Source: Oscillibacter ruminantium GH1 (GTDB lineage Bacteria > Bacillota > Clostridia > Oscillospirales > Oscillospiraceae). From it: a DNA stretch of 64,000 nucleotides. The stretch covers positions 473,209 to 537,208 of the forward strand of contig NZ_DF158896.1 in NCBI RefSeq assembly GCF_000307265.1. The letters run 5' to 3'. The notes beneath the pieces are model-generated. The model worked only from the letters and a program-made list of their open reading frames with translations. It had not been told where the DNA came from and searched no databases. Position 1 is the stretch's first letter, and every line of letters starts with the position of its first letter. This document shows positions 1 to 64,000 of the stretch, piece after piece. The translations under genes were made by a program, and so were the position numbers.

Positions 1-2
1 CT

Positions 3-137
3 GTGATTGCGGCATCTTCGCTTTTGTCACTTGGATTGTATCTCTTGCTGCTTCGGTATATGTTCATAAGCCTGCACGCGCGGCGCTCGCTGAGACGGTA
101 CTGTTCCTGTATCTCACATGGACCATATTGTGATTGA
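3..137 (+). CDS. Possible C-terminal tail of a membrane protein (partial)
   Basis: A frame open from the window edge reads a Leu-rich hydrophobic stretch of about 20 residues followed by an Arg-rich segment, then stops at 135-137. It overlaps the start of the next gene by 20 bases. This could be the tail of a membrane protein beginning outside the window. It is too short to identify, and chance openness is a real alternative. Confidence 0.2.
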   Translation: MIAASSLLSLGLYLLLLRYMFISLHARRSLRRYCSCISHGPYCD

Positions 138-582
138 AACCCAAAGATTGTATATTTTCCCGAAAAGCATAGAAGAAATGAAAGTCCTGTGTAATATCGA
201 GTCTGACCCTGAGATGAAAAAAGCATACGCGGAGATGCTGGATACTATACAAAAATTGGATGGACGTGAAGAACGGGGAGCAGATTGGAATATCAATTTA
301 AAAACAGGAGTGTCAGTAGGAGACATTTGCTTTAAAGGATCTCCGGATGCAGAGGGAGCTGTTGAAATCGGATACGGCATTGATGAAACATATCGGCGCA
401 TGGGATATGCGACGGAAGCGGTTAGCGGAATTGTAAATTGGGCGCTGACACAAGATGGTGTACGACTTGTTATAGCACAGACAGAACCAATCAACAAGAT
501 ATCACAAAAAGTACTACTTAAAAATGGTTTTCTTCGCGATGGGTACGGTGAAGAAGGCCCGCTGTATAAACTTAAGAGATAA
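118..582 (+). CDS. GNAT family N-acetyltransferase
   Basis: 154 aa. The protein has the Gcn5-related acetyltransferase layout: an N-terminal ETQRLYIFPKS strand as in RimJ/RimL-like enzymes, an acetyl-CoA binding motif A around residues 90-112 (YRRMGYATEAVSG) and motif B around 127-141 (NKISQKVLLKNGF). It should transfer an acetyl group from acetyl-CoA to an amine, but the substrate cannot be read from sequence. No strong ribosome binding site precedes the ATG; this start is kept because the N-terminal strand begins directly after it. Base composition is clearly more AT-rich than the genes right of 2850, in line with an acquired accessory region. Confidence 0.85.
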   Translation: MDHIVIETQRLYIFPKSIEEMKVLCNIESDPEMKKAYAEMLDTIQKLDGREERGADWNINLKTGVSVGDICFKGSPDAEGAVEIGYGIDETYRRMGYATEAVSGIVNWALTQDGVRLVIAQTEPINKISQKVLLKNGFLRDGYGEEGPLYKLKR

Positions 583-673
583 TTCTTTGTAAACTGGCCT
601 GGCAATGTAAGCGCGCGTTGTTATCCTTTCCCTTTGAACTTCGCGTTATGTTTATAATTGTGCCCGCATCAAC

Positions 674-710
674 AGGCGGCCTTCGGAAGAATCACTTCCG
701 AAGGCCGCCT
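674..710. terminator. Perfect 16-bp inverted repeat, bidirectional terminator
   Basis: Arms 674-689 and 695-710 are exact reverse complements around a 5-base loop. It lies between the convergent acetyltransferase and HTH genes, so it can end transcription from both sides. The T-rich tail is short, so it might instead be a protein-binding palindrome. Confidence 0.6.
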
Positions 711-765
711 TGCTTTATGATCAAGAGCGTTGCGAGCTACAAAAGAAAAAAGAAGAAGGATTGGA

Positions 766-969
766 CTACTCATCCTCAACGTACTCCATCAGATCGCCGG
801 GCTGGCAGTGCAGTAACCGGCAAAGATGATTCAGTGTATCTGTCCGAATCAGTTCATTTTTCCGTAGCTTATTGACAGTAGCTGCGTGAAATCCGTTTTG
901 ACGGAGCCAATATGTGGCTGTTTTTCCATTTGCTGCAAGGTATGCAAACAATTTGTCATATGTGATCAA
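766..969 (-). CDS. Small XRE/Cro-type HTH regulator
   Basis: 67 aa with a TTG start at 969. The frame is open up to a GTG at 984, but a GGAGGGG Shine-Dalgarno at 975-981 sits 6 bases before the TTG and would lie inside the longer version. The resulting N-terminus (ITYDKLFAYLAANGK) matches small stand-alone Cro/CI-type proteins. A helix-turn-helix lies around residues 19-45, and the helix ending LHCQPGDLMEYV is typical of the XRE/HTH_26 group. It is transcribed away from three direct repeats at 1003-1093 and the unrecognised gene at 1117, the usual layout of an autoregulated repressor with its operator. Confidence 0.8.
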   Translation of the reverse strand: MITYDKLFAYLAANGKTATYWLRQNGFHAATVNKLRKNELIRTDTLNHLCRLLHCQPGDLMEYVEDE

Positions 970-1002
970 AGCAACCCCTCCCACAAATAGTGTAACAATT
1001 TA

Positions 1003-1093
1003 TACTGTCTATTTCAATGTACAATGCTTACAGAAAGATTGTCTATTTTCGTGTAATTGGCTAATTGAAGTATTGTCTATTATCGTGTACAAT
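1003..1093. repeat. Three 20-bp direct repeats with exact 34-bp period
   Basis: Copies begin at 1006, 1040 and 1074 with consensus TGTCTATTWTCRTGTACAAT; the third copy differs from the first at four positions. Each copy has partial dyad ends (ATTGT...ACAAT in the third). They fill the gap between the divergent HTH gene and the gene at 1117. The third copy lies between the -35 and -10 boxes of the promoter at 1065-1093, so occupancy should repress it. The HTH protein as ligand is inferred. Confidence 0.7.
1065..1093 (+). promoter_or_regulatory. SigA-type promoter inside the repeat array
   Basis: TTGAAG at 1065-1070, a 17-base spacer and TACAAT at 1088-1093, 24 bases before the GTG at 1117. 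The spacer is occupied by repeat copy 3. Confidence 0.6.
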
Positions 1094-1116
1094 CAGTATA
1101 AAGGAATCAAGGGAAA

Positions 1117-1503
1117 GTGGGCACAGTATCGAGCATAGGCTTTAGCAGCAAGGGATGCAGCACAGCGGATCTAATTCTGGGCGACATCACAAATTGGAAC
1201 AAGCCCCCGGTACGTGTGGAGGCGCATGGAGCACTGGCAAAATACATCAATGAGATTGAAATGACAGACGCCGAGGAGCGTTATATCCAGTCTGATTGGT
1301 ACTATGACAGCAATCTGTTCCTCTACCGTATTGAGGTTCCGAGCAGCCATGGACATAGCCCGGCAAAGGTCATCACGCAGGCGGACTTCCTCTCCAGCGA
1401 GCTAGTAATCTTCGGGCCGAAGGATTATATTGAAACGGATTCGCCTGAGCCGATGACGCGAGAGCAATACAACGCATGGATCGACTGGAAGGTCAATCAT
1501 TAA
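1117..1503 (+). CDS. Unrecognised protein, possibly cut short by a stop
   Basis: 128 aa from a GTG preceded by GGGAAA. No known domain was recognised. The protein is soluble-looking, rich in Trp/Tyr and acidic residues, and ends WIDWKVNH. Directly after the TAA at 1501-1503 the same frame continues for 14 more protein-like, acidic codons (SNADPEDYEDMESA) to a TGA at 1546, which suggests either a recent nonsense change or an ordinary end with chance readthrough. Its promoter lies in the direct-repeat array, so it is probably controlled by the divergent HTH protein. It may be cargo of a mobile element. Confidence 0.55.
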   Translation: MGTVSSIGFSSKGCSTADLILGDITNWNKPPVRVEAHGALAKYINEIEMTDAEERYIQSDWYYDSNLFLYRIEVPSSHGHSPAKVITQADFLSSELVIFGPKDYIETDSPEPMTREQYNAWIDWKVNH

Positions 1504-1581
1504 TCGAATGCCGACCCTGAAGATTACGAGGATATGGAATCAGCCTGACCTACCGGGCAAACGGGGAGAAGGGACCTTCTT

Positions 1582-1761
1582 ATGAGAGAGCAGACTGTAA
1601 AGAGCGGCGCGATCAATGGGCATCTCTTCGAGCTGAAGCGGCGGCACCCGGATCTGATTCTGGCCGGAGCTGCCCCGTACATCTTGTATGTGGATGATGC
1701 GTTTTACTGTACCAGCGAATCCCGCCATGCAGCGGACGACGAGATCAAAGCGCTCCAATGA
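1582..1761 (+). CDS. Small hypothetical protein, first of a coupled pair
   Basis: 59 aa from ATG with a GAGAAGGGA Shine-Dalgarno 7 bases upstream. No family was recognised. The sequence is protein-like (FELKRRHPDLILAGAAPYIL, then YVDDAFYCTSES). Its stop overlaps the start of the next mini-gene as ATGA, which argues that both are translated together. It follows the gene at 1117 by under 80 bases and could share its repeat-controlled promoter. Confidence 0.5.
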   Translation: MREQTVKSGAINGHLFELKRRHPDLILAGAAPYILYVDDAFYCTSESRHAADDEIKALQ

Positions 1762-1862
1762 TGTCGCTTCTTCTATGCACGGTCGGCGCAGGAACGCTGA
1801 TTGCGTGGTTGTTCCGCCTTCTGGATTATATCGACCGGCCACGCCGTAAGGCAAGACGGTAG
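1758..1862 (+). CDS. 34-aa single-span membrane miniprotein
   Basis: Begins inside an ATGA overlap with the preceding gene. The first 22 residues are hydrophobic (LLLCTVGAGTLIAWLF in the middle) and the tail is strongly basic (RPRRKARR), as expected for a small inner-membrane protein with a cytoplasmic C-terminus. Function is unknown; short hydrophobic products of this kind occur in toxin-antitoxin and phage or mobile element modules, but nothing in the sequence proves either. Confidence 0.4.
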   Translation: MMSLLLCTVGAGTLIAWLFRLLDYIDRPRRKARR

Positions 1863-2061
1863 ATCACTGCAAGCACAGAAGCAGAGTGGAAAAGATATTT
1901 TTCCTAATTTCGTTTTCAATTCCACATATTTCTTGCTATTTGTCCAGTTTGGCGTTAAAATGACGGGGTACTGCAAAGTACACACGGTTATTACGCCGAA
2001 GAAGCGTCTTTCTAAAGGATTGCTTTGGCCAAACGGCCCCCATCGGCGTTGTAACATAAAT

Positions 2062-2116
2062 GTTTGAGGTAAAGTAAAAGGCCCTCCCCTTTCGGAGAGA
2101 ACCCTTTACCTCAAAC
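2062..2116. repeat. 13-bp inverted repeat with inner hairpin
   Basis: GTTTGAGGTAAAG at 2062-2074 is the exact reverse complement of 2104-2116. The 29-base interior contains a second short stem (CTCCCC against GGAGAG). It could be a branched RNA hairpin, a terminator or an element end. Confidence 0.45.
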
Positions 2117-2515
2117 GCACCTGCACCTTGAAAAAATCCAAAGTGCTTTATTCGATAATAGCTGTACCAGCAGCTATTGTCCACAATTATAGAAAAGTTG
2201 TTGCGCGAAAGCGCATTCTTTCTGGTTGTGTATAAACTCATGCTTTGGCCATACAGCGAAGAATTTGAACAAGACAATCGACGGGCTGTACCGCGAGGAC
2301 GGCCAGCACTGGGAACGACGCCGGGCGAGGCGCAACGATTCCTAACAGGCAATCGCTCCTAGAGAGGAGCGTGACCTGAGAAGCTGCGATGAAACGCCGA
2401 TTGATAATGATACTTCCTCACGGCCCCGCACAGACTTGACGGGGAGACTGCATCGGAGTGCAGATCTATGCGCCATCACTATGGCGGTTTCTTTGCTGCT
2501 TTTCTCTTGAATACG

Positions 2516-2560
2516 AATCTGAGACAAAGGCACAAACTATTTGCACCTTTGTCTGAGATT
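2516..2560 (-). terminator. Hairpin downstream of tRNA-Ser
   Basis: A 21-bp imperfect stem (three mismatched positions) around a short loop lies 5 bases beyond the CCA end of the tRNA gene. It is probably the tRNA terminator, although the T-run is poor. Confidence 0.45.
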
Positions 2561-2565
2561 CATTT

Positions 2566-2656
2566 TGGCGGAGAAGGAGAGATTCGAACTCTCGAAACCC
2601 TTGCGGGTTTACATGATTTCCAATCATGCGCCCTCGACCAACTAGGCGACTTCTCC
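2566..2656 (-). tRNA. tRNA-Ser (anticodon GGA)
   Basis: 91 nt including an encoded CCA. The acceptor stem GGAGAAG pairs with CTTCTCC, the discriminator is G, the T arm has GTTCGAATC, and a long variable arm (AAACCC-GCAA-GGGTTT) marks a class II tRNA. The anticodon stem-loop CATGA-TTGGAAA-TCATG gives anticodon GGA, reading UCC/UCU. The 3' end faces the accessory strip to the left, a common integration site geometry. Confidence 0.95.
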
Positions 2657-2815
2657 ATAGCTGCTCAGGAAAACAGAGCGATATATCGGTCACTGTCGTG
2701 CGACAGCTTTATCATTATAACAAAATTCGCATGAATGTCAAGAAGAAATTTTTGATTCCCCAATATTTGCGCAGAGAGAGGAAGGACGGAGATTTTTTTG
2801 CGCCGGAAAACAGGA

Positions 2816-2847
2816 AAAAGCGGAGGGGCTTCACCCCCTCCGCTTTT
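2816..2847 (-). terminator. Intrinsic terminator
   Basis: A GC-rich stem (arms near 2816-2828 and 2835-2847) followed on the minus strand by a T-run. It directly follows the stop of the small membrane protein gene. Confidence 0.8.
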
Positions 2848-2851
2848 CACT

Positions 2852-3031
2852 TCAGCGCATATTGGAAACGAGGTTGTCCACGGTGTGATCCACGGCGATA
2901 CCCAGCTTTTGAATGCTTTTACCCACCTGCGTTTTCATGGAGTTTTTTCCGCAGGGCATCATCATTCCCAATAAAACGCCCGCAGCCATTCCAGCGCCCA
3001 TGCCGAACCAAAACTCGGCATCGTTCCTCAT
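2852..3031 (-). CDS. Small YtxH-like membrane protein
   Basis: 59 aa. The ATG at 3031 has an AAAAGGAGTGACGAGT leader, so the longer open frame starting at 3070 is not used. A Gly/Met-rich hydrophobic segment (residues 6-24, FGMGAGMAAGVLLGMMM) is followed by a short amphipathic, soluble tail ending in an amphiphilic helix. This resembles the N-terminal part of YtxH/general-stress membrane proteins, but the family call is weak. It is divergent from the phosphatase-acetyltransferase gene. Confidence 0.6.
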   Translation of the reverse strand: MRNDAEFWFGMGAGMAAGVLLGMMMPCGKNSMKTQVGKSIQKLGIAVDHTVDNLVSNMR

Positions 3032-3099
3032 ACTCGTCACTCCTTTTATGGTCTTGGAGTAGTATCTCACGGCAGGCCGGTTCTATGCTGCAATTTGAT

Positions 3100-3128
3100 T
3101 TGCCAAATACAACCGGATTCTATATAAT
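3100..3128 (+). promoter_or_regulatory. SigA-type promoter
   Basis: TTGCCA, 17-base spacer and perfect TATAAT, 38 bases before the ATG at 3167. Confidence 0.75.
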
Positions 3129-3166
3129 AAAAATAATATGAAAACGGAAAGAAAAGAGGACTTGCC

Positions 3167-4300
3167 ATGACCACCCTATATCTGATCCGCCATGCCGAGG
3201 CGGAGGGGAATCTATACCGCATCGCGCAGGGACAGTGCGACAGCATTATCACCGACCGGGGCTATCAGCAGATTGCCGCGCTGGCGGAGCGGTTTCGGGA
3301 TGAACCCATCGACGCGGTATACTCCAGCGATCTGACCCGCACCTGCATCACGGCCGGGGCGATTGCCAACACCAAACATCTGCCCATCCAAAAGCGGAAG
3401 GACCTGCGGGAGATCTGTGTGGGCGAATGGGAGGAAAAGACATGGGGAGAGATCGGCATTGAGGAGGCGGAACAGCTGGGCCTGTTCACATCCCGGCCCG
3501 ACCTGTGGCATGTGGAGGGCGGAGAGGATATGACCGCCGTCCGGGACCGGATGATGGCGGCCTTGCGGGATATTGGAGAAAAAAACGACGGCAAAACCGT
3601 GGCGGTATTCTCCCACGGCTGCGCGCTGCGGCTGGTGCTGGGCGAGCTGGAGGGTTATGACCTGAGCGAGCTTGGGAAAACGCCTCACGGCGACAATACC
3701 GCCGTATCCAAGGTGGTGTATGAAAACGGAGCGCTTCGTTTGATTTACCGAGACGACAACAGTCATGTCAAAGCGCTCTCCACCTTCGCAAAGCAGAGCT
3801 GGTGGAAGCACCCCAACGGGGTGGAGCCGGGATTGTATTTTCGCCCGGTGGAACTGCCGGCGCAGGCGGAGACGTTGTCTGCCTGTGTCCGGGACAGCTG
3901 GATTGCCGCGGGCGAGCCGCGGGATTTTGATGCGGACCTTCTTTTGCAGGAGGCGGCGCAGCGCCCCACGCTGGGCGCTTATATGGAAGGTGCGCCCGCA
4001 GGCATTTTGCAGCTGAATCCGGAGAAGGAGGCGGCGGAGAAAAACGGCTGGATCTCCCTCTACTGCATGGAGAGCGCCTGCCGCTCCCGGGGCCTTGGCA
4101 TTCAGATGCTGGGACAGGCCGTTCTGCGTTACCGGGCGCTGGGGAGAGAGAAATTGCGGCTCTCCATCCAACGGAGCAATGATTCCGCGCTGCGCTTTTT
4201 CTCTCAATATGGATTTTCCCCGGTGAACGGCGGAGCGGAAGATCGATTGATTTTAGAAAAGGATATTCGCCCCAGAGAGTGGACGCCGGAGCTGGCATAA
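3167..4300 (+). CDS. Histidine phosphatase - GNAT acetyltransferase fusion
   Basis: 377 aa. Residues 1-200 form a phosphoglycerate-mutase-like histidine phosphatase: the LIRHAEAEGN motif with catalytic His9, the SSDLTRTCITA segment, and the second conserved histidine in FSHGCALR near residue 148. Residues 210-370 form a GNAT acetyltransferase with a CRSRGLGIQMLGQAVL acetyl-CoA loop and an ALRFFSQYGF C-terminal motif. The start follows AAGAGGAC at good spacing. Likely a cytosolic two-activity protein that dephosphorylates and acetylates small molecules; substrates are unknown. Single-domain versions are the norm, so the fusion is notable. It has its own promoter. Confidence 0.85.
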   Translation: MTTLYLIRHAEAEGNLYRIAQGQCDSIITDRGYQQIAALAERFRDEPIDAVYSSDLTRTCITAGAIANTKHLPIQKRKDLREICVGEWEEKTWGEIGIEEAEQLGLFTSRPDLWHVEGGEDMTAVRDRMMAALRDIGEKNDGKTVAVFSHGCALRLVLGELEGYDLSELGKTPHGDNTAVSKVVYENGALRLIYRDDNSHVKALSTFAKQSWWKHPNGVEPGLYFRPVELPAQAETLSACVRDSWIAAGEPRDFDADLLLQEAAQRPTLGAYMEGAPAGILQLNPEKEAAEKNGWISLYCMESACRSRGLGIQMLGQAVLRYRALGREKLRLSIQRSNDSALRFFSQYGFSPVNGGAEDRLILEKDIRPREWTPELA

Positions 4301-4405
4301 CAGAGTAACTTTTACACGCAGCCCAAATTCCAATTTTATTTTGCCCCAAAACTGCATATCCTGATAGACGAGGTCCCGGCAGAAAAGCACGGGGCAAGAG
4401 AAGGG

Positions 4406-5374
4406 ATGGGGCGCGTTGTGAATCTGGCTGTGGTGATTTTGCTGTTTTTGCTTGGCCTTGGACTGATCGTCAAGGGCGGAGACTGGTTTCTGGATGGTGC
4501 GGTTTGGATTGCGGAAGCCTCCGGCATTCCCCGGTTTATCGTGGGGGCCACGGTGGTGTCCCTCGCAACAACACTGCCGGAGTTGACGGTGTCCGTCACC
4601 GGCGTGCTGGAAGGAGAGGTCGATCTGGCTGTGGGTAATGCGGTGGGGTCTGTGACCGCGAACATCGGATTGATTTTGGGCATCTCCGTGCTGTGTATTC
4701 CATCTGTCATCGACCGGAAGCAATTCACCGTGAAGGCGATTTTGATGCTTGGCGGCGCGACCGTGCTGACCATCCTATGCTGGGGCGGAAGCCTGCCGCT
4801 GGTTCCCAGTTTGCTGCTGCTTGTGATCTTTGCGCTGTATCTGGTGAACAACGTATACGATGCCAAACGGAGCATGGCTGCGGACCGGGCGGGCGGCTCC
4901 CGCCGCCGGGCAGCTTCTCACCAGAAAGTGCTTTCAAAGATTGGCATGTTTGCCCTTGGCGTGACAGGTATTATCATTGGCTCCCAGCTGCTGATCGACT
5001 ATGGCAGCGAGCTTGCCCTCCGTCTGGGGGTTCCCTCCAGCATCATCGGTGTGACGCTGGTGGCGATTGGAACGTCTTTGCCGGAACTTGTGACCACTGT
5101 GACTGCCATCATAAAAAAAGAGGCGTCCATGTCCATCGGCAATATTGTGGGAGCCAACGTGATTGATTTAACGCTGATTTTGCCTGTGTGCTCCGCAATT
5201 TCCGGCGGAAGTCTTGCCATCGGGCGCCAGACCACCGCGCTGGATCTGCCCGCCTGTCTGGTGGTGGGAGCGGTGTCCATGCTGCCGCCGCTGCTGATGG
5301 GGCGGTTTTACCGCTGGCAGGGGTTTGCACTGCTGGCGCTGTATGTCGGCTATATGATCCTTTTGATGACATGA
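4406..5374 (+). CDS. Calcium/sodium antiporter, CaxA/YrbG family
   Basis: 322 aa integral membrane protein of about ten helices with the two inverted alpha repeats that define the CaCA superfamily: GATVVSLATTLPELTVSVTG near residues 48-67 and GVTLVAIGTSLPELVTTVTA near 214-233. These Glu-containing motifs bind the cations. It should exchange Ca2+ against Na+ or H+ across the cytoplasmic membrane. A basic loop in the middle (KRSMAADRAGGSRRR) separates the halves. It stands alone before a strong terminator. Confidence 0.9.
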   Translation: MGRVVNLAVVILLFLLGLGLIVKGGDWFLDGAVWIAEASGIPRFIVGATVVSLATTLPELTVSVTGVLEGEVDLAVGNAVGSVTANIGLILGISVLCIPSVIDRKQFTVKAILMLGGATVLTILCWGGSLPLVPSLLLLVIFALYLVNNVYDAKRSMAADRAGGSRRRAASHQKVLSKIGMFALGVTGIIIGSQLLIDYGSELALRLGVPSSIIGVTLVAIGTSLPELVTTVTAIIKKEASMSIGNIVGANVIDLTLILPVCSAISGGSLAIGRQTTALDLPACLVVGAVSMLPPLLMGRFYRWQGFALLALYVGYMILLMT

Positions 5375-5380
5375 GATGGG

Positions 5381-5416
5381 AAAAGACCCCGGAACAGCTG
5401 TGTTCCGGGGTCTTTT
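5381..5416 (+). terminator. Intrinsic terminator
   Basis: A perfect 16-bp stem with a GCTG loop ending in TCTTTT, directly after the antiporter gene. Confidence 0.9.
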
Positions 5417-5511
5417 CACGGTGCGGGCGTGTGAATAATGACGGGGCGCGGGAAGCGGGACTGCGCATCTTTGTGCAAAAAGAGGAAATTCCGCCATATA
5501 AAAAAATGTAC

Positions 5512-5540
5512 TTTACTTTGATAACAAGATGAAGTATGAT
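5512..5540 (+). promoter_or_regulatory. Promoter of the histidine operon
   Basis: TTTACT, 17-base spacer, TATGAT, 45 bases before the hisZG start. No T-box or other leader RNA is visible between terminator and start, so histidine control is not apparent here. Confidence 0.55.
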
Positions 5541-5584
5541 AAATCCATTAAACTGTCCGATATAGGCGGATAACGGAGGGACAT

Positions 5585-7186
5585 ATGGAGCTGGATCTGG
5601 GGATATTGAAACCGCAGGAGCTGCTTTCGCTGCGCCTGCGTCTACTATATGAAAAGGCCGGGTGCTGCAAGTTCCATCTGGGCCGATTCGAGGAATACAG
5701 CCTTTATCAGGAATACCGTCGTTTCCTCTCCCATGAGGAGGTGCTTACCTTCACAGATTTGGACGGGCGGCTGCTGGCCATGAAGCCGGACGTGACGCTG
5801 TCCATCGCAAAAAGCGCCCAGCCGGAGCCGGGGGAGTGCAAGCGGTATTATTACACGGAAAATGTCTACCGCCCCAGTCAGGAAAGTCACACCTTTCAGG
5901 AGATCGGCCAGACGGGTCTGGAGTACATCGGGGCGCTGAACGACGAGGTTGAGGCAGAGGTGCTGTCTCTGGCGCTGAACAGTCTGGCCTTGGCCGGGCC
6001 GGACTTTGTACTGGAACTGAGCCACATGGGCTTTGTGGCGGGACTGCTGGACGCAGTGGGCGCACCGGAGTCCGTCCGGCCCAAGCTGCTGAACTGTATC
6101 CGGGATAAAAATGCCCATGAGCTGCAGGCGCTGGCCTTCCGTGCGGGACTCTCCCCGCAGGGGACGGATGCGCTGTGCTCTTTGATCACGCTGTCCGGCT
6201 CGTGGAAAACCGTTTTGGAAAAGGCCGCGCCGCTGGCGCTGAACGCACCCATGGGCGCGGCGCTGGCGGAAATAAAGACCGTGTGCGGCATGCTGGAGGA
6301 GCGGGGCGAGACGGAAAAGCTGAAACTGGACCTGTCCCTTGTCAACGACATCAGCTATTATAACGGCGTGGTGTTTCAGGGATATCTGGCGGGCATTCCC
6401 CGGGCGATTCTCCGAGGCGGACAGTACGACCCGCTGGCGGAGCAGTTTACCCCCGGCGCGCGGGCCGTGGGCTTCGCCCTGTATCAGGACGAACTCCAGC
6501 GGCTGGAAGCGCCGGAGCCTCCGGTGGAAAAGTCCGGCGGAGAAAAGGTAATGCTGAACGTGGCGCTGCCCAAGGGCCGCTTGGGTGACAAGGTATACGA
6601 CCTGCTCTCCGGCGCGGGATACGGCTGCCAGTCCGGATACGCCGATACCCGGAAGCTGGTGGTGGAAAACCCGTCGGCAGGCATCCGATACTTCTTGGTG
6701 AAGCCCAGCGACGTGGCAATTTATGTGGAACACGGCGCGGCGGATATCGGCATCGTGGGCAAGGACATTTTGCAGGAGTCGGGCGCGGACGTATACGAGC
6801 TGCTGGATACGGGGCTCGGCCGGTGCCGGATGTGCGTGGCGGGGCCAAAGAACTTTGCCGACGACCCCGGTCGGACGCTGCGGGTGGCAACCAAATTTGT
6901 CAACATCGCCAAGGCGTATTACGCCGCCAAGGGCCGGGACATCGACATCATCAAGCTGAACGGCTCCATTGAGTTGGCCCCGATTCTGGGCCTTTCCGAC
7001 GTGATTGTGGACATTGTGGAAACCGGAACCACCCTCAAGGAAAACAACCTGAAGGTTTTGAAGGAGTTTATGCCCATCTCCGCTCGGTTCATCGCTAACA
7101 AGGCCAGCTTTCAGTTTAAAAACGAGGAAATCACCGCACTGGTGCGGAAACTTTCGGAGGTGACGGAGAGTGATTCGACTCTTTGA
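5585..7186 (+). CDS. hisG: HisZ-HisG fusion, ATP phosphoribosyltransferase
   Basis: 533 aa, one uninterrupted frame. Residues 1-310 are HisZ, the histidyl-tRNA synthetase-like regulatory subunit (DLDGRLLAMKPDVTLSIAKS; HTFQEIGQTGLEYIG; ILRGGQYDPLAEQF). A Pro/Lys-rich linker (EAPEPPVEKSGGEKV) leads to residues 320-533, the short-form HisG catalytic subunit (NVALPKGRLGDKVYDLL; YVEHGAADIGIVGKDIL; DIVETGTTLKENNL). It makes phosphoribosyl-ATP from ATP and PRPP, the first histidine step. Short HisG normally needs a separate HisZ, so a covalent fusion fits the biology but is unusual. First gene of the operon; its end overlaps hisD by 17 bases. Confidence 0.92.
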   Translation: MELDLGILKPQELLSLRLRLLYEKAGCCKFHLGRFEEYSLYQEYRRFLSHEEVLTFTDLDGRLLAMKPDVTLSIAKSAQPEPGECKRYYYTENVYRPSQESHTFQEIGQTGLEYIGALNDEVEAEVLSLALNSLALAGPDFVLELSHMGFVAGLLDAVGAPESVRPKLLNCIRDKNAHELQALAFRAGLSPQGTDALCSLITLSGSWKTVLEKAAPLALNAPMGAALAEIKTVCGMLEERGETEKLKLDLSLVNDISYYNGVVFQGYLAGIPRAILRGGQYDPLAEQFTPGARAVGFALYQDELQRLEAPEPPVEKSGGEKVMLNVALPKGRLGDKVYDLLSGAGYGCQSGYADTRKLVVENPSAGIRYFLVKPSDVAIYVEHGAADIGIVGKDILQESGADVYELLDTGLGRCRMCVAGPKNFADDPGRTLRVATKFVNIAKAYYAAKGRDIDIIKLNGSIELAPILGLSDVIVDIVETGTTLKENNLKVLKEFMPISARFIANKASFQFKNEEITALVRKLSEVTESDSTL

Positions 7187-8468
7187 TTTTGACAAGGTTC
7201 CCACGTCAGAAATTCTGACTCGGGCGATTCTGGCGGAGGAAAACGTGGACGCGGCGGTGGACGCGGTACTCTCCGCCGTCCAGACCGAGGGTGACACGGC
7301 GCTGCGGCGCTTTGAAAAGCAGTTTGACGGCGCGGAACTGGACGATCTTTTCGTGACGCAGGCGGAGCTGGACGCGGCGGAGTCTCAGGTGTCCCCGGAG
7401 CTTTTGGAGACGCTGCGGCAGGCGGCGGATAACATCCGCGCGTTTCACGCCCGCCAGACCCACAGCGATTTCATCCTCACCGACAAGCCCGGCGTGGTGA
7501 TGGGCCAGAGGTACACGCCCATTGAGTCTGTGGGCGTATGCGTGCCGGGAACGCCGGTGGCGTTCCCTTCCACCGTTTTAATGGATGTAATCCCGGCAAA
7601 GATCGCGGGTGTGCGGGAGATCATTATGGCCACGCCTCCCGCCCCGGATGGAACCATCGCCCCGGCGGCGCTGGCGGCGGCGAAAATCGCGGGGGTCACA
7701 AAGATTTTGAAATGCGGAGGAGCGCAAGCCGTGGCCGCCATGGCCTATGGAACGCAGAGCGTGCCGAAGGTAGATAAAATTGTCGGCCCCGGCGGAGTCT
7801 ACGTGGCGGCGGCAAAGCGGAAAGTCTTCGGCCTTGTCAGCATTGACATGATCGCCGGCCCCAGTGAGATTCTGGTGCTGGCGGATGGAAATTCCAATCC
7901 CAAGTGGGTGGCGGCGGACATGCTCTCGCAGGCGGAGCACGATAAACTGGCCTCCGCCGTGCTGGTGACGGACAGCCCCACTCTGGCCGAGGCCGTCCGG
8001 GATGAGCTGGAGATTCAGCTGGAGTCACTTCCCCGCAAGGACGTGGCACGGGCTTCTATCGACAACAACGGCAAGATTATCGTCACGGATTCGCTGGAAA
8101 AAGCGGCGGAGGCCGCCAACCGCATTGCCCCGGAGCATCTGGAACTGTGTGTGGACGAGCCGTTCGCCCTGCTGCCCCGCATCCGCAATGCGGGCAGCAT
8201 CTTCTTGGGCCGCAATGCCCCGGAGGCGCTGGGCGATTATTTCGCCGGTCCGAATCACACGCTGCCAACCAGCGGAACGGCCCGGTTTTCAAGCCCTCTG
8301 AGTGTAGACGATTTTGTAAAGAAGTCCAGCTTCCTTTACTATACGCAGGAGGCATTGCAGGCCGTATCTTCTCAGGTGCAGAACTTTGCCCGGCAGGAAG
8401 GACTGGAGGCCCACGCCCGCGCCATTGCGGTGCGGGACGGGGAACGCGAAAAGGAGGACGCCCAATGA
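7170..8468 (+). CDS. hisD: Histidinol dehydrogenase
   Basis: 432 aa from a GTG inside the end of hisZG. It carries the HisD signature regions: VGPGGVYVAAAKRKVFG, IDMIAGPSEILVLAD, the SQAEHD zinc/active-site region, APEHLEL and the RNAPEALGDYFAGPNHTLPT tail. It oxidises L-histidinol to L-histidine in two NAD+-dependent steps, the last reactions of the pathway, using Zn2+. The length is the family norm. The stop overlaps the hisC start as ATGA. Confidence 0.97.
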   Translation: MIRLFDFDKVPTSEILTRAILAEENVDAAVDAVLSAVQTEGDTALRRFEKQFDGAELDDLFVTQAELDAAESQVSPELLETLRQAADNIRAFHARQTHSDFILTDKPGVVMGQRYTPIESVGVCVPGTPVAFPSTVLMDVIPAKIAGVREIIMATPPAPDGTIAPAALAAAKIAGVTKILKCGGAQAVAAMAYGTQSVPKVDKIVGPGGVYVAAAKRKVFGLVSIDMIAGPSEILVLADGNSNPKWVAADMLSQAEHDKLASAVLVTDSPTLAEAVRDELEIQLESLPRKDVARASIDNNGKIIVTDSLEKAAEAANRIAPEHLELCVDEPFALLPRIRNAGSIFLGRNAPEALGDYFAGPNHTLPTSGTARFSSPLSVDDFVKKSSFLYYTQEALQAVSSQVQNFARQEGLEAHARAIAVRDGEREKEDAQ

Positions 8469-9529
8469 GCCGTTTTCTCTCCCGCGAGGCGGAAAGGATG
8501 GAGCCTTACACCCCTGGCGAGCAGCCGGTGGATGTGCCTTATATCAAGCTGAACACCAACGAAAGCCCGTTCCCGCCCTCGTCCAAGGTGGTGAAGGCCG
8601 TTTCCCGGGCGGAGCTTTTAAAACTGAATCTCTATTCGGACCCCACCTGCGGGCAGTTGGTTCGCGCCATCGCCAAGCGGTATGAGCTGAATCCGGAGCA
8701 GGTGCTGGCGGGCAACGGATCGGACGAACTGCTGAGTTTTGCCTTCCGGGCCTTTTGCGGCGAGGGGAAGGGCGCGGCCTTCCCGGACGTGACCTACGGA
8801 TTTTATAAGGTCTGGGCGGCGTTTTACGAGATCAGCGCCAAGATCATCCCTCTAAAAGCCGACTTTACCATCGACGTGGACGATTATATGGACTATCCCG
8901 GTGCAATTTTCATCGCCAATCCCAACGCCCTCACCGGTATGGAGCTGCCCATCGCCCAAATCCAGCGCCTGCTGGAAGCGGACGAAAACCGGGTGGTGAT
9001 CGTGGACGAGGCGTATGTGGATTTCGGTGGAACGAGCTGCGCGCCGCTGCTGTATCGGTATGATAATCTCTTGGTGGTGCAGACCTTTTCCAAGAGCCGG
9101 AATCTTGCCGGGGGGCGGCTGGGCTTTGCGCTGGGCAGTCCCGCGCTGATCGCGGATTTGAATCGGGTGAAGTACAGCTTCAACCCCTATAACGTGAATC
9201 GGCTTTCCATTGTGGCGGGGGCCGCGGCGATGGAAGACGAGGCGTACTTCCAGAAATGTATTGCCGCCGTTCAAACCACCCGCGACTGGACGGTCAAGGA
9301 ACTGGAAGCTCTCGGTTTTACCGTCCTGCCCTCCAACGCCAATTTCGTTTTTGCCAGATCGGAGAAGTTCCCCGGCGGGGAACTGTATCGTAAGCTGAAG
9401 GAAAACGGGATTTTGGTGCGCTGGTTTGATGAGGAGCGCATTCGGGATTTCTGCCGTATTACCATCGGCTCCCCGGAACAGATGGAGCGTCTGGTGGACG
9501 AGATCAAAAAACTGCTGGGGGAGATGTGA
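8465..9529 (+). CDS. hisC: Histidinol-phosphate aminotransferase
   Basis: 354 aa. The ATG sits in an ATGA overlap with hisD; the frame is open further upstream but that part lies within hisD. It is a fold-type I PLP enzyme: IKLNTNESPFPPS near the N-terminus, NPNALTGMELP, DEAYVDFGG, and the PLP lysine in TFSKSRNLAGGRLGFA. It transfers the amino group of glutamate to imidazole-acetol phosphate. Confidence 0.95.
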   Translation: MSRFLSREAERMEPYTPGEQPVDVPYIKLNTNESPFPPSSKVVKAVSRAELLKLNLYSDPTCGQLVRAIAKRYELNPEQVLAGNGSDELLSFAFRAFCGEGKGAAFPDVTYGFYKVWAAFYEISAKIIPLKADFTIDVDDYMDYPGAIFIANPNALTGMELPIAQIQRLLEADENRVVIVDEAYVDFGGTSCAPLLYRYDNLLVVQTFSKSRNLAGGRLGFALGSPALIADLNRVKYSFNPYNVNRLSIVAGAAAMEDEAYFQKCIAAVQTTRDWTVKELEALGFTVLPSNANFVFARSEKFPGGELYRKLKENGILVRWFDEERIRDFCRITIGSPEQMERLVDEIKKLLGEM

Positions 9530-9532
9530 GCC

Positions 9533-10120
9533 ATGCGTCAGGCGGAGATTGTGCGGAACACCAACGAGACAAAAATCAATCTGACTCTGGAGCTGGACGG
9601 CACGGGTAAGTCCCAGATTGATACCGGCTGCGGTTTTTTAAACCATATGCTCACGCTGTTTGCCGCCCACGGGCGGTTTGATCTGAACGCTTCTTGCCGG
9701 GGCGACACGGAGGTGGACGACCACCACACCGTGGAGGACATCGGCATTGCCTTGGGGCAGGCGTTTACCAGGGCGCTGGGGGACAAGCGGGGAATTACCC
9801 GGTATGGGCAGTTCCTCCTGCCCATGGACGAGACGCTGGTGCTCTGCGCCGTGGACCTCTCAGGCCGGGATTTCTTAGGCTGGGGGCTGACGCTTCCTGC
9901 CGCAAAGGTGGGAACCTTTGACACAGAGCTTGCCAAGGAATTTTGGCTGGGCTTTGTGCGCCAGTGTCCCTGTGCGCTCCACTTCCGCCAGATGTCCGGG
10001 GAGAACACCCATCACATTTTGGAGGCCGCGTTCAAGGGCGCGGGCCGGGCGCTGTGCATGGCGGTATCCATGGACGCGGAGCGGCCGGGAGAAATTCCGA
10101 GCACGAAAGGGACGCTGTGA
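9533..10120 (+). CDS. hisB: Imidazoleglycerol-phosphate dehydratase
   Basis: 195 aa, a monofunctional HisB. It has the metal-binding duplicated motifs FLNHMLTLFAAHGRFDL and DDHHTVEDIGIALGQA in the first half and NTHHILEAAFKGAGRAL in the second. It dehydrates imidazoleglycerol phosphate to imidazole-acetol phosphate. It starts 3 bases after hisC. There is no fused phosphatase domain, consistent with the separate PHP phosphatase at the operon end. Confidence 0.96.
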   Translation: MRQAEIVRNTNETKINLTLELDGTGKSQIDTGCGFLNHMLTLFAAHGRFDLNASCRGDTEVDDHHTVEDIGIALGQAFTRALGDKRGITRYGQFLLPMDETLVLCAVDLSGRDFLGWGLTLPAAKVGTFDTELAKEFWLGFVRQCPCALHFRQMSGENTHHILEAAFKGAGRALCMAVSMDAERPGEIPSTKGTL

Positions 10121-10121
10121 T

Positions 10122-10733
10122 ATGATTGCCATTGTGGATTACGGGGTGGGGAACCTCTTTTCCCTGTCCTCCAGCTTGCAGGCGCTGGGTTTTGCACCGG
10201 AGATCACCCGGGACCCGGCGCGGCTCCGGGCGGCGGAGCGCATCATCCTTCCCGGCGTGGGGGCCTTTGGCGACGCAAAGGCAAAGCTGGACGCCACGGG
10301 GCTTGGGCCGGTTCTCCGGGAGGAACGTGAGAAAAAGCCGCTGCTGGGCATCTGCCTTGGGATGCAGCTTTTGTTCGACAAGGGCTTTGAATACGGGGAG
10401 TACGCGGGCCTTGGCTTTATCCCCGGCGAGGTGGGCAGCTTGAAGCCGGATTTGAACACTTCAACGCTAAAGGTTCCCCATATGGGATGGAACAGCCTGC
10501 ATATCGTGAAGGACGACCCGTTGTTTCGCTATTTCCGAGACGGGGAGTACGTCTATTACGTCCACAGCTATTACGCAAAAAACTGCGCCGACAGTACACT
10601 GGCCGTCTCTGACTATGGCGGTGTTGCCGTTCCCGGGGCGGTGCGCCGGGAAAACGTCTGGGGAACCCAGTTCCATCCAGAAAAGTCTGGGGATGCGGGG
10701 CTGCGGCTGCTCAAGGCGTTTTGCGAGCTTTGA
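10122..10733 (+). CDS. hisH: Imidazole glycerol phosphate synthase, glutaminase subunit
   Basis: 203 aa, class I glutamine amidotransferase. The catalytic Cys78 is in LLGICLGMQLLF, and the His/Glu of the triad are in TQFHPEKSG near residues 185-187. It supplies ammonia to HisF. The start is the ATG one base after hisB; a longer upstream frame lies inside hisB and is rejected. Confidence 0.95.
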   Translation: MIAIVDYGVGNLFSLSSSLQALGFAPEITRDPARLRAAERIILPGVGAFGDAKAKLDATGLGPVLREEREKKPLLGICLGMQLLFDKGFEYGEYAGLGFIPGEVGSLKPDLNTSTLKVPHMGWNSLHIVKDDPLFRYFRDGEYVYYVHSYYAKNCADSTLAVSDYGGVAVPGAVRRENVWGTQFHPEKSGDAGLRLLKAFCEL

Positions 10734-10854
10734 GGAAAAATACCGGACATTGGAAAACGTTTTGCAAACTGTGAGCAAGGTACCGGACTTTTCGGCAAAC
10801 GCCCCGTAAGGGGCTGATCTTGAAGGAAGCGCCCTTGGGCGCGGGGAGGTTTTC

Positions 10855-11613
10855 ATGCAGATTTTTCCCGCCATCGACCTGCGGGACGGCAAAGCCGTCC
10901 GGCTGCTGCGAGGCGATTACGAGCAAATGACCGTCTATTCCGCCCAGCCCTGCGGCGTGGCCCGCCGCTTTATCCGCGCCGGGGCGCGGCGGCTCCATCT
11001 GGTGGACTTGGATGGCGCGAAGGACGGCACGCCCAGCATGGCGAACTGGGTGGAGATCGGGGCGCTGGTGCAGCAGGGCCACGCGTTCATTGAGGTGGGC
11101 GGCGGCATCCGCACGGAGGAGCGCATTTTGCAGTATCTGGACCTTGGCGTGGACCGCTGCATTTTGGGAACCGCCGCCGTGGAGGATTTTTCTTTTACCG
11201 AGCGGATGGCAAAGCGGTATCGGGAAAAGATTGCCGTAGGCGTGGACGCAAGGGACGGCCTTGTCGCCACCCACGGCTGGCTGAAGACTAGCGATACGGA
11301 CAGCTTTGATTTCTGCCGCCGCCTGCGGGACGCGGGGGTTCAGACCGTCATTTACACGGATATCTCCAAGGACGGCGCCCTCTCCGGCACGAATCTGGAT
11401 GCCTACCGCCGCTTGAGCGGGATCGAGGGGCTGGATATCGTGGCCTCCGGCGGGATCAGCGATATTTGTGAGATTCGGGCGCTGCGGGAGATCGGCGCGG
11501 CGGGCGCGATTTTGGGCAAGGCCGTCTACGACGGAAAGCTGGATCTGGGCATGTGTCTGGATGCGGCGGAGGACCGCCGGGATGAGTCCGACGATGAACC
11601 GGCCCTGTTTTAA
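10855..11613 (+). CDS. hisA: ProFAR isomerase
   Basis: 252 aa TIM barrel. Catalytic Asp8 lies in FPAIDLRDGKAVRL and the second Asp in AVGVDARDG near residue 128; phosphate-binding loops GGGIR and ASGGISD are present. It isomerises ProFAR to PRFAR. The ATG has a GGGGAGG Shine-Dalgarno. A 121-base gap after hisH is the largest inside the operon; it holds small GC-rich stems but no clear terminator. Confidence 0.95.
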   Translation: MQIFPAIDLRDGKAVRLLRGDYEQMTVYSAQPCGVARRFIRAGARRLHLVDLDGAKDGTPSMANWVEIGALVQQGHAFIEVGGGIRTEERILQYLDLGVDRCILGTAAVEDFSFTERMAKRYREKIAVGVDARDGLVATHGWLKTSDTDSFDFCRRLRDAGVQTVIYTDISKDGALSGTNLDAYRRLSGIEGLDIVASGGISDICEIRALREIGAAGAILGKAVYDGKLDLGMCLDAAEDRRDESDDEPALF

Positions 11614-11672
11614 AGCTCACCACGGAGCCCGCGCCCCAAATGGTGCGGGGCGGTCTGAAAGGAGAATCGACC

Positions 11673-12428
11673 ATGCTGGCGAAGAGAATCATCCCCTGCT
11701 TGGACGTACGGGACGGGCGGGTGGTCAAGGGCGTGAATTTTGAGGGCCTGCGGGATATGGCGGACCCGGTGGACATGGCCCGGTTTTATAACGACTCCGG
11801 CGCGGATGAATTGGTGTTTTACGACATCACCGCCTCCGCCGAGGGGCGGAATCTGTTCACCGACGTGCTGCGCCGGGTGGCCTCGGAAATTTTCATCCCT
11901 CTCACGGTGGGGGGCGGTATTCGGGGGCTGGACGACTTTGCCCGGGTGCTCAAATGCGGGGCGGATAAGGTCAGCGTCAACTCGGGGGCCATTGCCGACC
12001 CCGGCATGATCGCGGCAGCGGCAAAAAAATACGGCGACCAGTGCGTGGTGCTGTCCATGGATGTGAAGCGGGTGGATGGGCAGTTCCGCCTGTTTGCAAA
12101 GGGCGGCCGGGAGGATACCGGCATCGACGCGATGGACTGGGCTGTGCGGGGCGTTCAAAACGGGGCGGGCGAGATTGTTTTAAACTCCATCGACACCGAC
12201 GGCGTGAAGCAGGGCTTCGACCTTGAAATGCTGGACGCGCTGACCAGCCGGGTCAGCGTCCCTGTGATTGCCAGCGGCGGTGCGGGAAACAGGGAGGACT
12301 TTGGTGCGCTGTTCACCCACCCGGGTATTGACGCGGGGCTTGCGGCCTCCATCTTTCATACGCGGCAGGTGGAGATTTGGGATTTGAAACAGTATCTGCG
12401 GGCGAAGGGCGTGGAGATACGACTTTAA
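11673..12428 (+). CDS. hisF: Imidazole glycerol phosphate synthase, cyclase subunit
   Basis: 251 aa TIM barrel. The start is the ATG after AAAGGAGAATCG. Catalytic Asp11 is in [19 protein letters not shown] and the second Asp in [16 protein letters not shown] and ASGGAGN are the phosphate loops. With HisH it converts PRFAR to imidazoleglycerol phosphate and AICAR. Paralogous to hisA two positions upstream. Confidence 0.96.
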
Positions 12429-12456
12429 GGCACAAAACGAGGGGAGATCTGGACAT

Positions 12457-13092
12457 ATGGAACTGAAATTTGACGAAAAGGGTCTGATTCCCGCCATCGT
12501 GCAGGACCACTATACGAAAGAGGTTCTGACGCTGGCCTATATGAACGCCGAGAGTTTGGCCATCACCATCGACGAGCGGAAAACCTGCTTTTTCAGCCGC
12601 AGCCGTCAAGAGTTGTGGCGCAAGGGGGAGACTTCCGGCAATTTTCAGCATGTGGTGTCCATCACCGCCGACTGCGATGGCGACGCGCTGGTGGTGGAGG
12701 TTGTAAAGGACGGCCCCGCCTGCCACACCGGGGCAGAGAGCTGTTTTTTTGATCGGCTTTATCTTTCCGAGGAACTGAAACCGTTCAGTTACGAGGGCTT
12801 GTATGACCTCATCAAGGGCCGGAAGACCGACCCGCAGGAAGGCAGCTATACCACGTACCTTTTCAATAAGGGCATGGATAAAATTTTGAAAAAAGTGGGC
12901 GAGGAGTCCACCGAGGTTATTATTGCCGCTGCCAAGGGCGACAAGGCGGAGACGGTTTTTGAGATCGCCGACGTATGCTACCATATTCTGGTGCTGATGG
13001 TGCAGATGGGGATTTCCACACAGGAGGTCACGGCGGAACTGGAAAAGCGCCATGTGGTGGATCACAAGGTGAAACAGGAGCGGATGCAATGA
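12457..13092 (+). CDS. hisIE: Bifunctional PR-AMP cyclohydrolase / PR-ATP pyrophosphatase
   Basis: 211 aa. Residues 1-112 are HisI with metal-binding cysteines in [12 protein letters not shown] and [13 protein letters not shown]; residues 115-211 are HisE with the [14 protein letters not shown] motif. It catalyses steps two and three of the pathway. Its stop overlaps the next gene as ATGA. Confidence 0.95.
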
Positions 13093-13919
13093 AGCTGAAC
13101 GCCGAACTCTGCTCTGTCCATACCCACTCCACGCTGTGCGACGGAAAAAATACGCTGGCGGAAATGGCGGCGGCGGCCTATGCCGCCGGAGTTCGCTATT
13201 TCGGTGCATCGGGCCACTCCCACACGCCCGCGCCCTCCGACGTGGGCAATGTGCTGGACGGAGACTTGTCCGCCTATCGGGCGGAGGTTTTGCGCCTGCG
13301 GACGGAGTATGCCGGGCGGATGGAAGTGCTGCTCGGCATTGAGTGGGACAGTCAGTCCGACGGAGTCCGGGGCGAAGTGGACTACTGGATCGGCTCTGTC
13401 CATGAGCTGTATTCCCTCAAGACCGGGGAATACTACTGTATGGATTGGAATGAGGAAAGCCTGACCGTCTGCCGGGATAGGGTCTGCGGCGGGGACTTTC
13501 TCTCCGTTGCGGAGTGGTATTACCGGGATGTGGCCGCCGTGGCCCGGCAGAGGCCCACGATTCTGGGCCATTTTGATCTCATCACAAAGCTCAATCAAAC
13601 CGGGGCGTTTTTTGATGAAAACGCGCCCCGCTACCGCTCCGCCGCGCTGGCGGCGCTCCACAGCGCCGACCCGCACTCCACGCTGTTGGAGATCAATACC
13701 GGGGCGGTTCAGCGGGGCTATCGAAAAACGCCTTACCCCGCGCCGTTTTTGCTGCGGGAGTGGCGGGCCATGGGCGGGCAAGTGATTTTAACGGCCGACG
13801 CCCACAGCGCGGAAGCCGTTTTGTTTGGCTACGATCAGGCGGCGGAGGCGGCAAAGACCGCCGGATTTACCGAAAGTGTGATTCTGACCATGAACGGGCC
13901 GACGTCCTGCCCTCTGTGA
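13089..13919 (+). CDS. hisJ: Histidinol-phosphatase, PHP family
   Basis: 276 aa. Start in the ATGA overlap with hisIE. PHP-domain metal ligands are seen in [30 protein letters not shown] and TADAHS. As last gene of the his operon it most likely removes phosphate from histidinol phosphate, the one activity otherwise missing. Both hisJ and hisK have been used as symbols for this family. Confidence 0.88.
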
Positions 13920-13932
13920 GCGGAACGATAAA

Positions 13933-13968
13933 AAAGGATGGCAGGCGCGTTTGCGTCTGCCATCCTTT
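13933..13968 (+). terminator. Terminator of the histidine operon
   Basis: A stem AAAGGATGGCAG...CTGCCATCCTTT with a small inner stem, preceded by an A-run and ending in CTTTCT. It lies between convergent genes and may act in both directions. Confidence 0.85.
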
Positions 13969-14018
13969 CTCCATTTCGGAGATGAGAGAGGGTGTGATTG
14001 ATTTTCCGGCCTTCGCGT

Positions 14019-14501
14019 TTAGCGATATGCTGCGCCGGGTGTCACCGCGTTTTCGCCGTCCAGCAAAAAGCCGTCACGGTCATGAACGCGGGCGTTGCGG
14101 AGCATCTGGCCATAGCTCGCGCCCCGAATCACGGTGTTGTTAGTCGTTCTGCTCTGGGGCACGGCAGAAGCCGTGGTACCAGAGGCTCTGGGCACGACGG
14201 TGGCCTTAGAGCCAGAAGCGCTGGGCGCGCCGGCGCCCTTGTTTTCAAGACCCAGCGTATTGTTGTCCGCTGCGTTGGCGCTGGTGCCGGGTGCACCGTT
14301 TTCCACCCGGTTTCCATCCGTGCCATTGGTTACATTGCTGCCGGCGGCGGAACCGGAACTGGTTCCTCCATCCAAAACGCCGCCGTCATTCACAGAACTT
14401 CCCGGCGTTTCGCTTACCACGCCGTTGTTTTTGTCGTTTCCGCAGGCCGTCAGGCTCAGAGCCAACAGGGCGGTCAGCAAAAGTGCAAATGTCCTTTTCA
14501 A
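14019..14501 (-). CDS. Low-complexity secreted lipoprotein
   Basis: 160 aa. A signal peptide (MKRTFALLLTALLALSLT) ends at a lipobox LTAC, so Cys20 should be lipidated and the protein anchored outside the membrane. Residues 21-125 are a low-complexity Gly/Ser/Thr/Asn linker. The last 35 residues (SYGQMLRNARVHDRDGFLLDG) look ordered and may be the functional part. No known domain; start follows AAAGGAGGAAA. Confidence 0.75.
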   Translation of the reverse strand: MKRTFALLLTALLALSLTACGNDKNNGVVSETPGSSVNDGGVLDGGTSSGSAAGSNVTNGTDGNRVENGAPGTSANAADNNTLGLENKGAGAPSASGSKATVVPRASGTTASAVPQSRTTNNTVIRGASYGQMLRNARVHDRDGFLLDGENAVTPGAAYR

Positions 14502-14689
14502 GTCGTTTCCTCCTTTGTGTGGACTATTGTTGCATTGCGATACCCTGCGTTAGTATGACCCTGCAAAGAGAAAGCAACCGTGGCAATTTTATGAAAAATA
14601 CGCGTTTAAGCGCACATGATAAAACGGAGAAAAGTTGCAAGAATAAGCAAGAAAATTAAAAAATAACGTTGCTCTGCATGAAAGAGAAA

Positions 14690-14715
14690 AGGCGGTCTGC
14701 TTTTGCAGACCGCCT
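14690..14715 (-). terminator. Intrinsic terminator of rpoN
   Basis: An 11-bp perfect stem with a 4-base loop, followed on the minus strand by TTTTCTCTTTC, just after the rpoN stop. Confidence 0.85.
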
Positions 14716-14718
14716 GAT

Positions 14719-16062
14719 TTACGATTTGCGCCGCCGCTGGGCGGCGGATGGAATGGACAATTCCCCCCGGTATTTTGCCACAGTGCGGCGCGAGAGCGCA
14801 AAGCCAACGCCCGCCAGCGCCTGAGCCAACGCCTCGTCGGAGAGGGGGCGGTCCGGGGACTCGGCCTCCACAAAGCGGCGCAACTGGCGGCGGGCCGCCT
14901 CGGCGGAGCCGCCCGCGGGCAGCGCGGTGGAAAACAGGGATCGCAGGGGAAAGACCTGCCCGTCAAACTGGATATATTTATCCTTCACGGCCCGGCTGAC
15001 CGTGGAGACATTCACATCCAGCTCCTCCGCCAGCTGGCCCATGGTCAAAGGCTGCAAATCCTCCCGCCGGAGAAAGTAGCCCTCCTGATTGCGAATCAGG
15101 GCGGAAAGGAGACGGAACAGGGTATCGTGTCGGTTTTCCAGATTGTTCAGCAGATTTTTGGCCTCGGCCATTTTCTCTTTTAAATAAAGCTGGGCCTCCT
15201 GACAATTGGGGTCGCCAACCAAAGCGGAGTAGTCTCGGTTCAGGGAAACGTGGGGAACAGCGCCCTCGTTCATTTCAATCACCAAAGAGCCGCCTGTGCG
15301 GCGGATAACGGCTTCCGGTGCGACCATGGCTACGCCCCGCTCGGAGCTGAACCCTCTGGAGGGAATGGGATTCAGGGCGCGCACCACGTCTCCGGCCCGG
15401 CGGGCCTCCGCCGGACGGACGGAAAGCAGACGGGCAAGGCTGGCATAGTCGTTCTCCGCCAAAAGAGGAAGGCCGAAACGGATGAGGTGGATATTCACCT
15501 CGGTGAATTCATTGCCCTGTGCCAGCTGGAGAAGCAGACATTCGGAAAGGCTTCTGGCTCCCACACCGGGCGGGTCCAATGATTGCACCACGAAAAGAGC
15601 CTGCTCCAAATCCTGCGCATTGACATTCAACTCTTCCGCAAGCTCCGGCACCTCACAGTCCAGATACCCGGCGGAGTTGAGACAGCCCACAAGATACCGG
15701 CACAAAACCAGCGTTTCTGCGTCCAGAGGAGCGGTCTGGCCCAGCTGGGCGTTCAGATATTCGCGAAACGTCTGGGGACGGGACAGACAGGACGTGAAGT
15801 CCGTTTCCGCACCGCCTCCGTCCCAGATCAGCTGTTCCCGCCGCTCAATGGGAATATCTGTGGCGGGGGCAGGCTCCAACGTCTCCGGCTGGGGACCGTC
15901 GTAGGGTGTGTCCTCCACATCCAGAAGAGGGTTGGACAGGGCGGCTTCCTGAAGAAATTCCCTCAGTTCCATGGAGGGCATCTGCAAACAATGCAGGGAT
16001 TGCAGCATTGCCTGCGTCAGAATTTGCTTTTGTGCCTGTTCCAACCGCTGCTGAAAAGCCAT
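14719..16062 (-). CDS. rpoN: RNA polymerase sigma-54 factor
   Basis: 447 aa. The Gln/Leu-rich region I at residues 1-50 (QRLEQAQKQILTQAMLQSLH) contacts activators, a short acidic region II follows, the core-binding domain is around 70-260 and the DNA-binding domain is at the C-terminus. The RpoN box appears as SRRTVAKYRGELSIPSA, matching the usual ARRTVAKYRE-type box. Start follows AAGGAGGC. It recognises -24/-12 promoters and needs an AAA+ activator; one lies 3.3 kb away (19394) next to a matching promoter (20946). Confidence 0.96.
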   Translation of the reverse strand: MAFQQRLEQAQKQILTQAMLQSLHCLQMPSMELREFLQEAALSNPLLDVEDTPYDGPQPETLEPAPATDIPIERREQLIWDGGGAETDFTSCLSRPQTFREYLNAQLGQTAPLDAETLVLCRYLVGCLNSAGYLDCEVPELAEELNVNAQDLEQALFVVQSLDPPGVGARSLSECLLLQLAQGNEFTEVNIHLIRFGLPLLAENDYASLARLLSVRPAEARRAGDVVRALNPIPSRGFSSERGVAMVAPEAVIRRTGGSLVIEMNEGAVPHVSLNRDYSALVGDPNCQEAQLYLKEKMAEAKNLLNNLENRHDTLFRLLSALIRNQEGYFLRREDLQPLTMGQLAEELDVNVSTVSRAVKDKYIQFDGQVFPLRSLFSTALPAGGSAEAARRQLRRFVEAESPDRPLSDEALAQALAGVGFALSRRTVAKYRGELSIPSAAQRRRKS

Positions 16063-16254
16063 GGGCCTGCCTCCTTGTTCGAGTGATTTTGAGTAATATT
16101 GCTTTTATTTTAGCAGATATTTTGTCAAAAGGGAAGGAAAATTGTCAAAGATACTCCTTGGGAGGCTGCCGCCGGGGGTTTTCAAATTCCACGGGGTATG
16201 ATAGGATAGCAAGCGGAAAGAAAGCCGCCGCAGGCGTACGGAGGGAAACCCGTT

Positions 16255-17715
16255 ATGAACAAAACCTTGCTCTATCTCATTTATTTCGCAGCCTATTCCG
16301 CGGTTTTACTCGTCATTGGCAAAAGCAGCCTGCGGGACAGCGATAGTATCAGTAAATTTTTCATGTGCGGGCGGCAGCTGCCCTTGTGGCGCTGTGTGTG
16401 CACGTTTGCCGGGACTTGGATTTCGGCGGCCAGCATCCTCAGCCTTACCGGGTCCGTGTACGAAAGCGGCCTTTCTGCGATGGTGTTCTCCGTGGTTCCG
16501 TGGTTTTTAGGGGCGTTGCTGATCGTTCTGGTCAGCGACCGGCTGTATGCCACAGGGGTCACCACGGTGCCGGAGCTGTTCCGTGTCCGATACGGGTCCA
16601 AGGGCCTTCAGGCGGCTTACGGCGTGCTGCTGGCGGCGGTGTATGTGCTGTATCTGGTGATTCAGATCAAGGGTTTTGGCATTGTGGCCTCTACGCTGTT
16701 CGGCATCCCGTACAGCATGGCGATTCTTCTGGTATACTTGTTTATTCTATACACCTCCTTCGGCGGATATCAGTCGGTGACCCGGAGCGACGTGTTCAAC
16801 CTGATTTTAATGATTGTGGGTCTGGGAGTTCTGCTGGTGACGGTGGTGGCCCGGGTGGGGAGTCTTGACGGCATCTATACCGGTGCGGCGGAGGTGGCGG
16901 GGTATGCCCACAGGGGCATGGCGTATGCCACGGAGGCGGGCGATCTCTTGAAACCCTTTGGGCAGGGGGACTTTGCCCCGCTCATGAGCATCAGCATGTT
17001 TTTCGGCTGGGGACTGGGCCTTGCGGTGAACCCCCAATACGCCGTAAGGATTTTGGCCTCGCGGGACGCCCGCTCCGCTCGGCGTATGATCTGGATTTCT
17101 CTGGGCCTGCTGGCGGTGATCTACTTCACACTCAGCAGCATCGGCTTGGGAATGCGGGTGCTGATTCCCACGGTGGATGCGACGCTCTCCACCGACGAAA
17201 TTTTCACCTACATTCTCAACAACGATCTGTACAGCGGCTGGAGCGGCTTTTTGCTGTTCGCGATTCTTGGCGCGTGCATCTCCACCGCCAACTCCCAGCT
17301 GCTTCTGATCGCGTCCAGCTGCTCCTGCGATGTGGTGGGGGCACTGTGGCCCCGCCCCTTGAAGGAGAGCACGCTGGTGAATCTCAGCCGGGGAGCGGTG
17401 ATGGCGGGAGGGACGCTTTCTCTTTTGCTGGCGCTGTCGCCCCCCGCCTCTTTGCTGACTTACGGCGGGGATGTTTGGGGGGTCTTCAGTGTGACGCTGC
17501 TGGCCCCAATGTTCGGAACGCTTTTGTGGAAGGGGACAACCCTCACCGGGGTATATGCCGCGCTGGGGTCCGGCCTTGCGGCGCTCGCGGTGTTCTATCC
17601 CCCGTACTATCAGGGGGTGCTGCCCTTTCATCCGGCTCTGCCGGGAACGCTGATCTCCATCGCGGCGTTGTGGCTGGGATCGCTTCTGAGCCGGAAAAAG
17701 GAGGCGGAGGCGTGA
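16255..17715 (+). CDS. Sodium:solute symporter (SSS family)
   Basis: 486 aa with about 13 transmembrane helices and the LeuT-fold SSS features: the GRQLPLWRCVCTFAGTWISA region in the first helices, the QSVTRSDVFNLILMIVGLG stretch, and FGWGLGLAVNPQYAVRILAS. It imports a small solute with Na+. The substrate is not visible, but translational coupling (GTGA) to a sensor kinase and a sigma-54 activator suggests the symporter belongs to the same sensing circuit. 5-oxoproline, proline or another carboxylate would fit the downstream operon. Confidence 0.9.
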   Translation: MNKTLLYLIYFAAYSAVLLVIGKSSLRDSDSISKFFMCGRQLPLWRCVCTFAGTWISAASILSLTGSVYESGLSAMVFSVVPWFLGALLIVLVSDRLYATGVTTVPELFRVRYGSKGLQAAYGVLLAAVYVLYLVIQIKGFGIVASTLFGIPYSMAILLVYLFILYTSFGGYQSVTRSDVFNLILMIVGLGVLLVTVVARVGSLDGIYTGAAEVAGYAHRGMAYATEAGDLLKPFGQGDFAPLMSISMFFGWGLGLAVNPQYAVRILASRDARSARRMIWISLGLLAVIYFTLSSIGLGMRVLIPTVDATLSTDEIFTYILNNDLYSGWSGFLLFAILGACISTANSQLLLIASSCSCDVVGALWPRPLKESTLVNLSRGAVMAGGTLSLLLALSPPASLLTYGGDVWGVFSVTLLAPMFGTLLWKGTTLTGVYAALGSGLAALAVFYPPYYQGVLPFHPALPGTLISIAALWLGSLLSRKKEAEA

Positions 17716-19397
17716 AGCGCGAACGGGAACGGTCGCTGACCATTGAGAACAAAATCCTTATGGCGGTGGTGGGGATCTGCGTGCTGTCCGTGCTGTGTTT
17801 TGGCTTTTTGATGCTGTGGGAGGGATATCAGAGCAAGCTGACGCAAGAGCGGGACAAGGGGGAAGAGCTGCTGGCCTATATCAGCTGGGACATCCGCCAG
17901 TTTGGAGACGAGGTGGGGCAGGAAGCGATTTTGGCAGGCTGCGCCGCTTTGGAAAATGACGGCCTTGTCATTTTCAACAGTCGCGGCACGTCCATTTTGG
18001 GAACAGAGCAGGGAGCCGCGCTGGCGCACGAGGGCAGCGTGCTGGCGGAGCGGAGCGACAACGGCTTTGGCTGGCGGCTGTGCTATACGCTGGACGAGGC
18101 AGAGTTTCAAAACAGTTTGGTGGAGGAGCAAAAATACGCCATACTTGCCACCATTGCCCTTTTGATTATCACCATTCAGGTGGGCGTTTTTGTGTCTTAC
18201 AGTATTTCTGAGCCGGTGCGGCGGCTGGCGGTTGCCTGCGCCGCCATCAGGGCGCATCCCCAGGAGGCCATGCCGGAGCTGATCCCCACGGACGTGGGCA
18301 GTACGGAGACGCGGCAGCTGGCCGATGCGTTTTGCCGGATGCTGGAGGAACTGCGGCGGTATAACGCCGCGCTTTCGGAGCAAAAAGCACTGAATGAAAG
18401 CATCGTGGAAAACCTGCCCTTGGGCGTAGTGGCTTATAGCGCGGATGGACGGGTGCTGTGTGTCAACGACCGGGCCAACGCCATGCTGGCGGATGAGGAG
18501 TTTTCCGCCGCAGGGCAGACGCTGCGGCTGGTACTGGAGCGGCATCTTACGCAGGGAAGCGTTCCCCACGAGGCCATCCGTCTGGAAAACGGGGATGGGG
18601 ATGCGCGGTTCTACCAGATCGGCGTGTGGCGGCTGAGGCGCACCGGCGCGGAGGCGGACTCCGGAACACTTTGCACCATTGACGACGTGACCTATGATAA
18701 AATCATGGAAGAAAAGGTGGGAGAGAGTGAAAAGCTGGCCTATATCGGGAAGCTGGCGGCCATGCTGGCCCACGAGATCCGCAATCCGCTGGCGGGCATC
18801 CGCGCGTCCATTCAGGTGGTGGGGCGCGGACTGGAACGGGAGCGGGATCAGACACTGTGTGCAAGCGTCATCAAAGAGGTGGACCGCATCAACGAACTGA
18901 TCGAGGGTCTTTTGAACCTCTCCCGCAAGCGGGAGAGCCACAAGACACTGGTGGAGCTGAAGCCGCTTTTGGGCGAGGTGGCGATGCTTTATTCCAAGCT
19001 GGCCGGGAACCACGGCGTCGCCATGGAGACAGCGGCAGAGCCGGGTCTATCTGTCTATGCCGACGAGACGGAGATGAAACAGGTGCTGGTGAATCTGGTA
19101 AGCAACGCGTTGAAAGCCGTGGGCTGGGGTGGACGCATCGAACTGCGTGCGGAAAGCAGCCCGGAGGGCGCGCTTCTTTCCGTGACGGACGACGGCACGG
19201 GGATGGACGGCGAAAAACTCCGCTCCGTGGAACGGGGCATCACCTCTGGCGGCACGGGACGGTACGGCCTTGCCATTGTCAGCCGTCTGCTGGAGCAAAA
19301 CGGCGGCGAAATGAAAATTCTCAGCAGTCTTGGCGGAGGAACCCGCATTGAACTGCGGTTTCGCCGGGCAGAAGCCGGGGAAAAGGAGACGCTATGA
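17712..19397 (+). CDS. Sensor histidine kinase, NtrB/AtoS type
   Basis: 561 aa, GTG start in a GTGA overlap with the symporter. Order: TM1 (about residues 14-36), a 100-residue extracellular sensor, TM2 (about 137-160), HAMP-like linker, PAS domain (about 225-320, ENLPLGVVAYSADGRVL), dimerisation/phosphoacceptor helix with His in AMLAHEIRNPLAGIRAS, and a HATPase domain (NLVSNALKAV, DDGTGMDG, GTGRYGLAIV). It should phosphorylate the regulator encoded directly after it (ATGA overlap). Confidence 0.94.
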   Translation: MKRERERSLTIENKILMAVVGICVLSVLCFGFLMLWEGYQSKLTQERDKGEELLAYISWDIRQFGDEVGQEAILAGCAALENDGLVIFNSRGTSILGTEQGAALAHEGSVLAERSDNGFGWRLCYTLDEAEFQNSLVEEQKYAILATIALLIITIQVGVFVSYSISEPVRRLAVACAAIRAHPQEAMPELIPTDVGSTETRQLADAFCRMLEELRRYNAALSEQKALNESIVENLPLGVVAYSADGRVLCVNDRANAMLADEEFSAAGQTLRLVLERHLTQGSVPHEAIRLENGDGDARFYQIGVWRLRRTGAEADSGTLCTIDDVTYDKIMEEKVGESEKLAYIGKLAAMLAHEIRNPLAGIRASIQVVGRGLERERDQTLCASVIKEVDRINELIEGLLNLSRKRESHKTLVELKPLLGEVAMLYSKLAGNHGVAMETAAEPGLSVYADETEMKQVLVNLVSNALKAVGWGGRIELRAESSPEGALLSVTDDGTGMDGEKLRSVERGITSGGTGRYGLAIVSRLLEQNGGEMKILSSLGGGTRIELRFRRAEAGEKETL

Positions 19398-20746
19398 AAG
19401 AACGGGTACTGGTCATCGACGATGAAAGCCTCATCCGCATTTCGCTGGAGGCGGGCCTTTCCGACCTTGGGTATGAGGTGAAGACGGCGGAAACGATTGC
19501 AGCGGGCCTTGGGCTGGTGGAACGAATGCGGCCCAATGTAGTCCTGCTGGACAATCGGCTGGGCAGCGACGTGGGAACCGATTATATCGAGGCCATTCAC
19601 CGGCTGGACGAAGACATCCGCATCATTATGGTTACGGCTTACGGCACCGTGGCGCAGGCGGTGGAGGCAATCCGCCGGGGCGCTTACGACTTTGTGCAAA
19701 AACCCTTTGATCTGGACGAACTGCATCTCACCATCCGCCGGAGTCTGGACGAGCTGAAAAAGGACCGGAGCCTGAAGGCGGTGAAGGGCAAGCAGCGGGA
19801 GCTGATCGGCGTCAGCCCCGCCACGGAGACGATTCGCTCCCAGATCGGACTGCTGGCGAAAAACGACAATGTGGACCTTTTGATCCGGGGTGAAACCGGC
19901 ACCGGCAAAGAGGTGGTGGTCAACAGCATCCACTATTCCTCCGCCCGGCAGGCAGGCCCCATGGTGAAAATCAATTGCAGCGCGATTCCGGAAAGCCTGT
20001 TGGAAGCGGAGCTGTTCGGCTACGAAAAGGGAGCGTTCACCGGAGCGCTGAAAACGAAAAAGGGCCTTTTTGAGTTGGCGGACGGCGGCACGGTGTTTCT
20101 CGACGAGATCGGCGAAATGCCCCTTGCCATGCAGGCTAAGCTTCTGACATTTTTGGAGGACCGCTGTTTCAAGCGGGTGGGCGGCCTTGCCGACATCCCT
20201 GTGGACGTGCGAGTGGTTGCGGCCACCAACCGCCGACTGGAGGACGAAATTGTAAAGGGAGCGTTTCGGGAGGACTTGTTCTACCGCCTAAACGTCATGC
20301 AGATTTTCATTCCGCCCCTGCGGGAGCGGGTGGAGGACATTCCTGTCCTCGCGGAGTACTATCTGCGCCATTTCAACCGAAAGTTTTCCAAGGAGATCGC
20401 CTCCATCGATCCGGCGTATCTGGAGGAAATGCGCCGCTATTACTGGAAGGGCAATGTCCGGGAACTGCGAAACGTTTTGGAGCGGGAGGTGCTGTTCTGC
20501 GAGGGGACAAGGCTTCGGGGCGCGCCCTTGGAGTCTCCGGGCGGCGGGCCTGCCGTTATTGGCGGGTTGAAGGACCTTGCCAAAGGCCCCATTGATCTGG
20601 AAGCGGAGACGGCGGCGTTCCAGCGGGCCTATATCCGCCGGGCGCTGGCGCTCAGCGGAGGAAACAGCACCGCGGCGGCGGAACTGCTGGGCATCAGCCG
20701 GTTTACGTTGAAACGGCGGCTGGAGGATGAATCCGTGCAGAATTGA
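19394..20746 (+). CDS. Sigma-54-dependent response regulator, NtrC/AtoC family
   Basis: 450 aa. Receiver domain 1-120 with Asp9/Asp10 and phosphoacceptor Asp53 (VVLLDNRLGSD); AAA+ domain about 140-375 with Walker A GETGTGKE, the sigma-54 contacting GAFTGA loop (EKGAFTGALKTKKG), Walker B GGTVFLDEIGE and the NVRELRN sensor region; Fis-type HTH at the end (STAAAELLGISRFTLKRRL). It hydrolyses ATP to open sigma-54 promoters. The promoter at 20946-20961, 200 bases downstream and ahead of the 5-oxoprolinase operon, is the obvious target. Confidence 0.95.
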   Translation: MKERVLVIDDESLIRISLEAGLSDLGYEVKTAETIAAGLGLVERMRPNVVLLDNRLGSDVGTDYIEAIHRLDEDIRIIMVTAYGTVAQAVEAIRRGAYDFVQKPFDLDELHLTIRRSLDELKKDRSLKAVKGKQRELIGVSPATETIRSQIGLLAKNDNVDLLIRGETGTGKEVVVNSIHYSSARQAGPMVKINCSAIPESLLEAELFGYEKGAFTGALKTKKGLFELADGGTVFLDEIGEMPLAMQAKLLTFLEDRCFKRVGGLADIPVDVRVVAATNRRLEDEIVKGAFREDLFYRLNVMQIFIPPLRERVEDIPVLAEYYLRHFNRKFSKEIASIDPAYLEEMRRYYWKGNVRELRNVLEREVLFCEGTRLRGAPLESPGGGPAVIGGLKDLAKGPIDLEAETAAFQRAYIRRALALSGGNSTAAAELLGISRFTLKRRLEDESVQN

Positions 20747-20758
20747 ACGCATAATTCG

Positions 20759-20772
20759 TGCAAAATCGCACG
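20759..20772. promoter_or_regulatory. Candidate upstream activator site
   Basis: GTGC-N6-GCAC palindrome about 175 bp upstream of the -24 element, the distance typical for enhancer sites of NtrC-type proteins. A related GTGC half-site precedes it at 20735. Confidence 0.35.
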
Positions 20773-20806
20773 TCTGCTCAGGAAATCGACTTGTTTTCCC
20801 GAGCGG

Positions 20807-20833
20807 GCGTGCTTTCCTTTAAAAAGGGCACGC
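20807..20833. repeat. GCGTGC...GCACGC inverted repeat
   Basis: GCGTGC at 20807-20812 and GCACGC at 20828-20833 flank TTTCCTTTAAAAAGG-type bases that also nearly pair. It could be the terminator of the regulator gene or a second activator site sharing the GTGC/GCAC half-sites. Confidence 0.4.
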
Positions 20834-20945
20834 AAAAACCAATGTGAAAATTACAAAATATGCGGGTTAAAATTTGGCAAATTACACAGAATTTTAAAAA
20901 AGAACATGAAATACCAATGGATTTTCCACAAAGGCCGAAAAACTC

Positions 20946-20961
20946 CGGCACGAGATTTGCT
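20946..20961 (+). promoter_or_regulatory. Sigma-54 promoter of the 5-oxoprolinase operon
   Basis: CGGCACG at 20946-20952 and TTGCT at 20957-20961, with GG and GC exactly 10 bases apart as the -24/-12 consensus TGGCACG-N4-TTGCW requires. Only the first T is replaced by C. It lies about 65 bases before the pxpA start, and rpoN and an activator gene are next door. Confidence 0.85.
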
Positions 20962-21024
20962 ATAAATTTAACAGACACATCTGTATTGCGCCCTGCGGGG
21001 CGAAAAAAGGAAGGAGCTTACAGT

Positions 21025-21792
21025 ATGAATCTGGTAGATCTGAACAGCGATTTGGGAGAGAGCTTCGGCGCGTATACCATCGGACTTGACAGCGAGGTGA
21101 TTCGGCACGTATCCTCCGTCAACGTGGCTTGCGGCTATCACGCGGGGGACCCGCTGGTGATGGCTCAAACCGTCGCCATGGCGAAGGAGGCAGGCGTGGC
21201 CGTGGGCGCACATCCGGGCTTTCCGGATTTGATGGGCTTTGGGCGGCGGAACATGGTGTGTTCCCCCAAAGAGGCCAAGGCTTATGTCCAGTATCAGATG
21301 GGCGCACTGCTGGCGTTCACCGCAGCATCTGGTGTAAAACTTCAGCACGTAAAGCCCCACGGCGCACTCTATAACATGGCGGGCAAGGACTTGGAGCTGG
21401 CCACCGCCATTGCCGAGGGCATTGCCGAAGTGGACAAGGACGTGATCCTGCTGGGGTTGGCCGGCAGCAAAATGCTGGAAGCGGGCCGTGCGGCGGGTCT
21501 GCGGATCGCTAGCGAGGTGTTTGCGGACCGGGCCTATCAGGCAGACGGCTCTCTGGTTCCCCGCAAGCAGCCCGGCGCGGTGATCCACGACAAGGACGAG
21601 GCCATCCGCCGCACCGTCCGTATGGTGACGGAGGGCAAAGTCACCGCTATCACCGGCGAGGAAGTCTCCATTGATGCACATTCCATCTGCGTTCACGGCG
21701 ACAACCCCTCTGCGGTGGAATTTGTGAAGAACATCCGCGCCGCGCTGGAGGAGCAGGGGGTCAAAATTGCCCCCATTTCCGCTATCGTGTAA
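21025..21792 (+). CDS. pxpA: 5-oxoprolinase subunit A (LamB/YcsF family)
   Basis: 255 aa. The ATG at 21025 follows AAGGAGCTTACAGT; the open frame upstream is untranslated leader. Family hallmarks: [12 protein letters not shown] at the N-terminus, [37 protein letters not shown] and [11 protein letters not shown] near the end. Together with PxpB and PxpC it performs ATP-dependent ring opening of 5-oxo-L-proline to glutamate. First gene behind the sigma-54 promoter. Confidence 0.95.
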
Positions 21793-21832
21793 GGTCCCCT
21801 TGCTCAAAAGCAAATTTGACGGAGGTATGAAT

Positions 21833-23080
21833 ATGAGTAACCCCAACAATCTCAACAACACTGCAAAGCCCAGCCGGTCCGTTTTGTTCGGCGCAGCCTT
21901 TTTGATGGCGACTTCCGCCATCGGCCCCGGCTTTTTGACCCAGACCTCGAAGTTTACCGCACAGTACGGAGCCCCTCTGATCCTGATCGTCCTGCTGGCA
22001 ATTTTGATGGATATTACGGCGCAGATGAATATCTGGTCCATCGTCAGCGTGTCCAAGATGCGGGCGCAGGACGTGGCCAACAAGGTGCTGCCGGGCCTTG
22101 GCGTGGCACTCGCCATTCTGGTGGCCATCGGCGGCCTTGCCTTCAATGTGGGCAACGTGGGCGGCGTGGCGCTGGGCTTTAACGCCATGTTCGGCTTGAA
22201 TGAAAAGGCGGGCGCGGTCATCGCCGGATGCCTTGGCATCATTATTTTTATCAACAAAAACGCCAAGACCATTATGGACAAGGTTGCCACCGTGCTGGCC
22301 GCCATCATTCTGGTCACCGTGCTGGTGGTGGCGATTATCTCCCAGCCCCCTATGGGTGTTGTGGCGTCCAGCCTGACCAAGTTCAATGAGATTCCTTCCA
22401 TGTTTGTGGCCCTGACCACGCTGCTTGGCGGCTCCTGCGGCGGCTACATCGCCTTCTCCGGCGCGCATCGTCTGCTGGACGCGGGCATTTCCGGCCCCGA
22501 AAATGTGGGCCATGTGCGCAAGAGCGTGCTTCAGGGCTGCGCTACCTCCGGAAGCGTGCGTATTCTGCTGTTTCTGGCCGTGCTGGGCACCTGCATGATC
22601 GGCTCTCAGTGGAACGCGGTCAATGCCGACGCCATCATCAACGCCAGCAACCCCGCCGCCGAAGCGTTCCGTCTGTCTGCGGGCAACCTTGGCTATCGGC
22701 TGTTCGGCCTGTGCCTGTTCTCCGCCGGCGTTTCCTCCGTGGTGGGCGCGGCATTCACCTCCGTCTCCTTCCTCAAAACGCTGCATCCCTTTATTGCCAA
22801 GTATGAGCGCCAGTTTGTGGTGGCCTTTATCGCCTTCTCCACGGTGATGATGGTCGTGGTCGGCAACGCCGCCCAGCTGCTGATTATCGCGGGCGCCTTC
22901 AATGGTCTGATTCTGCCCGTCAGCCTCGGCGTGATGCTGCTGGCGTGCCGCAACAAGAAAATCGTGGGCGAGGACTATAAGCATCCCACTTGGATGATCG
23001 TGCTGGGTGTGATTGTGGTCTGCATCTCCCTCTATGCCGGTGTGAAGGCTGTTCCCGGCATTTTGAACCTGTTCGGCTAA
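21833..23080 (+). CDS. NRAMP-like transporter (YcsG type)
   Basis: 415 aa with about 11 membrane helices. The start is the ATG at 21833, 7 bases after GGAGG; an ATG at 21827 is too close to it. The N-terminal GAAFLMATSAIGPGFLTQTSKF helix resembles helix 1 of the NRAMP family, but the metal-binding DPGN motif is not present (SAIGPGFL instead), so divalent metal transport is doubtful. Position inside a pxp operon, as ycsG in Bacillus subtilis, suggests uptake of 5-oxoproline or a related compound. Confidence 0.85.
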   Translation: MSNPNNLNNTAKPSRSVLFGAAFLMATSAIGPGFLTQTSKFTAQYGAPLILIVLLAILMDITAQMNIWSIVSVSKMRAQDVANKVLPGLGVALAILVAIGGLAFNVGNVGGVALGFNAMFGLNEKAGAVIAGCLGIIIFINKNAKTIMDKVATVLAAIILVTVLVVAIISQPPMGVVASSLTKFNEIPSMFVALTTLLGGSCGGYIAFSGAHRLLDAGISGPENVGHVRKSVLQGCATSGSVRILLFLAVLGTCMIGSQWNAVNADAIINASNPAAEAFRLSAGNLGYRLFGLCLFSAGVSSVVGAAFTSVSFLKTLHPFIAKYERQFVVAFIAFSTVMMVVVGNAAQLLIIAGAFNGLILPVSLGVMLLACRNKKIVGEDYKHPTWMIVLGVIVVCISLYAGVKAVPGILNLFG

Positions 23081-23129
23081 TCATCGCTTACCGGGGCGGC
23101 GTGCGCCGCCCCGGCGGAAAGGAGCAAGA

Positions 23130-23867
23130 ATGAACGAAGTTAGATTTTTAAACGCGGGCGACACCGCCGTGACGGTGGAATTTGGAAACAAGATCAGCGA
23201 AGAAATCAACGGACGCATCCGTGCGTTTAACATTGCCCTGCAAAACAGCGGGATTCCCGGCATCGTGGAGACGGTGCCCACCTACCGCTCTTTGATGGTG
23301 CATTACGATCCGGGCGTGATCCGTTACCCCGCGCTGGAAAAGGCGCTCAAGGGGCTGCTGGGCAGTCTTGACAAGGTGCAGATTCCACCCAGCGAGGTGC
23401 TGGAAATCCCTGTGCTGTACGGCGGGGAAGAAGGCCCAGACCTGAACTTTGTGGCGGAGCACGCAGGAAAGTCTGTCGATGAAGTGATTGCGATCCACAG
23501 CGCCCCGGAATATCTCATCTATATGCTGGGCTTTACGCCGGGCTTTACGTATCTGGGCGGCATGGACGAGTCCATCGTCACACCCCGGTTGAAAACACCC
23601 CGGGTGAAAATTCCGGCGGGCAGCGTGGGCATTGCGGGTGCGCAGACCGGCGTGTATCCCATCGACTCTCCGGGGGGCTGGCAGCTCATCGGCCAAACGC
23701 CGGTGCGGATGTATGCCCCGGAGCGGGAGAAACCCATTTTGCCGGAGGCGGGACAATATATTAAATTTTATCCCATCACCCGGGCGGAATATGATAAAAT
23801 AGCGGCACAGGAAGCCGCCGGAACTTACGTCTGCAAGCGCCACGCCAGAGAGGAGGGGGCAAAATGA
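23130..23867 (+). CDS. pxpB: 5-oxoprolinase subunit B (KipI/PxpB)
   Basis: 245 aa, the allophanate hydrolase subunit 1-like family (AHS1). Seen: LNAGDTAVTVEFGN, PTYRSLMVHYDP, LEIPVLYGGEEGPDL, YMLGFTPGFTYLGG and the PAGSVGIAGAQTGVYPIDSPGGWQLIG block. It forms the enzyme with PxpC. In B. subtilis the homologue KipI also inhibits the sporulation kinase KinA; whether that holds here is unknown. Ends in an ATGA overlap with pxpC. Confidence 0.95.
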   Translation: MNEVRFLNAGDTAVTVEFGNKISEEINGRIRAFNIALQNSGIPGIVETVPTYRSLMVHYDPGVIRYPALEKALKGLLGSLDKVQIPPSEVLEIPVLYGGEEGPDLNFVAEHAGKSVDEVIAIHSAPEYLIYMLGFTPGFTYLGGMDESIVTPRLKTPRVKIPAGSVGIAGAQTGVYPIDSPGGWQLIGQTPVRMYAPEREKPILPEAGQYIKFYPITRAEYDKIAAQEAAGTYVCKRHAREEGAK

Positions 23868-24808
23868 GTATCAAGGTTTTGCATCCCGGTATGCTGACCA
23901 CCATTCAGGATCAGGGTCGGACGGGCTATCAGCAGTTCGGTGTGCCGGTATCCGGCGCGGTGGACCCCCGCTCTGCCGCCGTGGCCAATATTTTGGCGGG
24001 CAATGCGGAGGGGGAGGCTGTGCTGGAATGCACGGTCATGGGCCCCCAGCTCCGCTTTGACGAGCCGGCGGTGATCGCCATTACCGGCGCGGACTTGGGC
24101 CCCACGGTGGACGGCGTTCCCGTGGAAAACTATCGCGCCCTCCGGCTGGCGGCGGGGCAGACGCTGCGCTTTACCGGGCCGAAATGCGGCTGCCGGGCGT
24201 TTATCGCCGTGGCGGGCGGATTGGATGTCCCAGAGGTAATGGGCAGCCGTTCCACCTATATGAAGGCCAAGATCGGCGGTCTTCAGGGCCGAAAGCTGGA
24301 AAAGGAAGACGAGCTGAAGCTCCGCGCCCCGGGAACGGAGCCGAAGCGTCTGGAGGCGCGGTTCATCGCGCCGGAATTCCACGCGCGGGCAACGTATACC
24401 CTCCGGGTGGTTCTTGGCCCGCAGGACGACGCGTTTACCGATGAGGGAATCGCAACGTTTCTCTCCGGCGTGTACGGCGTGACCGCCGAGTTTGACCGGA
24501 TGGGCTGCCGCATGGAGGGGCCGGAAATCGCTCACAAGACCTCCGGCGATATCATTTCCGACGGAATCGCCTTTGGCGCGATTCAGGTTCCGGCCTCGGG
24601 CCAGCCGATCATCATGCTCTCCGACCGGCAGACCACCGGCGGCTATACCAAAATTGCCAACGTGATCTCCGCCGATTTCCGCATCCTCGGTCAGCTGAAA
24701 AGCGGCGACAAGGTTCGGTTTGAAAAGGTTTCTCTCTCCACCGCGCAGGAGGCGCTTTTGGCCCAGCGGGCGTCTTTGCGGCTGCTGCGCCACGTTTTGG
24801 ATGCGTAA
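23864..24808 (+). CDS. pxpC: 5-oxoprolinase subunit C (KipA/PxpC)
   Basis: 314 aa, AHS2/biotin-dependent carboxyltransferase-like family. Seen: HPGMLTTIQDQGRTGYQQFGVPVSGAVD at the start, ITGADLGPTVDG, AVAGGLDVPEVMGSRSTY, and the IQVPASGQPIIMLSDRQTTGGY segment. Partner of PxpB. The length and all blocks are the family norm. Confidence 0.95.
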   Translation: MSIKVLHPGMLTTIQDQGRTGYQQFGVPVSGAVDPRSAAVANILAGNAEGEAVLECTVMGPQLRFDEPAVIAITGADLGPTVDGVPVENYRALRLAAGQTLRFTGPKCGCRAFIAVAGGLDVPEVMGSRSTYMKAKIGGLQGRKLEKEDELKLRAPGTEPKRLEARFIAPEFHARATYTLRVVLGPQDDAFTDEGIATFLSGVYGVTAEFDRMGCRMEGPEIAHKTSGDIISDGIAFGAIQVPASGQPIIMLSDRQTTGGYTKIANVISADFRILGQLKSGDKVRFEKVSLSTAQEALLAQRASLRLLRHVLDA

Positions 24809-24867
24809 ATGCAGAGGCAGCGGCATTGCTGCCGCCGCCCGCTCATAAACATAAGGAGGATCATTCC

Positions 24868-25689
24868 ATGGCTTTTGATATCACCCCTTATATCAACGTG
24901 TCCCCCGCCGAGGTGCGGGCCAAGATTCGCAAGGGCGAGATCGACTTTCCCACGGCCGGTATGTGCCGGGGCTATGCACAGGCAAATCTGGTGATTTTGC
25001 CGCCGGACTATGCGGCGGACTTTAAAGAATTTGCGCAGCGTAATCCCTTTCCCTGCCCGATTTTGGAGATCATTGAGGGAACGCCCAAGACCCATACTAT
25101 GGGCGAGGACGGCGACATCACCACCGATATTCCCCGTTACCGCATTTACCGGGACGGCGTGTTTACTGATGAGCTGACCGATGTCTCCGACTATTGGAAA
25201 GACGGCTACGTGGGCTTTTTGATTGGCTGCTCCTTCTCCTTTGAGGAGGCGCTGATCGCCGCCGGGGTAGAGGTGCGCCACATCACGCAGGGCTGTAACG
25301 TGCCAATGTACAAGACCAACATCGCAACGGTGCAGGCGGGGCCGTTTTTCGGCCCCATGGTCTGCTCCATGCGGCCCATGACCCCGGAAAATGCGCAGAT
25401 TGCAAAAGCCATTACCGAAAAGATGCCCAATGTCCACGGCGCGCCCGTTCACATGGGCGACCCGGCGGAGATCGGCATTGCGGACGTGATGAAGCCGGAC
25501 TATGGCGACGCGGTGGAAATTCACCCCGGTGAGATTCCCGTCTTCTGGCCCTGCGGTGTCACGCCGCAGGCGGCGGTGGAGAACGCAAAGCCACCCATCG
25601 TCATCACCCATGCCCCGGGGCATATGTTCATCACCGACGTGAAAAATGCGGAACTGAACGATTATCTGGAGGCTCAGAAGCAAAAGTAA
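24868..25689 (+). CDS. YcsI-like putative hydro-lyase (DUF1445)
   Basis: 273 aa. The ATG at 24868 follows AAGGAGGATCATTCC; upstream codons of the open frame belong to the leader. Conserved family segments: GMCRGYAQANLVILPP, PCPILEIIEG, GYVGFLIGCSFSFEEAL, QGCNVPMYKTNI and ITHAPGHMFITDV. Members are annotated as hydro-lyases or D-glutamate cyclase-like proteins; the latter would interconvert D-glutamate and 5-oxo-D-proline, fitting the operon. Last gene before a strong terminator. Confidence 0.9.
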   Translation: MAFDITPYINVSPAEVRAKIRKGEIDFPTAGMCRGYAQANLVILPPDYAADFKEFAQRNPFPCPILEIIEGTPKTHTMGEDGDITTDIPRYRIYRDGVFTDELTDVSDYWKDGYVGFLIGCSFSFEEALIAAGVEVRHITQGCNVPMYKTNIATVQAGPFFGPMVCSMRPMTPENAQIAKAITEKMPNVHGAPVHMGDPAEIGIADVMKPDYGDAVEIHPGEIPVFWPCGVTPQAAVENAKPPIVITHAPGHMFITDVKNAELNDYLEAQKQK

Positions 25690-25740
25690 TGGAAATGTCC
25701 GCCGGGATTCCGCGGTAGAAGTGATACGCGAGAAAAGAAG

Positions 25741-25789
25741 ATGGCCCCATGGGGCGGTATGCGAATACCGAACCCATGGGGCCATTTTT
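25741..25789 (+). terminator. Terminator of the 5-oxoprolinase operon
   Basis: 13-bp stem ATGGCCCCATGGG...CCCATGGGGCCAT with a nested CGGTAT-GCGA-ATACCG hairpin, ending in TTTTT. Confidence 0.92.
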
Positions 25790-25899
25790 GCGGGACATAA
25801 AAGGACTTTGAACGCCCGCTTCTGCGGGATAGTGCGGCAGATCGCCCAATGAGTAAGTGGTTGTTGGCGGGGCAGATGCTTAGGTGATAGTGCAGAGGG

Positions 25900-26529
<630 letters not shown>

Positions 26530-26563
26530 GTGATAATTCCTCCTCATTACAGCTGTTTTTGCA

Positions 26564-26868
26564 CAAAAAAAGACCTTCGTCTCTGATTACAGAGACGAAA
26601 GTCGAAACTCCCGCGGTACCACTCCGGTTGGCATGATGGAAATCATGCCCGCTTACAAGATCGGCCCGGCCTGCGCCAGACGAATCCCGCCTCTTTGGTA
26701 ACGGTGAGGAAATCCGTTCCCGCCTAATCCGGAAAACCGGTTCGGAGGGAATGCTCAAGGGCCAGTAACGTCCGCTTTGCTCTGCGCCGTCTCGCAGCAA
26801 CCGACGGCTCTCTGAAGCGTTGCAAAGGAACTTTTTTCCCTGTCACAGCATTTCTTGTGATTTGATTA
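26564..26868 (-). ncRNA. T-box leader, probably leucine-specific
   Basis: The antiterminator T-box core GTGGTACCGCGG is at 26611-26622 (minus strand), followed by a terminator stem (arms near 26572-26603) with a T-run at 26564-26571. The upstream 200 nt fold as expected for stem I; a GCCCTTGAGC stretch near 26760 could present CUU (Leu) as specifier, which is an inference. It senses uncharged tRNA-Leu. The gene it controls is now a pseudogene. Confidence 0.88.
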
Positions 26869-26874
26869 GTTGCA

Positions 26875-26903
26875 ATAGTAGCGGAAAAGGGAGAACTTGT
26901 CAA
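26875..26903 (-). promoter_or_regulatory. Promoter of the T-box leader
   Basis: TTGACA at 26898-26903, 17-base spacer, TACTAT at 26875-26880 on the minus strand. Transcription would start near 26868. Confidence 0.8.
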
Positions 26904-26979
26904 GCACAAATTTTAAAAGCCTGTTCAAATTTCGTGCATGGCGCGGGAAAAGACCTGCCCGGCTTGCGCGGCGGCGGTC

Positions 26980-27390
26980 CTATTCCTGCGGGATTCCCTG
27001 AATTTCCAATAGCTCCAAAACGCGCTGCCCGGCAGCGGTAAGCGCCATGCTGCCCTTGTGGGGATAGGTCTGATAGGCCGCGTAGTCAAAATTCACCAAC
27101 GGCAAATCAAAATCCAGCCGAATCAGCCGCTTTTGCGAGAGGGCGGTGAGAAGGACGCCGAATTCCTCCGGGGTGTGCCGCGCGCTTTCCAAATAGACCG
27201 GAACCTCCGAATCCGCCCGCCGGGCCACGGGGAGAAAGGGGGTTTGAGCAAAGTCCAGCAGCAATTCAATTTCCGACTGCGTCATTTCCAGCGTCCGGTC
27301 TCCGCCGCAGCAGCCCCCACCGCTGCACCCGCCGGAACTGCCGCATCCGCCGCATCCGCCGGAGCCGCACTGATTGTGGTCACAACTCAT
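26980..27390 (-). CDS. Cys/Gly-rich hypothetical protein coupled to xdhC
   Basis: 136 aa. The ATG overlaps the xdhC stop (ATGA), so the pair is translationally coupled; the longer open frame lies inside xdhC. Residues 1-32 are a repeated Gly-Gly-Cys/Ser-Gly-Cys segment with seven Cys after an HNQC start, suggesting metal or cluster binding. The rest (about 36-130) is alpha-helical with a strand-turn resembling a winged helix (SEIELLLDFAQTPFLPVARR; KGSMALTAAGQRVLELL). No family was recognised; a role with molybdenum or selenium hydroxylase maturation is inferred from the neighbour only. Confidence 0.65.
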   Translation of the reverse strand: MSCDHNQCGSGGCGGCGSSGGCSGGGCCGGDRTLEMTQSEIELLLDFAQTPFLPVARRADSEVPVYLESARHTPEEFGVLLTALSQKRLIRLDFDLPLVNFDYAAYQTYPHKGSMALTAAGQRVLELLEIQGIPQE

Positions 27391-28340
27391 TTCTCTGCCT
27401 CCACCTGTTCCAAAATTCCGTCCGCCGCGCCCAGATCTTCGATCAGCACCTTCATCTGTCCACCGCAGACCATGCCTTCCTCTTCGGCCACGTCGTTGCT
27501 CATATCCACGGTTACACTGCATTTGCCGCCGGACCCGATCAGACGGCAGGCGTCCCGCAGCACGGCGCTTTCCCCGCATCCGCCGCCGATGGTGCCTGCC
27601 GAGCGAAGTGTCTGATCCACCGCCATCATGGCTCCGGATTTCACAGGCGTGGAGCCGCTGGTCGCATATACCGTCAGCAGAGCCTTGGGTGCGGGATCAC
27701 AGGCCAAAAACCGCAGAAGGGGCAGATCAATGTCCTCTGCCACCAGAACGGTTCCCTTTGCGCGGCGGTTTGTGCGCTGCCGCCGACATGCGATCAGCTC
27801 CGCCACGATGGAGACGGCAATTTCTTTCACGGTCAAAGCGCCGATGTCCAGACCGATGGGCGTGTGGATATCGTCCAGCGCGGACCGGGGAAACCCCTCT
27901 TCCTCCAAGAGATTCAGCAGCGCCACCACCCTTCGTCTGGAGCCGATCATCCCCAGATACGTGGGAGCCGGACCCGGCAGGATTGCCCGCAGGCATTCCG
28001 CATCGTACCGATGCCCCCGGGTGATGAAGGCCACATAGTCATTTTGACCAATTTGAAGGCTTTTTATCGCCTCTGGAAAAGAATTGCAAACAATTTCCGC
28101 TGCATCGGGAAAGCGGGTGCGGTTTGCAAAAGACGGCCTGTCGTCCACCGCTGTCACCGAAAAGCCGAGATCAGCGGCATATTGGCAAAGGGGCTGGGCG
28201 ATGTGGCCACAGCCAAGGAGAATCAACCGCTCCGCGGGGCGGAAGTTGCGAATGTACCGCATACCCTCGGCTTCAAAGGAGTAGGCCGCGGACGCACCGC
28301 GCTGAACCTGTTCCAAAATTTCGTGAAACTGCGTATGCAA
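27387..28340 (-). CDS. XdhC/CoxI family molybdoenzyme accessory protein, permuted domains
   Basis: 317 aa from a TTG start after GGAGGAAC. Residues about 37-185 are the Rossmann domain (RLILLGCGHIAQPLCQYAADLGF; TRGHRYDAECLR; YLGMIGSRRRVVALL; TPIGLDIGALTVKEIAVSI). Residues about 200-310 are the CoxI/XdhC domain (ATSGSTPVKSGAMMAVD; GTIGGGCGES). This order is the reverse of the classical XdhC of E. coli or PucA. Such proteins bind molybdenum cofactor and deliver its sulfurated form to xanthine dehydrogenase-like enzymes. No hydroxylase gene is in the window. Confidence 0.88.
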   Translation of the reverse strand: MHTQFHEILEQVQRGASAAYSFEAEGMRYIRNFRPAERLILLGCGHIAQPLCQYAADLGFSVTAVDDRPSFANRTRFPDAAEIVCNSFPEAIKSLQIGQNDYVAFITRGHRYDAECLRAILPGPAPTYLGMIGSRRRVVALLNLLEEEGFPRSALDDIHTPIGLDIGALTVKEIAVSIVAELIACRRQRTNRRAKGTVLVAEDIDLPLLRFLACDPAPKALLTVYATSGSTPVKSGAMMAVDQTLRSAGTIGGGCGESAVLRDACRLIGSGGKCSVTVDMSNDVAEEEGMVCGGQMKVLIEDLGAADGILEQVEAEK

Positions 28341-28527
28341 TCAAAAAGTTCCTCCTGCGATCAAAGTGTCAACCAAGGGCAGGCCTAAGCCATGTATCTC
28401 ATTTTGGGGATGCCGGAAATCCTGTCTGCGCTGTCAATTTTTTCGTATGAATCCGCCGCACCGGCGCGGCTGTCGTCGTTTTTGACCGCCGTTCTTGCGG
28501 CGGAGCCATTCACATTACTGGTTTGAT
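28341..28527 (-). other. Structured leader of xdhC, unassigned
   Basis: About 187 nt between the promoter at 28534-28562 and the TTG start. It contains two GC-rich hairpins (CCGCCG-CAAGAA-CGGCGG and GCCGC-GCCGGU-GCGGC) and further possible pairing. I could not match it to a known riboswitch, including the Moco motif. Confidence 0.35.
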
Positions 28528-28533
28528 CGGATA

Positions 28534-28562
28534 ATTGTAGCGCATGGCGGCGCAGGTGTCAA
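28534..28562 (-). promoter_or_regulatory. Promoter of the xdhC pair
   Basis: TTGACA at 28557-28562, 17-base spacer, TACAAT at 28534-28539, minus strand. Confidence 0.8.
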
Positions 28563-28572
28563 CAAAAGCGTG

Positions 28573-28598
28573 AAGCCCCGGCCATAGAGCCGGGGCTT
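28573..28598 (-). terminator. Intrinsic terminator
   Basis: AAGCCCCGGC stem closing a short loop, 5 bases after the stop of the DUF554 gene. Confidence 0.8.
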
Positions 28599-28602
28599 TC
28601 GC

Positions 28603-29289
28603 TCACATGAAAAGGCACAGCAGAATCGGCAGAAAGATGGCGGGTACGTAATTCATGACCTTTAACTTAGAAACCCCGATCAAATTCAGCCCCAGTCCTA
28701 AAATCAGTACGGAACCGACCACGGTCATCTCCTCGATGGTGTTGCCCTGCTGGAGCAGCGGCGCGACAAAGCTGGCGAGACACGCGATGCTTCCCTGAAT
28801 CAAAAAGACCGCTCCCGCCGCCAATAAAACGCCGATACCAAGGGAAGAGGCAAAGATCATAGACGACACAAAATCCAGCACGGCTTTGGTAAAAAGCATC
28901 TCGTGATTTCCGGAAAGGCCGTCGTTCAAAGCGCCCACAATGGTCATCGTCCCCACACAAAAAACCAGCGAGGCTGTGACAAAGCCCTCGGCAAGAGAGG
29001 TTTTCTCACCGGGCTTTTGAAATTTCTTTTCCAGCTTTCCGGCAAAGCGGCTCAACCGTCCGTCCAAATCCAAAAGTTCGCCCATGGCCGCGCCCACCGC
29101 GATGGAAATAATGGTGATGAGGGCGTTTTTTCCGCCCAGCATCCCGGTGACGCCGATAAACATGGTACACATGCCAAGTCCCTTCATCACCGTGTCCCGC
29201 AGGCGCTCCGGCAGGATGTTGCCAAGGGACATGCCGATGAGGGAACCCAGAATGACGGTTGCCGTATTTACAATTGTTCCAATGAGCAT
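28603..29289 (-). CDS. DUF554 family membrane protein (YqgA-like)
   Basis: 228 aa with about six to seven hydrophobic segments. Conserved DUF554 features: MLIGTIVNTATVILGSLIGMSLG at the N-terminus, DTVMKGLGMCTMFIGVTGML, FVTASLVFCVGTMTIVGALNDGLSG, and a C-terminal LGLNLIGVSKLKVMNYVPAIF stretch. Possible transporter; function is not established for the family. Start follows AGGAGAATCAAGT. It stands alone between two terminators. Confidence 0.9.
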   Translation of the reverse strand: MLIGTIVNTATVILGSLIGMSLGNILPERLRDTVMKGLGMCTMFIGVTGMLGGKNALITIISIAVGAAMGELLDLDGRLSRFAGKLEKKFQKPGEKTSLAEGFVTASLVFCVGTMTIVGALNDGLSGNHEMLFTKAVLDFVSSMIFASSLGIGVLLAAGAVFLIQGSIACLASFVAPLLQQGNTIEEMTVVGSVLILGLGLNLIGVSKLKVMNYVPAIFLPILLCLFM

Positions 29290-29345
29290 ACTTGATTCTC
29301 CTTCTGATCGGATCCCCGTGTCTAGACCGGGGATTTGGAGTAAGA

Positions 29346-29377
29346 CAAGACCCTGATGTCAAAGCATCAGGGTCTTG
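29346..29377 (-). terminator. Terminator of the M20/transporter operon
   Basis: 13-bp perfect stem CAAGACCCTGATG with a 6-base loop and a T-rich flank on the minus strand, 28 bases beyond the M20 stop. Confidence 0.85.
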
Positions 29378-29405
29378 CTTTCTGCAAAATAGCAGCCGCG
29401 CGGAA

Positions 29406-30572
29406 TCAGCCCGCGTTGAAATCCATGGCAACCTGTGTGTAGAGCAGCACGCTGTTCATCAGCGCGTCCTCATCCACCCGGTATTTTCCGGAGTGCTGGG
29501 GCCAGATGGCGCCGCAGGCCTCGCCGCCCACGCCCATCAAGGCGATGGCGCCGGGAACCTTCTCCATGAAGAAGGAGAAATCCTCGCCTCCGGTGATCCG
29601 GTCAATGGCAATTACCGAGTCGGGGCCGATGGCCTTTTCAGCCGCTCCAATGGACAGCTTGGTCATAGTCTCATCGTTGATGGTGGGAAGCACAATGCGG
29701 TCATAGGTCAGCTTGGCCTCGGCCCGGAAGGTCCGGGCGGTCTGGGTCACGACCCTCTCCATCATCTCTTCGAACCGCGTTTGCAGGTCCCGGCTGAAAT
29801 AGCGGGTGGTGCCCTCCAGCTTGGCATATTCCGCCACCACGTTCCAGCGGGTGCCGACATCCATCCGGCCAACGGTCAGAACGGCCGGGTCGCCCGGTTC
29901 GATTTCCCGGCTGACGATGGTTTGGAGGTTGCCCACCATGGCGCTTGCGACGACGGCGGCATCCACGCACTGATGGGGCGCGGAGCCGTGGCCGCCCTTG
30001 CCCTGAATGTCAATGGTGAACATGTCGGCGGCGGCCATCCGGGGACCGGGGGCCAACGCCACCTTGCCCGCGGGCACGTCGGACCAGACATGAATGCCAA
30101 AACAGCCGTCCACGCCGTCCAGCGCGCCGTTTTCAATCATGGACTTTGCGCCCTGCGCAATCTCCTCCGCAGGCTGGAACGCCAGCTGAACCGTGCCGCA
30201 CAGCTCGGATTTCAGATCGTTGAGCATCCGCGCGGCGGTCAGCAGAGTGGAGATATGGCAGTCGTGGCCGCAGGCGTGCATCACGCCCGGATTCTCACTG
30301 GCAAAGGGCAGTCCAGTCTCCTCCTGAACGGTCAGCGCATCCATGTCGCCCCGAAGCAGGATGGTCTTGCCGGGCTTTGCACCCTGAATGGTGGCCAAAA
30401 TGCCGGTTTCCAGACCGCAGGGCCGCCAAGAGATTCCGAGCTTGTCCAACTCGGCCTTGACACGCTTGCTAGTCTCGTATTCTTTTCCACTGACTTCCGG
30501 ATGGGCATGGAACCAGCGCCGCATCTCAATCAGGTAATCGCCGTATTTCGCGGCAGCTTCTTTGCGATTCAA
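29406..30572 (-). CDS. M20 family amidohydrolase/peptidase (first copy)
   Basis: 388 aa from a TTG start with AAGGAG upstream. Metal-dependent M20D amidohydrolase: RRWFHAHPEVSGKEYETS, the LLRGDMDALTV block, the metal ligands in MHACGHDCHIST, the FQPAEE Glu and the ITGGEDFSFF tail. It should remove acyl groups from N-acyl amino acids (hippuricase or aminoacylase type). It is downstream of the transporter gene by 26 bases and shares an operon with a second M20 enzyme, a set-up suited to import and deacylation of one class of compound. Confidence 0.9.
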   Translation of the reverse strand: MNRKEAAAKYGDYLIEMRRWFHAHPEVSGKEYETSKRVKAELDKLGISWRPCGLETGILATIQGAKPGKTILLRGDMDALTVQEETGLPFASENPGVMHACGHDCHISTLLTAARMLNDLKSELCGTVQLAFQPAEEIAQGAKSMIENGALDGVDGCFGIHVWSDVPAGKVALAPGPRMAAADMFTIDIQGKGGHGSAPHQCVDAAVVASAMVGNLQTIVSREIEPGDPAVLTVGRMDVGTRWNVVAEYAKLEGTTRYFSRDLQTRFEEMMERVVTQTARTFRAEAKLTYDRIVLPTINDETMTKLSIGAAEKAIGPDSVIAIDRITGGEDFSFFMEKVPGAIALMGVGGEACGAIWPQHSGKYRVDEDALMNSVLLYTQVAMDFNAG

Positions 30573-30598
30573 CTTTCAGCACTCCTTATTTCGATCAA

Positions 30599-31813
30599 TT
30601 AAAACATTTTCGCAAACGCGCCGGCAACAAAGACCGACGTGATGGTAACGGTGACGAAACCGCCCACGATCATGGACGGGAACATCTTGCTCATCAGATA
30701 TTCCTTCTCCTCGGGGGTTTGGGCCAGAGCGGTGCAGGTGGACTCGGTGATGATGGCGTCGCAGGGGAAGCCATATAGCGCCGTCAGGCCGTTTGCAAAC
30801 GCCATGGGGAAGGACATCCGCAAAACCTTGGCCACGATAAAGGACATGACGGCCATGCCGACCACGCCGATGACGATCAGGATAATCATGGGGACGATGA
30901 TGGCACCCAGCATCTCGGGGGTGCAGTCCTTCAAACCGTCGAACACGTACATCATCAGAGCGAACATGATGATGCCGTAAGAATTGGCCTTGTTCAGGGA
31001 GTTGGTGTCCAAAAAGCCGATGGTGGTGAAGAGAATACCCAGAACCAGCGCCCAGATGGCGCCGCTGATGGTGCCGATGTAGGGGAAGGCGATCTTGCCC
31101 ATCTGTGTGGCGATCCAGCCCACGAAGGCCAGCTTGATCAAGACCACCACGGCGGAGTCAAACTTTGCAGGCAGAGGCGGAATCAGCTTCTTCTTAGCGG
31201 CGGCAGAGGCGGTGGCGGCTTCGGCCTTGCTCACGGCGGCGCGGTCGGCGTCGCTCATGGTGACCTCGCCGGAGCGGTATTTCTTCAGCAGACGCTTGCC
31301 TTCCACCTGAAGGCAGACGGCGGTGATGGGATAACCGGCAAATCCCTGAATGCAGTACATGGTGATGGCGAACACGGCGGCGGTCTGCAAACCGGCAGCC
31401 GCGGCGGCGTCTCGCATAATGGTGGCAGCCACAATGCCGCCGGTCAGCGGGGGCAGGCCGGCGATCACCAGATTCCGGTTCATCAGCAGGGGAGCGACCA
31501 ACAGGGACAGCGCGCACATGCCCCCAAGGCCGCACAGGCAGACCACAATGGTCTTCCACTGCTCTTGGAGTTGCTTGAGGCTGATAACAGTACCCATGTG
31601 GGTGATCAGCAGATAGATACCGATGGTGCTGCCAAAGGGAATCAGCATACTGTCGCTGACCAAGGTGGGGGGAAGCACGGTCCAGTATCCGATCAGCATC
31701 ACCACGGCGGTGACAAAGACGGAAGGAACCCATGCCTTCGTCACGGTGGAAACGACCTCGCCAATGATAAAAGCGGCTGCGCAGATGACGAATGCAAGTG
31801 CAAAGTTGTACAT
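30599..31813 (-). CDS. Membrane transporter, GltS-like, unassigned
   Basis: 404 aa, about ten to eleven helices: six in the first half, a charged cytoplasmic loop near residues 180-215 (EGKRLLKKYRSGEV, then an Ala/Lys-rich stretch), then the rest. The halves show inverted-repeat-like content (GLPPLTGGIVAATIMRDAAAAAG and FANGLTALYGFPCDAIITEST). General resemblance to Na+-coupled glutamate/carboxylate carriers, but I could not name the family. Being sandwiched between two M20 amidohydrolases, it may import N-acyl amino acids or short peptides. Good Shine-Dalgarno AGAGGAGAGGAC. Confidence 0.75.
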   Translation of the reverse strand: MYNFALAFVICAAAFIIGEVVSTVTKAWVPSVFVTAVVMLIGYWTVLPPTLVSDSMLIPFGSTIGIYLLITHMGTVISLKQLQEQWKTIVVCLCGLGGMCALSLLVAPLLMNRNLVIAGLPPLTGGIVAATIMRDAAAAAGLQTAAVFAITMYCIQGFAGYPITAVCLQVEGKRLLKKYRSGEVTMSDADRAAVSKAEAATASAAAKKKLIPPLPAKFDSAVVVLIKLAFVGWIATQMGKIAFPYIGTISGAIWALVLGILFTTIGFLDTNSLNKANSYGIIMFALMMYVFDGLKDCTPEMLGAIIVPMIILIVIGVVGMAVMSFIVAKVLRMSFPMAFANGLTALYGFPCDAIITESTCTALAQTPEEKEYLMSKMFPSMIVGGFVTVTITSVFVAGAFAKMF

Positions 31814-31929
31814 GTCCTCTCCTCTTTCTGTGTTAGATTGTCTCTATTTAAAACCCGCCGGACGGACATCGGGCGCTTTTGGCAGGACACATGCCCGAAA
31901 TTCCTTCCTTTTGGGGCAGGAATGCGCGA

Positions 31930-33120
31930 TTAGTGGTTCAGGAACTCAACGGCAATGCTGGCCATGGCTCGAATGCCGTAAGGCATGGCTTCCTCCCGCA
32001 GAGTCATTTTAGGACTATGAAGGGGATAAAGCGCATCGCCGCCCTGTCCGCCAAAGAGCATGAAGTAGGCGGAGGGCGTACCGGTCATCTGACGGAAGTA
32101 GGCAAAGTCCTCGCTGAAACCCATGGGGCGCTCCAGCTCCACGATGGCGTCGCTTCCCAGCTCATCCGCCACGGCTTTTTTGGCGCAGTCCACCAGTTCC
32201 TCATCGTTGTACGCGGCGGGATAGCCGTAATAGTGGTAGATATCCACCTTGCAGCCGGAAATGGATTCCATCCCCTTGCTGATGGCGAACATCTGCTGGC
32301 GGATGGTTTCCCGCACCTCCTCGGAAAAAGCGCGGGATACGCCGCCGAATTTGACCTCGCCGGGAATCACGTTGGGCGCGTCGCCGCTGTGGATACTGCC
32401 AATGGAGAGAATTCCTGTCTCCAGCGGGTCGATTCGGCGGGCGACAATCTGCTGCATGTCCACGATCATCTGGCAGGCGGCCAGAATGGGGTCGTCCGTC
32501 TTCTGCGGCTCGGAGCCGTGGCCGCCCCGGCCTGTCACCGTCACATCGTACAGGTCCACGGAAGTGGTCATGGCACCGGCGCGCATACCGACTTTGCCCA
32601 GCAGGGTTTCATCCGGCAGCATGTGGATGGCGTAAATCGCGTCCACATGGGGATTCTCCAAAACGCCTTTTTCCACCAGCTCCTTGGCTCCGCCGGGAAG
32701 AGTGTCCTCGCTGTGCTGAAAGATCAGCTTTACCGTTCCGCGGAACTGCTCCCGCATCCCGCACAGCACCTTGGCAACACCCAGCAGCATGGACGCGTGC
32801 ATATCATGTCCGCAGGCGTGCATCATGCCCGGCGTCTCGCTGGAGAAGGGGAGGCCGGTATCCTCGGTCACCGGAAGAGCGTCAATGTCGGCCCGCAGGG
32901 CAACGCATTTGCCGACTCCCATCGTGCCATGGATCAGAGCGACCACCGCCGTGGGAACAGGCTGTTCGATCTTATCCACGCCGTATTCCGCCAGCTTTTC
33001 ACGGATCAGCGCAGAGGTGCGGACCTCCGACCGGCCGATCTCCGGATGGCGGTGAATATCCCGCCGAATAGAGACAATCTCGTCGATACATGCTTCTGAC
33101 CGGGTTTGAATGGTACTCAT
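31930..33120 (-). CDS. M20 family amidohydrolase/peptidase (second copy)
   Basis: 396 aa. Same M20D layout as the enzyme at 29406: SIRRDIHRHPEIGRSEVRTS, ALRADIDALPV, MHACGHDMHASMLLG, a FQHSEDTLPGGAKEL version of the Glu region, and SEDFAYFRQMTG near the end. First gene of the three-gene operon. The two copies are clearly diverged, so they probably differ in acyl or amino-acid preference rather than being a recent duplication. Confidence 0.9.
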   Translation of the reverse strand: MSTIQTRSEACIDEIVSIRRDIHRHPEIGRSEVRTSALIREKLAEYGVDKIEQPVPTAVVALIHGTMGVGKCVALRADIDALPVTEDTGLPFSSETPGMMHACGHDMHASMLLGVAKVLCGMREQFRGTVKLIFQHSEDTLPGGAKELVEKGVLENPHVDAIYAIHMLPDETLLGKVGMRAGAMTTSVDLYDVTVTGRGGHGSEPQKTDDPILAACQMIVDMQQIVARRIDPLETGILSIGSIHSGDAPNVIPGEVKFGGVSRAFSEEVRETIRQQMFAISKGMESISGCKVDIYHYYGYPAAYNDEELVDCAKKAVADELGSDAIVELERPMGFSEDFAYFRQMTGTPSAYFMLFGGQGGDALYPLHSPKMTLREEAMPYGIRAMASIAVEFLNH

Positions 33121-33616
33121 TTCATCAGATTCCTTTCACTTGCATTTCTGCGGCCAACGCCGGACACCGTCCAACGCGCAGGCCGCGAAGAGCACGGGAG
33201 GGGGCAAAAGCTCCGCTGAAAAAACGGCAAAGGGCAGCGCCAAATCTCCCTGCAACAGCGCCTGAACGGTTAAAAAATAAAATAAAAGAGGGATTTTTGC
33301 AAAACATCCGCAAAAATCCCTCTCACACGAGTTCGCACAGACGCCTTAGTCCTGCCATTCCTATGTTCGGTTTCAATAGAACAATTTCATTGCTGCTGTC
33401 AAAAAAGTTTAGTCGTTTAAAGTATTATGACGCAGAATGTCGAAACAGTCAAGAGCCGATCCGGAAAAACTCTCCCAAAAAAGAGAACATATCCACACTT
33501 TATTTGATATTTATGTACACAAGATTTTACACAACGGAGCCACGTATGCGGGTGTGCGCCCTAAGTGGTCTGACATGTGTCGACTGTCCGCATTAAAAAG
33601 ACAGGCACGGATCTGG
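33121..33616. other. 500-bp intergenic region, no gene seen
   Basis: Lies upstream of the M20 operon and downstream of ribH, both on the minus strand. It holds the rib terminator hairpin (33275-33322) and AT-rich sequence; no convincing frame or named RNA was found. Confidence 0.6.
33275..33322 (-). terminator. Terminator of the riboflavin operon
   Basis: 13-bp perfect stem GAGGGATTTTTGC (arms 33288-33300 and 33310-33322) followed on the minus strand by a TTTTATTTTATTTTTT tail. It is 300 bases past ribH, so the transcript has a long 3' end. Confidence 0.75.
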
Positions 33617-34084
33617 TCAAACTTCGATCTGGCGGATGAGATTCACCATCTCAATCGCGCCCACGGCGCAGTCAAAACCCTTGTTGCCCGCTTTGCTGCC
33701 CGCCCGTTCAATGGCCTGTTCAATGTTTTCCGTGGTCAGCACGCCGAACATCACCGGAATATCGCTGTTCAGAGCAACGGACGCAACGCCCTTGGACACC
33801 TCACTGCATACATAGTCATAATGAGAGGTGCTGCCGCGAATCACGGCGCCAAGGCAGATCACCGCATCATATTTCCCGCTTTTTGCCATTTTAGAGGCGA
33901 TCAGGGGAATTTCAAACGCACCCGGAACCCACGCGAGGCTCACGTCCTCCTCTTGAACGTCGTGGCGCTTCAGACCGTCCAGCGCCCCCTCCACCAGTTT
34001 GCCGGTGATGAATTCATTGAACCGGGCGGCGACGATACCAACTTTGATCTCCTTGGATACCAGTTTTCCCTCGTAAATTTTCAT
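33617..34084 (-). CDS. ribH: Lumazine synthase
   Basis: 155 aa, 6,7-dimethyl-8-ribityllumazine synthase. Seen: [50 protein letters not shown] with the catalytic His, and [26 protein letters not shown]. It condenses the ribityl-uracil with dihydroxybutanone phosphate. Last gene of the rib operon, 26 bases after ribBA. Confidence 0.96.
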
Positions 34085-34110
34085 ACTTTTCCTGCTCCTT
34101 TTTTAAATGT

Positions 34111-35310
34111 TCAATAGTTCAAAAGATGCCCCATTTTTGCCTGCTTGGTCTTGAGATAAAAGAGATCGTGGGCGGTGGCGCTCATCTGGATCGGAACCCG
34201 CTCCACGATTTCCATGCCGTAATCCGCCAGCTGATACACCTTGTCGGGATTGTTGGTCAGAAGGCGCAGCGTTTTGGCTCCCAAATTCCGCAGAATCTGT
34301 GCCCCGATGAAATACTCCCGCTGATCTCCGGCAAAGCCCAGCGCGAGATTTGCCTCCAGCGTGTCCATGCCGCCGTCCTGCAATTCATAGGCCCGCAGCT
34401 TGTTCAAAAGCCCGATGCCGCGTCCCTCCTGCCGCATGTACAGCAGGATGCCCCGGCCCTCCTGTTCAATCTGCGCCATGGCGGCGGCAAACTGCTGTCC
34501 GCAGTCGCAGCGCAGGGAGCCGAAGGCGTCCCCGGTAAGGCACTCGGAATGGACGCGGCACAAAAGATTTTCTCCGCCGCCCACGTCGCCCTTCACAAGA
34601 GCTACATGGTGCTCGCCGTTGAGCTTGTTGCGGTAGCCGTAAGCCGTAAAATTCCCGTATTTGGTGGGCATTTTCGTGACCGCCGCCCGCTCCACCAAAG
34701 AGTCGTGCTGCTTGCGGTAATCTTGCAGCGCCCGAATGGTGATAAATTTCAGCCCCCAAGTTTTAGCAAGTTCGCCAAGTTCCGCTGTCCGCATCATGGT
34801 TCCGTCCTCCCCCATGATTTCACAGCACAGGCCGCATTCTTTCAGCCCCGCCAAACGGCACAGATCCACAGTGGCCTCTGTGTGCCCATCCCGCTCCAGC
34901 ACGCCGTTTTTCTTCGCCAGCAGGGGGAACATGTGGCCCGGACGGCGAAAGTCCTCAGGCTGTGCGTTTTCTGCTACGCACGCCATGGCCGTCACACTGC
35001 GCTCCGCCGCCGAGATGCCGGTGGAGGTGGAGACATGGTCAATGGAAACGGTGAAGGCGGTTTCGTGGTTGTCCGTGTTGTCCGCCACCATCTGGGGAAT
35101 TTGCAGTCTGCGGACAAGGGCCTTACCCATGGGCATGCAGATCAGCCCCTTGCCGTGAGCGGCCATAAAGTTGACATTTTTCGTGGTGGCGAATTGGGCG
35201 GCGCAGATGAGATCGCCTTCGTTCTCCCGGCTCTCGTCGTCGGTTACCAGAATGATCTCGCCGCCGCGCAGCGCTTCCAGCGCTTCGGGAATGGTGTTGT
35301 ATGCAAACAT
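34111..35310 (-). CDS. ribBA: Bifunctional DHBP synthase / GTP cyclohydrolase II
   Basis: 399 aa; the ATG at 35310 after AAGGAGAACAACC is used, not the longer frame. Residues 1-200 are RibB ([19 protein letters not shown]-like [20 protein letters not shown]); residues 205-399 are RibA with zinc cysteines in [18 protein letters not shown] and [20 protein letters not shown]. It provides both starting precursors of riboflavin from ribulose 5-phosphate and GTP. Confidence 0.96.
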
Positions 35311-35321
35311 GGTTGTTCTCC

Positions 35322-35963
35322 TTAAAATCCAGATTCCGCCAAAAAGGCGGGGGTAATGCCAGTACCGGCCGGGCGACACGGCTGCATCCACTTTTCTACA
35401 TATTTTGCAATTGCGTCGTTTTCAAGATTGACGGTGTCGCCCACCCGGCGCTCAGAGAGGGTGGTTTCCTGCGCTGTGTGTGGGATGATGGAGACAGAAA
35501 AATCCTCCCGTCCCATGGACGCCACCGTCAGGCTGATTCCATCAATGGCGACGGAGCCTTTTTCCACGATGTAGCGGAGGATTTTCGGCTCTGCGGACAC
35601 GGTGTACCACACGGCATTTCCGTCCCGGCGAATGCGCAGGAGTTTGCCGGTTCCGTCAATGTGGCCGGAGACGATGTGTCCGCCAAAGCGTCCGCCCGCG
35701 GACATGGCCCGCTCCAGATTGACATGGCTTCCGGGTATGAGACTGCCCAACGAGGAGCGGTTCAGTGTTTCGTGCATCACGTCGGCGGAAAATACCCGCT
35801 GTTCAAGGGCGGAGACGGTGAGGCATACGCCGTTGACCGCCACGCTGTCCCCCAGCTTGAGATCGTCAAAAATACGTTCGGCCTGCACGGTCAGTACCGC
35901 GCATTCGCCCCCGCGCCGCAGACTGCGCACGGTTCCAAGCTCCTCGATTAATCCTGTGAACAC
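35322..35963 (-). CDS. ribE: Riboflavin synthase, alpha subunit
   Basis: 213 aa from a GTG at 35963 behind GAGGTGGAACC. It has the duplicated lumazine-binding domain: [12 protein letters not shown] with NGVCLTV in the first copy and DGISLTV in the second, and the [17 protein letters not shown] linker region. It dismutates two lumazines into riboflavin. Its start overlaps the end of ribD by 16 bases. Confidence 0.95.
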
Positions 35964-37051
35964 GGCGGTTCCACCTCGCTTTCCAAAAGGAAATCCTCTC
36001 CCACACAGGTCACGGTGGTATTGACCAAATGCCAAGCGTCTCCGGGAGCGGCGGCGCCACGGCCGCCGATGGGGGATTTGGCCTCCGCGCCGCCCAAGAG
36101 CTTTGGCGCAAGGTAGCACTGTACCTTTTGTACAATTCCGCTTTTCAGCGCGGACCAGTTCAGCGATCCGCCGCCCTCCAGCAAAACGCTGTCGATCTTT
36201 CTTCCACCCAGCTCCGCCATCAAGGCCCGCAGGCCCACATGTCCGTCCCATTCCGGCAGGTCCAAAACCTCGCATCCCGCTTGCTGATAGGCAAGCCGTT
36301 TGCGCTCATCCGGGCGGACAGCGGCGAGAATGGTGGGGACCTGCGCCGCCGTTTGCACGATTTTTGAATCCAACGGCGTGCGTAGGTGGGTGTCGCAGAT
36401 CACACGGACGGGATTCTTTCCGCCCTCCATCCGACACGTCAGCAGGGGATCGTCCGCCAGTATCGTTCCAATTCCCACCATAATGGCCGAATAACGGTGT
36501 CGGTCGGCCTGCACCCGCGCCCGGGCCGCCTCGCCGGTGATCCACTTGGAAGCGCCGGTATAGGCGGCGATTTTTCCGTCCATCGTCATGGCGTATTTCA
36601 TCACGACAAAGGGGGTTCCTTGGCGAATAAAGTGGAAAAACACCTCGTTGAGCCGATCACAGGCCTCCCGCAAAACCCCTTCCGTCACCGTTACACCATA
36701 GGATCGCAGAATTGCCGCGCCCTTTCCGCAGACCAGCGGATTGGGGTCGCAAGAGCCGATCACCACCCTTGCGACGCCGCTTTCCAAAATTGCCTCCGTG
36801 CAAGGGGGTGTCTTCCCGTGGTGGCAGCAGGGCTCCAGCGTCACGTACAGCGTCGCCCCCGCGGGGGAGGTCTTGCAGTCGGCCAGCGCGCTGCGCTCCG
36901 CATGAGGGCCGCCGTATTGTTGGTGCCAGCCCCGCCCGATGATTTGTCCGTTCTTCACGAGCACCGCGCCCACCATGGGATTGGGCGCGACACTGCCGCA
37001 GCCCTTGCGGGCCAAGTCCAGTGCCAAAGCCATGTAGTCTCTGTCTTCCAT
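35948..37051 (-). CDS. ribD: Riboflavin biosynthesis deaminase/reductase
   Basis: 367 aa; the ATG at 37051 follows GGAGGCACTGC, immediately past the riboswitch terminators. Residues 1-145 are the zinc-dependent deaminase (GGPHAERSAL; TLEPCCHHGKTPPC; NPLVCGKG), residues 150-367 the NADPH reductase (PFVVMKYAMTMDGKIAA; RVICDTHLRTPLDS; LLEGGGSLNWSAL). First gene of the rib operon. Confidence 0.96.
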   Translation of the reverse strand: MEDRDYMALALDLARKGCGSVAPNPMVGAVLVKNGQIIGRGWHQQYGGPHAERSALADCKTSPAGATLYVTLEPCCHHGKTPPCTEAILESGVARVVIGSCDPNPLVCGKGAAILRSYGVTVTEGVLREACDRLNEVFFHFIRQGTPFVVMKYAMTMDGKIAAYTGASKWITGEAARARVQADRHRYSAIMVGIGTILADDPLLTCRMEGGKNPVRVICDTHLRTPLDSKIVQTAAQVPTILAAVRPDERKRLAYQQAGCEVLDLPEWDGHVGLRALMAELGGRKIDSVLLEGGGSLNWSALKSGIVQKVQCYLAPKLLGGAEAKSPIGGRGAAAPGDAWHLVNTTVTCVGEDFLLESEVEPPCSQD

Positions 37052-37066
37052 GCAGTGCCTCCACAC

Positions 37067-37098
37067 AAAAAAATGCCTTGAACAAAATCGTTCAAGGC
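37067..37098 (-). terminator. FMN-riboswitch terminator 2
   Basis: Minus-strand stem GCCTTGAAC-GATTTT-GTTCAAGGC followed by a run of seven T, 16 bases before ribD. Confidence 0.85.
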
Positions 37099-37133
37099 AT
37101 GTGGAAAAGGAACGCCGGAGCAGGCGTATTTTT

Positions 37134-37173
37134 GACAAAAAAGCTCTGGAATGATCGCAATCATCCCAGAGCA
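37134..37173 (-). terminator. FMN-riboswitch terminator 1
   Basis: Minus-strand stem GCTCTGGGATGAT...ATCATTCCAGAGC followed by TTTTTT, between the aptamer and the second terminator. Confidence 0.8.
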
Positions 37174-37212
37174 GGTCAACAAAAATACGCGCAGCATCTG
37201 CGCAAAATTATC

Positions 37213-37321
37213 GCATCTTCTTTCATCCAGACTGTACTGTCGGCTTCGGAATCACACCGAATCATGCCTTGCGGCTCGTGGGCTTTACCACCGGTAGGGA
37301 ATTGCACCCTGCCCTGAAGAT
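37213..37321 (-). ncRNA. FMN riboswitch (RFN element)
   Basis: Minus strand carries the RFN hallmarks: ATCTTCAGGGCAGGGTG at the 5' end, TGAAATTCC-like GCAATTCCCTACCGGTGG, AAGCCCACGAGCC, TTCCGAAGCCGAC and GGATGAAAGAAGAT closing P1. FMN binding should favour the downstream terminators and shut off ribD-ribE-ribBA-ribH. Confidence 0.96.
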
Positions 37322-37341
37322 TTTATTCACTTGTCCCTGAC

Positions 37342-37370
37342 AATATAGCACCGCTTTTGGGAGATGTCAA
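37342..37370 (-). promoter_or_regulatory. Promoter of the riboflavin operon
   Basis: TTGACA at 37365-37370, 17-base spacer, TATATT at 37342-37347 on the minus strand, about 20 bases before the riboswitch. Confidence 0.88.
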
Positions 37371-37607
37371 GCAGGTGGGGCGCGGACCCCGATGCAAAGG
37401 GCTGGACAGAAATCTTCGGTAAAAAAATCCGTTCGGATGGGCGTGCCTTCAGGGGCAGAGGGGAAAAACGGGGTGGAGGAGCGACAAAATTCGAGCGGTT
37501 CAAACGGTTTTGAATGAAACGATGCACCGGTTTTTGGTTGAAACAGACAAAATTGTGTGATAGAGTAAATAGAAAACCGCCGCTCTGGCGCAGAGAGAAG
37601 GGCTTCC

Positions 37608-38894
37608 GTGGGCGAAAAGGCCGACTTGCGGGGAAAGCACGTCTCCTCCCTGATCCCCGGTATTCTCCTGATTATACTTGCATCCCAAATCTATATCAGT
37701 TTGTTTTCCGGGCGGCTTTTGATTACGGTCGCCGCGGCGCTGCTGCCGATTTTGGCCTTTTTGTGGCCCGATTTTTTGTTGATGCCGTCCGCTCTGCTTG
37801 CATCGGTAGGCATTTTTTTGCTGCGGCTGCTGCTGCAGCCGGGGGGAAGTTTTGCACAGAGCTGTCAGGTCCACGCGCCGGAGATGCTGTTTTATCTGGT
37901 TGACTGCGTTTTGCTGTCACTCTATCTCCGCCGCGTTCCTCTGCGGCCGGTGCGGCCGGAAAAATTCCTGCCGCTGGCGGGGATCGACATGATCTCCAAC
38001 GTGGCGGAGCTGCTGGTGCGCACGGGGGTTGCCGCGTTTGCGCCGCTGTCCCTTTTGCAGCTTTTGGGCGTGGCCGCCGTGCGGACGTTTCTGGTTTGGG
38101 TCACCTTGCGGATGTTGGACGCTTACAGCATTCAGGTTCTTCGCCGGGAAGAAGCGGAGCGCTATCAGCGGCTGCTGCTGATGACGGCCTCGCTGAAAAG
38201 CGAGGTGGCATGGATGACAAAGGGAACCGCGCTGATCGAGGACACGATGCACACGGCCTATCACCTGTACGGCGAGTTAAGAGACAGCGGGGCGCAGAGC
38301 AGGCAGGTGGAGGCGGCACTCACGATTGCCAAGGACATCCACGAGGTGAAAAAAGAATATTTTCAAATTGTGCGTGGAATTATGGAAGCGCTGGAGAGCG
38401 ACGTTGACAGCGGCGGCATGGAGCTGGGTGAGCTGCTGCGGATCATGGGGGAAAGCACGCGGCGAACCGCCCATGCGGCAGGGAAAACCGTATCCCTTAC
38501 CACCGTTTGCACCGAAAAGATTACCCTGCGCCAGCACCACTATTTGATGTCTGTGCTGCGAAACCTGCTGAACAACGCCGTGGAGGCCGCACCCGACGGC
38601 GAAGAGGCTCATCTCACGCTCCATGTACAAAGCGAGGGGGATGAGCTTGTCTTTCAGGTGGAGGACGACTGCGGCGGTATTCTGCCACAGCATCTGGAGC
38701 AGATTTTTCTGCCGGGCTTTTCCAGCAAGATCAACGAGACAACCGGCGAAGTCAATCGGGGACTGGGGCTGACCATTGTCAAAGAGCTGGTGGAGGATCG
38801 GCTCCACGGCAGCGTCAGCGTCCGCTCCGAGGAGGGGAAAACGGTATTTGCCGTTCGCGTTTCGCGGCGGGAGCTGATGGCGGAGGAGGACTGA
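37608..38894 (+). CDS. Membrane sensor histidine kinase, GlnK-like
   Basis: 428 aa from a GTG. Residues 10-170 hold about five hydrophobic helices, so sensing is in or at the membrane. A coiled dimerisation segment follows (about 185-265, with ALTIAKDIHEVKKEYFQIVRG carrying a His where the phosphoacceptor helix belongs) and then a HATPase domain (NLLNNAVEA, EDDCGGILPQHLEQIFLPGFSSK, GLGLTIVKELVE). The unusual H-box (HEVKKEY instead of HEIRNP) and the partner fit the GlnK/YcbA kinase type of Bacillus. It is 1 base from its regulator. Confidence 0.85.
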   Translation: MGEKADLRGKHVSSLIPGILLIILASQIYISLFSGRLLITVAAALLPILAFLWPDFLLMPSALLASVGIFLLRLLLQPGGSFAQSCQVHAPEMLFYLVDCVLLSLYLRRVPLRPVRPEKFLPLAGIDMISNVAELLVRTGVAAFAPLSLLQLLGVAAVRTFLVWVTLRMLDAYSIQVLRREEAERYQRLLLMTASLKSEVAWMTKGTALIEDTMHTAYHLYGELRDSGAQSRQVEAALTIAKDIHEVKKEYFQIVRGIMEALESDVDSGGMELGELLRIMGESTRRTAHAAGKTVSLTTVCTEKITLRQHHYLMSVLRNLLNNAVEAAPDGEEAHLTLHVQSEGDELVFQVEDDCGGILPQHLEQIFLPGFSSKINETTGEVNRGLGLTIVKELVEDRLHGSVSVRSEEGKTVFAVRVSRRELMAEED

Positions 38895-38895
38895 C

Positions 38896-39759
38896 ATGGA
38901 TATCTATCTTGTGGACGATGACCCCGCTGTGCGCAATGTGCTGCAGCTGATTTTAGAACGGGACGAGCGGTGCTGTCTGGTGGGCTGCGGAGAAAACGGC
39001 ACGGAGGCGCTGGAGGACCTGCGTCATGTCCGGCCAGAATTGGTGCTGGCGGATTTTTTGATGCCGGGGATGGACGGCGTGGAATTTGTGCGGCGGGCAA
39101 AAAAGCTGTTTCCGGCGGTGCGCTTTGTTATGCTCTCCCAAGTGTCCTCCAAGGATATGGTGGCTGAGGCATATGACGCGGGAGTGGACTTTTTTATCTC
39201 CAAGCCCGTGAACAGTGTGGAGGTTTTGAGCGTGATCGGAAAGGTGGGGGAACTGCTGACTATGGACCGCACCTTGGACCAGCTCCGCTCTCTTTTGCAG
39301 GATACGCCCGCGCTTCAGAAAGAAGCGTCCGTTCGCTCTTCCGCACCACAGGAGGGAGACGGGCGGAGGCAGGCGGCCTTGACCGCCATCCTTCAGAAGA
39401 TCGGTCTTGGCGGCGACCCAGCCTGTCGGGAAATTATTCAGGCGGCGGAGTATCTGGCCGACTGTGGAACGCAGGCGGAGACTGTGACGGTGGCGCAGTG
39501 CTGCGCCCATTTCAGCGCCTCGCCCAAATCCATGGAGCAGAGGATTCGCCGTGCCGCCGCCGCAGGCATGGTGAATCTCGCCAACCTTGGCATTGAGGAT
39601 TACGGCAACGATACGTTTACCGAGTATGCTGGGACGTTGTATCACTTTGAGCAGGTGCGGCGGGAGATGGACTGTATCCGCGGCAAGAGTGGACAGCATG
39701 GCCGCGCCTCTTTGAAAAAATTTCTTTATGCGCTGGCTGCGCTTTCCAGCGAACGCTGA
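38896..39759 (+). CDS. GlnL-like response regulator with YcbB domain
   Basis: 287 aa. Receiver domain 1-120 with Asp53 (LVLADFLMPGMDG) and the conserved Lys in FISKPVN. The C-terminal half (about 160-287, QKIGLGGDPACREIIQAAEYL, SASPKSMEQRIRRAAAAGMVNLANLG) matches the YcbB-type DNA-binding domain of GlnL/YcbB, which in Bacillus activates glutamine uptake and glutaminase genes. The next gene downstream is a membrane transporter, a plausible target. Confidence 0.85.
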   Translation: MDIYLVDDDPAVRNVLQLILERDERCCLVGCGENGTEALEDLRHVRPELVLADFLMPGMDGVEFVRRAKKLFPAVRFVMLSQVSSKDMVAEAYDAGVDFFISKPVNSVEVLSVIGKVGELLTMDRTLDQLRSLLQDTPALQKEASVRSSAPQEGDGRRQAALTAILQKIGLGGDPACREIIQAAEYLADCGTQAETVTVAQCCAHFSASPKSMEQRIRRAAAAGMVNLANLGIEDYGNDTFTEYAGTLYHFEQVRREMDCIRGKSGQHGRASLKKFLYALAALSSER

Positions 39760-39819
39760 CAGACGAGGAGCCTTTTAGTGTCCTGAATCCGAAGAAAACT
39801 AAAAAAAGATTATCGCCTG

Positions 39820-39857
39820 AACCGCGCTCTCCGAAGAAATCCGGGGGCGCGGTTTTT
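39820..39857 (+). terminator. Intrinsic terminator
   Basis: AACCGCGC...GCGCGGTT stem followed by TTTTT, after the response regulator. Confidence 0.8.
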
Positions 39858-40014
39858 CTGCCGTTTGTGCGCCATATGAAATCTTTTGGCATGTGGAGAT
39901 TCAATTATATGAAATTATGTACTACCGGTTATTCACAAAAGGAAATGCAATATTTATACAAGTACTACAAAAATGACAATAATTAAAAATTTGACACTTT
40001 CTTTTTGTTACTTT

Positions 40015-40043
40015 TTGAAGATTTCGGAACTTCCCCGATAAAT
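40015..40043 (+). promoter_or_regulatory. Likely promoter of the YkvI-like gene
   Basis: TTGAAG, 17-base spacer, ATAAAT, 89 bases before the ATG. The 372-base gap 39760-40131 is otherwise AT-rich; a small GCAGG...CCTGC palindrome near 40078-40093 could be an operator. Confidence 0.5.
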
Positions 40044-40131
40044 TGAATACAAACACAGCAACGCGCCATACAAGTAGGCAGGATAATACCTGCATGGCTG
40101 ATCTTGCAGTAAAAAAATAGGAGGGAGCACC

Positions 40132-41277
40132 ATGAAGAAAGTCAGTCTGACCAATGTTGTGAAATTCGCGGGGGCATATGTGGCTTGCGCCATCGGTTCC
40201 GGCTTCGCCACGGGACAGGAGATCATGCAGTTTTTTACAGCGCAGGGGATCGCCAGCATCCTTGGGTGTCTTGTGACCATGGGCGTTTTTGGCTGGGTGG
40301 GCGGCACAATTATGAAGCACGCCCGGGCTTTGGAACTGAAAGATCCGGGAGCGATCGTCCGCTACTATTTCGGCAACACGATGGGCAGGGCGTTTGAGAT
40401 TATTTTCCAAGTGTTCCTGTTTGGCATTTTTGTCATTATGATCGCGGGAGCCGGGGCTACGCTTGCGGAATATTACGGCATCAACCCCTATGTCGGGCGC
40501 GTCATAATGACTGTCATCGCGTTTTTGTCCGTTATTTTGAGTCTGCGAAAGCTGACGGATATTCTGGGCAGTATGGGGGTTGTCATCATCGTTTTCTCTG
40601 TGGCCATCGGCCTGATCAGCTTTTTCCGGAACCCCGGCGCGCTGATGGCCGCCAATGAGATGGCCGCCACGATGGACCTGACGAAGACCGCCGGCGGCTG
40701 GTTCTTCTCCAGCATTCTCTATCCCGCGTTCAACGCCATCTGCGTCCTGATTTTTGCGGCGGGCATCGGTGCGGGCGCGAACAACGAGAAGGAAGCGCTG
40801 TACGGCGGACTGCTGGGAGGCTTGCTGTTCGGTTTGGCGGTACTGTGCATGAATCTGGGGCTGATGGCCAATTTCTCGGCAGTGGTGGGACGGGAAGTTC
40901 CCACGCTGGTGCTGGCAAATCAGCTGGGCGGCGTTGTGGGTGTGATTTTCTCCGTAATTATCATCTGCGGCGTCTATACCACGGCGGTCCCCATGCTGTG
41001 GAGCACGGCCAGCTGCTTTGGACCGGAGGGGACCAAAAGATTCAAGGTTGCGGCGCTGGTGTTGGCTGTGCTGGCCTTCCTGCTGGGCATGACGGATTTC
41101 AGCGTACTGGTCAACACAATCTATCCCGCCAGCGGTTATATGGGTATCATCCTGATGCTGACGATGCTGGGCCGCTGCCTCTTTGACAAGCGGAACAAGC
41201 TGACCGTGGGTCACAGTTTAAATCAAAAGCCTGCTAAAAAAGGGCACAAAAGCATGGGCGCGATTTCCCAAGCCTAA
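40132..41277 (+). CDS. YkvI-like membrane transporter
   Basis: 381 aa, about ten helices. The N-terminal AGAYVACAIGSGFATGQEIMQFF is the characteristic first helix of YkvI-type proteins, distant relatives of amino-acid transporters of the LeuT-fold group. Further segments: AAGIGAGANNEKEALYGGLLGG and NTIYPASGYMGIILM. Substrate unknown. Start follows AGGAGGGAGCACC. The upstream GlnK/GlnL-like system suggests an amino acid or amide as substrate, which is inference. Confidence 0.85.
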   Translation: MKKVSLTNVVKFAGAYVACAIGSGFATGQEIMQFFTAQGIASILGCLVTMGVFGWVGGTIMKHARALELKDPGAIVRYYFGNTMGRAFEIIFQVFLFGIFVIMIAGAGATLAEYYGINPYVGRVIMTVIAFLSVILSLRKLTDILGSMGVVIIVFSVAIGLISFFRNPGALMAANEMAATMDLTKTAGGWFFSSILYPAFNAICVLIFAAGIGAGANNEKEALYGGLLGGLLFGLAVLCMNLGLMANFSAVVGREVPTLVLANQLGGVVGVIFSVIIICGVYTTAVPMLWSTASCFGPEGTKRFKVAALVLAVLAFLLGMTDFSVLVNTIYPASGYMGIILMLTMLGRCLFDKRNKLTVGHSLNQKPAKKGHKSMGAISQA

Positions 41278-41292
41278 AAAACGAGGAGCTGA

Positions 41293-41331
41293 GAGTTCGC
41301 CGGAAACCTACGGGTCCCGGCGGACTTTTTT
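41293..41331 (+). terminator. Intrinsic terminator
   Basis: GTTCGCCGG...CCGGCGGAC stem followed by TTTTTTGCTTTTTT. Confidence 0.85.
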
Positions 41332-41472
41332 GCTTTTTTGCAGGGGAGTCGGCCGCCGCCGGGAGCCGCTCAAAATGCTGCGGCGGGACGGTTGGTTTCT
41401 GCCGGGGGAAGACGGCATTTATGGAAAAGTGAAAGGATAAGACGTAAAATTTTTAAAAATTAAAAATATCCC

Positions 41473-41501
41473 TTACATTTTCCTTAAAAATGTGCTAGAA
41501 T
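41473..41501 (+). promoter_or_regulatory. Promoter of carD leader
   Basis: TTACAT, 17-base spacer, TAGAAT. Transcription would begin near 41508, 196 bases before carD. Confidence 0.6.
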
Positions 41502-41507
41502 AGTAAA

Positions 41508-41700
41508 TGTTAGATGTGCGGTTCAGCAGCCGATGACTCGGCCGCTGGACCGGCACGCTTTTCTTAAGAGATGAGGAAAGCAATTTCCAAGCCGTGCGCC
41601 TGCCGCCAAAAAGACGGCCGCTACGCACGGCGGAAAAATAACTGGCGTTATTTTTCTGGGTGTTCCGGCAGACGGCTGCCTGCCGACGGGAAGCGGAGGA
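41508..41700 (+). ncRNA. Structured 5' leader of carD, unassigned RNA
   Basis: Four successive stems: 41520-41551 (GGTTCAGC against GCTGGACC with inner GCCGA-TGAC-TCGGC), a stem GCCGTGCG/CGCACGGC near 41599-41631, an AT-rich perfect stem GAAAAATAAC-TGGC-GTTATTTTTC near 41634-41657 resembling an attenuator, and CGGCAG...CTGCCG near 41668-41687 next to the ribosome binding site. No known riboswitch class was recognised. Confidence 0.45.
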
Positions 41701-41703
41701 GAA

Positions 41704-42282
41704 ATGTTTCAAAAAGATGCTCTGGTAATTTACGGGAAAACGGGAGTCTGCAAGGTGATGGATATTACCACGCCTGATTTCTGCCTGGCCAAGCCCGGAG
41801 AGAAGAAAAAGCTGTATTACGTGCTCAGTCCGCTGTATCAGGACGGGACAATTTACGCGCTGGTGGATAATCCCCGGGTATTCATCCGCCCCATTTTGAC
41901 GAAGGAAGAGGCAAAGCAGCTGGTGGAACTGATTCCAACCATCCGGGCGCAGGCTTATTATGGCGGCAGTACGCAGGATTTGCGGAATCACTATCAGAAT
42001 CTGCTGGATTCCAATGATTGTGCCGATCTGGTGGAGCTTGTCATGTCCATCTATGAAAAGAAAACATATGTGGAGCAGACGAAAAAGAAGTTCGGCGCAG
42101 TCGATGAGCATTTTATGAAGCAGGCGGAGCAGCTTTTGAACGGCGAACTGGCTGCCGCTCTGGAGATAACGGTGGAGCAGGTTTCAGATTATATTGCCAC
42201 AAAGGTGAAGGGACGCAAGTCGTTGGCAGGCAGCGGCGCGCGTGCTTCGGCCAAGGAAACCGAGAACTGCGGGAACATGTAA
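41704..42282 (+). CDS. carD: CarD-family RNA polymerase-binding regulator
   Basis: 192 aa. N-terminal CarD/TRCF RNA-polymerase interaction domain about residues 1-60 (FQKDALVIYGKTGVCKVMDI; KKLYYVLSPLYQDGTIYALVDN), then a helical C-terminal domain (about 70-160, LVELIPTIRAQAYYGG, HYQNLLDSNDCADLVELVMSIYEK). CarD-like proteins bind the beta subunit and stabilise or modulate open complexes. The last 30 residues are a basic/low-complexity tail. Start follows GGAGGAGAA. Confidence 0.9.
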   Translation: MFQKDALVIYGKTGVCKVMDITTPDFCLAKPGEKKKLYYVLSPLYQDGTIYALVDNPRVFIRPILTKEEAKQLVELIPTIRAQAYYGGSTQDLRNHYQNLLDSNDCADLVELVMSIYEKKTYVEQTKKKFGAVDEHFMKQAEQLLNGELAAALEITVEQVSDYIATKVKGRKSLAGSGARASAKETENCGNM

Positions 42283-42392
42283 GATTTTCCGCCGCAGAAT
42301 GGCGGGGGTTAGACCGGGTGCTGCGGGGCAGCAATCCGACTATCTGAATAAATCAGACTTGAAAAGGCTTTTGAATACACTTTAAAATGGAC

Positions 42393-42430
42393 GAGGCGCA
42401 CACTGTTTTGAAAAACAGTGTGCGCCTCTT
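42393..42430 (+). terminator. Intrinsic terminator
   Basis: 16-bp near-perfect stem GAGGCGCACACTGTTTT...AAACAGTGTGCGCCTC with CTTTGT tail, in the 374-base gap between carD and sigK. The rest of the gap shows no gene. Confidence 0.9.
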
Positions 42431-42656
42431 TGTAAAGCGGGGGGCAAGGGGAAGCAGCCGTACCGGGATGGGCGGCCTTTTACTGCGCGGGAATCCGTGA
42501 AGCGTGATTGGCAAGGTGAGAATCTGCGCTCATAGGAGCTTACCGCCGCCGCATAGGATAGCGGGAGGGGCAATGCCTCTTGAATCGGCGGGCCGCTCGC
42601 CGTGAAAGCGGCAGCTGCGGCGCGCCCGGATACGCGCCGCGGAAGGAGGGGGCTTT

Positions 42657-43349
42657 ATGCTGACTGCGGCGCTTCTGCTGTTCGCCAATACGCTGCTGTT
42701 TTCCCTGCGCCTGAATGGGGGCGGTTCGTTTCCAAAACCTCTGACGGCGGAAGAGGAACGGGAATATCTCAACCGTATGGCGGAGGGGGACATGAAGGCG
42801 CGGGACACGCTGATCGAGCGGAATTTGAGGCTGGTAGCGCATGTGGTGAAAAAATACTATTGTTCGCAGAGCAATCAGGAGGACCTGCTTTCCATTGGAA
42901 CGATTGGGCTGATTAAGGGCATATCAACCTTTGACGCGTCGAAGGGTGCGCGCCTTGCCACCTATGCGGCCAGATGCATTGAAAATGAGATTCTGATGTA
43001 TTTCCGCAGCCAGAAAAAATTGCAGGGTGAGGTGTCATTGGCCGACTCCATTGATACGGACAAGGAGGGCAATGCCCTGCAGCTCATGGATGTGGTGGGT
43101 GCGGACGACACGATGCTGGATGACATCCATGATCGGGACAACGCCCTGCGCATCCGCCGCCTTGTGACGGAGACATTGACTACCCGGGAGGCGGAGATCA
43201 TCCGCCTGCGGTATGGTCTGGGGGGGACTGTGCCTTTAACGCAGCGGGAGGTGGCGTCGTCCTTTGGTATTTCCAGAAGCTACGTATCTAGGTTGGAATC
43301 CAAGGCGCTTGCCAAGCTGCGAGACGAGTTTGAAAAAGGAAATAAGTAA
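42657..43349 (+). CDS. sigK: Sporulation sigma factor K
   Basis: 230 aa, late mother-cell sigma factor. The hydrophobic N-terminus (MLTAALLLFANTLLFSLRL) is the pro-sequence that must be cut by SpoIVFB for activity. Then PKPLTAEEEREYLNRM, the region 2 core-binding part (ERNLRLVAHVVKKYY; DLLSIGTIGLIKGISTFDASKGARLATYAARCIENEILM) and region 4 (LTQREVASSFGISRSYVSRLESKAL). It is uninterrupted: no skin-type element splits it. Strong AAGGAGGGGG upstream. Confidence 0.95.
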   Translation: MLTAALLLFANTLLFSLRLNGGGSFPKPLTAEEEREYLNRMAEGDMKARDTLIERNLRLVAHVVKKYYCSQSNQEDLLSIGTIGLIKGISTFDASKGARLATYAARCIENEILMYFRSQKKLQGEVSLADSIDTDKEGNALQLMDVVGADDTMLDDIHDRDNALRIRRLVTETLTTREAEIIRLRYGLGGTVPLTQREVASSFGISRSYVSRLESKALAKLRDEFEKGNK

Positions 43350-43357
43350 GAAAAATG

Positions 43358-43394
43358 AACCCCGGAGCCTGATCTTGATGCAGACTTCGGGGTT
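43358..43394 (+). terminator. Intrinsic terminator
   Basis: AACCCCGGAG...CTTCGGGGTT stem with short loop, just after sigK. Confidence 0.8.
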
Positions 43395-43541
43395 TCAACG
43401 TGACGCCGCATCGACTGCACCCATTGAAACCTAGAACAGCTACAATCGGCCCCTGCTTGCCAAAAGAACCATATCGAGGCGGGAAACAAAGACTCTATCG
43501 AAAGCAGGCATGGGGGACGGGGATACTGCCTTTTCACGGAA

Positions 43542-43570
43542 TTGACATGCATGGTATGGCGCAATATAAT
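43542..43570 (+). promoter_or_regulatory. Perfect-consensus SigA promoter
   Basis: TTGACA, 17-base spacer, TATAAT: both hexamers match the consensus completely. It lies 103 bases before the VOC gene in a 323-base gap otherwise without genes. Confidence 0.9.
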
Positions 43571-43672
43571 ATTGAAACAATTCTTTTGGAAAGATGCGCC
43601 CGTTCTTTTACCAAACCTCACTATATGGCAAGAATCGGGCGCAAAATCGCAATTTATTGGAGGACAGAAGCC

Positions 43673-44080
43673 ATGCCCGAAGTCATCTTTCATCACGTTT
43701 GCATTCAAACAAATACGTATGAGGAATCGCTGCGCTTTTACTGTGATCTGCTGGATATGAAAATTGTGAAAGAAACTGCGGGATTTCATGGCAGAGCCTA
43801 TAACACATGGCTGCAAAAAGACCGCTTTGCGATTGAGCTGCAAACGCCCAAGGGCGATCAAACATTTGACCCGATCAACAGCGGCCACGCAGGGCTTGCG
43901 CATCTGTGCTTTTGGGTGGAAAACGTGGAGACGGCGTGCCGTGCACTGCAAGCAAAGAATATTACGGATTTCATTTTGCATAATGGACAGATTGTGTATC
44001 AGGTCAACGGCGGCAATCTGTTTAAGGTGAAAGCGCCGGAGGGGACAATCATCGAATTCCGGGATCAGGCGGATTGCTGA
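43673..44080 (+). CDS. VOC/glyoxalase superfamily protein
   Basis: 135 aa; ATG at 43673 after TTGGAGGAC. Two beta-alpha-beta-beta-beta units of the vicinal oxygen chelate fold: IFHHVCIQTNTYEESLRFYCDLL with a metal-type His, and GLAHLCFWVENVETACRAL in the second unit, ending KVKAPEGTIIEFRDQA with a metal-type Glu. Could be a lactoylglutathione lyase-like or other small-molecule enzyme; the substrate is not predictable. Strong own promoter, so likely expressed in vegetative growth despite the sporulation neighbours. Confidence 0.88.
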   Translation: MPEVIFHHVCIQTNTYEESLRFYCDLLDMKIVKETAGFHGRAYNTWLQKDRFAIELQTPKGDQTFDPINSGHAGLAHLCFWVENVETACRALQAKNITDFILHNGQIVYQVNGGNLFKVKAPEGTIIEFRDQADC

Positions 44081-44203
44081 ATTCAGAACAATGGGATGAT
44101 CCGCGTAGAAAGCGCAGTAACTCCATAGGACAAGGGGGTTGCGCACATAACCGCCCGATTTACTGCATAGGATGGAGCAACGCAAGGCGGGGAGTGTTGC
44201 TTT

Positions 44204-44458
44204 TTGAAGGGAAACATGGAGGAGCGGGCTGTGCAGCTGGCTCAGTACATCATAGAGAACCGCGCGACGGTCCGCGCCGCCGCAGGAAAGTTCGGGATCT
44301 CCAAATCTACGGTACATAAAGATATTACGGAGCGGTTACCCAGAATGAACCCGGCGCTGGCGGCACAGGCAAGACAGGTACTGGATGTGAATAAGCAAGA
44401 GCGCCATATCCGCGGCGGCATCGCTACCAAGGAGAAATACCTGCATGAACACCGGTGA
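44204..44458 (+). CDS. spoIIID: Sporulation regulator SpoIIID
   Basis: 84 aa. HTH segment TVRAAAGKFGISKSTVHKDITERLP followed by NPALAAQARQVLDVNKQERHIRGG, the SpoIIID signature with basic C-terminus. It switches mother-cell transcription between sigma-E and sigma-K. The TTG at 44204 is chosen because it yields the N-terminus MKGNMEER, which aligns with the usual start; an internal ATG at 44216 is the alternative. Located 0.85 kb from sigK, one of its expected targets. Confidence 0.93.
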   Translation: MKGNMEERAVQLAQYIIENRATVRAAAGKFGISKSTVHKDITERLPRMNPALAAQARQVLDVNKQERHIRGGIATKEKYLHEHR

Positions 44459-44514
44459 CGCGAATCGGACAACGCGCATAATATGACACAGTTGAAAAAT
44501 TGGAGGGATATACT

Positions 44515-44751
44515 ATGGCAAACCGTTCCAACCGCCGGCGGACTGAGTCTAACGCCGCACCTGTGGCGGAGATATGCGAGCCTGATGTTCACCGGTGGCC
44601 GCACCCCATTCCGCAGTCCTATGTCCCCGCGCCCACGGAAACCACGCTGCAATACATACATTGTGCGCTCAGTTATCAGAATGAGCTGCTCAGTGAAATC
44701 AAGACGCTGCTGGAAAAGATTGCCGTGGACCATACCGACGAGGAGAATTGA
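44515..44751 (+). CDS. Small hypothetical protein next to spoIIID
   Basis: 78 aa from the ATG 7 bases after GGAGGG; a TTG overlapping that Shine-Dalgarno is rejected. The first 45 residues are polar and Pro/Arg-rich, the last 35 form an amphipathic helix (TTLQYIHCALSYQNELLSEIKTLLEKI). No membrane segment or known domain. Probably in one unit with spoIIID (56-base gap). Confidence 0.6.
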   Translation: MANRSNRRRTESNAAPVAEICEPDVHRWPHPIPQSYVPAPTETTLQYIHCALSYQNELLSEIKTLLEKIAVDHTDEEN

Positions 44752-44796
44752 ACCGGTGAAATGCAGGGAAGAAGACTTACGCGCAAGAGAGGAAAA

Positions 44797-44828
44797 CCCG
44801 CCGTCGCAATGCGACGGCGGGCTTTTTT
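44797..44828. terminator. Terminator between convergent units
   Basis: 11-bp perfect stem CCCGCCGTCGC-AAT-GCGACGGCGGG with TTTTTT, serving the spoIIID unit and probably nrdD from the other side. Confidence 0.92.
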
Positions 44829-44832
44829 GCAA

Positions 44833-47253
44833 TTAAAGTGCGGCGGCGTATTTGGTGATGCTGGGGACGCTGGTGACAAGCTCCACCTGAGAGCCACGGC
44901 GGACCAGCAGGGTGGGGGCCTGCATGATGCGGTATTTACGCACCAGATCCAAATGCTCGCTCACATCCATGATCGTATAGACCAATCCGGCCTTTTCCAG
45001 TTCCGCTTTGGCGGTTTTGCAGTTGGGGCAGGTCTTGGTAGTGAACAAAAATAACTCCTCCACCGCATCCCGCATTGCCTGCGCCGTGGAGTCCGGCTCC
45101 ACAGACGACAAAGGAGAGTTGGTGGACGCGGGCAGCGCCTCGCTGCGGGCGCGGTCGTCGGGTCGGCTGCTTTCCAGATGGGACATGCCCGGATCATAGA
45201 GCTTGCGATCCTTATATTCCTGCGTCTTGCCGTCGTTCCAGTTTTGCACGGGACGGTAATAGCCGGTGATGCGGCTGTATACCTCCGCGTTCTTTCCGCA
45301 TTTGGGGCAGGTGAAGTGTTCCCCGGCAATATATCCGTGCTCCGCGCAGATGGAGTAGGTAGGGGAGAGGGTGTAATAGGGCAGCTTGAAGTTCTCCGCG
45401 ATTTTCCGAACCAAAGCTGCCGCCGACTGCCAGTCCGGCAGCTTTTCGCCCAAAAAGGCGTGGAACACGGTGCCGGAGGTGTAAAGCGTTTGCAGTTCGT
45501 CCTGAATGGACAGCGCGTCGAACAGGTCGGCGGTATAGCCCACCGGCAGGTGGGAGGAATTGGTATAATACGGCGCGTCTCCGGGCTTTGCGGCGGTGGC
45601 GATGCCATCGTACCGTTCCACATCGTGCTTGGCCAGACGATAGGTGGTGGATTCGGCAGGGGTGGCCTCCAGATTGTAAAGATCGCCGTATTGTTCTTGA
45701 TAGTCGCTCAGGCGCTCACGCATGTGGTTGAGCACGTCTTTGGCGAAGGCCTGCGTCTCCGAATGGGTCAGATCCTTGCGCAGCCAGTTGGCGTTCAGCC
45801 CCACCTCGTTCATGCCAATCAGGCCGATGGTGGAGAAGTGATTGTCAAACCCGCCCAGATAATGCCGGGTGTAAGGATACAGTCCGGCCTCCAGCAGCTT
45901 GGTAATCACGGTGCGCTTGGTTTTCAGGGAGCGGGCGGAGATGTCCATCATCCGGTTCAGCCGCTGATAGAAGTCCGCTTCATCTTTGGCAAGATAGGCG
46001 ATGCGGGGCAGATTGACGGTCACAACGCCCACTGAACCGGTGGATTCGCCGGCGCCAAAGTAACCGCCGGACTTTTTGCGCAGTTCCCGCAGATCCAGCC
46101 GCAGGCGGCAGCACATGCTGCGCACATCGGACGGCTCCATGTCGGAATTGATGTAATTGGAGAAGTAGGGCGTACCGTATTTTGCGGTCATTTCAAACAG
46201 GAGCTTGTTGTTCTCTGTTTCGCTCCAGTCAAAGTCCTTGGTAATGGAGTAGGTCGGAATGGGGTATTGGAAGCCCCGGCCGTTGGCGTCGCCCTCGATC
46301 ATGATCTCGATGAACGCCTTGTTCACCATGTCCATTTCCTTTTTGCAGTCCCCGTAGGTAAAATCCATCTCTTTTCCGCCCACGATGGCCTTTTGATCCG
46401 CCAGATCTCTGGGGACCGTCCAATCCAGCGTGATGTTGGAAAAGGGGGCCTGCGTGCCCCAGCGGGACGGCGTGTTCACGCCGTATACAAAGGACTGGAT
46501 GCACTGCTTGACTTCCCTCTGGGAGAGGTTGTCCACCCGCACAAAGGGGGAAAGGTAGGTATCAAAAGAAGAAAATGCCTGTGCGCCGGCCCACTCGTTT
46601 TGCATGATGCCCAGAAAGTTGACCATCTGGTTGCAAAGGGTGGAAAGGTGGCTGGCAGGGGAGGAGGTGATCTTGCCGGGAATCCCGCCAAGTCCCTCGG
46701 AAATCAGCTGCTTGAGGCTCCAACCCGCGCAATACCCCGTCAGCATGGAAAGATCGTGAATATGGATGTCGCCGCTTTTGTGGGCCTCCGCAATTTCGGG
46801 ATCGTAGATTTCGCTGAGCCAATAGTTGGCGGTGATGGCGCCGGAGTTGGAGAGGATCAGGCCGCCCACAGAATAGGTGACGGTGGAATTTTCCTTCACG
46901 CGCCAGTCGTTGATGTGGAGGTAGTTGTTCACCAATTCCTTGTAATCCAGCACGGTGGAGCCCAAATTGCGAATCTTCTCCCGCTGCTTGCGGTAAAGGA
47001 TGTACGCCTTGGCCACATCGCTGTATCCGGTTTTGATCAGAACGTTTTCCACACTGTCCTGAATCTGTTCCACGGAGACTGCGCCGTTTTTGATCTTGTC
47101 CTGATAGTCGGCGGTGACCTTCAGCGCCAGTAGGTCGATGATGTCGGTGTTGTAGGTTTTCTCCATAGCGTCAAACGCCTTGGTGATCGCCACGCTGATT
47201 TTGGACAGGTTGAAGTCCACGACTTTGCCGTCCCGTTTCAAAACTCGATACAT
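44833..47253 (-). CDS. nrdD: Class III ribonucleotide reductase fused to a glutaredoxin-like domain
   Basis: 806 aa; ATG at 47253, longer upstream frame rejected. Residues 1-90 form an ATP-cone (RVLKRDGKVVDFNLSKISVAI), the barrel follows (CAGWSLKQLISEGLGG; CCRLRLDLRELRKKSGGYFGAG; NSSHLPVGYTADLFD), then the zinc/glycyl-radical end with CPKC and SRITGYYRPVQNWNDGKTQEY. After about 35 linker residues an extra C-terminal domain (about 730-806) reads ELFLFTTKTCPNCKTAKAEL and MQAPTLLV, a glutaredoxin/thioredoxin-like fold with CPNC redox cysteines. It reduces ribonucleotides anaerobically; the extra domain may deliver electrons. The activase gene is just upstream. Confidence 0.94.
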   Translation of the reverse strand: MYRVLKRDGKVVDFNLSKISVAITKAFDAMEKTYNTDIIDLLALKVTADYQDKIKNGAVSVEQIQDSVENVLIKTGYSDVAKAYILYRKQREKIRNLGSTVLDYKELVNNYLHINDWRVKENSTVTYSVGGLILSNSGAITANYWLSEIYDPEIAEAHKSGDIHIHDLSMLTGYCAGWSLKQLISEGLGGIPGKITSSPASHLSTLCNQMVNFLGIMQNEWAGAQAFSSFDTYLSPFVRVDNLSQREVKQCIQSFVYGVNTPSRWGTQAPFSNITLDWTVPRDLADQKAIVGGKEMDFTYGDCKKEMDMVNKAFIEIMIEGDANGRGFQYPIPTYSITKDFDWSETENNKLLFEMTAKYGTPYFSNYINSDMEPSDVRSMCCRLRLDLRELRKKSGGYFGAGESTGSVGVVTVNLPRIAYLAKDEADFYQRLNRMMDISARSLKTKRTVITKLLEAGLYPYTRHYLGGFDNHFSTIGLIGMNEVGLNANWLRKDLTHSETQAFAKDVLNHMRERLSDYQEQYGDLYNLEATPAESTTYRLAKHDVERYDGIATAAKPGDAPYYTNSSHLPVGYTADLFDALSIQDELQTLYTSGTVFHAFLGEKLPDWQSAAALVRKIAENFKLPYYTLSPTYSICAEHGYIAGEHFTCPKCGKNAEVYSRITGYYRPVQNWNDGKTQEYKDRKLYDPGMSHLESSRPDDRARSEALPASTNSPLSSVEPDSTAQAMRDAVEELFLFTTKTCPNCKTAKAELEKAGLVYTIMDVSEHLDLVRKYRIMQAPTLLVRRGSQVELVTSVPSITKYAAAL

Positions 47254-47298
47254 GCTGCTCCCACTCTCTCTCCGTACAAAATTTGCCCCTGTACGCCG

Positions 47299-47333
47299 AA
47301 AACGGGAAGAAGAGCAGGGTCTTCTTCCGTTTT
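47299..47333 (-). repeat. Leader hairpin 2 of nrdD
   Basis: AAAACGGGAAGAAG against CTTCTTCCGTTTT (one bulge) in the 5' leader of nrdD. Shares an ACGGAAG word with the hairpin at 47352-47385. Confidence 0.5.
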
Positions 47334-47351
47334 GCAGGTGGACATACAGAT

Positions 47352-47385
47352 AGAACGGAAAGATGCCACAGCATCCTTCCGTTCT
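47352..47385 (-). repeat. Leader hairpin 1 of nrdD
   Basis: AGAACGGAAAGATGC against GCATCCTTCCGTTCT (one G-U) right behind the -10 box, so it forms the very 5' end of the transcript. No T-run; it may be a stabilising or regulatory stem. Confidence 0.55.
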
Positions 47386-47386
47386 T

Positions 47387-47415
47387 ATTCTAGCGGGGCA
47401 ATTTTGAATTGTCAA
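47387..47415 (-). promoter_or_regulatory. Promoter of nrdD
   Basis: TTGACA at 47410-47415, 17-base spacer, TAGAAT at 47387-47392, minus strand. It means nrdD can be expressed independently of the upstream nrdG. Confidence 0.85.
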
Positions 47416-47425
47416 TTAGAAGAAT

Positions 47426-47440
47426 CCCTATATCTTGTGG
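47426..47440. promoter_or_regulatory. NrdR-box-like motif, copy 1
   Basis: CCCTATATCTTGTGG, 10 bases upstream of the -35 box of this nrdD. It matches a motif at 58566-58580 in front of the second nrdD at 13 of 15 positions (CCCTATATNNTGTGG) and resembles the palindromic NrdR box. Confidence 0.5.
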
Positions 47441-47582
47441 GAGAATTCATGGAAAATGTCAATTGCATCCCAGATTTAGTGAACTGTGAAATGCGGTGCA
47501 TTGCCTTGAAAGCACTGGCGGATCAGGAAAAGCCCGCTTTTTATCCGGCAAATCCGGCAGAATAGATCGATTTCTGCCGCGC

Positions 47583-48281
47583 TCAATCCACACCCCGAAG
47601 CGAAACTTCCGCCAAGAACGGACGGATAGACGCGGCAAAGTCCCGCATTTCCTGCGGGGAAAATCCGTGCAGCCCGCTTTGAATCAGACCGCCGGAATCC
47701 ACAAAGTTTTGCAGAAAGTAGCGCTTGGCGCCTTTCAGCCAGCGGGCAATTTCCAGCAGGTCCGCAGTGGTATGAAATTCCCGGACAAGCGTGGTGCGAA
47801 ACTCGTAATCCACCCGTCCCTCCAGCAAGAACGCCGCGCTCTCCCGCACACAGGCGGCGTCAAACCCGGGAATCCCCACGGTGAGCGAATATTTGGGAAG
47901 ACTGTTTTTCACGTCCATTGCCACATAGTCGATATTACCGGAGTCCAAAAGGGCGCGGAGCCGGTCTGGAAAGCAGCCGTTGGTGTCCAGCTTCACCGCA
48001 AAGCCCAGCGCCTTTACGGCGGCGGCAAATTCCCCGATCCCATCCTGAATCAGCGGTTCTCCGCCGGAGAGCACTACCCCGTCTAAAAATCCTTTGCGAG
48101 AGGCAAGAAAATCCAGCACCTCCCGCATCTCGTAATGCTCCCGCTGCTCCGCCGGGGTGGTGACCAGCAGGGCGTTGTGGCAGAACGGACAGCGGAGATT
48201 GCACCCGCCGGTAAAGACCGTGGCGGCCATTTTCCCTGGAAAGTCCACAAGGGCCAGTTTTTGCAGTCCGTTGATGTTCAT
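47583..48281 (-). CDS. nrdG: Anaerobic RNR activating radical SAM protein, NrdG2-like
   Basis: 232 aa. Radical SAM cluster in TGGCNLRCPFCHNALL (Cx3Cx2C), LSGGEPLIQDG SAM-binding strand and LDTNGCFPDRL. The N-terminus NINGLQKLALVDFPGKMAATVF is typical of the longer NrdG2-type activases. It should install the glycyl radical on the RNR encoded downstream. The start overlaps the stop of the membrane protein gene as ATGA. Confidence 0.92.
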   Translation of the reverse strand: MNINGLQKLALVDFPGKMAATVFTGGCNLRCPFCHNALLVTTPAEQREHYEMREVLDFLASRKGFLDGVVLSGGEPLIQDGIGEFAAAVKALGFAVKLDTNGCFPDRLRALLDSGNIDYVAMDVKNSLPKYSLTVGIPGFDAACVRESAAFLLEGRVDYEFRTTLVREFHTTADLLEIARWLKGAKRYFLQNFVDSGGLIQSGLHGFSPQEMRDFAASIRPFLAEVSLRGVD

Positions 48282-49111
48282 CGTTTCGCTTCCTCATAGG
48301 CGTCGCCCCGCAGACGGACGGAAAGGGGCTGCAAAGAGTAGAGAAGCCCCAGAAAGAAGAAGGCGCATCCGCCAAAAAGTGCATTTTCAACAAGGCCCAG
48401 ACCATCTGCCAAAGACGCCGCGCACAGGATAACGGTTCCACCGGACAGAAAGGAAAAGACACGCGGATTGCCGTCTCCAAACGCAAAGGAAGCCAGTTGA
48501 AAAAAAGCCAGCGAGGCAAAGCTCAGGGCCAGAATCTCCAGAGCGTATGCACTCAGTGTCGGATTGGAAGAGCGGGTCCGGTAGACAAGGACCAGACGGA
48601 AAACCATTGCCGCCGGAGCAAGCAGCAGCAGAGCCGGGGGTGCGGTTCTGCGTCCCCGGGAACGCCGCCCTCTGGATGCGGATAGAACATGGGGCAAAAG
48701 GCAGAGTCCGGCAAGGGCTGTCAGGCCGCCGGAAAGCAAAAGCACCGCCGACGGCAGCGCTCCGGCGGGCAGGGGACCGGCAGAATCGGCGAGGACGGAC
48801 AATACCTCCACCGCGCCGGAGAGGATCAGCAGGGCGACCCCGCAGAGCAGAAGGGTCGCGCTTCCCTGTATGGAGAAGATATCCTCAAATGCACGGGGAT
48901 CGGGATGGCGGGACGGCAGACAGCGGGCCAAAAAAAAGAGCGCCGCACCCAGAGCAATCAAAGAAACGGGCAGCAGCCATGTCAGGGGGCTTCCGGGGAC
49001 GAGCAGGCCGGTTTCCGCCGAAAATCCGATGCGCTCCTGCGCCAGCCGCAGGATTAAGGCGGCTGCGCCGCCTACTGCCGTGAAAACCGTGAGAGCCGTG
49101 GTGTTCTTCAT
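48278..49111 (-). CDS. Multi-spanning membrane protein, unrecognised
   Basis: 277 aa; ATG at 49111 after GGAGGCTGATCCAT. Seven or eight hydrophobic helices, with a charged loop near the middle (SASRGRRSRGRRTAPP). No family recognised. Coupled by ATGA to nrdG, which may only reflect shared transcription. Confidence 0.7.
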   Translation of the reverse strand: MKNTTALTVFTAVGGAAALILRLAQERIGFSAETGLLVPGSPLTWLLPVSLIALGAALFFLARCLPSRHPDPRAFEDIFSIQGSATLLLCGVALLILSGAVEVLSVLADSAGPLPAGALPSAVLLLSGGLTALAGLCLLPHVLSASRGRRSRGRRTAPPALLLLAPAAMVFRLVLVYRTRSSNPTLSAYALEILALSFASLAFFQLASFAFGDGNPRVFSFLSGGTVILCAASLADGLGLVENALFGGCAFFFLGLLYSLQPLSVRLRGDAYEEAKR

Positions 49112-49246
49112 ATGGATCAGCCTCCGAAGCCGGAACGCAAAGCGCCCGGCGGGTTTTGCAAATTTGGATTCATTATACTCCGGCCCTGCCGGTTTGTCTA
49201 CTCCGGGGCGCTGCTGGAAAGGCGGCAGCATGAAGAGGCGGCAAAG

Positions 49247-49275
49247 TTGCCTGCTGAAACAATTTATGCTATAAT
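49247..49275 (+). promoter_or_regulatory. SigA-like promoter upstream of spoIID
   Basis: TTGCCT, 17-base spacer, perfect TATAAT, about 170 bases before spoIID in a 332-base gap. A long leader or an undetected small RNA could lie between 49282 and 49443; I see no frame or known RNA there. Confidence 0.55.
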
Positions 49276-49443
49276 CACGTCTGCAACAGGATTTGACGCT
49301 TTTCGCACAGGACTGTTTTTGGACTGTTGCGCATATGCTGGAAAAAAAGGCGCGGTGAGCGCTGACGTAAAAATGTACAGGCTGTCGGACCGCCGCTGTG
49401 CGGAGGTCGCTTTTGACAGTTGCTTTGGGAAAGGAAAAACGGA

Positions 49444-50457
49444 ATGAAACGGTATCTGGGCGTTTCAATTGTCTTGCTGTGTCTGCTCTTTTTGCTGCCG
49501 CTGGCCACGGTGGTGACGCATGTGGTCCGCCGGGAGGCGGCGGAGGAGCCGGCGGCGAAAGAGGAGACAAAGATTGAGCTGTTGCCCCCGGGCGAGACGG
49601 ACGGGTCTTACACCATTCGGGTCCTGAAGGGGGACAAGGTGGAGACGATGACCATGGGCGAATATTTGCAGGGCGTGGTGCGGGCGGAGATGCCCGCCTC
49701 TTTTGAGCAGCAGGCCCTGTGTGCGCAGGCGGTGGCGGCGCGAACGTATACCTTATATAAAATGGCCTCCGGCGGGAACCATGGTGATCTGGCCGATATT
49801 TGCACGGACCACACCTGCTGTCAGGCGTATCTGGACAAAGAGACTGCCACCAAAAACTGGGGAGACAACGCGGAAAATTACGAGGCCAAGGTGGAAAACG
49901 CCGTCTCGCTGACCGATGGGCAGACAATTTTGTACGACGGTGTGCCGGTTCTGGCGGTGTTCCATTCCTCCTCTGCGGGGCAGACGAAAAAATCCGGCGA
50001 GGTGTGGACCAGCGACCTGCCCTATCTGCAAAGCGTCTCCAGTCCGGAGGGGGAGGGCGTTCCCAATTATTACAGCCGCGTGGAGTTTACGTTTGCGGAA
50101 TTTAAAAAGCTGTTCATGGCGGCGTATCCCGAAGCGGATTTGTCTGGACGGGTCAGCGGCTGGTTTGGAGAGCGAAAGGTCAGCGGGGACGGGAATGTGG
50201 ACTCCGTTACCGTGGGCGGCGTCAGCGTCCGGGGGACGCAGATGCGGACCATCTTCTCGCTGCGTTCCACGACCTTTGAAACAGAGATTCAGGATGGAAA
50301 AATTGTCTTTTTCGTCACCGGATACGGCCACGGCGTGGGCATGAGCCAATATGGCGCACAACAGATGGCCAAGGACGGCAGCGGCTGGAAGGACATCATC
50401 ACCCACTATTACACCGGCGTCACTGTGGCGGTGTATATCCCGGAGGCAATGAGCTGA
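49444..50457 (+). CDS. spoIID: Stage II sporulation protein D
   Basis: 337 aa; ATG at 49444. One N-terminal membrane anchor (residues 5-27), then the SpoIID lytic transglycosylase domain: MGEYLQGVVRAEMPASFEQQALCAQAVAARTYTLYK, the zinc-site region CTDHTCCQAY, VFHSSSAGQTKKSGEVW, and the end segment GYGHGVGMSQYGAQQMA. It degrades denuded septal peptidoglycan during engulfment, with SpoIIM and SpoIIP. The catalytic Glu is in RAEMP. Confidence 0.95.
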   Translation: MKRYLGVSIVLLCLLFLLPLATVVTHVVRREAAEEPAAKEETKIELLPPGETDGSYTIRVLKGDKVETMTMGEYLQGVVRAEMPASFEQQALCAQAVAARTYTLYKMASGGNHGDLADICTDHTCCQAYLDKETATKNWGDNAENYEAKVENAVSLTDGQTILYDGVPVLAVFHSSSAGQTKKSGEVWTSDLPYLQSVSSPEGEGVPNYYSRVEFTFAEFKKLFMAAYPEADLSGRVSGWFGERKVSGDGNVDSVTVGGVSVRGTQMRTIFSLRSTTFETEIQDGKIVFFVTGYGHGVGMSQYGAQQMAKDGSGWKDIITHYYTGVTVAVYIPEAMS

Positions 50458-50500
50458 ACGATGGAACACGGCTAAAAGCGGATGTCTTTCCATAAAAGGA

Positions 50501-50542
50501 ATCCCGCCGCCGCCCCTTTTCGGGGCAGCGGCGGGATTTTTT
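50501..50542. terminator. Bidirectional terminator
   Basis: 16-bp GC-rich stem ATCCCGCCGC...GCGGCGGGAT with one unpaired base per arm and TTTTT, between convergent spoIID and the ABC transporter operon. Confidence 0.92.
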
Positions 50543-50558
50543 ACTGCTTTTCGACGGT

Positions 50559-51299
50559 TCAAACACTGCGGAACCGGGAGAGAAAGTCCTTTGTCTCCTG
50601 CTTTTGGGGATTGCCGAAGACCTCACTCGGCGCACCCTCCTCACAGATGACGCCCTGATTCATGTAGACCACATGGCTGCTGACGTCCCGAGCGAAGGCC
50701 ATCTCGTGGGTCACCACCAGCATGGTCATCCCTGCTTGAGCAAGGCTCTGCATGACGGCAAGCACCTCGCCCACCATTTCGGGGTCCAGCGCGGAGGTCG
50801 GCTCGTCGAACAGCAGCACCTCCGGGTCCATGGCCAGCGCCCGTGCAATGGCCACCCGCTGCTTCTGCCCGCCGGAGAGCTGGCGTGGCTTTGCGTTGAT
50901 ATAAGGCCCCATGCCCACGTCATCCAGATATTTCAGCGCCGAGGCACGGGCCTCCTCCTGACTTTTTTTCAGCACCTTCATCTGCCCCACCATGCAGTTT
51001 TTTAAAACCGTCATGTTGCTGAACAGATTAAAGGACTGGAATACCATCCCCACATGGGAACGGTAGGCCGGGGCGTTGACGCCACGATCCGCCACGTTCT
51101 TCCCGTGGTAGAGAATCTCGCCGGAGGTGGGAGTCTCCAGTAGGTTGACGCACCGCAAAAGCGTGGATTTTCCGGAGCCGGAAGCCCCAATGATGCTGGT
51201 CACATCGCCTTTTGCCACGGTGAAGTCAATATCCCGCAGTACCTCGTGGGAGCCGAAGGACTTGCCGAGGTGCCGGATTTCCAAAATCATCTCACCCAT
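50559..51299 (-). CDS. Polar amino-acid ABC transporter ATPase (lysine)
   Basis: 246 aa; ATG at 51299, 8 bases after GGGAGGA, 1 base past the permease stop; a start at 51320 would lie inside the permease. Walker [11 protein letters not shown]-loop FQSFNLF, signature [15 protein letters not shown], Walker [14 protein letters not shown] and the switch His in THEMAFA. Powers uptake with the permease and binding protein. The lysine riboswitch upstream gives the substrate. Confidence 0.93.
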
Positions 51300-51300
51300 C

Positions 51301-52200
51301 TCAGCGTTCCTCCCCGTCATTTTGGCGGTGCTTCCGAAGGTTCCGGCCCGCCCGTTTCTGCTTGGTGTGATACTCTTTGCTGTGCTCGTCGTAATTGCTG
51401 CCCTTGGCCGGGTGGTTGTAGGTTCCGGCGGTCATGGTCAGGGAGTCGGTCTGAACCAGTTCATAGCTGTCAGAGCCATCCATCCGCTTTTCCATCCACC
51501 GCAGCAGGAAGGATGCAATCAGCGTCATGGTGAGATAGCCCGCCATTTCAATGGTGGCAGAGGGAAAGTAGGTGAACGTAGCCCCGGCCACCGCCTTGTG
51601 GGCGGCAAAGAAGTCGGTAAAGCCGATGATGAACATAACGGAAGTGTCTTTGATATTGATGATGAAGTTGTTGCCGATCTGAGGCATAATATTGCGCAGT
51701 GCCTGCGGCAGAATCACGCTCATCATGGTCTGGAAATGGGTCATGCCAATGGCCTTGGCCCCCTCTGTCTGGCCGGGGTCGATGGAGAGAATGCCGCCCC
51801 GGACAGATTCGGCCATGTATGCGCCGGTATTAATGGAAACCACCAGAATGGAGACCGTCCAGATGCTGTCAAACCGGACGGTGTTGTTGGTGAAGTAGGG
51901 CAGGCCGTAGAAAATGAACACCGCCTGCAAAATCATGGGCGTGCCCCGGAAAACCTCGATGTAAATCCGCAGAACCACCCGGATCACAGCCAGAAAGAAC
52001 CGCTTTGCGGGAGGGTCGGTTTTGACGTGGGGAATGGTCTGCAATATGCCGCAGGCAAGGCCGATGGCGCAGCCGATCAGGGTCGCGACGACTGCCAGCG
52101 TCAGCGTGCGGCCCATGCCGCTGAGGTAATTGACAACGCCGTATTTGGCCCAGAGGCCCGCAATGTCCTCGGCCAGCTGTGGAAATCTTGACCAGTCCAT
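51301..52200 (-). CDS. Polar amino-acid ABC transporter permease (lysine)
   Basis: 299 aa with five to six helices. The EAA coupling loop is [31 protein letters not shown]. The first 30 residues and a 50-residue polar, basic C-terminal tail (from about 250, [21 protein letters not shown]) extend beyond the usual 220 aa permease. Confidence 0.92.
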
Positions 52201-52253
52201 GAAATATTCCTCGTTCCCTCAGATTTTAGTGGATGTGCGCAGGCGGAAATGCC

Positions 52254-53150
52254 TCAGCCGCCGATGGGCTGCACCGCCACGGCCTGCGCCATGAGATCGT
52301 TGAAATCGTCGGCAGTCATGGTGGACAGGACGGAATTCAGCGCGTCCTTCAAAACGGTGTTGCCCTTCATGACGGAGATGCCGATGTTCACGTCCTCGTC
52401 GGAAACTTCAAAATTGTTGTCGGAGCCGGAGAAATCCAGCAGCTTGAAGTCTGGATAGGCCACCAGAGCGCCCTGTGCGGTGGGCATGTCGGTGCATACA
52501 AAGTCCACCGCGCCGGTCTCAAGCGCCATCAGCATGGCGGGAGCGGACTCTGCGGCGGTCTGAATCTGCGCGCCCTCAATCTGGGGCAGGCAGGTGTCGT
52601 ACCAGATGGTGCCAAGCTGAGAGGTAGCACTGCCGCCGCTCAGGTCACTAAGACCCTTGGCGGAGGCAAAAGCGCTGTCGGCCTTCGTGAGGCATATAAT
52701 GGAGGCGTATAGATAGGGTCCCGCGAAATCCACCTGCTGGGCGCGGTCGGCGGTCATGGACTGACCGGCGATAACGGCGTCCACCGTGCCGGACTGGACG
52801 GCGGGAATCAGGGAATCCCAGTCCAGACGGACGATCTCCAGCTGCCAGCCGTTGGCGTCGCACAGCTTTTGAGCCATCATCACATCGTAGCCGTTGGCAT
52901 ATTCATTGGAGTCTTTGATGGGAACGGCCCCGTTGGAATCGTCGGGCTGGGACCAGTTATAGGGTGCGTAGCCGCACTCCATGGCGACAGTCAGAACGCC
53001 ATCCTCCACACCGGAGGCAACGCCCTGAGCGGCGGAGCCGGAAGTGGATGAACCGGCGGCCGAAGACGCAGACCCGGAACCGGAGCCGCCGCAGGCGGCC
53101 AGAGACGCGGTCATGGCCAGAGCCATGGCAAGAGCTAAAAACTTCTTCAT
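52254..53150 (-). CDS. Polar amino-acid ABC transporter substrate-binding lipoprotein (lysine)
   Basis: 298 aa. Signal peptide with lipobox SLAACGGSGS, Ser/Gly-rich spacer, then a type II periplasmic-binding fold: VAMECGYAPYNWSQP, GYDVMMAQKLCDANGWQLEIVRLDWDSLIPAVQSGTVDAVIAGQSMT, and the GTIWYDTCLPQ hinge. First gene of the operon behind the lysine riboswitch, so lysine is the likely ligand. Confidence 0.93.
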   Translation of the reverse strand: MKKFLALAMALAMTASLAACGGSGSGSASSAAGSSTSGSAAQGVASGVEDGVLTVAMECGYAPYNWSQPDDSNGAVPIKDSNEYANGYDVMMAQKLCDANGWQLEIVRLDWDSLIPAVQSGTVDAVIAGQSMTADRAQQVDFAGPYLYASIICLTKADSAFASAKGLSDLSGGSATSQLGTIWYDTCLPQIEGAQIQTAAESAPAMLMALETGAVDFVCTDMPTAQGALVAYPDFKLLDFSGSDNNFEVSDEDVNIGISVMKGNTVLKDALNSVLSTMTADDFNDLMAQAVAVQPIGG

Positions 53151-53226
53151 GAAAACTGCTTCCTTTCTAATCGTATCGGTCAGCGGAGAGGACCGTTTCC
53201 CGCCGGCGCTGTTCCGGCGGAAGACG

Positions 53227-53259
53227 AAAAAAATGAACCGCTTGCGTAAAGCGGTTCAT
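53227..53259 (-). terminator. Terminator of the lysine riboswitch
   Basis: Minus-strand stem ATGAACCGCTT-TACG-CAAGCGGTTCAT (one mismatch) followed by TTTTTTT, between aptamer and the binding-protein gene. Confidence 0.88.
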
Positions 53260-53339
53260 GGAAACAGCGGAAACAACAGAACCCGTACTCCCGGTTCCAT
53301 TGTCATTATCCGTTCTCAGCCATTGATAGCGCTTCACAA

Positions 53340-53485
53340 AAAATGTGACAGTCCGGCGGGTATTCCCCGACAGCCCAGGCACTTCGGAGCAGGCAGCTCC
53401 AAAACCCTTCGGCGATGTTCCCTTTCCCGCGACGGCTGCCTGCCGTCAATCCGCGGTACTGATGAACCTCGCGCCTCTATCTGAG
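53340..53485 (-). ncRNA. Lysine riboswitch (L box)
   Basis: Minus strand shows the lysine aptamer blocks in order: GATAGAGGCGCGAGG, CATCAGTA, GGGAAAGGGAACATCGCCGAAG, GTGCCTGGGCTGTCGGGGAA and the closing GGACTGTCAC. Lysine binding should allow the downstream terminator to form and stop transporter expression. Confidence 0.95.
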
Positions 53486-53502
53486 CGATTCAATTTTTAC
53501 GT

Positions 53503-53531
53503 ATCCTACCACGGGAAATGGGTTCTGTCAA
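53503..53531 (-). promoter_or_regulatory. Promoter of the lysine transporter operon
   Basis: TTGACA at 53526-53531, 17-base spacer, TAGGAT at 53503-53508, minus strand. The remaining stretch to 53890 shows no gene. Confidence 0.8.
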
Positions 53532-53890
53532 CTCCGCTCCCAAGGTTTTTCTGCATTTTTGTGCAAAGTGCAACACTTTTTTAACGGGGGAGATGAGACA
53601 TTCAGACTCCTTTCTTTGCTGCGGAGCGATAGCTGTTCCGATTAAAAGCAGCCTTACGCCTGTGGCTTTTTTTGCATTGTGATGTTGGAGTCCTTGGCGG
53701 ATGCCAGCCCGTCTGCATCCTTCGCCGTGCGCTGCGCAAAAATGCGCGCAATCCGTTCACTCGTTTTTGGTTGGAACAGCTATATTTTTAAAAAATGCTT
53801 TTCAAAGCCGGAGGGAAATGGTATAGTGAGAACGAAAGGTAGGATCCGGCGAAGCGGTGTTTACGCTGGTCGGATGAATGGGGTACATGC

Positions 53891-54430
53891 GTGGAAGTGA
53901 TTGAACTTGGCGTTTTGAATTGGATACAGGCAAACTGCCGGACAGAGTTTTTGGACGCGGTGATGCCGGCAATCAGCGCGCTGTGCGCGCACGGAGAAAT
54001 TTGGATTTTATTGGCGGTGATTCTGCTGATGATAAAGCGGCACCGGCGGACCGGCATCGTGCTGATGCTGGCTCTGGTGCTGGACGTCCTTTCCTGCAAC
54101 GGGATTCTCAAGCCGTTGGTGGCGCGGGTGCGTCCTTGCGATGTGAATGAGGCGGTCGTGCTGCTGGTTTCCCGTCCAACGGACTGGTCGTTTCCATCCG
54201 GACACACGGCGGCGTCCTTCGCCGCGGTGGGGGCGCTGCTGGCGGAAAGAAGCGCACTCATAAAACCGGCCTTTGTTCTGGCGGTACTGATTGCCTTTTC
54301 CCGGCTATATCTGTACGTTCACTGGCCCAGCGATGTGCTGGCCGGAGCGGTTTTGGGAACTGCATTGGGATTTGCAGCCAGCTGGATCGTGAAACGGATT
54401 GAAAAGAAAACGGGACGGGTCTTGTCCTAA
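53891..54430 (+). CDS. PAP2 family phosphatase, BcrC-like
   Basis: 179 aa from a GTG; no in-frame ATG upstream. Membrane protein of five to six helices with the three PAP2 motifs: KPLVARVRPC, SFPSGHTAASF and SRLYLYVHWPSDVLAG. Probably an undecaprenyl-pyrophosphate phosphatase or lipid phosphatase acting outside the membrane. Confidence 0.9.
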   Translation: MEVIELGVLNWIQANCRTEFLDAVMPAISALCAHGEIWILLAVILLMIKRHRRTGIVLMLALVLDVLSCNGILKPLVARVRPCDVNEAVVLLVSRPTDWSFPSGHTAASFAAVGALLAERSALIKPAFVLAVLIAFSRLYLYVHWPSDVLAGAVLGTALGFAASWIVKRIEKKTGRVLS

Positions 54431-54447
54431 CGGAAAGAGGGAGAGAC

Positions 54448-56436
54448 GTGAAAAACACGCGGGGCAAGCAGAAGATCCTGCTGGTGGACGGAGACGGCGA
54501 ACGCCGCCGACAGATGACCGAGGTACTGCAAAGCGTGTTCCATGTGATACCGGCATTTGACGGAGAGATGGCGGTGGATGTTTTACACAGCCGTCAGGAT
54601 TTTGCGGCGATTGTATTGCAGTGCCGCTTGTTTGACTTCAGCGGGTTTGACGTGATGGGCTTCCTTCACACGAACCGGTCACTGGTAGGCATCCCTGTGA
54701 TCGCCATGGGCGGGGCGGAGGATGAGCTGAAAGCATTGTCTTTGGGCGCGGTGGCTTTCGTCCAGCAGCCCAAGGAACCGTATCTGATCTCTTACCAAAT
54801 TCAGAATCTGGTGGGTCTTGTCTGGTCTGACCGGGACTGCGACATGCTGACCGGTGTTTTGCAATGGGAGCCGTTTTTACAAAAATGCCGGGATATTCTG
54901 GAACAGTCGGAACGGGAGAGAAGACCCGAGCAATGGGCCATGGTTTTTTTAAATGTAGACCGATTTAAGGTGTTTAACGACCTGTTCGGACGGACGATGG
55001 GGGATCAACTCCTGCGGAATCTGGCGGCGAGGCTGATCGTGATGAAGGGCGTCCATTGCGTGGGCCGTGTGGGCGGAGATCGGTTTGTGCTGCTGTGCCG
55101 CATGGAGGAGTTGGAACTGGGCCGGTTCCGCCAGCTGGGGCCGGAGCTGATGCGCCGCCTGCACCTGAAATACGGGTTGCATATCTGCTGCGGTATTTAT
55201 GAGATCGACGATCTGACGATTCCGGTGGGCGAGATCTGTGACCGCGCCCAAATCGCGCAGGAGACGATCTCCGGGCGGAGCGACCAGAGCGTGGTACTTT
55301 ATGATGAGGAACTGCGCCGGAGTCTGCGGTGGGAGCAGGAAGTGGTCTCCCAGATGTATGAGGCTCTGGAGCAGGGGCAGTTTCAGGCGTATCTCCAGCC
55401 GATTTTCAGCCTCTCCGGCAATGCGCCGGTATCGGCAGAGGCACTGGTGCGCTGGATTCATCCGGGGCGGGGGGTGATCCCGCCCAATCAATTTATCCCT
55501 ATTTTTGAGCGCAACGGGTTCATTACACGGCTGGATCAGTATATCTGGGAAAAGGTGTTTCAGTATCTGGCCGAGTTCAAGGCGGAGGGTTATCCGGATC
55601 TGACGATCACGGCCAACATGTCCAGACTTGACATCTACAATACGGATGTGTGCAACCAGCTGACGTCTTTGGCAAAGAAGTATGACGTGAGTCCCTCCGC
55701 TTTCCGCATCGAAGTGACGGAGAGCGCCTATATGGATGACCCCCAGCAGCTGCTGGATATGACGAAGCAATTAAACGCGGCGGGGTTTGCCGTGCTGATC
55801 GACGATTTTGGAAGCGGCTATTCCTCCCTGAATATGCTGATGGATATGCCGGTGTCCACGCTGAAGCTGGATATGAGCCTGGTTCGGAGTGTGGGCAGTG
55901 ACGAGCGCGCCAACTGCGTGGTCAACAGTATTCTGCGGATGGCGAAATGGCTGGAAATGGGCGTGGTGGCTGAGGGTGTGGAGACGCAGGCACAGATTGA
56001 CTATCTGCGTGCGATAGGCTGCGACCGGGTGCAGGGATACTATTTTTCCCGCCCGATTCCCAAGTGGGAGTTTTTGCGTCTTCTGGAAAACTATCGGGAT
56101 ACGTCCGTCCGCGAAAAGCCGCCGGTTTTTGACAGGAGCGCGGACACCGGCGAGGTGTGGGGCGCGGTGACGGCCTATGACCGGATGATGCGGGGACGGA
56201 TGGATGCCGCGGCGCTCTATGAGCAGTCCGGCGACATGGCGGAGGTCCTGTGTGTGAACGACTCCTATTACAGGCTGATGGAGAGCTCGCCGGAGCTTTT
56301 GTTCCGCAGCAGCCAGTTGGCCACCGGGAGGATCGCCCTCTGTTTTTACAGGCGCTGGACGCCGCCGCCCAGACCGGAGAGCGGCAGGAACTGGTGGTTC
56401 GGCGATATATGGACGTGGACCGCACGAAAAGTTTGA
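54448..56436 (+). CDS. Receiver-GGDEF-EAL protein, 5' part of a frameshifted gene
   Basis: 662 codons from a GTG. Residues 8-125 are a receiver-like domain with Gln58 where the phosphoacceptor Asp should be. Residues about 135-285 are a GGDEF domain with GGDRF, so probably inactive. Residues about 300-550 are an EAL phosphodiesterase with catalytic signatures intact (SAEALVRW, RIEVTESAYMD, IDDFGSGYSSLNM, AEGVETQAQID). Around 56326-56328 the frame slips: the true continuation (EDRPLFLQALDAAAQTGER) is in the frame of the next entry, and this frame ends in unrelated residues. It would cleave cyclic di-GMP. Confidence 0.85.
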   Translation: MKNTRGKQKILLVDGDGERRRQMTEVLQSVFHVIPAFDGEMAVDVLHSRQDFAAIVLQCRLFDFSGFDVMGFLHTNRSLVGIPVIAMGGAEDELKALSLGAVAFVQQPKEPYLISYQIQNLVGLVWSDRDCDMLTGVLQWEPFLQKCRDILEQSERERRPEQWAMVFLNVDRFKVFNDLFGRTMGDQLLRNLAARLIVMKGVHCVGRVGGDRFVLLCRMEELELGRFRQLGPELMRRLHLKYGLHICCGIYEIDDLTIPVGEICDRAQIAQETISGRSDQSVVLYDEELRRSLRWEQEVVSQMYEALEQGQFQAYLQPIFSLSGNAPVSAEALVRWIHPGRGVIPPNQFIPIFERNGFITRLDQYIWEKVFQYLAEFKAEGYPDLTITANMSRLDIYNTDVCNQLTSLAKKYDVSPSAFRIEVTESAYMDDPQQLLDMTKQLNAAGFAVLIDDFGSGYSSLNMLMDMPVSTLKLDMSLVRSVGSDERANCVVNSILRMAKWLEMGVVAEGVETQAQIDYLRAIGCDRVQGYYFSRPIPKWEFLRLLENYRDTSVREKPPVFDRSADTGEVWGAVTAYDRMMRGRMDAAALYEQSGDMAEVLCVNDSYYRLMESSPELLFRSSQLATGRIALCFYRRWTPPPRPESGRNWWFGDIWTWTARKV

Positions 56437-56963
56437 TGGTCAGCGTGTGCTATATGGGGCGAAAGGACAACAGAAAGCTGTTTTTGGCCCTGTTCCGGGA
56501 CATTTCTCTGCTGAAGCTGACGCTGTCGGCGGAGCGCATTCAGGAGACGGTATCTGCGCCCGCAGCACCACCCCGGGCGCTGGGCTGCGGCAGCTGCCGC
56601 AAGGTGCTGATTGTGGAGGACAATCAGGTGAATCGGCTGGTCCTGCGAAAAATCCTCTCGCAGGACTACAGTATTTTAGAGGCGCCCAACGGAAAAGTGG
56701 GGCTGGATATGTTACATAGCGAGGAGCATATCGCCGCAGTTCTGCTGGATATCATCATGCCCATTATGGACGGATATGAGTTTCTGCGGAAAAAGACGCA
56801 GGACCCGTCGCTGCGGGGGATTCCGGTGCTAGTGCTGTCCCAGTCGGAGAGCCGGGACAGCGAGGAAAAGACCATTCGCATGGGGGCCAGCGGATTTGTG
56901 CGCAAACCCTATGATCCGGAAAATCTGCGAAAGACGCTGGATGCACTTGTGAAAGACAATTGA
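56250..56963 (+). CDS. 3' part of the frameshifted c-di-GMP gene: PAS-like plus receiver
   Basis: Genuine coding in this frame starts about 56328, where it picks up the sequence lost by the preceding frame; independent translation could begin at the ATG at 56409. It encodes the rest of a PAS-like domain (RYMDVDRTKSLMVSVCYMG; LFRDISLLKLTLSAERIQE) and a complete receiver domain with phosphoacceptor Asp in VLLDIIMPIMDGYEF and Lys in VRKPYDP. In the intact ancestor this would be the C-terminus of one protein of about 835 aa. Confidence 0.8.
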   Translation: MCERLLLQADGELAGAFVPQQPVGHREDRPLFLQALDAAAQTGERQELVVRRYMDVDRTKSLMVSVCYMGRKDNRKLFLALFRDISLLKLTLSAERIQETVSAPAAPPRALGCGSCRKVLIVEDNQVNRLVLRKILSQDYSILEAPNGKVGLDMLHSEEHIAAVLLDIIMPIMDGYEFLRKKTQDPSLRGIPVLVLSQSESRDSEEKTIRMGASGFVRKPYDPENLRKTLDALVKDN

Positions 56964-56984
56964 TGGGGGAATCCCCCGGCAACT

Positions 56985-57017
56985 CGCGGCGGCAATGCTT
57001 TTGCCGCCGCGAATTTT
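56985..57017 (+). terminator. Intrinsic terminator
   Basis: 11-bp perfect stem CGCGGCGGCAA-TGCTT-TTGCCGCCGCG followed by AATTTT. Confidence 0.85.
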
Positions 57018-57124
57018 GCGGATGTGAAGCCTGCGGCGTACAAGGGCACAGACCGCACGATCCGCAGCCCGGAGAAATTGAGAGAGTTAAGATGAGAAAG
57101 AGGGCTAACGAGGAAGGGGTTTTT

Positions 57125-58543
57125 ATGCCGAAGTCCAAATCCTATGAAATTGACATGTGTAACGGGCCGGTTTTGAGCAAGATGCTGTTGTTTGCGCTTC
57201 CACTGATGTGTTCCGGAATTTTGCAGCTTTTGTTTAATGCGGCGGACGTCATCGTGGTGGGCCGGTACGCCGGAGATAACTCCATGGCGGCGGTGGGGTC
57301 CAATGCGGCGCTCATCAATCTGCTGACGAATCTGTTCATCGGCCTTTCTGTTGGCGCCAACGTTCTGGCGGCCCGATATTTCGGAGCAAAGCGGGAGGTG
57401 GAGCTTCGCGCCACGGTTCATACGGCCATGCTTTTGGCCCTTTGCAGCGGAGTGGGGCTGATTTTAGCGGGCATGGCGGGTGCGCGGCAGGTTTTGATCT
57501 GGATGCAGGCTCCTCCGGCTGTGTTGGAGTTGGCCGCGCTGTATCTGCGTATTTACTTTTTGGGCATGCCCGCCATGATGGTCTATAATTTCGGCGCGGC
57601 GCTTCTGCGGGCCAAGGGAGACACGCAGAGGCCGCTGTATTTTTTGCTGCTGGCGGGCGTGGTGAACGTGGCGCTGAATCTGCTGCTGGTCATCGTTTTC
57701 CATCTGGGCGTGGCAGGGGTGGCCATTGCCACCGTGGTGTCACAGTGCATTTCCGCCGTGTTGGTGGTGATCTGTCTGGCCCGCGAGACAGGCGGCTTTC
57801 GTCTGGAACTGAAGGCGTTGCAGATTCAAAAGGAACCGTTGAAGGGGATTTTGCGGGTGGGGCTGCCTGCGGGAGTGCAGGGCGTCATCTTCTCTCTTTC
57901 CAACGTGGTGATTCAGTCCTCCATCAATTCTCTGGGAGAGGTGGTCATGGCTGGCAGCGCCGCCGCCGCCAACATAGAAGGATTTGTGTATGCGGCCATG
58001 AACGCCATCTATCAGGCGACGCTGTCCTTTTCCAGCCAGAATACAGGAGCGGGGCAGCTGAACCGCATAAACCGCATCCTATTGACGGGGCAGGGGCTTG
58101 TGACGGTCACCGGAGCGGTGCTGAGCATTGGCGTGTGGCAGGCGGGGCGGCTGCTGCTGGGGATCTATACGGACGACCCTGCGGTGGTCGAAGCCGGTTT
58201 TGTGCGGCTTGGTATCGTGTGCGCGCCCTATGCCATCTGCGGCATGATGGACATCATGGTGGGCGTGCTGCGAGGAATTGGCTATTCCGTGATGCCCATG
58301 ATCGTGTCGCTGATGGGAGTCTGTGCGCTGCGGCTGGTGTGGATCGCCACCGTGTTTCAGATTCCCCAATACCACACGCCGGAGTGTGTGTACTGGTCTT
58401 ACCCCGTGTCTTGGGTCGTCACGCTTTTCGTTCACATTCTCTGTTATCTGTGGGCCAAGCGGAGGACGGACCTGCGCTTTGCCGCCGCAATGGCTGAACG
58501 AAAGGCGGAGAAAGAGCTTAGTCTGTTTGAAAATACAAAATAG
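57125..58543 (+). CDS. MATE family efflux transporter
   Basis: 472 aa; ATG at 57125 after AGGAAGGGG. Twelve helices in two halves. Seen: GPVLSKMLLFALPLMCSGILQLLFNAADVIVVGRYAG at the N-terminus, the GLSVGANVLAARYFGAK segment, FNFGAALLRAKGDTQRPL-type loop, and FSSQNTGAGQLNRINR. Na+ or H+ coupled drug/metabolite exporter; substrate unknown. Confidence 0.93.
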   Translation: MPKSKSYEIDMCNGPVLSKMLLFALPLMCSGILQLLFNAADVIVVGRYAGDNSMAAVGSNAALINLLTNLFIGLSVGANVLAARYFGAKREVELRATVHTAMLLALCSGVGLILAGMAGARQVLIWMQAPPAVLELAALYLRIYFLGMPAMMVYNFGAALLRAKGDTQRPLYFLLLAGVVNVALNLLLVIVFHLGVAGVAIATVVSQCISAVLVVICLARETGGFRLELKALQIQKEPLKGILRVGLPAGVQGVIFSLSNVVIQSSINSLGEVVMAGSAAAANIEGFVYAAMNAIYQATLSFSSQNTGAGQLNRINRILLTGQGLVTVTGAVLSIGVWQAGRLLLGIYTDDPAVVEAGFVRLGIVCAPYAICGMMDIMVGVLRGIGYSVMPMIVSLMGVCALRLVWIATVFQIPQYHTPECVYWSYPVSWVVTLFVHILCYLWAKRRTDLRFAAAMAERKAEKELSLFENTK

Positions 58544-58547
58544 GGGA

Positions 58548-58576
58548 TTGCAAATGCAATAGATCCCCTATATAAT
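58548..58576 (+). promoter_or_regulatory. Promoter of the second nrdD
   Basis: TTGCAA, 17-base spacer, perfect TATAAT. The spacer and flanks form a hairpin-capable palindrome (ATAGGGG-ATTGCA-AA-TGCAAT...CCCCTAT at 58540-58571). Confidence 0.8.
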
Positions 58577-58580
58577 GTGG
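58566..58580. promoter_or_regulatory. NrdR-box-like motif, copy 2
   Basis: CCCTATATAATGTGG overlaps the -10 box of the second nrdD promoter and shares CCCTATATNNTGTGG with 47426-47440. A repressor bound here would block RNA polymerase. Confidence 0.5.
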
Positions 58581-58644
58581 TTTATAATAAAAAAGAATAA
58601 AACAATAGTTTTGGTTTTATGTGAAGAGGGAGCGACAAAGAACC

Positions 58645-60822
58645 ATGAAAATCATTAAGAGAAACGGCAGTGAGTCGGAATTTTATCGCGAAAAGATTGT
58701 GGCCGCTGTGGAAAAAGCCAACCGTGCGGGCGGGCAGACGCCTGAGCTGTCTCAGGCGCAGACGGAGCAGATCGCCCTGAATGTGGAGACGGCGGCGGAA
58801 AAAATCGGCCGCACGCTGAACGTGGAGGAGATTCAGGAGTTGGTGGAGACGGAGTTGATGCGTCACAGCGCCTATGAGACGGCCAAACGCTATATCCGCT
58901 ACCGTTACACCCGAACACTGGCCCGGGCGGCCAATACTACGGACAATCAGATTCTCAGCCTGATTGAATGCAACAACGAAGAAGTCATGCAGGAGAATTC
59001 CAATAAGAATCCCACCGTGAACTCCGTTCAGCGCGATTACATGGCCGGCGAGGTGTCTAAGGACATCACAAAGCGGATTCTTCTGCCGGCGGAGATCGTG
59101 GAGGCGCACGAGGAGGGCATCATCCATTTCCACGATATGGATTATTACGCCCAGCACATGCACAATTGCGATCTTGTGAATCTGGAGGACATGCTGCAAA
59201 ACGGAACGGTGATCTCCGGAACTCTGATTGAAAAGCCCCACAGCTTTTCCACGGCCTGCAACATTGCCACCCAAATCATTGCGCAGGTGGCTTCCAATCA
59301 GTATGGCGGGCAGTCGATTTCTCTGGCTCATCTGGCTCCCTTTGTGCAGATCTCCCGAGAAAAAATCCGGGGTGAGGTGCTGGCGGAGGCAGCTGCCATG
59401 GGCGGACACCCTGACGCGGCCACGCTGGACCGAATCATTGAAAAACGGCTGCGCAGCGAGGTGCGCCGCGGTGTGCAGACCATCCAGTATCAGGTGGTGA
59501 CCCTGTTGACCACCAACGGACAGGCGCCGTTCGTCACGGTGTTTATGTATCTGGGCGAGGTCACCAATCCCCAGACCAAGCGGGATTTGGCCCTTATCAT
59601 CGAAGAGACGCTGACGCAGCGGTATCAGGGCGTTAAAAATGAGGCGGGTGTGTGGATCACCCCCGCATTCCCCAAGCTGATCTACGTGCTGGAGGAGGAC
59701 AACGTCCGCCCTGGAACCCCCTATTATTATTTGACGGAGCTGGCCGCGCGGTGTACCGCCAAGCGCATGGTACCCGACTATATCTCCGAAAAGATCATGC
59801 TGCAAAACAAGGTGGACAAAAACGGCGAGGGCCACTGCTACACCTGCATGGGCTGCCGCTCGTTCCTCACGCCTTATGTGGACCCGGAGACTGGAAAGGG
59901 CAAGTATTACGGGCGGTTTAATCAGGGCGTGGTCACCATCAATCTGGTGGATGCGGCGCTTTCTTCCGGTGGGGACTATGACAAGTTTTGGGAGGTTCTC
60001 GACCACCGGCTGGATTTGTGCTACGAGGCGCTGATGTGCCGCCACAACCGACTGAAGGGGACGCTGTCCGACGCCGCGCCCATCTTGTGGCAGTATGGCG
60101 CGCTGGCGCGCCTGAAAAAGGGCGAGACGATTGACAAGCTGCTCTACAACGGATATTCCACGCTGTCGCTTGGCTATGCGGGCCTGTATGAGTGTGTCCG
60201 CTATATGACCGGGAAAAGCCACACCGACCCCGAGGCCACGCCCTTTGCCCTCTCCGTTATGCATCGGCTCAACGAGGCCACAGCCAAATGGAAGGCACAG
60301 GAGCACATCGACTTTTCTCTGTACGGCACCCCGCTGGAGTCCACCACCTATAAGTTTGCCAAGTGCCTGCAAAAGCGCTTCGGCGTAATTCCGGACGTCA
60401 CCGACAAGGCGTATATCACCAACAGCTACCACGTCCATGTGTCCGAGCCGATCAACGCCTTTGACAAGCTGCAATTTGAATCCCAGTTCCAGACCCTCAG
60501 TCCTGGCGGAGCCATCAGTTATGTGGAGGTTCCCAACATGCAGGACAACATTCCCGCTGTCCTGACCGTGATGGAGTATATCTACGATCATATCATGTAC
60601 GCCGAGTTGAATACCAAGAGCGATTACTGTCAGGTCTGCGGATTCGATGGAGAGATTTCCATCGTGGAAGACGACAACAAGCTGGTATGGGAGTGCCCCA
60701 AGTGCGGCAACCGGGATCAGAACAAACTGAATGTGGCCCGGCGGACCTGCGGCTACATCGGCACGCAGTTCTGGAATCAGGGCCGGACGCAGGAAATCAA
60801 GGAGCGGGTGCTCCACCTGTAA
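58645..60822 (+). CDS. nrdD: Class III ribonucleoside-triphosphate reductase
   Basis: 725 aa; the ATG at 58645 gives the usual MKIIKRNGSE start (ATP-cone, residues 1-90). Barrel segments HFHDMDYYAQHMHNCDLVNLEDML and YLTELAARCTAKRM follow; the end has the zinc site (CQVCGF...CPKCGN) and glycyl-radical motif RRTCGYIGTQFWNQGR. Oxygen-sensitive enzyme making dNTPs from NTPs, usually with formate as reductant. No extra redox domain, unlike the nrdD at 44833. Followed by its activase. Confidence 0.95.
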   Translation: MKIIKRNGSESEFYREKIVAAVEKANRAGGQTPELSQAQTEQIALNVETAAEKIGRTLNVEEIQELVETELMRHSAYETAKRYIRYRYTRTLARAANTTDNQILSLIECNNEEVMQENSNKNPTVNSVQRDYMAGEVSKDITKRILLPAEIVEAHEEGIIHFHDMDYYAQHMHNCDLVNLEDMLQNGTVISGTLIEKPHSFSTACNIATQIIAQVASNQYGGQSISLAHLAPFVQISREKIRGEVLAEAAAMGGHPDAATLDRIIEKRLRSEVRRGVQTIQYQVVTLLTTNGQAPFVTVFMYLGEVTNPQTKRDLALIIEETLTQRYQGVKNEAGVWITPAFPKLIYVLEEDNVRPGTPYYYLTELAARCTAKRMVPDYISEKIMLQNKVDKNGEGHCYTCMGCRSFLTPYVDPETGKGKYYGRFNQGVVTINLVDAALSSGGDYDKFWEVLDHRLDLCYEALMCRHNRLKGTLSDAAPILWQYGALARLKKGETIDKLLYNGYSTLSLGYAGLYECVRYMTGKSHTDPEATPFALSVMHRLNEATAKWKAQEHIDFSLYGTPLESTTYKFAKCLQKRFGVIPDVTDKAYITNSYHVHVSEPINAFDKLQFESQFQTLSPGGAISYVEVPNMQDNIPAVLTVMEYIYDHIMYAELNTKSDYCQVCGFDGEISIVEDDNKLVWECPKCGNRDQNKLNVARRTCGYIGTQFWNQGRTQEIKERVLHL

Positions 60823-60838
60823 GACTTTCATTTGAAAG

Positions 60839-60872
60839 AAAGTCCCGCCGGAGCCTACCGGCGGGACTTTTT
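60839..60872 (+). terminator. Terminator between nrdD and nrdG
   Basis: 13-bp perfect stem AAAGTCCCGCCGG...CCGGCGGGACTTT with TTTTT, 12 bases before nrdG. It should let only part of the transcripts reach the activase gene. Confidence 0.85.
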
Positions 60873-60883
60873 CGAGGTGTGCT

Positions 60884-61402
60884 ATGAATTACGCAACCAT
60901 TAAAATCTGTGACATTGCCAACGGCGTGGGGGTGCGAACCAGTCTGTTCGTGTCCGGCTGCACCCATCATTGCCCCGGCTGTTTCAACGCCGAGGCGCAG
61001 GATTTTCAATACGGAAAGCCCTTTGACAAAAAGACGGAGGATTTTTTGATATCTGAGCTTCAAAAGTCTTACGTCTCGGGGCTGACGCTGCTGGGCGGCG
61101 AGCCGTTTGAACTGGAAAACCAGAGGGCGCTGCTGCCCTTCGTGCGGCGCGTCCGGGAATTGTGTCCCGGAAAGACGGTCTGGGCCTTTTCGGGCTATAC
61201 CTGGGAGGAACTGACAGGGGTGAGCCGCGCCCGATGCGAGGTAACGGACCAGCTTCTGAGCCTTCTGGATGTGTTGGTGGACGGTGAGTTTGTGGAGAGC
61301 CTGAAGGACATCTCGCTGCGCTTTCGGGGCAGCGCCAATCAGCGCATTATCGACGTTCCCGCATCCGTGCGGACGGGGGAGATCGTCCTCTGGAAAGGCT
61401 GA
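60884..61402 (+). CDS. nrdG: Anaerobic RNR activating protein
   Basis: 172 aa, short NrdG1-type radical SAM activase. Cluster cysteines in SGCTHHCPGCFN, SAM-binding LLGGEPFE, and the WAFSGYTWEEL segment. It generates the glycyl radical on the NrdD encoded upstream. Length is normal for the family. Confidence 0.95.
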   Translation: MNYATIKICDIANGVGVRTSLFVSGCTHHCPGCFNAEAQDFQYGKPFDKKTEDFLISELQKSYVSGLTLLGGEPFELENQRALLPFVRRVRELCPGKTVWAFSGYTWEELTGVSRARCEVTDQLLSLLDVLVDGEFVESLKDISLRFRGSANQRIIDVPASVRTGEIVLWKG

Positions 61403-61418
61403 GGCAGAGAAATGCAAA

Positions 61419-61452
61419 GGCGGCCCCGCGCAAAAATTGTGCGGGGCCGCCC
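61419..61452. terminator. Terminator between convergent genes
   Basis: 11-bp GC-rich perfect stem GGCGGCCCCGC...GCGGGGCCGCC flanking an A/T-rich loop, after nrdG. The rest of 61453-61625 shows no gene. Confidence 0.75.
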
Positions 61453-61625
61453 ATCTTATAAAGAAGTTTTACAGCGTTCACCGCCGGAGCGGCAAAAAGG
61501 TTAAATTCCGGGTTCCCCGGCGGTGTATACGTCGGGAGAAACACTTCTTGGCTTGCAAGTTGGAGTTTTCACCACTGCCAGCGGAGAAAATATCTCCACG
61601 GCAAGCCACGACTTTTTTAGCAGAC

Positions 61626-62498
61626 TCAGCGGCCCAGCTCCACGAATCTCCGCAGAGGCGCGTCGCCCCGGAGAGCCTCGTCGCACTCGTGAAGAAGCCG
61701 CTCCCGGTCTTGATTCAAAGTCCCGGCCAGAACCAGATAGTTGCTGGCATGATTGGAGCGGAACACCGCGCCGGGACAGTCGATATGCTCTAAAAACAGC
61801 TTTGTCTCCCGAATCAGCTCCATTGGCGTGGGCTGAACCAGCTCGCCGCTGGCAATCCACTCTGCCATCGGTGTGCCGGTGTAGACACGCAGGGTCAGCA
61901 AAGCGATAAAGTCCGGATGCATGGCGTTGAGGGCCGCAGCGGTGTCTACCGCGTGGGCCTGCCAGTCTCCGTTGGACCCGGCCAGACCGTTGATGGCGGT
62001 GACGGATAAAGTGAGTCCGGCGGCCTTCAGCTTTTGTCCCGCCTCGATCTGCTGGGCCACGGTGACCCCCTTGTTGATTTTTTTCAAAAGGGGATCGTTT
62101 CCGGTTTCAAGACCCAAATAGGCAAAATCCAGTCCTGCGGCGTGCAGGGCGGACAGGTCTTCCGGTGTTTTGCCCAGAATGCTCTTGGGACTTGCATAGG
62201 TGGAGACGCGGCTGCATTCCGGGAACAGCGACCGGATGTCGCCCAAGATTTCCAGAAGCTGCGCCGTGGGGAGAATCAGTGCGTCTCCGTCAGCCAGAAA
62301 AAACCGCTCCACACGGGAATACTGCTCCCGCGCCCAGCGCAGGTCATCCCGCACCTGCTCCATCGGCGTGATGGAAAACTTTTTGTCCTTATACATATTG
62401 CAAAAGGCGCATTTGTTGTGGCTGCACCCCACGGTCACCTGAATAATGAGACTGTGGGCCTCGCTGGGGGGACGGTAAACACTTCCGGAATAGTGCAT
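61626..62498 (-). CDS. Radical SAM protein, B12-independent, unassigned
   Basis: 290 aa. Cluster motif VTVGCSHNKCAFCNMYKDKKF (Cx3Cx2C), followed by a FFLADGDALILPTAQLLEIL strand-helix, ASPKSILGKTPEDLSALHAAGLDFAYLGLETG and INGLAGS. This matches the group of oxygen-independent-coproporphyrinogen-like/Elp3-core radical SAM proteins of unknown function. No second cluster motif. Alone on its strand with a T-rich upstream region. Confidence 0.88.
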   Translation of the reverse strand: MHYSGSVYRPPSEAHSLIIQVTVGCSHNKCAFCNMYKDKKFSITPMEQVRDDLRWAREQYSRVERFFLADGDALILPTAQLLEILGDIRSLFPECSRVSTYASPKSILGKTPEDLSALHAAGLDFAYLGLETGNDPLLKKINKGVTVAQQIEAGQKLKAAGLTLSVTAINGLAGSNGDWQAHAVDTAAALNAMHPDFIALLTLRVYTGTPMAEWIASGELVQPTPMELIRETKLFLEHIDCPGAVFRSNHASNYLVLAGTLNQDRERLLHECDEALRGDAPLRRFVELGR

Positions 62499-62572
62499 AG
62501 ATTCCTCCTTTTAGTAAACTTTTTTTCTTATTTTAACACGTTTGACGGCGGAACATGTGGACAATTTGAAAA

Positions 62573-62605
62573 ATGCGGCTGGGCGGAAAGACCGTCCAGC
62601 CGCAT
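62573..62605 (-). terminator. Terminator of the gct operon
   Basis: Minus-strand stem ATGCGGCTGGACGGT...CGCCCAGCCGCAT followed by TTTTTC, 52 bases beyond the gctB stop. Confidence 0.85.
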
Positions 62606-62656
62606 CAATGCCAACAGGCATTTGCTTCAAGAGAGGAGTACGAGGAGCCTTGCTCC

Positions 62657-63463
62657 TTATTTTGCCTTGGGAACCTTGATGAATGCCTGACCCGGGTCGA
62701 TCTCCTCGCGGATAACGCGGATGATCTCCTCACTGGGGCCTTCCATCAGCGTGGCGCGGGAGCAGTCGATCTCGAAGCCGGTGTTCTCCTGCACGATCTC
62801 GGGGGTGACGCCGGGGAACATGATGGCGCAGTACATCCGTTTGGTCTGCTCATCAAACTTCATGATGCCGAGGTCGGTGACCACCATCTGGGGACCGCGG
62901 TTGCCGGGAAGGCCGGCCCGCTCACGGCCGCCGGGGCCGTCCATCCAGCCGCAGGAGGTCACATAGTCGATCTTGTCCATGAAGCGGCGCTTCTGGTGCT
63001 GCATCATGATGACGGTGTTGCAGTAGGTAGCGATGCCGTTGGCGCCGCCGGAACCGGTAAACCGGGTCTGGGGCTTGACGTAATCGCCCTTGCCGTAAAT
63101 GCAGGTGGAGTTCACGTTGCCGTAGGGATCGATCTGGGCGCCGCCGATGAAAGCGATCAGACGGTCCTTGCCGTGGAGCCACTCATTGGCCTCAAAGCCG
63201 ATGAAGCGGACGTTGGGCCACTGCACGGCGCAGTGCGCCATGAAGCGGTTGTCACCCACGCTGCGGGGAACCTCCACGGGATCGCAGTCCATCAGACCGC
63301 TCTCCACGATGGGATGGCAGGAGGGGCAGACGACCCGCTTGGCCAAAGATGCACCGATCAGAGGCAGGCCGGTACCCACGATGACAATCTGGTTTTCCTT
63401 GATGTTCTTGGCGATGGCATAGGCCTGCATTTCCTGTTTTGTATAATTCTTATAATCAGACAT
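62657..63463 (-). CDS. gctB: Glutaconate CoA-transferase subunit B
   Basis: 268 aa, class I CoA-transferase beta subunit. Seen: VIVGTGLPLIGASLAKRVVCPSCHPIVESG with the Glu expected to form the CoA thioester, FIGGAQIDPYGNVNST, TGSGGANGIATYCNTVI, and FPGVTPEIVQENTGF. With GctA it moves CoA onto 2-hydroxyglutarate/glutaconate in the hydroxyglutarate route of glutamate fermentation; other dicarboxylates remain possible. Start after AGGGGAGGG, 15 bases behind gctA. Confidence 0.9.
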   Translation of the reverse strand: MSDYKNYTKQEMQAYAIAKNIKENQIVIVGTGLPLIGASLAKRVVCPSCHPIVESGLMDCDPVEVPRSVGDNRFMAHCAVQWPNVRFIGFEANEWLHGKDRLIAFIGGAQIDPYGNVNSTCIYGKGDYVKPQTRFTGSGGANGIATYCNTVIMMQHQKRRFMDKIDYVTSCGWMDGPGGRERAGLPGNRGPQMVVTDLGIMKFDEQTKRMYCAIMFPGVTPEIVQENTGFEIDCSRATLMEGPSEEIIRVIREEIDPGQAFIKVPKAK

Positions 63464-63478
63464 TATGAAACCCTCCCC

Positions 63479-64000
63479 TTACTGGATCTTGCCGGCATAG
63501 CCCAGGCCGGGAACGTTCTTGGTGGCGATCAGACGGCTGGCGCCAACCTTATCCAGCATCTCGTCGTGGGTCTTCACGCTGTACACCCACTTGTCCATGT
63601 AATCCTTGAAGGTCTCGGGAACGGCGGTGCCGTCCTGCGCGGCGGCGGACACGGCAGCTGCCTTTGCGGCGGCTTCGGCGGCCTTTGCGTCCTCGGGATT
63701 CTTAGCGGCAGCCTTGGCGGCCTTCTCAGCGGCCTTGGCCAGCTGAGCCTTGGCGTCCTCGGCGTCCTGATACTTGGAGGCCTTGTCGTATTCCTTCATG
63801 GCGTCGCCGTCCACGTCGTAGTAGCCGTAGCACTGGGCGGGCCATGCGCCGTGAGGCGCGTGAACCACGGCGTCCACGCACTGACCGAAAATGCGGGTCA
63901 GGGTGGGGTCGCGGCGGATATACTCGTCGGAGACCAGCTCCTCACAGGTGACGATGGTGCGCTTTGCGGCAACAGCGATATCCACGTCGTGGAACTCGTC
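63479..64000 (-). CDS. gctA: Glutaconate CoA-transferase subunit A (C-terminal part)
   Basis: The gene enters from beyond the right edge; 174 codons are visible. Family-like segments: IAVAAKRTIVTCEELVSDEYIRRDP, APHGAWPAQCYGYYDVD, and DKWVYSVKTHDEMLDKVGASRL. Between them lies an Ala/Lys/Glu-rich low-complexity insertion of about 50 residues (63630-63780; KAAEKAAKAAAKNPEDAK and similar), which is not part of the usual GctA. It may form a helix hairpin on the surface. Confidence 0.88.
   Translation of the reverse strand, partial: DEFHDVDIAVAAKRTIVTCEELVSDEYIRRDPTLTRIFGQCVDAVVHAPHGAWPAQCYGYYDVDGDAMKEYDKASKYQDAEDAKAQLAKAAEKAAKAAAKNPEDAKAAEAAAKAAAVSAAAQDGTAVPETFKDYMDKWVYSVKTHDEMLDKVGASRLIATKNVPGLGYAGKIQ

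Follow-up and report, generated by a model that had tools for sequence, protein, structure and literature searches.

A 13-base deletion relative to orthologues and the probable separation of a predicted EAL phosphodiesterase from its C-terminal receiver in Oscillibacter ruminantium GH1

The window analyzed here is a 64,000-nucleotide stretch of the Oscillibacter ruminantium GH1 genome, and it contains, between positions 54448 and 56963 of the + strand, a signalling gene whose coding content passes from one reading frame into another. The upstream open reading frame (54448..56436, +) starts with a GTG preceded by GGGAGAG, is 662 aa long, and comprises a pseudo-receiver, a degenerate GGDEF domain, an EAL domain, and the first part of a PAS domain. 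The N-terminal receiver (54475..54774, +) matches Pfam Response_reg with an E value of 2.8e-5 and 24.7 bits, below the cut-off of 30.2, and the phosphoacceptor Asp of a phosphorylatable receiver is absent from it, its place being taken by Gln (CAG 54619-54621, +). The following GGDEF domain (54838..55107, +; Pfam GGDEF E 1.7e-13) reads GGDRF, such that the GGDEF/GGEEF signature of an active diguanylate cyclase is absent from the protein. The EAL domain (55354..56055, +) is matched far above its cut-off (Pfam EAL E 1.1e-65, 221.7 bits vs 31.3). The PAS domain has approximate limits of 56130..56512 (+), is labelled as such through remoter copies that score PAS families, and is broken by the deletion described below. 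The downstream frame is homologous over 56331..56963 (+), equal to 210 codons plus a stop, and supplies the rest of the PAS domain, a linker, and a C-terminal receiver (56604..56939, +; Pfam Response_reg E 6e-21) that possesses a phosphoacceptor Asp (GAT 56748-56750). Where the upstream frame stops, the letters TGATG (56434..56438, +) also contain an ATG in the downstream frame, an overlap that makes them a candidate reinitiation site. A neighboring open reading frame (53891..54430, +), presumably PAP2-phosphatase-like as judged by its sequence, ends 17 bases before the GTG. The preliminary description of this gene, which was prepared from the sequence, had listed a receiver, a GGDEF, and an EAL domain in the upstream product and a receiver in the downstream product, with Gln in place of Asp and a GGDRF motif; the Pfam matches and the translation agree with it on each of these points.

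The EAL domain contains the segments EALVR, EVTES, DDFGSGYSS, KLD, AEGVE, and QGYYFSRP. Of these, EALVR, EVTES, DDFG, KLD, AEGVE, and QGYYFS stand where the orthologues G123, G034, and G108 have them, and we take them to be the metal-binding and catalytic motifs of EAL phosphodiesterases. Domain score and motifs together indicate that the upstream product is probably an EAL-type c-di-GMP phosphodiesterase. The best PDB match is 4rnh (E 3.1e-62), and the structures 4rnh and 4rnf, which are labelled Motility regulator and which we take to be MorA, resemble the window gene in that GGDEF precedes EAL, as it does in DosP. However, 4rnh/4rnf and DosP carry other sensor domains and have no C-terminal receiver, which sets them apart from the family described here. 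A second resemblance is to RocR and PvrR, in which EAL is likewise joined to receiver domains. The RocR structure 3sy8 matches the EAL part. Matches to the PvrR model were obtained for G123, G034, and the window product, the last scoring 175.5 bits, far below the cut-off of 580. In RocR and PvrR the receiver lies in front of the EAL domain, whereas the Asp-bearing receiver of the window gene is C-terminal and lies behind the PAS domain.

Orthologues were sought with the C-terminal part of the gene in 86 genomes of the genus, the own genome included. With the own genome set aside, four were taken by score, namely G123 with 75% identity over the C-terminal part and G034, G109, and G108 with 54-57%; the remaining matches in the genus fall on receiver domains encoded by other genes. 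The record L036 (QKDF01000223.1, MAG SZUA-443) has a contig of the same length and gives the same match as G034, and the two were counted once. G123 is the sole close orthologue among the four, and its amino-acid identity to the window is 80% upstream and 76% downstream. The loci of G123, G034, and G108 are full-length and each consists of one uninterrupted frame, and that of G109 is cut by a contig edge, yet is open across the deletion site. A family-wide search of 400 genomes returned matches in 33, counting the own genome; those beyond the own gene are mostly confined to the receiver part and resemble paralogues, and the orthologue set was left as it stood. The orthology of G123, G034, and G108 is supported by conserved upstream neighbors, since the genes at 51301-54430 of the window, which by their sequences we take to be an ABC-transporter permease, a binding protein, and the PAP2-like gene, adjoin the gene in these genomes too. 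The upstream flank is covered in these three orthologous loci, and the PAP2-like neighbor is present in 3/3.

A comparison of the domains across the orthologues addresses which of the unusual features are old. The position of the N-terminal phosphoacceptor is Gln in the window, G123, and G034 and Arg in G108, with G109 falling short of this region, and the GGDEF motif reads GGDRF in the window and G123, GGDHF in G034, and GNDHF in G108. Because the Asp-less receiver and the degenerate GGDEF are common to the three covering orthologues, these features are no signs of decay, and the order pseudo-receiver, degenerate GGDEF, EAL, PAS, receiver looks like the old architecture of the family. The C-terminal receiver is the sole one with Asp in G123, G034, and G108, a pattern that supports the view that phospho-control would enter there. 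It is precisely this receiver that the break severs from the half bearing the usual EAL motifs, as had been described.

The presence of a PAS domain had also been proposed, and this part of the proposal stands by an indirect route. No Pfam match above cut-off was obtained for the domain itself in the window gene or its orthologues, the best being PAS_4 with an E value of 0.1 in G109. However, a search with the G123 domain retrieved four remoter copies, one of which sits in the own genome and three in further genomes of the genus. Three of these copies score over cut-off for PAS_3, PAS_8, or PAS_9, and the fourth matches PAS_3 below cut-off (E 7.6e-4). The PAS label was accepted because of the three copies that score over cut-off. 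A PDB profile search with the PAS alignment gave two matches of chance-like quality (E 0.65 and 0.97), and for the PAS-receiver part of G123 an AlphaFold model reached a mean pLDDT of 57.6, with the receiver modelled well and the first half of the PAS domain poorly.

What, then, happened at the point where the frames change? Frame 1 is open from 54448 to 56436, and a tblastn comparison with the relatives reveals that its homology ends at about residue 626 (position 56325), after which 36 out-of-frame residues follow; the other frame is homologous from about 56331, and this -1 frame continues to 56963. Homology in both frames means that the given sequence truly contains a frameshift rather than a chance overlap, as the preliminary description had read it. 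Its account of the cause fares differently. The -1 frame was said to take over without a gap, by the loss of one G from a run, and the window sequence indeed has GGG at 56326-56328. However, a DNA alignment over the junction shows 13 extra bases in 4/4 orthologues directly behind ACCG 56323-56326, such that the window is 13 bases short at this point (junction 56326..56327, no strand assigned; placement uncertain by a few bases). In the orthologues, six residues (A/G-W-L/S/C plus three) precede the D/S where the window sequence picks up again; the Trp among them is invariant in 4/4 (W93 in A1). The distant PAS copies also have residues across the missing columns, but no Trp in that column. Since residues are kept across these columns in orthologues and distant copies alike, the event is a deletion in the window lineage. 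Measured against any of the four orthologues found, the allele carries a 13-base deletion, and a gene that is open in the relatives is interrupted in the window; the case is most likely that of an ordinary truncating indel in a signalling gene. The exact junction sequence had 0 matches in viral contigs. The frame change was therefore read correctly from the raw sequence and its cause was not, for the relatives turn one missing base into thirteen.

Based on these comparisons, we propose that, in the strain or its lineage, a single gene with the order pseudo-receiver, degenerate GGDEF, EAL, PAS, receiver suffered a 13-base deletion within its PAS domain. The deletion would shift the frame and yield a 662-aa protein that retains the complete EAL domain and ends 36 residues past the junction. 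The C-terminal receiver would thereby be off the chain, and its phosphorylation would be unable to act on the EAL domain within one chain. We assign a probability of roughly 0.78 to the reading that a real deletion in this lineage has cut the predicted EAL product from control by the PAS domain and the C-terminal receiver. The deletion appears to be real rather than an assembly fault, and the EAL half would be stable but uncoupled; an EAL enzyme made without PAS and C-terminal receiver control is the most likely product to be expected from the sequence. An uncoupling of the putative EAL activity from phosphorylation, as suggested before, is plausible. The gene would then be a well-marked example of a lineage-specific indel parting a probable c-di-GMP phosphodiesterase from its receiver, and a literature search found no paper that pairs Oscillibacter with c-di-GMP.

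One alternative is that a single G was lost from the run, either by sequencing error or by slippage of the kind that underlies phase variation. The net shift of one base is what one missing base would produce, and one added base does restore the frame. However, the relatives differ by 13 bases and not by one, and the restored protein would still be four residues short, the invariant Trp among them; a fourth G would leave the other 12 missing bases unexplained. Moreover, the run consists of only three G, and such short runs are common in the window, where G or C runs number 1350 at length three, 385 at length four, and 108 at length five or above. No contingency tract in the form of a long homopolymer or short tandem repeat is present at the site, and G123, the nearest proxy for the ancestral allele, has no flanking repeat; matches at a 13-base offset near the site are at most 2 bases long in G123, which gives slippage no support. 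The loss of a single G is for these reasons highly improbable. A related proposal is that programmed -1 frameshifting reads through the break, and a run of five T at 56343-56347, just behind the junction, could perhaps allow a weak -1 slip. A -1 frameshift is normally expected at a standard slippery heptamer, and by eye the T run forms none in the upstream frame. It is also present in the intact gene of G123, the RNA behind the break folds no better than shuffled sequences (z 0.04), and a conserved programmed-frameshift signature was not found at the locus, the relatives having one continuous frame. Phase variation and programmed frameshifting are thus both unlikely, and the latter is the least credible of the explanations considered.

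A more serious alternative is that the organism does have the 13 bases and the assembly dropped them, and evidence on this point comes from the rates of change in the two halves and from the quality of the surrounding sequence. The dN/dS ratio against G123 is 0.125 upstream of the break and 0.188 behind it. Relative-rate comparisons of each half with three outgroups, six in all, gave no significant excess in either lineage, with a maximum chi-square of 2.0 that reflected more changes on the G123 side. No relaxed selection on the cut-off part was seen, either in its ratio of 0.188 or as an acceleration in the window lineage, and a recent break would look alike. The lack of visible decay in the cut-off part fits a recent deletion, and an assembly fault or continued use would account for it as well. 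In a control that set 464 kb from the own genome against 735 kb from G123, only 1/87 matched pairs (G123 frames against stretches of the own genome) was split between frames, and this pair is the window gene. The other pairs comprise 74 with a single frame over at least 80% of the query and 12 partial matches, several of them at stretch edges; the 87 pairs include antisense shadow frames and queries that fall in two stretches, and the genes truly tested are fewer than 87. This sole between-frame split indicates that the sampled assembly is not full of frameshifts, and for the same reason the split could itself be a one-off fault. A scan that also counted in-frame stops found 13 events in the own genome over 88 pairs. 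By eye, four of these belong to two real genes, three to the window gene (two in its 5' leader) and one to the second EAL gene considered below, and the remaining nine resemble shadow frames or leaders, a sorting by eye that is a weakness of this count. The reverse scan, over 90 pairs, returned 26 events in G123, among them one 155-aa frame that is split between frames; the majority of the 26 look like shadow frames. Against an assembly fault, the site is interior to a 959-kb contig, near the site G123 lacks any match of more than 2 bases at an offset of 13 bases, and loss of 13 bases from non-repetitive sequence is unusual as an assembly error. We therefore regard such a fault as unlikely, and the deletion as probably recent or, with less likelihood, as an artifact of this kind.

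It is also conceivable that both halves now work as proteins of their own, with the upstream one serving as an EAL enzyme and the receiver being translated separately through termination-reinitiation at TGATG or from an internal start. The overlap at 56434-56438 sets a downstream-frame ATG on the upstream-frame stop, an alternative GTG start lies at 56394 with AGGA four bases before it, and both halves are still conserved; a free receiver might be made through this overlap. However, the same letters encode an in-frame Leu-Met in the intact gene of G123, so they did not originate for reinitiation. The second product would furthermore begin inside the PAS core, and 0/4 orthologues are split at this place. 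A precedent does exist in Shigella flexneri, where interrupted genes for diguanylate cyclases reportedly give rise to multiple proteins, some of which still make c-di-GMP (PMC11327459). Those genes resemble the window gene in that a gene of c-di-GMP turnover is broken by mutation and its enzyme is possibly still active, and they differ in the lesion, as the Shigella mutations are nonsense mutations before the GGDEF domain whereas the window gene has a 13-base deletion behind the EAL domain that removes the receiver (PMC11327459). On balance, two working proteins would be a rather improbable outcome, and a real deletion that uncouples the EAL half remains our preferred reading.

The nearly whole EAL model is matched five times in the own genome, and a further three EAL matches are partial, with one of them below cut-off; GGDEF matches number 16. 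An EAL-only search first drew attention to a second interrupted gene among these, which lies outside the window at L208:5362-8403 (G000:C1 about 562570-565611) and encodes GGDEF and EAL domains with a weak Cache match. It lies about 36 kb downstream of the window gene and contains an in-frame TAA inside the EAL domain (EAL match C1:564820-565512). Both halves of this second gene match in one frame in G123, G099, and G016, and its orthologues have open frames of 1025 aa in G123 and 1010 aa in G099. Two interruptions among five near-whole EAL genes, small as these numbers are, are suggestive of a relaxed need for c-di-GMP breakdown. A broader and decidedly tentative hypothesis is that the lineage is shedding controlled c-di-GMP breakdown, with the window gene perhaps persisting as an unregulated EAL enzyme and a free receiver. 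This hypothesis is based on the observation that two of the five near-whole EAL genes are interrupted, while none of the 16 GGDEF matches contains an internal stop.
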